Shown here: positions 1-14,155 of the stretch, piece by piece
Position numbering within the stretch: the first letter of the stretch is position 1
How the letters are laid out: each line of letters starts with the position of its first letter
Assembly: GCA_027041035.1 (NCBI GenBank)
Contig: JALULB010000072.1
Coordinates: forward strand, 1 to 14,155
Reading direction: 5' to 3'
From: Sedimenticola sp.
GTDB taxonomy: Bacteria > Pseudomonadota > Gammaproteobacteria > Chromatiales > Chromatiaceae
Length of the DNA stretch: 14,155 nucleotides
Position numbers and translations under genes: made by a program
The notes under the pieces: model-generated
What the model saw: only the letters and a program-made list of their open reading frames with translations
Databases searched by the model: none
What the model was told of the DNA's origin: nothing

Positions 1-615
1 AACCGCGCCGACCGGCTGGGAGATGGACATGTCGTTGTCGTTCAGCACCACCAGCAGGTTCTCGTCCAACGAGCCGGCATGGTTCAACGCCTCGAAAGCC
101 ATGCCGGCGGACAGTGCGCCATCGCCGATGATCGGCACGACCTGGCGCGAAACCCCTTGCCGACGCGCGGCAATGGCCATGCCCAGGCCGGCGCCGATCG
201 AGGTACTGGAATGACCGGCGCCAAAGGCATCGTATTCGCTTTCGTCGCGACGCAGAAAACCGGACAGCCCGTCCTTGCGCCGCAGGCTGGACATGCGCTC
301 GCGGCGACCGGTGAGGATCTTGTGCGGGTAGGCCTGGTGACCGACATCCCACAGCAGTCGGTCATGCGGGGTATCGAAGACATAGTGCAGCGCGACCGTG
401 AGTTCGACCACGCCCAGCCCGGCCGCCAAGTGACCGCCGGTGCGCGATACCGTCTCGATGAGGAAATCGCGCAGTTCATCGGCCAGTCGCGGCAACTCCT
501 CGGGCGCCAGCCGGCGTAGATCGGCGGGCAGATCGACCTGCCGGAGCAACGCGTGCCTGCTCCCGCCCTCGTCCAGATACGGCGACAGGGCATCAGATGG
601 CAGCGACTGGTTCAT
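1..615 (-). CDS. dxs: 1-deoxy-D-xylulose-5-phosphate synthase, N-terminal part (runs off the window)
   Basis: This is the first 205 codons of Dxs, the thiamine-diphosphate enzyme that joins pyruvate and glyceraldehyde 3-phosphate to start the non-mevalonate isoprenoid pathway. It is cytosolic. The start is the ATG at 615 (MNQSLPSD...). Family landmarks in order are [16 protein letters not shown] (about residue 65), [16 protein letters not shown] (about 98), [16 protein letters not shown] (about 133), and the diphosphate-Mg site GDGALSAG with its downstream LNDNDMSIS near the window edge. The reading frame is open through base 1, so the rest of the protein lies outside. No strong Shine-Dalgarno sequence is visible before the ATG. 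The gene is divergent from the RNA-modification genes to its right. Identification is very secure. Confidence 0.96.
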
Positions 616-693
616 ATCAGTATCAAAATGGCGGTTTCCGGACGTGGGTCAGAAAAGATGATTCCAGCGCGATTCCTGATCCGTAAGGTGTTA

Positions 694-699
694 ATTGTA
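694..699 (-). promoter_or_regulatory. Possible -10 box for dxs
   Basis: The minus strand reads TACAAT here, 5 of 6 to the sigma-70 -10 consensus, about 80 bp upstream of the dxs ATG. No convincing -35 hexamer is seen at the right spacing, so this is only a candidate. Confidence 0.25.
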
Positions 700-740
700 C
701 CCCAAATTCGCCACGCCATGCGGCCAGCGGCGAATTTTTG

Positions 741-908
741 CTAGGAGGCTGTCGGGTTATGGGGGATCATAGCGAGGAGGTGGGAGAGCGAGGCCAAATG
801 TTTCCGGTTTTGAGGCGCATAGTGGGCCTATGTAACGAAAAAACGGGGATATTTGGGCCGCCCTCCCATCTTCGCAGTAGATTCATCCATAACCCGACAG
901 GCTCCTAG
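741..908. mobile_element. 168-bp MITE-like palindromic element
   Basis: The ends are 22-bp inverted repeats (741-762 and 887-908) that match at 21 of 22 positions. The outer part reads CTAGGAGsCTGTCGGGTTA. The similarity continues inwards: GGTGGGAGAGCGAGGCCAAAT on the left mirrors the GATGGGAGGGCGGCCCAAAT read from the right. The centre is CATAG-TGGGC-CTATG. The whole element is therefore one imperfect hairpin with no transposase gene, typical of a non-autonomous miniature transposable element. CTAG at both outer edges may be a 4-bp target duplication, as IS5-type elements can make, but CTAG is itself a palindrome, so this is not proof. The right end lies 10 bp before the ATG of the RNA methyltransferase. 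Confidence 0.8.
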
Positions 909-918
909 TATTCCGCCG

Positions 919-1470
919 ATGATAGACCGAGCCACCCGCAAGGCACGCCGCGACAAACGCCAGCAGGCGTTGCGCCGCTACGAAAAACACCGCCAGCGCA
1001 ACGTGCTCGCGCAACCCGGCGCGCACCACTTCGCCATCGTCCTGGATCACCTGAAGGCCGGTTTCAACGTACCGAAGATCTTCCGCAGCGCGGAGGTATT
1101 CGGCGCCAGCGAGGTGCATCTCGTCGGCATCGGCGCATTCGATGTCAACCCGGCAAAGGGTGCGTTCAAGAGCGTGCCGGCGCGTTTTCACGACGACTTC
1201 GGCGCCTGTCATGCCGATCTGCGCGAGCGCGGCTTCTCCCTGTTTGCGCTGGAGGCCGGTTGTGACACGCCGTTGACCGCCGCCGAGTTCCCGGAGCGAA
1301 GCGCTTTCATCTTCGGCCACGAGGAGATTGGGCTGAGCTTCGCTCGCGACGACTACCCCGATGTCGGCTGTCTGGCCATCCCGCAGTTCGGGCGTATCGA
1401 AAGCCTGAACGTCAGCGTTGCCGCCTCGATCGTGATGTATGAATACATCCGCCAACATGCGGCTCGATGA
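919..1470 (+). CDS. SpoU/TrmH-family (SPOUT) RNA methyltransferase
   Basis: A 183-residue protein predicted to transfer a methyl group from S-adenosylmethionine to tRNA or rRNA ribose, in the cytosol. The three SPOUT knot motifs are all present: motif 1 NVPKIFRSAEVFGASEV (residues 50-66, with the invariant Asn and Arg), motif 2 FIFGHEEIGLSF (130-141) and motif 3 CLAIPQFGRIESLNVSVAAS (151-170). The basic N-terminus (RKARRDKRQQALRRYEKHRQR) probably binds RNA. I chose the ATG at 919 because the extra residues of the longer reading frame (from a TTG at 853) come from the adjacent mobile element. There is no clear Shine-Dalgarno sequence. Its 3' end overlaps the next gene. The target nucleotide cannot be read from the sequence. 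Confidence 0.88.
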   Translation: MIDRATRKARRDKRQQALRRYEKHRQRNVLAQPGAHHFAIVLDHLKAGFNVPKIFRSAEVFGASEVHLVGIGAFDVNPAKGAFKSVPARFHDDFGACHADLRERGFSLFALEAGCDTPLTAAEFPERSAFIFGHEEIGLSFARDDYPDVGCLAIPQFGRIESLNVSVAASIVMYEYIRQHAAR

Positions 1471-2527
1471 GCTGATCGTCGGCCAGGGGCTGGCCGGCAG
1501 TCTGCTCGCCTGGCACCTGATCGAGGCCGGTCGCCGGGTCGCGGTCATCGACGACGCCGACCGGGACAACGCCAGCCGCGTGGCCGCCGGCCTGCTGAAC
1601 CCGCTGGCCGGTCGACGCCTGCGCCTGCCCGCCCGGCTGGATCCGGTGCTGGACGCCTCGCTGACGTTGTGGCGGCGCCTGGAACGGGCGTTTGGCCAGA
1701 CCTTCTTTCACCCGCTGCCGATGCTGCGGATATTCCGTGACCGCGAACAGCGGCGTCTGTTCGAGACCCTGCGCCGCGAACCGGCCTACCGCGCCTTCCT
1801 CGCCGGCCGCGCCGAGGTCAACGACGCCATCCTGATGCCGGACGGCGGCTTCATTCAAAGCCAGACCGGCTGGCTGGATACCACCGCATTGCTCGATGCG
1901 CTACGCGCCTGGCTCGTCGAGCGCCATGCGCTGATCGAGACGCGTTGCGACAGCGACGAATTCGTACCACGACCGGATCATGTGCGCTGGCGGGAACGAC
2001 AAGCCGACCGGGTGATCTTCTGCGAGGGCTGGCATCTGCGCCAGAATCACTGGTTCGACTGGCTGCCCTTGCAGCCGGCGAAGGGCGATATCCTCGATCT
2101 GGAGACCCGCGAGCAACTACCAGAGCGCATCATCAACAACGGTTGCTGGGCGATTCCGGCGAGCGCCTGCCGGCTGCGCTTCGGCGCGAGCAACCGGTGG
2201 CGTTTCGACGACAGCCTGCCCGAGACCGCCGGACGCCGCTGGCTGGAACAACAGCTCGCGCGCCTGTTTCGCTATCCCGAACGTTTCCGTGTCCTGACCC
2301 AGCGCGCCGGGGTGCGACCCGGCACCGCCGACCGCCAGCCGTTCATCGGCCGTCATCCCGAGTTTCCCCGACTGCTGGTGTTCAACGGCTTCGGCGCGCG
2401 CGGCACCCTGTTCATGCCATTGCACGCCGACGGCCTGACGCGGCATCTGTGTCGGAACGCGCCTTTGCCGGAGGACGCGGACATTCGACGCTACCATGAG
2501 CGATATGCCTCTCATGCGCCCGGTTGA
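1457..2527 (+). CDS. FAD-dependent oxidoreductase (DAO family, MnmC oxidase-like)
   Basis: About 356 residues with a classic FAD-binding Rossmann start: DELIVGQGLAGSLLAWHLIEAG (GxGxxG at residues 9-14, acidic D32 ending strand 2), then ASRVAAGLLNPLAGRR (39-54). Near the C-terminus GVRPGTADRQPFIGRHP and VFNGFGARGTLFMPLHAD are the usual DAO-fold flavin and substrate segments. The nearest functional analogue I see is the C-terminal oxidase of MnmC, which converts cmnm5U to nm5U in tRNA; glycine oxidase- or DadA-like enzymes are alternatives. The start is uncertain: ATG 1457 (14-bp overlap with the upstream gene) or ATG 1439 (32-bp overlap), neither with a clear ribosome binding site. It overlaps the downstream methyltransferase gene by 32 bp, implying translational coupling. 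The tRNA role is inferred from context. Confidence 0.8.
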   Translation: MRLDELIVGQGLAGSLLAWHLIEAGRRVAVIDDADRDNASRVAAGLLNPLAGRRLRLPARLDPVLDASLTLWRRLERAFGQTFFHPLPMLRIFRDREQRRLFETLRREPAYRAFLAGRAEVNDAILMPDGGFIQSQTGWLDTTALLDALRAWLVERHALIETRCDSDEFVPRPDHVRWRERQADRVIFCEGWHLRQNHWFDWLPLQPAKGDILDLETREQLPERIINNGCWAIPASACRLRFGASNRWRFDDSLPETAGRRWLEQQLARLFRYPERFRVLTQRAGVRPGTADRQPFIGRHPEFPRLLVFNGFGARGTLFMPLHADGLTRHLCRNAPLPEDADIRRYHERYASHAPG

Positions 2528-3071
2528 ACTGGTCCAGGATTTCATCGGGAAACACCTGAAACCCGCCGATATCGCCATCGACGCCACCGCCGGCAACGGC
2601 CATGACAGTTGTTTCCTCGCCCGCCTGGTAGGCTCCGAGGGCCATGTGTTCTGTATCGACATCCAGGCAGAGGCGCTGGCGAACACAGCCCACCGCCTGG
2701 CCGCCGAACAGCTTGACCGGCGCACGACACTGATCCAGGGCGATCACGCGCGACTGACGCAACTCATCCCACTCGACACGCAGCCGCGCATCCGCGCCAT
2801 CATGTTCAACCTCGGCTATCTGCCAGGCGGCGACAAACGCATTGTCACCCGCGCCGACAGCACCCGCGCCGCGATCCGCGCCGCGTTGACGCTGCTGCCG
2901 GAGACCGGCGTGATGAGCATCGTCAGCTATCGCGGTCATCCCGGTGGGCAGGCCGATCACGACGCCGTCGCCGCCACACTCGCCGAGCGCGGTCGTCGCT
3001 ACCGTTGCGAGGAAACTCCGGGCGACGGGCCCGTCGCCTGGCTGATTGGATCAGGCTATTCGGCCGATTGA
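2496..3071 (+). CDS. mnmM: Class I SAM methyltransferase, YtqB/MnmM family
   Basis: A 191-residue Rossmann-fold methyltransferase. Motif I is AIDATAGNGHDSCFLARLVG (27-46) and the acidic residue after strand 2 is in VFCIDIQ (51-57). The family-specific motif is AIMFNLGYLPGGDKRIVT (101-118), with SYRGHPGG following at about 144. The NLGYLPGGD block is typical of YtqB-type proteins. In Bacillus subtilis this family (MnmM) methylates nm5s2U to mnm5s2U at tRNA position 34; older databases label it rRNA methylase. Alternative in-frame ATGs lie at 2505 and 2514, since no strong ribosome binding site decides between them. It starts inside the end of the FAD oxidoreductase gene, so the two are probably made together. 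Family assignment is strong; the exact tRNA substrate here is inferred. Confidence 0.85.
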   Translation: MSDMPLMRPVELVQDFIGKHLKPADIAIDATAGNGHDSCFLARLVGSEGHVFCIDIQAEALANTAHRLAAEQLDRRTTLIQGDHARLTQLIPLDTQPRIRAIMFNLGYLPGGDKRIVTRADSTRAAIRAALTLLPETGVMSIVSYRGHPGGQADHDAVAATLAERGRRYRCEETPGDGPVAWLIGSGYSAD

Positions 3072-3103
3072 GAATTTCATCCCGCCGGCACCGGTGGCTG
3101 GGT

Positions 3104-3109
3104 TATAAT
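3104..3109 (+). promoter_or_regulatory. -10 box of the aroG promoter
   Basis: A perfect TATAAT in the 75-bp gap between the methyltransferase stop and the aroG ATG, 38 bp before the start codon. No good -35 hexamer is found at 16-18 bp (TTGAGA at 3068 is 30 bp away), so an activator or a weak -35 may be involved. A possible degenerate counterpart (TATATAATCCC) lies before the aroG relic near 7997. Confidence 0.5.
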
Positions 3110-3146
3110 CGCAAGCCCTTTCCAACCCGGCCCGACAACACCAGCC

Positions 3147-4217
3147 ATGTATCATACAGACGATTTGCGCATCACCGGCATCAAGGATGTTTCCTCGCCG
3201 GCCCGGATCCGCGAGGAATTCCCGATCACCGAGACGGCCGCAAACACGGTTTTTCGCGCGCGCCGCGACATCCAGCGCATTCTGCAGGGCGAGGACGATC
3301 GCCTGCTGGTCATCGTCGGTCCCTGCTCGGTGCATGACACCGAAGCCGCGATGGACTACGCGCGACGCCTGGCCGAGGTTCAAAAGAGCCTGAAGAGCGA
3401 CCTGATGATCGTGATGCGCGTCTATTTCGAGAAGCCGCGCACCACCGTTGGCTGGAAGGGCCTGATCAACGACCCCGACCTGGATGACAGCTTCCATATC
3501 AACAAGGGACTGCGCCTGGCGCGCAAGCTGCTGCTCGACATCAATGAACTCGGCCTGCCGACCGGCACCGAGTATCTCGACCTGATCAGCCCGCAATACA
3601 TCGCCGACCTGATCAGCTGGGGCGCGATCGGCGCGCGCACCACCGAAAGCCAGGGACACCGCGAACTGGCCTCTGGACTGTCCTGCCCGGTCGGCTTCAA
3701 GAACGGCACCGACGGCACCCTGCGCATCGCCGTCGACGCCATCCAGGCCGCGCAACGCCCACATGTCTTCATGTCGCTGACCAAGGAAGGCACCTCGGCG
3801 ATCTTCGAGACCTCCGGCAACAGCGACACTCACGTCATCCTGCGCGGCGGGAGAAAAACCAACTATGATGCCGCGAGCATCGACGAGGCTGCCGCCGAGA
3901 TCGAACGCGCGAACCAACGGCCCGCGATCATGGTCGACTTCAGCCACGCGAACAGCCAGAAACAGTATCAACGTCAGGTCGAGGTCGGGAAGGATGTCGC
4001 CGCGCAACTCAGCGCCGGCGACGAGCGCATCATCGGCGTGATGATCGAATCCCACCTGGTCGGCGGTCGCCAGGACTGCATCCCCGGTAAGCCACTGACC
4101 TACGGCCAGAGCATCACCGATGCCTGCCTGCCATGGGACGACACCAAGCCGCTGCTGGAGATCCTCGCCGAAGCCGTGCGCCAACGACGCAACGTCACCG
4201 CCGGCACCGAGGCGTAG
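3147..4217 (+). CDS. aroG: 3-deoxy-7-phosphoheptulonate (DAHP) synthase, AroG type
   Basis: A 356-residue class I DAHP synthase that condenses phosphoenolpyruvate with erythrose 4-phosphate, the first step of the shikimate pathway in the cytosol. The N-terminus YHTDDLRITGIKDVSSPA and the following AANTVFRARRDIQRIL resemble E. coli AroG rather than AroF. Active-site landmarks are GPCSVHD (58-64, metal-ligand Cys60), RVYFEKPRTTVGWKGLINDP, GAIGARTTESQ.HRELASGLS, PVGFKNGTDGT, the DFSHANS motif with the metal His, and IGVMIESHL with the metal Glu. The length is normal. It has its own -10 box and is not obviously part of the upstream overlapping set. A decayed copy of its last third lies at 8036-8276. 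Whether it is feedback-inhibited by Phe, Tyr or Trp is not decided. Confidence 0.95.
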   Translation: MYHTDDLRITGIKDVSSPARIREEFPITETAANTVFRARRDIQRILQGEDDRLLVIVGPCSVHDTEAAMDYARRLAEVQKSLKSDLMIVMRVYFEKPRTTVGWKGLINDPDLDDSFHINKGLRLARKLLLDINELGLPTGTEYLDLISPQYIADLISWGAIGARTTESQGHRELASGLSCPVGFKNGTDGTLRIAVDAIQAAQRPHVFMSLTKEGTSAIFETSGNSDTHVILRGGRKTNYDAASIDEAAAEIERANQRPAIMVDFSHANSQKQYQRQVEVGKDVAAQLSAGDERIIGVMIESHLVGGRQDCIPGKPLTYGQSITDACLPWDDTKPLLEILAEAVRQRRNVTAGTEA

Positions 4218-4375
4218 TGCAGCCTCCGTCAGGTCCACCCCTGCTGACCATCTGAATTTTTCACGCCCCGGACCTCGACAGCGGCGCGCCACGATTCGCT
4301 GAAGATTCCCAAGAGTCGATGATCTGGTAGACTGCTCACGTGCCAAAACCCGCGAGATGATCTACCACCTTGAAA

Positions 4376-5311
4376 CTACCTTCGCAGCCACTTACGTATC
4401 TTCGATCTCAGACCCAATCTCGTAAGTAACTCCCCGCTGAATGCCGCAAAGCGATCCAGGCCGGCATGTAGATGTAACATAAAATATGTAGATGGTTTTT
4501 TCTTCAGGCAAAACACGTTGGCACAGGTTATGTGGTCTGTACCAAAGCGACGCTTGTGTTCACCATCGCCTTCCGTGAAATCGAGTAATCTATAACGCTG
4601 CTCAGCGAATAGATCCTCGATAGCAAGCCAATGCAGCACCGTACCGGCTGACCATTTCGCATATTCTGGATCGTAGCCAAGATAATCGTAAAGCAGCATA
4701 TCTTCTACAATTCTCAACAAAAGGTAGGAAATCGGCCTATCTTCGTAAAGCAGAACGAACCCACGGACACCATCATTCGCCGCGGCGTTACGTAATTGAG
4801 TGAAATACTCCTGATTATCGGGTAGCCCAGCATCCAGCAATCTTTCCTGATATGTGTCTGCGGAGACCTTACGTGCGAATCGATAAAACTCTTCTATTTC
4901 ACCCGCAGACCGGTACGCACGAAAATCAATACTGCCACCACTAGCTTCGGAAAATTTACGGATCTTTCGACGAATGGTCGATCGGGTTTTCGATCGAAAG
5001 CCTTTCGTATAATCTTCGAAACTCTGCCGCATATTAATATAATGACGAAGGAATGTTTTCGGCGTGTAGATATAGTAGCCATCCCTCGCCTCCAACAGCG
5101 GTCTTGCCGTTGTAACTGGCAGGCCACGGATCGCGTAGCCTGACATGTCGGATTCCAGTACTTTGTCAGGCGGCAACGACATGTCACTACCTTCGTTGCC
5201 CAGACCCACCTCACAGGCCAGGACTTTGAAATGCATGGTACCGAATATAAGATCGCCGATCTGGAACTTCAGCATCTGTTCGGAAACGTGCCAGTCCTGA
5301 GCCATAGTCAT
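4376..5311 (-). CDS. CelD/FemAB-like GNAT-fold acyltransferase
   Basis: A 311-residue protein with the layout of the CelD/BcsL (BioF2-like, FemAB-related) acetyltransferase family. It has a basic helix SKTRSTIRRKIRKFSEASGG (107-126), then the GNAT-like core FYRFARKVSADTYQERLLDAGLP (142-164), RGFVLLYEDRPISYLLLRI (183-201), LLYDYLGYDPEYAKWSAGTVL (206-226, acyl-CoA loop) and YRLLDFTEGDGEHKRRFGTD (240-259). Members are usually found near exopolysaccharide or surface-glycan genes and are thought to acylate sugars or amino groups. The substrate is unknown. There is no signal peptide or membrane segment, so it is probably cytosolic. Its ATG overlaps the stop of the upstream deacetylase gene (ATGA, 5308-5311), so the pair is translationally coupled. 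The DNA is AT-richer than the flanking aroG and tRNA-modification genes. Confidence 0.72.
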   Translation of the reverse strand: MTMAQDWHVSEQMLKFQIGDLIFGTMHFKVLACEVGLGNEGSDMSLPPDKVLESDMSGYAIRGLPVTTARPLLEARDGYYIYTPKTFLRHYINMRQSFEDYTKGFRSKTRSTIRRKIRKFSEASGGSIDFRAYRSAGEIEEFYRFARKVSADTYQERLLDAGLPDNQEYFTQLRNAAANDGVRGFVLLYEDRPISYLLLRIVEDMLLYDYLGYDPEYAKWSAGTVLHWLAIEDLFAEQRYRLLDFTEGDGEHKRRFGTDHITCANVFCLKKKPSTYFMLHLHAGLDRFAAFSGELLTRLGLRSKIRKWLRR

Positions 5312-6264
5312 GGCAGACGCCCCCAGGCTTGTTCTACAAGCCGGGTTAGCGTTGGCAATGCGCCGCAGTGTAGTTGGCTGAACTCTCCATCCACTGGCCG
5401 CAGTCGTGGAGAACGGAAATCGATAGTCGTAAATCGCTCGTTATTTTTTGACAGGTACTCACAAAACTTAACGAATCGACCCACAACAACGGAACTTTTC
5501 CGAGTCTTTGAATCGTTCAGCATCTCGGCGGAATGCGTAAGTAAAACCAAGTGCTGCCATTTTTCCTGAAACGCATGATTCAGTATCGCTATGAGTTCAC
5601 CAAGAGAGCAAGCCGTAATCTGCATGGGACGTTGCCGCCCAATACCATCCCGGAAGATAGTCATCGGGACCTCGAGTATATCGCGCACAATTTCGGCCTG
5701 ATATATGGGTGGATTGAGATCAATCTCACAGGCGGGTTGGTTGCTGTTATAGCTTGAATCGATACCTATATTCGAGGTTGAAAGGGCCCGCAGCGTATCG
5801 AAGTTCGCACCAAAATTACCCGCTCTAAATGCATGCAACTTGGGGGCACCAGCAAGCCGGAGAAGTTCGCTTGCTTTATCCAGTAACACAACCTGTTCAT
5901 CATAACTGAAATAACGAATATGCTGCCTTTTTTCATTAACTTCAGGGAAGAGTGGCAATTTGGCTTCGTCTACCCACTCTGTATGTAGATGTAACTCTAC
6001 CGACTGCCCCGCATCAAGAATTGTCCCAACAATCTCCGCCAATGAATCTGGACCAAAACGTAACGCAAATAAAGGTTCAACAAAAAATGTTGCTTTTAGT
6101 TCGTTATCTTTTAGTACCCGGAGGAGAAACGGTAGACCATATTCACCACTTGGGGTCTTACCGTATATATATTTTTTCAGTGCATCCGGAAAGCATGCAT
6201 CCAGACTCTTCCAGCCATTGCACCAGAGTTCCGTGTCGACGGTAATCAAGATAGATAAACTCAT
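5308..6264 (-). CDS. Polysaccharide deacetylase-like protein (CE4, WalW-like)
   Basis: A 318-residue protein of the NodB/CE4 fold. Motif 1 is ILITVDTELW (5-14; D10, E12), followed by LKATFFVEPLFA (56-67). Motif 2 is VELHLHTEWVDE (89-100; metal ligands H92 and H94) and motif 3 is LHAFRAGNFGAN (143-154; R147), with LLTHSAEM near residue 240. The HxH form and the lack of a signal peptide resemble WalW-type enzymes of lipopolysaccharide gene clusters, which act in the cytosol on precursor sugars, rather than secreted chitin or peptidoglycan deacetylases. Its ATG at 6264 follows an AAGGAT ribosome binding site at about 7 bp. It heads the two-gene leftward unit and is divergent from the methyltransferase gene. 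The sugar substrate is not known. Confidence 0.78.
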   Translation of the reverse strand: MSLSILITVDTELWCNGWKSLDACFPDALKKYIYGKTPSGEYGLPFLLRVLKDNELKATFFVEPLFALRFGPDSLAEIVGTILDAGQSVELHLHTEWVDEAKLPLFPEVNEKRQHIRYFSYDEQVVLLDKASELLRLAGAPKLHAFRAGNFGANFDTLRALSTSNIGIDSSYNSNQPACEIDLNPPIYQAEIVRDILEVPMTIFRDGIGRQRPMQITACSLGELIAILNHAFQEKWQHLVLLTHSAEMLNDSKTRKSSVVVGRFVKFCEYLSKNNERFTTIDFRSPRLRPVDGEFSQLHCGALPTLTRLVEQAWGRLP

Positions 6265-6435
6265 AAATCATCCTTAAAGTTGTCCATATATTCCATGAAC
6301 TCGGCAAATGGGAGAGCCGAGAAAAAAAGCTATCACGGAGCACGATAATTTCATGCAAATCTGTCAGTTACGATATCCACGACATCTTCGACTACCGTCG
6401 TCCGCATCGATTCCGATAAGGTTGCGAATCGCATT

Positions 6436-6463
6436 TTTACGCTAACCTGCTGATTATTATAGT
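6436..6463 (+). promoter_or_regulatory. Possible sigma-70 promoter for the methyltransferase-acetyltransferase pair
   Basis: TTTACG (6436-6441) and TATAGT (6458-6463) are separated by 16 bp in an AT-rich stretch. Both hexamers are imperfect. The leader to the chosen ATG would be about 190 nt. Confidence 0.3.
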
Positions 6464-6479
6464 TTTTATAGCCAATAAA

Positions 6480-6495
6480 GAATCATACATGATTC
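6480..6495. promoter_or_regulatory. Perfect 16-bp palindrome, operator-like
   Basis: GAATCAT-AC-ATGATTC has 7-bp arms with a 2-bp centre. It sits between two divergent genes and just downstream of the candidate -10 box, a position where a dimeric repressor could act. No T-tract follows it, so it is not a terminator. Confidence 0.4.
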
Positions 6496-6661
6496 CCTAG
6501 AAGCATTGTCCTATACTTGCTTATACAGCGCGTACATTTAGATGCTAACATATCGGACGACTCACTTGCCACACACTACTTCGACCCGTTTGTATTCGGC
6601 GGTGGAGGCAGGTGTTGTTCTTCGGCTAGTACTTCCACACAGACAGGGAATCGATATAAAG

Positions 6662-7381
6662 ATGGCTATCTTCAAACGTATCAAATCAGCATGGCAACGT
6701 CATGGCGCCGCCGGCTTCCCGAAGTTGCTTTATAAGAACATCAAGTACTATGCAACGAACATGCCATACCGAAAACATGCTTTAAAGTCCGAATTCGATG
6801 ACGCACATAAAACCGACACCGAAGCCATCAGGGAGATCGGTTCAATGGATATCCAGTCGGATAACGCGCAGTATGCGGTACGCTACCAGCCTTCACCGAT
6901 TGGATTAACAACACAACTACTGAATGCACTGGATATCGAGTTCGATCAATATACTTTTATCGATTTCGGCGCCGGGAAAGGGAGGGTATTGATGCTGGCA
7001 TCGGCGTTACCGTTTCGGCGCGTGGTGGGGGTGGAGTTCTGCGCCGAACTACAGCAGACGGCTTTAACCAATATCGCGACATTGGAACCGAAGCAGATTG
7101 CCACGGAAGAAGTAACCTGTATTCATGATGATGTGACACGTTTCTCATTGCCGGAAACGCCACTTGTTTGTTATTTCTACAATCCATTTGGCGAAGTGGT
7201 GATGAGGCAGGTTGTACAGCGTTTGGAGAAAAGTATCCGTGACAACCCTCGGGATATACTTGTCTTATACCTGGATCCAGCCTGGAGCACACTGTTCGAC
7301 GACCCATCCCGCTGGTCGATATCCGATCAACAGCCAGGCTACTTGATTGTTCGTGCAAATCTCCACTCACAGGATACATAG
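6662..7381 (+). CDS. Class I SAM-dependent methyltransferase
   Basis: From the ATG at 6662 this is 239 residues. The SAM-binding motif I YTFIDFGAGKGRVLMLAS is at 97-114, the acidic residue after strand 2 is E125 in VVGVEF, an acidic HDD lies at 155-157, and motif IV is the family-typical YFYNPFGEVV (171-180). The basic N-terminus (MAIFKRIKSAWQRHG) resembles that of the small methyltransferases commonly found in polysaccharide clusters, preceded by QYAVRYQPSPIG. The substrate is unknown. I prefer this start to the upstream open frame (from 6542) because similarity begins here and an AGGGA lies 12 bp upstream, although the spacing is long. The GNAT gene follows after 2 bp, so both are probably co-transcribed. 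Confidence 0.75.
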   Translation: MAIFKRIKSAWQRHGAAGFPKLLYKNIKYYATNMPYRKHALKSEFDDAHKTDTEAIREIGSMDIQSDNAQYAVRYQPSPIGLTTQLLNALDIEFDQYTFIDFGAGKGRVLMLASALPFRRVVGVEFCAELQQTALTNIATLEPKQIATEEVTCIHDDVTRFSLPETPLVCYFYNPFGEVVMRQVVQRLEKSIRDNPRDILVLYLDPAWSTLFDDPSRWSISDQQPGYLIVRANLHSQDT

Positions 7382-7383
7382 AA

Positions 7384-7950
7384 TTGAAAAAAATAGCAAA
7401 ATATGTATTAAAGCGCGTTTTCAAGGAATACCAGATCAATCGAATATACAGCAGGGATATTTCTGGTAAGCTGCCTGACGCGATATCACCGACTGGGATC
7501 CAGGTTGGGCCGATTGAAAAAAAAGAGATGATCCTATTATCATCAGATACTCGCATTAAAGAGCATGCCTATTACGCGGGTGACCATGCCCATGGCTACG
7601 GCATCTGGGAGGACGATGATCTTGTCTGTATGTGCTGGTTCTGGGGGGCCGGACACGAAAGGATACCGGGACGATTTGCATCATTGCAGCCAGATGAGGC
7701 GATTATGGTCGATTTACTCACCACTGAAAAATGTCGAGGCAGGGGTTATGCCGTATTGATTAGCCAATATGCCGAAAAAAACCTTGCCGCCGCTGGAATA
7801 AACCAGTTGTGGACCTGGGTATGGCACAACAACTCCCCATCCATTCGAGTGTTCGAAAAACTGGGATGGGTGTATCGTGGTATTTTAGTCGAGGTAAAAT
7901 TCGCGGGTATAAAAGACTTTCTGCGCTTCAAGCTGCCTCGCCTCAAGTAG
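7384..7950 (+). CDS. GNAT-family N-acetyltransferase
   Basis: A 188-residue protein with a GNAT core: AIMVDLLTTEKCRGRGYAVLI (106-126) carries the acetyl-CoA pyrophosphate loop RxxGxA (R118, G121, A123), and WHNNSPSIRVFEKLGWVYRG (147-166) is the typical C-terminal GNAT signature (N..S..lyeklGF). The start is a TTG at 7384, 2 bp after the methyltransferase stop, with AGGAT 8 bp upstream. The next ATG, at residue 49, would remove the N-terminal region. The N-terminus is basic (MKKIAKYVLKRVFKEYQ) like that of its neighbour. The acceptor substrate is unknown; a sugar amine or surface component is a guess from the neighbouring genes. Base composition is AT-rich. Confidence 0.75.
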   Translation: MKKIAKYVLKRVFKEYQINRIYSRDISGKLPDAISPTGIQVGPIEKKEMILLSSDTRIKEHAYYAGDHAHGYGIWEDDDLVCMCWFWGAGHERIPGRFASLQPDEAIMVDLLTTEKCRGRGYAVLISQYAEKNLAAAGINQLWTWVWHNNSPSIRVFEKLGWVYRGILVEVKFAGIKDFLRFKLPRLK

Positions 7951-8035
7951 TCTCGTAGATTTTTACATCGGCGACCGGAATGATCGCTTGTGGTGGCGTA
8001 TATAATCCCTCGGAGTTTGACAGCACGACACCAAG

Positions 8036-8276
8036 AGCAACGACGAGGCCGCCACCGAGATCGAACGCGTGAACCAAAGACCCGCGATGATGGACGCTTT
8101 CAGCCACCGCCAACGACCAGAAACGGTATCTTCGTCAGGCCGAAATCCGGAAGGTTGTCGCCAACCAGAGCATCACCGACACCTGCCCGTCAAGGGACAA
8201 AACAAAACCGATCCGGGAGATCCTCGCTGACGCCGCGCACCAACGACGTAAGGTTATCGCCAACATCGATACATAG
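8036..8276 (+). pseudogene. aroG: Decayed copy of the aroG 3' end
   Basis: This stretch matches bases 3876-4217 of the intact aroG. The first 58 bp (8036-8093) differ at about 7 positions, encoding NDEAATEIERVNQRPAMM against IDEAAAEIERANQRPAIM. One extra base just after the FSH codons (near 8106) shifts the frame; then DQKRYLRQAEIRKVVA continues the alignment. A gap of about 104 bp relative to aroG (4002-4105) follows, after which QSITDTCPS and EILADAAHQRRKVIA match the aroG C-terminus to the TAG at 8274-8276. No complete catalytic domain remains. It may be the remnant of a tandem duplicate or a junction scar from insertion of the intervening genes. A short resemblance to the aroG promoter region may persist at 7990-8035. 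Confidence 0.85.
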
Positions 8277-8477
8277 AACGCAACAAACTCGGTGTCAGCT
8301 TTTTTTACATGTAATGAAGGTGGAACAGAACTATACAACTTATTGATATACAAGCTATTTGTCAATTCTATACGAATATCTCCCCCCGAACCTGCGGGAA
8401 TTTCGTTTACAAATCTTTACAACATCACCCCACCTTGGCATGCCATGCCGATCTCGTTGCCCAATGGCGTCAGAATT

Positions 8478-8494
8478 CTGTCCGAGCAGGACAG
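8478..8494. promoter_or_regulatory. Perfect palindrome CTGTCC-N5-GGACAG, candidate activator site
   Basis: Six-base arms around GAGCA lie about 100 bp upstream of the sigma-54 -24 element, the usual distance for binding sites of NtrC-type enhancer-binding proteins. Which protein binds is unknown. Confidence 0.4.
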
Positions 8495-8554
8495 CCCATG
8501 CTTCCGTCCACCTGCGTTGTTCATGACGAAAAAGCATCCAAGAAATAACGCTCT

Positions 8555-8570
8555 CGACAATTTTTTGTCG
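8555..8570. promoter_or_regulatory. Palindrome CGACAA-TTTT-TTGTCG upstream of the sigma-54 promoter
   Basis: Six-base perfect arms with a 4-base centre, ending 22 bp before the -24 element. It could be a regulator or IHF-type site. It could also form an RNA hairpin, but it has no run of T after it. Confidence 0.3.
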
Positions 8571-8591
8571 CGGATGCCTGACGGCACGAAC

Positions 8592-8607
8592 TGGCAAGCA
8601 GCTTGCA
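8592..8607 (+). promoter_or_regulatory. Sigma-54 (RpoN) promoter of the PEP-CTERM gene
   Basis: TGGCAAGCAGCTTGCA fits the -24/-12 consensus TGGCAYR-N4-TTGCW at every specified position but one, with GG (8593-8594) and GC (8605-8606) exactly 10 bases apart. Transcription would start near 8618, giving a leader of about 135 nt. PEP-CTERM genes are known to be under RpoN and the PrsK/PrsR two-component system in several exopolysaccharide-forming bacteria, which supports the call. Confidence 0.65.
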
Positions 8608-8753
8608 TTGACGTATCACAGGATCTCATACAAATGCGGTATCCGGATTCGGGCGAATGACTCAAGCCATGCGAAGGCGCGAGGGTCCGTCACGTCCAAG
8701 TATGAATAGCCTATATAAAGCAGTATACGTAAATGTAACTCAAGGAGTAGCAG

Positions 8754-9566
8754 ATGAAACACTATAAACTTTCCATACTCGCGATCACGATCGGCACGGT
8801 ATTCATGGTGCCGACCCAGGCCGCGCTGGTAAGTGGATTCGAAGGCGCGAGCGTCTTTGGCGATACCGATAGCACGGCGGGAAGCACCACCTGCCCGCTA
8901 TGTGATTCCACCGTCAGCTTTGCCGTATGGAAGAATGAGAGTGGAAACTGGCTGAACGATTCATTTTTCAGCGGAGCGGGTACGGCCACGGCATTGGCGC
9001 CATTTTCTAGCTCGGTGGATACCACCGCGAACTATGTATACCTGTACCAGGTCAACAACACAGATCCGCTCGCTCCACCCGAACAGGAATTGGAAAACTT
9101 CAATATTTCGTTTGGGCCGGTCGGTACCGCGGTACCTTTCACCAGTGGTGGTTACTTCGACGGAACCGTATTCAGCGGCTTGAGCAGCGCGCTGGTTCCA
9201 CTGGACGTGCCAAACAATCATACGCCGTCGTTGCTGACCAGCGTAGGCAACCTGGTTGCCGGTGTCGGCGTCAATCCGGATGGTCTGTCCCAGCTTGTCA
9301 TCACCAGCAACGCGGTGCAGAACTCCGCTCTGCCCGCCGAAGGCATGCTCTACAGTTGGAACGTGGGCAATGAAATCCAGCCTGGCGCCGCTTCCAGCGT
9401 GGTATTCCTGACATCGAACAAAGCGCCAGTCTATCAGTGGGCGGAAACCGAATCCCCGGGAGGTAGCGGCACGGCCGGCGACGTTCCATCGGTTCCGGTT
9501 CCGGCCACGCTGCCACTGCTGGCGCTTGGACTTATCGGAATACGGCGCTTCCGCGGAAAGAAGTGA
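8754..9566 (+). CDS. PEP-CTERM sorting-domain protein (exported, exosortase substrate)
   Basis: A 270-residue secreted protein. It has an N-terminal signal peptide (MKHYKLSILAITIGTVFMVPTQA, cleavage about residue 23) and a Gly/Ser/Thr/Asn-rich body. The C-terminal PEP-CTERM signal is SVPVPATLPLLALGLIGIRRFRGKK: VPVP at 247-250, hydrophobic helix about 251-263, basic tail 264-270. Such proteins are cut and anchored or released by an exosortase (EpsH/XrtA type) and often belong to the extracellular matrix. The body matches no family I can name. Its only two cysteines form a CPLC motif at 47-50. AAGGAG lies about 7 bp before the ATG, a strong start. Transcription probably comes from the sigma-54 promoter at 8592. 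No exosortase gene is in the window. Confidence 0.9.
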   Translation: MKHYKLSILAITIGTVFMVPTQAALVSGFEGASVFGDTDSTAGSTTCPLCDSTVSFAVWKNESGNWLNDSFFSGAGTATALAPFSSSVDTTANYVYLYQVNNTDPLAPPEQELENFNISFGPVGTAVPFTSGGYFDGTVFSGLSSALVPLDVPNNHTPSLLTSVGNLVAGVGVNPDGLSQLVITSNAVQNSALPAEGMLYSWNVGNEIQPGAASSVVFLTSNKAPVYQWAETESPGGSGTAGDVPSVPVPATLPLLALGLIGIRRFRGKK

Positions 9567-9721
9567 AGTGGCAGGAAACGTAGATCGGACTTGGACGATA
9601 CAAATCGCGCGTAACCGCGAAGACGTGATACCGATCTACTCGATTTCGCCATCTCGTTGAATAGCGGGGCAAGAGTCAGGCGCATCCTAGTGCCTGGCTC
9701 ACCCCGACAAGCCAAGCAAGC

Positions 9722-9753
9722 AAAAGCCCCGCCAGAAGCACGGGGCTTTTTTT
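9722..9753. terminator. Rho-independent terminator, probably bidirectional
   Basis: AAAAGCCCCG (9722-9731), a 9-base loop and CGGGGCTTTT with three further T (to 9753) form a perfect 10-bp stem with a seven-T run. It ends the PEP-CTERM transcript. The AAAA arm gives a T-run on the other strand, so it may also stop the convergent tonB transcript, whose stop codon is 12 bp away. Confidence 0.9.
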
Positions 9754-9764
9754 CGTTTATCCGC

Positions 9765-10526
9765 TCAATGGCTCAGACGATATTCCATGGGCACTTGCAG
9801 CGGCCACCGGCGCAGTCCGAGCGCTTTCGGCAATGGCTTGAAGCGGCCTATCGATCGCAGCACCTTCAGCGCGGCGTTGTCCAGCGCCTTGACGCCAGAG
9901 CTTTTCACCAGGCGGATGTTCTCCAGCCTGCCATCCGCGAGGATATCGAAACCCAGTTGGACCGTGCCCTCGCGACCACGACGCAAGGCGCGTTTCGGAT
10001 AGAACCTGCGCTTGCGCAGTTCCGCTGTCAGCGCGGCCTTGTAGCTGGCGCGGATGTCCTGGATGCTGGCGGCCGATGGCCGCGCCACGGACGCGGGTGT
10101 CTGGCTGGGCCGCGCGCGCGAGGCGATCATGCGTTGCAGATCACGCAGGCTGTCATCCGGGCGCGGCGTGCTCGTCCTGGGCGCGGGCAGCGCTTTCACG
10201 TGGCGTTTCCTTGGCTTTTTTCGCGGCTTCTTTTTCACCTTTCTCGGCAGTACCTTACGCGCCAGCGGCTTCGGTTTTTGCACCTTCGGCGGCGGCTCGG
10301 GTTGGGTTTTTACTGGCGGCGCGACCTCGGGAGGAGGCGGAGTCGGCGGCGTTTTTTTCGCCGTGGGCGCCGGAAGCGGGCGCGCGACGCTGACGCTGGC
10401 CAGATCGATGATCAGCGGCGCCGGGCTGGGCGGCGATTCGATCTCGCCGGCGTTCAGCGCCCACCAGCCAATGCCGGCATGCGCCAGCAGCGAGAGCAGC
10501 AGACCGAACAGCGTGCAGCGTCTCAT
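9765..10526 (-). CDS. tonB: TonB energy-transducing protein
   Basis: A 253-residue periplasm-spanning protein that passes the energy of the proton gradient from ExbB/ExbD to outer-membrane receptors. It has a single N-terminal membrane anchor (about residues 5-24) carrying the SxxxH motif (S12, H16) seen in TonB, then a Pro-rich linker (about 51-86) and a very basic Lys/Arg stretch (87-111). The C-terminal TonB domain (about 157-253) includes YPKRALRRGREGTVQLGFDI, DGRLENIRLVKSSG and ALKVLRSIGRFKPLP. It starts 10 bp after the exbD stop and is the last gene of the leftward set. It ends against the shared terminator. Confidence 0.93.
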   Translation of the reverse strand: MRRCTLFGLLLSLLAHAGIGWWALNAGEIESPPSPAPLIIDLASVSVARPLPAPTAKKTPPTPPPPEVAPPVKTQPEPPPKVQKPKPLARKVLPRKVKKKPRKKPRKRHVKALPAPRTSTPRPDDSLRDLQRMIASRARPSQTPASVARPSAASIQDIRASYKAALTAELRKRRFYPKRALRRGREGTVQLGFDILADGRLENIRLVKSSGVKALDNAALKVLRSIGRFKPLPKALGLRRWPLQVPMEYRLSH

Positions 10527-10536
10527 CGGCGAAGCA

Positions 10537-10914
10537 TCAGCCGGAAGGCTCGGCGACGATCGCGACCTGGCTGAATCGATCGCGCTTCAAGCGGTTGATC
10601 ACGACGATGAACGCTTGAAACGGCGCCTGCGCATCGACGCGCAGGGTAATGGGCGTGTCTTTTGCCGAGCCTTGCAGGCTGTCGCTCAAGCGCTCCAGCG
10701 TGACGGCCTCGTTGTCGAGAAACAGTGAGCTGTCCTTGAGCACCGAGATCTCGTGTGGCGTGGTTTCGGCGGCGGCCAGTTCGTCGCTGGTCTTCGGCAG
10801 TTCCATCGGGATCATGCCCTTGGCGATGAAGGTCGCGGTGGTCAGCACGATGGCGAGCAGCACCAACATGATGTCGATGAATGGAATCACATTGATCTGA
10901 TCGAAGCGCTTCAC
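10537..10914 (-). CDS. exbD: ExbD, TonB-system proton channel subunit
   Basis: A 125-residue inner-membrane protein. The N-terminus FDQINVIPFIDIMLVLLAIVLTT contains the single membrane helix (about 9-30) and the essential proton-carrying aspartate (D14, in PFIDIML). The rest is the periplasmic domain, ending with the typical AFIVVINRLKRDRFSQVAIVAEP. The length and short N-terminus fit the type 2 ExbD group found with short ExbB. The ATG overlaps the exbB stop by 4 bp (10911-10914), so translation is coupled and stoichiometric production is likely. Confidence 0.93.
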   Translation of the reverse strand: MKRFDQINVIPFIDIMLVLLAIVLTTATFIAKGMIPMELPKTSDELAAAETTPHEISVLKDSSLFLDNEAVTLERLSDSLQGSAKDTPITLRVDAQAPFQAFIVVINRLKRDRFSQVAIVAEPSG

Positions 10915-11333
10915 GAGTTCAGCTCGTTCCAGCGCGCGGTGAGCACATCGACATGCCGCATCAAGGCGTTGTAGAACATGATCGACGGAATCGCCACGAC
11001 CAGCCCGGCGGCGGTCGCCTTCAGCGCCAGCGCGAGACCGAGCATGATCGCCTTGGTATCGATGGCGCCGCCCTGCCCCATGTCGTAGAAGGTGATCAGG
11101 ATGCCGAGTACGGTGCCCAACAGGCCGACGTAGGGCGCGTTCACGCCTATCGTCGAGATCACGGTCAGATGCCGGGTCAACGAGACGAACAGGCGATCGC
11201 GATTCGGTATCTCTTCCAATTTCACGCGCCAGTAGTAAAGGTAGCGCTCGAATACAAAGGTCAGCATGACGACGCTCATGAAACCCAGAGTGCCGAGTAC
11301 GAGATAGTCGAGATTGTGTTTGAGAAATTCCAT
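10911..11333 (-). CDS. exbB: ExbB, TonB-system energizer (short, type 2)
   Basis: A 140-residue MotA/TolQ/ExbB-family inner-membrane protein with three predicted membrane helices (about 10-28, 62-84, 95-118). The core GVNAPYVGLLGTVLGILITF and IMLGLALALKATAAGLVVAIPSIMFYN is the conserved pore region. It is much shorter than E. coli ExbB (244 residues), as in the ExbB2 group. With ExbD it forms the proton channel that drives TonB. The ATG at 11333 lacks a strong Shine-Dalgarno sequence. Upstream, towards the receptor gene, lies the 177-bp palindromic element. Confidence 0.93.
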   Translation of the reverse strand: MEFLKHNLDYLVLGTLGFMSVVMLTFVFERYLYYWRVKLEEIPNRDRLFVSLTRHLTVISTIGVNAPYVGLLGTVLGILITFYDMGQGGAIDTKAIMLGLALALKATAAGLVVAIPSIMFYNALMRHVDVLTARWNELNS

Positions 11334-11440
11334 AAGGCTTGCCGGCTAGAAAACGAGCGGGATTCTATCACCCGATAACCTAAAAAGGCCGGCCCATGTC
11401 GCCACATGAGCTGACCTGATCACAACACACTGTTTTATTC

Positions 11441-11617
11441 AGGTAACTACTCGCCCCTGGCTTCTCAACGCTATTCAATCACCGCTATTGGCTGTTTCTG
11501 GAGGAAACGTCGGCGGCAGGGATGCCGTCGTCGAGCCTACAGGGATGTATTGACGGCGTTTTCCGGAAGAAACAGCCCATAGCGGTGACGACTACTGCCG
11601 GGAGCGAGTAGTTACCT
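11441..11617. mobile_element. 177-bp MITE-like palindromic element between the receptor gene and exbB
   Basis: It is bounded by perfect 14-bp inverted repeats, AGGTAACTACTCGC at 11441-11454 and its complement at 11604-11617. The mirror similarity continues inside: TCACCGCTATTGGCTGTTTC on the left against TCACCGCTATGGGCTGTTTC read from the right, then GGAAACG against GGAAAACG. The centre contains CAGGGATG twice (near 11517 and 11541). There is no coding capacity. It starts 2 bp after the receptor stop codon. Its ends are unlike those of the element at 741-908. It could be a MITE or a REP-like hairpin cluster. It has no run of T after the stem, so it is not a classic terminator. Confidence 0.78.
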
Positions 11618-11619
11618 TT

Positions 11620-13773
11620 TCAGAACTTCAACGTCGCCCGAACGAACAGGCTGCGCCCCGCGCCGGGAATCCGTTCGCCCACCGCCAGGTCGACCGGCTC
11701 GCCATGCTCGTCGGCGGACACGCGATTGTAACCGGCCAGATGGTCGTAGTAGAGACGATCGAAGAGATTGTTGACGCCGGCATTCACTGTCAGGTCTTTA
11801 CCGACCCGATAGCTGCCAAGTAGATTCACGATGCCGTAACCCGGCGTCGCCTGTTCCGCATTGGTTTCCGATACATCATCCTGCGCCGCGTAGAACACGC
11901 CTTCGGTCGTCAGCGACCAATTCGTGCGGCGATAAGTCAGTGCCAACGTCGCATTGAGGGGGGCAATGCGGTACAGATTGTCGCTGATATCGCGGCGCTT
12001 GCCACGCACATAGCTGATGCTGCCATCCACGAACCAATGGGGATCGAATCTCATGCCGAAGCCGGCGTCGAACCCGTAGAATTCCGCATCGACGTTCGTG
12101 AACTGGAGCGGCACGCAGAACGCGGCGTCCGGATTGTCGGTGCAGAAGTTATTGCCTTTGATCATATTACCGACCTGGCGCCGATAGCTCAGCGCGGTGC
12201 CTTCGGTCAACGGCGTGCCTTGAATGTAGTCATCCACACGCTTGTAGAAAACGCGTGGCGTGAAATAGGCATCGTCGTTGCCCCAGTTCAGACCGAGGTC
12301 GATGTTATAGGCGGTTTCCGGATTCAGATCCGGGTCGCCGATATAGGTGCGCCTGTCGGCCAGGCCCGCCGTCGACTCCAGCGGCAGCCAGAGATAGCGC
12401 TCCTGATAGCTGGGCGCGCGGTGCTTGATACCCAGACCCAATTCGACCGTGGTCGTGGCGGACAACACGTGGCCGAGCTTGACCGCGAGGTCGATCATAT
12501 CGTCGTTCCGGGAACGATCGGCACTGTTGAACCCGGCCACCAGGCTGTCGACCAGCGGCTGAGTCATGCCCAGACCCTGTGCCGATACCTCGCCCGCATC
12601 GGAATGCACATGGGTATAGCGCAGGCCGGCGAGCAGATTCCAGCCCTTGCCGAGTTCGCCTTCCCATTCGCCGAACAGCCCCAGGCGATCACGCTCGATA
12701 TCGTTGTAGTTCTCGACCTGGAAGCCGGCGTTGTCCGGGCTGAAGATATCGGCATTGTGCCCTGCCAGCCAGCCATCGGTACCGAAACTGAACAGCCCCC
12801 CGGCCAACTCGGTGGACGCGCGCAGATCCCAGGCCCAGTCGTTCGAATCGGTAATCGCGAAGCGGCGCATCCGCATGCCATTGGCCATGCGCGTCGGCGC
12901 GCGCCAGGAAAAGTTGTCCATGCGATGATCCGTACTCTGGTAGTGGAGCCTGCCCTCCAGCTCGAAGGCACCCAGGCTGCCGGTGTATTCCAGGCTGTAC
13001 AGATCGCCATCGAGGAAGATGACATCCATCGGCAATGCCGGGGTGCCGGAATCATCGACTCGATTGTGCTGGTAGGTGACATCGACGGTATGCACCTCGT
13101 TGCGCACACCGTAACCCAGCGCCCAGCTCTTGCGCCGGTAGCCGCTGGGGATCAATTCGTCACCTTCGCCGACACGCAGATTGTCGGCGTCGTCCCAGCT
13201 GCCTTGAAACTGCATGCGTTGATGTTGATTGGCGGCACCGAGCAACGCGCCAGCGGACCAGGCGCCGTTGGCCGACTCGTAGCCACCGAGCATTTCACCA
13301 CTGAACTCGAAAGCATCGGAATCACCGAAGCGAATCCGTTTCGATTTCGCCGCCACCGTGCCGCCGATGGTCTCGCTGCCAGCACTGACCGGCGAAACGC
13401 CGCGCACGACCGTCAGGCTATCGAGGAACTGGGTCGGGATATTGCTCAGTGGCGGATCCATCCAGTTCGGACCCGCCGGCGCGATATTCAGGCCATCGAT
13501 CTGGACATTCACTCGCGTGCCGAACATGCCCCGGTATTGCACGATGCCGGTCAACGCGCCGTTCTTGTTCACGTTCGCGCCCGGCGCCTTCTCCAGCAGC
13601 GTTGCCGTATCGGCCGGTACATAGACCTGTGCCTCCGGCGTGACGCGATGCACATCGAAATCGCTTTCCGCTTGACCCTCTACCTGCACGATCGGCAGGG
13701 ATTCCGTCTCGACGGCGTTTGAGATGCCGGTTACGGCACACAGAACACTCAACGTTATGATTTTATTCCGCAC
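11620..13773 (-). CDS. TonB-dependent outer-membrane receptor, copper receptor (OprC/NosA)-like
   Basis: A 717-residue outer-membrane protein. It has a signal peptide (cleavage after ISNA, residue 20), a TonB-box-like segment LPIVQVEG (26-33), a plug domain with YRGMFGTRVNVQIDG (80-94), GPNWMDPPLSNIP (101-113) and LTVVRGVSPVSAGSETIGGTV (120-140), then a beta-barrel to the C-terminal Phe (FVRATLKF). RGMFG.R.N...DG and PN.MDPP match the copper receptors OprC and NosA. OprC binds copper with a CxxxM in the plug and an HxM in the barrel: here M105 and HRM (283-285) are kept but the cysteine is G101. The start is GTG at 13773 with GGGGAG 7 bp upstream. It precedes exbB-exbD-tonB in the same direction, so it is probably powered by them. 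Copper is the likeliest substrate, not certain. Confidence 0.88.
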   Translation of the reverse strand: MRNKIITLSVLCAVTGISNAVETESLPIVQVEGQAESDFDVHRVTPEAQVYVPADTATLLEKAPGANVNKNGALTGIVQYRGMFGTRVNVQIDGLNIAPAGPNWMDPPLSNIPTQFLDSLTVVRGVSPVSAGSETIGGTVAAKSKRIRFGDSDAFEFSGEMLGGYESANGAWSAGALLGAANQHQRMQFQGSWDDADNLRVGEGDELIPSGYRRKSWALGYGVRNEVHTVDVTYQHNRVDDSGTPALPMDVIFLDGDLYSLEYTGSLGAFELEGRLHYQSTDHRMDNFSWRAPTRMANGMRMRRFAITDSNDWAWDLRASTELAGGLFSFGTDGWLAGHNADIFSPDNAGFQVENYNDIERDRLGLFGEWEGELGKGWNLLAGLRYTHVHSDAGEVSAQGLGMTQPLVDSLVAGFNSADRSRNDDMIDLAVKLGHVLSATTTVELGLGIKHRAPSYQERYLWLPLESTAGLADRRTYIGDPDLNPETAYNIDLGLNWGNDDAYFTPRVFYKRVDDYIQGTPLTEGTALSYRRQVGNMIKGNNFCTDNPDAAFCVPLQFTNVDAEFYGFDAGFGMRFDPHWFVDGSISYVRGKRRDISDNLYRIAPLNATLALTYRRTNWSLTTEGVFYAAQDDVSETNAEQATPGYGIVNLLGSYRVGKDLTVNAGVNNLFDRLYYDHLAGYNRVSADEHGEPVDLAVGERIPGAGRSLFVRATLKF

Positions 13774-13799
13774 TGTAAAACTCCCCAGGATTTGAGCCT

Positions 13800-13805
13800 A
13801 TTCTA
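13800..13805 (-). promoter_or_regulatory. Possible -10 box for the receptor gene
   Basis: The minus strand reads TAGAAT, 26 bp before the GTG start. No -35 hexamer is apparent. Weak evidence. Confidence 0.2.
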
Positions 13806-13880
13806 GGAAGAACCGCCGCGTCTGGGGATGCGGCATTTTGTCGCAGCCGCGCCAACACCGAATACCTTACCGACCAGGTG

Positions 13881-13934
13881 AGCCGCGGCCTTGGGGGTGC
13901 TCCCCTCCGCCAAGGTGTGCCATTTCCCACGGCT
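13881..13934 (-). ncRNA. Candidate structured leader upstream of the receptor gene
   Basis: Read on the minus strand, AGCCGUGG (13934-13927) can pair over 8 bp, with one G-U, with CCGCGGCU (13888-13881). Inside it CCUUG pairs with CAAGG (13915-13911 with 13893-13889), and GGGG with CCCC within that. It lies about 110 nt before the GTG. The single wobble pair fits a minus-strand RNA. It matches no riboswitch I know (no B12 box), and a 79-codon open frame also crosses it. Treat it as tentative. Confidence 0.3.
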
Positions 13935-14032
13935 ATCGATATGCCTCCAGTCGAAAATGCATGCGATAATTCCGGGTGTCGACTGGCGTCGCCGTACCCG
14001 GTCGCCGCGCCCATCATCGAGCAAAGCCATCC

Positions 14033-14155
14033 ATGCAGTCATCCACCAACCTCATCGACGATTCCGCCGCGCACACCCTCGATGGCGCGATGCGTGATCT
14101 GATTCGCCTGCGCAATATCGAGATCGTCATTCAAGGCATCGCGCCATCGAGGGTG
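14033..14155 (+). CDS. 5' fragment of an unidentified gene (runs off the window)
   Basis: ATG at 14033 opens a frame of 41 codons to the window edge, beginning MQSSTNLIDDSAAHTLDGAMRD and continuing LIRLRNIEIVIQG. The LIRLRN(I/L)EI pattern just before a hydrophobic stretch recalls the start of RegB/PrrB-type membrane sensor kinases, but the fragment is too short to decide. The last six or seven codons (IAPSRV) coincide with an inverted copy of upstream sequence and are probably not genuine. It is divergent from the receptor gene. Confidence 0.45.
   Translation, partial: MQSSTNLIDDSAAHTLDGAMRDLIRLRNIEIVIQGIAPSRV
14074..14155. repeat. Perfect 20-bp inverted repeat ending at the window edge
   Basis: Bases 14074-14093 (CACCCTCGATGGCGCGATGC) and 14136-14155 are exact reverse complements with a 42-bp spacer. 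The second arm lies in the reading frame of a presumed gene and stops exactly at the end of the sequence. This is more like a fold-back assembly or amplification artefact than a natural element. Confidence 0.8.

Follow-up and report, generated by a model that had tools for sequence, protein, structure and literature searches.

A flavoprotein gene that pairs, and in many bacteria fuses, with the tRNA methyltransferase gene mnmM: a probable replacement for MnmC

Introduction

MnmC, known from E. coli and Yersinia (PDB 3awi, 3ps9 and 3sgl), is a bifunctional tRNA U34 oxidase/methyltransferase; PMC3648344 reports that neither glycine nor sarcosine was turned over by it to a significant extent. In Bacillus and Staphylococcus the methyltransferase is MnmM (YtqB), found with the radical-SAM enzyme MnmL (YtqA); PMC12245174 presents YtqA as the radical-SAM enzyme of mnm5s2U synthesis, and MnmL appears in a table of PMC12548931. 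The 2023 MnmM paper (PMC9976899) states that no MnmC(o)-like enzyme working with MnmM was known, pictures MnmM as mostly an enzyme of Firmicutes, Chlamydia, Mollicutes and plants, and reports that among the Gram-positives compared its authors found neither an operon nor an oxidase-methyltransferase fusion, although they had expected one or the other. According to PMC9976899 and PMC3648344, MnmEG can also make nm5 directly from ammonium, so that MnmM is not strictly dependent on an oxidase. A search of the open-licence PMC literature, preprints excluded, found no paper on the gene pair described below or on its fusion.

Results

The window analysed here is a stretch of 14,155 nucleotides from Sedimenticola sp. 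(contig JALULB010000072.1). A preliminary description had reported that an FAD/DAO-family gene overlaps a gene of the MnmM family, and both family assignments were confirmed by profile (Table 1). The flavoprotein gene, with its stop codon at 2525-2527, may start at ATG 1457 (356 aa, the earlier choice, from which residues are numbered here) or at ATG 1439 (362 aa); the nearest relative, locus L024, keeps ATG 1439 and has no ATG 1457, and the flavoproteins of some other relatives start near 1457. The overlap of 32 bp given previously holds for the longest MnmM frame, which runs from ATG 2496 (191 aa, the start used for residue numbers) to a stop codon at 3069-3071, but shrinks to 14 bp if the conserved start at 2514 is used, the only one of the two with an equivalent in L024. 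The pair had further been described as adjoining another RNA methyltransferase gene. This SpoU-type gene is real, lying at 919-1470 with an overlap of 14 or 32 bp onto the flavoprotein start. Its position is not conserved, however: of 80 loci, just two, the Sedimenticola loci L024 and L025, had it directly upstream, and in four more it lay some distance away. It was accordingly rejected as a conserved part of the locus (near the pair in 6/80 loci), as was the downstream AroG gene (5/80).

Table 1. Positions in the window of the two genes and of the sites discussed in the text
Feature	Position	Strand	Basis
DAO-family flavoprotein gene	1457..2527, alternative start 1439	+	PF01266 DAO, 141.6 bits
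GQGLAG (GxGxxG) FAD-binding motif, residues 9-14	1481..1498	+	sequence
Arg287 in AGVRP loop, aligned with substrate-binding Arg302 of ThiO (WAGLRP loop)	2315..2317	+	alignment
GFGARG motif, residues 311-316, resembling MnmC(o) GxG[AS]RG and not ThiO GH[FY]RNG	2387..2404	+	motif comparison
MnmM (YtqB family), predicted SAM-dependent nm5(s2)U34 methyltransferase	2496..3071, alternative conserved start 2514	+	NF053511 profile
Asn105, aligned with Asn101, the proposed general base in B. subtilis MnmM	2808..2810	+	alignment
Tyr145 to His148, aligned with the essential Tyr141 and His144 in B. subtilis MnmM	2928..2939	+	alignment

The methyltransferase scored 175 bits against the NCBIfam MnmM equivalog NF053511 (cut-off 135), and its closest solved structures were MnmM/YtqB. 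Residues D34, N101, Y104, K110, Y141 and H144 are listed as essential for B. subtilis MnmM in PMC9976899, and the window protein keeps all six as D37, N105, Y108, K114, Y145 and H148. The same source reports Lys11 as essential and the K11E protein as inactive; here the window protein has Gln14, 55 of 68 relatives have His, and 103 of 105 fused proteins have one of Arg, His, Lys and Gln. By its profile match and the six kept residues, the gene product is a true MnmM, predicted to methylate nm5(s2)U34 in tRNA.

For the flavoprotein, ThiO (TIGR02352) scored best among the NCBIfam profiles, with 97.6 bits, far under its cut-off of 250.8, and the MnmC_Cterm profile for MnmC(o) (TIGR03197) gave 83 bits, likewise below its cut-off (174.2). 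The preliminary description had proposed a tree against MnmC(o), ThiO and D-amino-acid dehydrogenase (DadA). In a tree of 33 FAD rows together with 16 of the 30 MnmC rows and one D-amino-acid dehydrogenase row at most, the flavoprotein did not group with ThiO, and the 33 rows formed a separate clade (support 100/99) outside both the ThiO and the MnmC(o) clades; since the tree is unrooted, it does not tell which of the two the clade is nearer to. On this sequence evidence the flavoprotein is assigned to an unnamed clade of the DAO superfamily that is neither ThiO nor MnmC(o). Gly9, Gly11 and Gly14 of the FAD-binding motif were invariant in 28 homologs. The position of Arg287 was invariant in the FAD (89), MnmC(o) (30) and ThiO (13) rows, as well as in 105/105 fusions; its ThiO counterpart, Arg302, is given as a substrate-binding residue in PMC3818420. 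The second motif has the family form GFG[AS][RK]G, in a set of 97 rows that includes some loci twice. Among the MnmC rows, GxG[AS]RG was found in 20/30 and GLGSHG in one, and 9/30 showed no C-terminal GxGxxG motif; GH[FY]RNG did not show in 3 of the 13 ThiO rows. An AlphaFold2 model of the flavoprotein (pLDDT 94.7) had glycine oxidase, CmiS2, iminodiacetate oxidase and MnmC as its nearest folds, and fold and profile scores were slightly closer to ThiO than to MnmC. These fold neighbours are enzymes of glycine and N-substituted glycines. In 9 of 12 within-genome comparisons the flavoprotein was also more basic than ThiO (p 0.007), which fits the expectation for an RNA binder.

The two genes occur together. 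Among 204 sampled genomes of Gammaproteobacteria, the flavoprotein was found in 12, MnmM in 12 and both in 11, and in 11/11 of the latter the genes were neighbours (Fisher p for co-occurrence 3e-16; counted by family, 1e-12, for roughly 152 families tallied by hand from the tables). When loci were selected by the flavoprotein (80 in all), MnmM was directly downstream in 61 (less than 150 bp separating the flavoprotein stop from the point where MnmM homology begins), joined to it in a one-frame fusion in five, and within 0.8 kb in three. Set against the presence of MnmM in only 12/204 genomes, the adjacency in 61 + 5 of 80 loci is far beyond chance. The adjacency, which the preliminary description had proposed to check in other genomes, is general. 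One cultured host with the pair is Methylomonas sp. LW13 (L061). In three of the adjacent loci, L029, L051 and L089, MnmM reaches the contig end or nearly so. Of 30 loci selected by MnmM, 27 had the flavoprotein gene upstream in the same orientation, five of these as a fusion, a count that excludes the window's own genome and includes L222 and L228, where the FAD match is cut by the end of the stretch (135.7 and 108.4 bits); 28 of these 30 loci belong to one family, probably Mariprofundaceae, and they overlap with the flavoprotein-chosen set. In L217, L219, L220, L222 and L228 a gap of about 0.5 to 1.2 kb separated the two genes. The FAD-MnmM distance correlation was 0.62, and none of 1000 shuffles exceeded 0.25.

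A protein search returned 108 FAD-MnmM fusions among its best 120 matches, with at least 105 full-length fused proteins; among the matches listed they came from Gammaproteobacteria, Mariprofundus, Verrucomicrobiota and others, and always had the FAD domain first, the reverse of MnmC. Examples of such natural fusions are those of Pelagicoccus albus (P0190) and Mariprofundus sp. EBB-1 (P0161). All 56 of 56 fusions compared with NF053511 matched it at E <= 1e-10. A quick tree of a subsample, without bootstrap, called for at least four changes between labels, two of them forced by starred branches. The predicted model of one fusion, P0123, has an MnmM domain that superposes on B. subtilis MnmM at 1.2 A (TM 0.95). 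P0123, P0126 and P0171 bear the name 'Kaarinaea lacus', a cyanobacterium by NCBI taxonomy, and P0123 nests among gammaproteobacterial-type fusions; the label is doubtful (assembly contaminant or transfer) and provides no basis for a claim about Cyanobacteriota.

The genomes were also searched for the known enzymes, as the preliminary description had suggested. The MnmC methyltransferase domain PF05430 was not found in the window's genome (a 62.7% complete bin) or in two 99%-complete genomes of the same genus (G001 and G002), and the same held for TIGR01212, of which we take YtqA, as MnmL, to be a member. A broken MnmC was rejected on the absence of PF05430 from the window's bin. In the 11 genomes with both genes, PF05430 was found in none, MnmC_Cterm exceeded its cut-off in none (that search covered genomes other than G001, G002, G011 and the exceptions below), and TIGR01212 exceeded its cut-off only in G023, with partial matches in G065 and G083. 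Across the 15 MnmM genomes searched, TIGR01212 was over the cut-off in two, G011 and G023, both carrying the pair. Exclusion of MnmC is a trend only (0/12 vs 48/192, p 0.07). MnmG was found in 15 of the 16 genomes examined, 14 over cut-off, the window's genome included; in G083, which has both genes, it was not found. One genome, G161, combines a stand-alone MnmC(o) with MnmM and is thus a literal mixture of the two known pathways.

Exceptions were sought in 12 genomes picked for having no MnmM beside the flavoprotein. Eight were without any MnmM, and six of these were also without PF05430, with completeness known only for G055; this complete genome, which carries TIGR01212, has the flavoprotein without MnmM, indicating that the flavoprotein can exist alone. 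Two of the exception loci, L049 and L056, reach the end of their contigs. L080 and L102, both labelled Bacteroidia, carry PF05430, and mis-binning of L080 is likely, as it nests among Methylococcaceae. Conversely, at L199, L200 and L221 no flavoprotein gene lay within 1.5 kb of MnmM.

Discussion

Gene identity, co-occurrence, adjacency, fusion and the conservation of catalytic residues were established directly. Taken with the sequence comparisons, they make it quite probable that the flavoprotein/MnmM pair is an operon-level, and in many bacteria gene-fused, replacement for MnmC, in which the substrate, reaction and order of the oxidase step are inferred. In the route that we propose, MnmE/MnmG would place the cmnm5 group on wobble U34, and Arg287 of the flavoprotein would hold the side-chain carboxylate of cmnm5 while hydride passes from the glycine alpha-carbon to FAD. 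Hydrolysis of the imine would then release glyoxylate and leave nm5(s2)U34, the amine of which MnmM would methylate with SAM to mnm5(s2)U34. The flavoprotein is a member of a fold family that oxidises N-substituted glycines. The preliminary description had taken the pair for a mixed route, an MnmC-oxidase-like flavoprotein together with MnmM. The pairing is supported, but the oxidase, falling in a third, separate clade, is no fragment of MnmC; from these assignments the pair looks more like another oxidase teamed with MnmM than like a blend of the two known pathways.

Against this reading, the flavoprotein might act in the same pathway at another step, on U34 or on its machinery, for example on a different side chain or on the level of mnm5. 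The separation of its clade from MnmC(o) points in this direction, as do the genomes having the flavoprotein with neither MnmM nor MnmC(m), and Trp231 ahead of the conserved Pro, where MnmC(o) and ThiO have Tyr. However, the substrate-binding Arg is invariant, the fold neighbours are enzymes of glycine and N-substituted glycines, and the gap in the pathway of these genomes is precisely the oxidase step, and we consider action at another step unlikely. Far less probable still is that the protein is a small-molecule amine or amino-acid oxidase of the ThiO, DadA or sarcosine-oxidase type which merely lies beside MnmM. Although ThiO is the top NCBIfam profile and glycine oxidases are the best solved-structure matches, the score stays far under the ThiO cut-off, the clade is its own, and at least 105 full-length fusions to MnmM are not given by chance adjacency. 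In addition, 12 of the 15 flavoprotein genomes searched for ThiO possess a separate, true ThiO, so the flavoprotein is not the thiamin enzyme, and on these three grounds of score, clade and separate ThiO a role in thiamin synthesis was rejected. Least probable of all is that MnmM uses nm5 made by MnmEG from ammonium, with the flavoprotein left for minor salvage or quality control of cmnm5: this route is stated in PMC9976899, and G608 and G334 have MnmM with no FAD gene within 1.5 kb, but the near-obligate co-inheritance argues that the oxidase step matters.

Returning to the pair as a replacement for MnmC, we think it rather likely that the flavoprotein represents a third family of cmnm5U34 oxidases, one that has so far gone unrecognised. 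It would be inherited together with MnmM in Gammaproteobacteria, Mariprofundaceae and Verrucomicrobiota, and would have become fused to MnmM on more than one occasion. A bifunctional wobble-uridine enzyme would thus have arisen two times or more, with methyltransferases of different families and with the domains in opposite order. Where the oxidase occurs without MnmM, nm5(s2)U34 would be left as the final modification, for example in Methylovulum psychrotolerans (L101), which has the flavoprotein and in which MnmM was not found. An operon of the kind sought by the MnmM authors, plus fusions in more than 100 protein clusters, is present in other bacteria. If the reading is true, the missing oxidase partner of MnmM can be named for these bacteria, database names of these proteins such as 'FAD-dependent oxidoreductase' and 'glycine oxidase' need correction, and the picture of MnmM as mostly an enzyme of Firmicutes, Chlamydia, Mollicutes and plants needs qualifying.

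Compared with the known systems, the pair differs from MnmC in its methyltransferase, which is MnmM (PF06962) and not PF05430, in its oxidase, which belongs to a different clade and falls short of the MnmC_Cterm cut-off (83 bits, cut-off 174), and in the order of its fusions, FAD and then methyltransferase, opposite to that of MnmC. ThiO, the iminodiacetate oxidase IdaA and CmiS2 act on small molecules, and ThiO carries GH[FY]RNG where the oxidase family of the pair has GFG[AS][RK]G. With Bacillus and Staphylococcus the pair shares the methyltransferase, a true MnmM by the criteria above, whereas the partner is a radical-SAM enzyme there and a flavoprotein here.

Gene arrangement and identity of the two proteins

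The preliminary description gave an overlap of 32 bp between the flavoprotein and MnmM genes, which holds for the longest reading frames and shrinks to 14 bp with the MnmM start at 2514. The starts kept in the nearest relative locus, L024, are the equivalents of 1439 for the flavoprotein and 2514 for MnmM; residues are numbered here from 1457 and 2496, respectively. The nearest named relatives are Sedimenticola MAGs, with 80% and 61% identity. An RNA methyltransferase had also been described beside the pair, and the SpoU-type gene is indeed such a neighbor, although among the relatives just the two nearest Sedimenticola loci have it immediately 5' of the flavoprotein.

Features of the window with their coordinates
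Feature	Position	Strand	Remark
SpoU-type RNA methyltransferase	919-1470	+	overlaps flavoprotein start
DAO-superfamily flavoprotein	start 1439 or 1457, end 2527	+	
YtqB/MnmM methyltransferase	start 2496 or 2514, end 3071	+	overlaps flavoprotein gene
aroG	3147-4217	+	after MnmM gene
GNAT-type acetyltransferase (PF13480) and 318-aa gene	4376-6264	-	overlapping; 318-aa gene without Pfam match at E <= 0.001
Protein with C-terminal PEP-CTERM motif	8754-9566	+	printed score equals Pfam cut-off
TonB, ExbD, ExbB and 717-aa TonB-dependent receptor	9765-13773	-	all on the same strand

At 175 bits, the window methyltransferase scored above the equivalog cut-off for MnmM, which is 135 bits. It keeps D37, N105, Y108, K114, Y145 and H148, the equivalents of all six residues (D34, N101, Y104, K110, Y141 and H144) whose mutation in B. 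subtilis MnmM abolished or nearly abolished activity, according to PMC9976899. The position of B. subtilis Lys11 is not conserved, being Gln14 in the window and His in 55 of 68 relatives. The flavoprotein fell below every equivalog cut-off tried, both for glycine oxidase, ThiO (97.6 against 250.8 bits), and for the MnmC(o) profile MnmC_Cterm (83 against 174.2 bits).

Linkage of the flavoprotein and MnmM genes

A species-level genome collection was scanned with a profile from 28 flavoprotein homologs, and the best 80 of 403 loci were taken. MnmM lay directly 3' of the flavoprotein on the same strand in 61 of these 80 and within 0.8 kb in 3; a single frame carried both domains in 5, 2 loci stopped at a contig end, and 9 had no MnmM nearby. 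The adjacency noticed in the window is repeated in other genomes, with 61 adjacent and 5 single-frame cases among these best 80. Twelve exceptions were followed up, namely the 11 loci lacking an MnmM neighbor (both contig ends included) and G055, a flavoprotein genome without MnmM. MnmM was located elsewhere in the genome for 4 of them and was not found in the genomes of the other 8.

In the reverse approach, 397 genomes of the phylum were used, 31 of them with MnmM, and 30 loci were fetched. In 27 of them the flavoprotein preceded MnmM on the same strand, 5 of these being fusions, whereas it was not found within 1.5 kb in L199, L200 and L221; L199 and L200 come from single-contig genomes of the same class (G608 and G334). 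Since 28 of the 30 loci come from one family, which judging by sequence is probably Mariprofundaceae, this set is not independent of the flavoprotein-chosen one. An even sample of 204 Gammaproteobacteria was searched separately for each gene (MnmM over its cut-off, flavoprotein at E <= 1e-30). MnmM was present in 12, the flavoprotein in 12 and both in 11 (Fisher p 3e-16), and the genes were neighbors in all 11; unmatched were G055, with the flavoprotein alone, and G161, with MnmM alone. The FAD and MnmM distances correlated at 0.62 over 89 pairs; the highest value among 1000 shuffles was 0.25.

Other genes of the U34 pathway

In the 11 genomes where the two genes occur together, the MnmC methyltransferase domain PF05430 was not found (48 of 204 have it overall), and MnmC_Cterm exceeded its cut-off in none of them (45 of 204 overall). 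With so few genomes, this exclusion of MnmC is only a trend (p 0.07). Of the 15 MnmM genomes searched, 2 (G011 and G023) exceeded the cut-off for TIGR01212, which we take to be the family containing YtqA (MnmL) as well as YhcC; TIGR01212 was found neither in the window's genome, a bin 62.7% complete, nor in its two near-complete congeners. Of 16 genomes examined, 15 have MnmG, which is required to make the cmnm5 substrate; the window's genome is one of these. With the MnmC domains absent, TIGR01212 rare and MnmG present, most of these genomes therefore show no candidate for the oxidase step other than the flavoprotein.

Other combinations were also observed. The gammaproteobacterium G161 has an MnmC(o)-type oxidase that stands alone and scores above the cut-off of TIGR03197 (L195, frame 2053-3714, minus strand), behind an ispG-like gene as read by eye, and MnmM on another contig (L196, 1528-2088, minus strand); PF05430 was not found in its genome. 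This genome thus represents a different solution, in which parts of the two known pathways are literally mixed. The flavoprotein genomes of L042, L054, L056, L063, L101 and L113 (G055) yielded neither MnmM nor PF05430; there the end product may be nm5(s2)U34 or another methyltransferase may take over. Two MAGs labelled Bacteroidia (L080 and L102) carry an orphan PF05430 methyltransferase besides the flavoprotein; the label of L080 is doubtful, as it nests among Methylococcaceae.

Proposed reaction

That the flavoprotein and MnmM are linked to one process we regard as close to certain. The cmnm5 group is an N-substituted glycine. In PMC3648344, glycine oxidase is described as acting by hydride transfer to FAD followed by imine hydrolysis, and MnmC(o) itself as glycine-oxidase-like. 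In the simplest reading, in line with the two-protein replacement for MnmC first suggested, the flavoprotein would convert cmnm5(s2)U34 to nm5(s2)U34, after which MnmM would take nm5 to mnm5; we infer this exact oxidase reaction and consider it likely. It is not easily squared with the 6 of 12 exceptions that have the flavoprotein and in which no U34 methyltransferase was found, and with the flavoprotein scoring slightly higher to ThiO than to MnmC. Nor does the ammonium route of MnmEG, which bypasses the oxidase, fit neatly.

FAD-MnmM fusions and comparison with known systems

The first protein search contained P0019, a protein of 539 aa with an FAD domain at about 1-345 and MnmM at 353-537. 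With P0019 as query, 108 of the best 120 of 2321 proteins carried both domains, always in the order FAD-MnmM, and 105 of the 108 were at least 500 aa long. Among the organisms named for them are Mariprofundus sp. EBB-1, the Verrucomicrobiota genera Pelagicoccus (several) and Oceaniferula (O. spumae), Verrucomicrobiia bacterium DG1235, gammaproteobacterial MAGs, an Opitutaceae and a Planctomycetes MAG. In 105 fusions, D37, N105 and Y145 of MnmM were invariant, H148 was kept in 104, K114 in 94 and Y108 in 86, with Phe in the other 19. A quick tree covering 45 fused and 40 separate FAD domains requires the fused/separate label to change at least 4 times, 2 changes being forced by well-supported branches. 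Three fusions (P0123, P0126 and P0171) are filed, doubtfully, under the cyanobacterium Kaarinaea lacus; this name may reflect an assembly contaminant, because P0123, the one row of the three placed on that tree, clusters with gammaproteobacterial-type fusions.

The MnmM paper gives the oxidase partner as unknown, and neither a fused gene nor an operon among the Gram-positives compared (PMC9976899). Searches of the open-licence literature found no description of the pair or fusion; as preprints and subscription journals lie outside it, one may exist. We rate the system as a known two-step modification for which MnmM is teamed with an oxidase family not recognised before, also in a bifunctional form put together independently of MnmC. 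The AlphaFold2 model of P0123 (pLDDT 94.0, pTM 0.92) superposes in its first half on iminodiacetate oxidase, glycine oxidase, CmiS2 and MnmC, and in its second half on B. subtilis MnmM with an anticodon stem-loop (TM 0.95 by target length, 1.2 A). In the bifunctional frames of E. coli-type MnmC searched, PF05430 precedes MnmC_Cterm, whereas the FAD-MnmM fusions have the opposite order.
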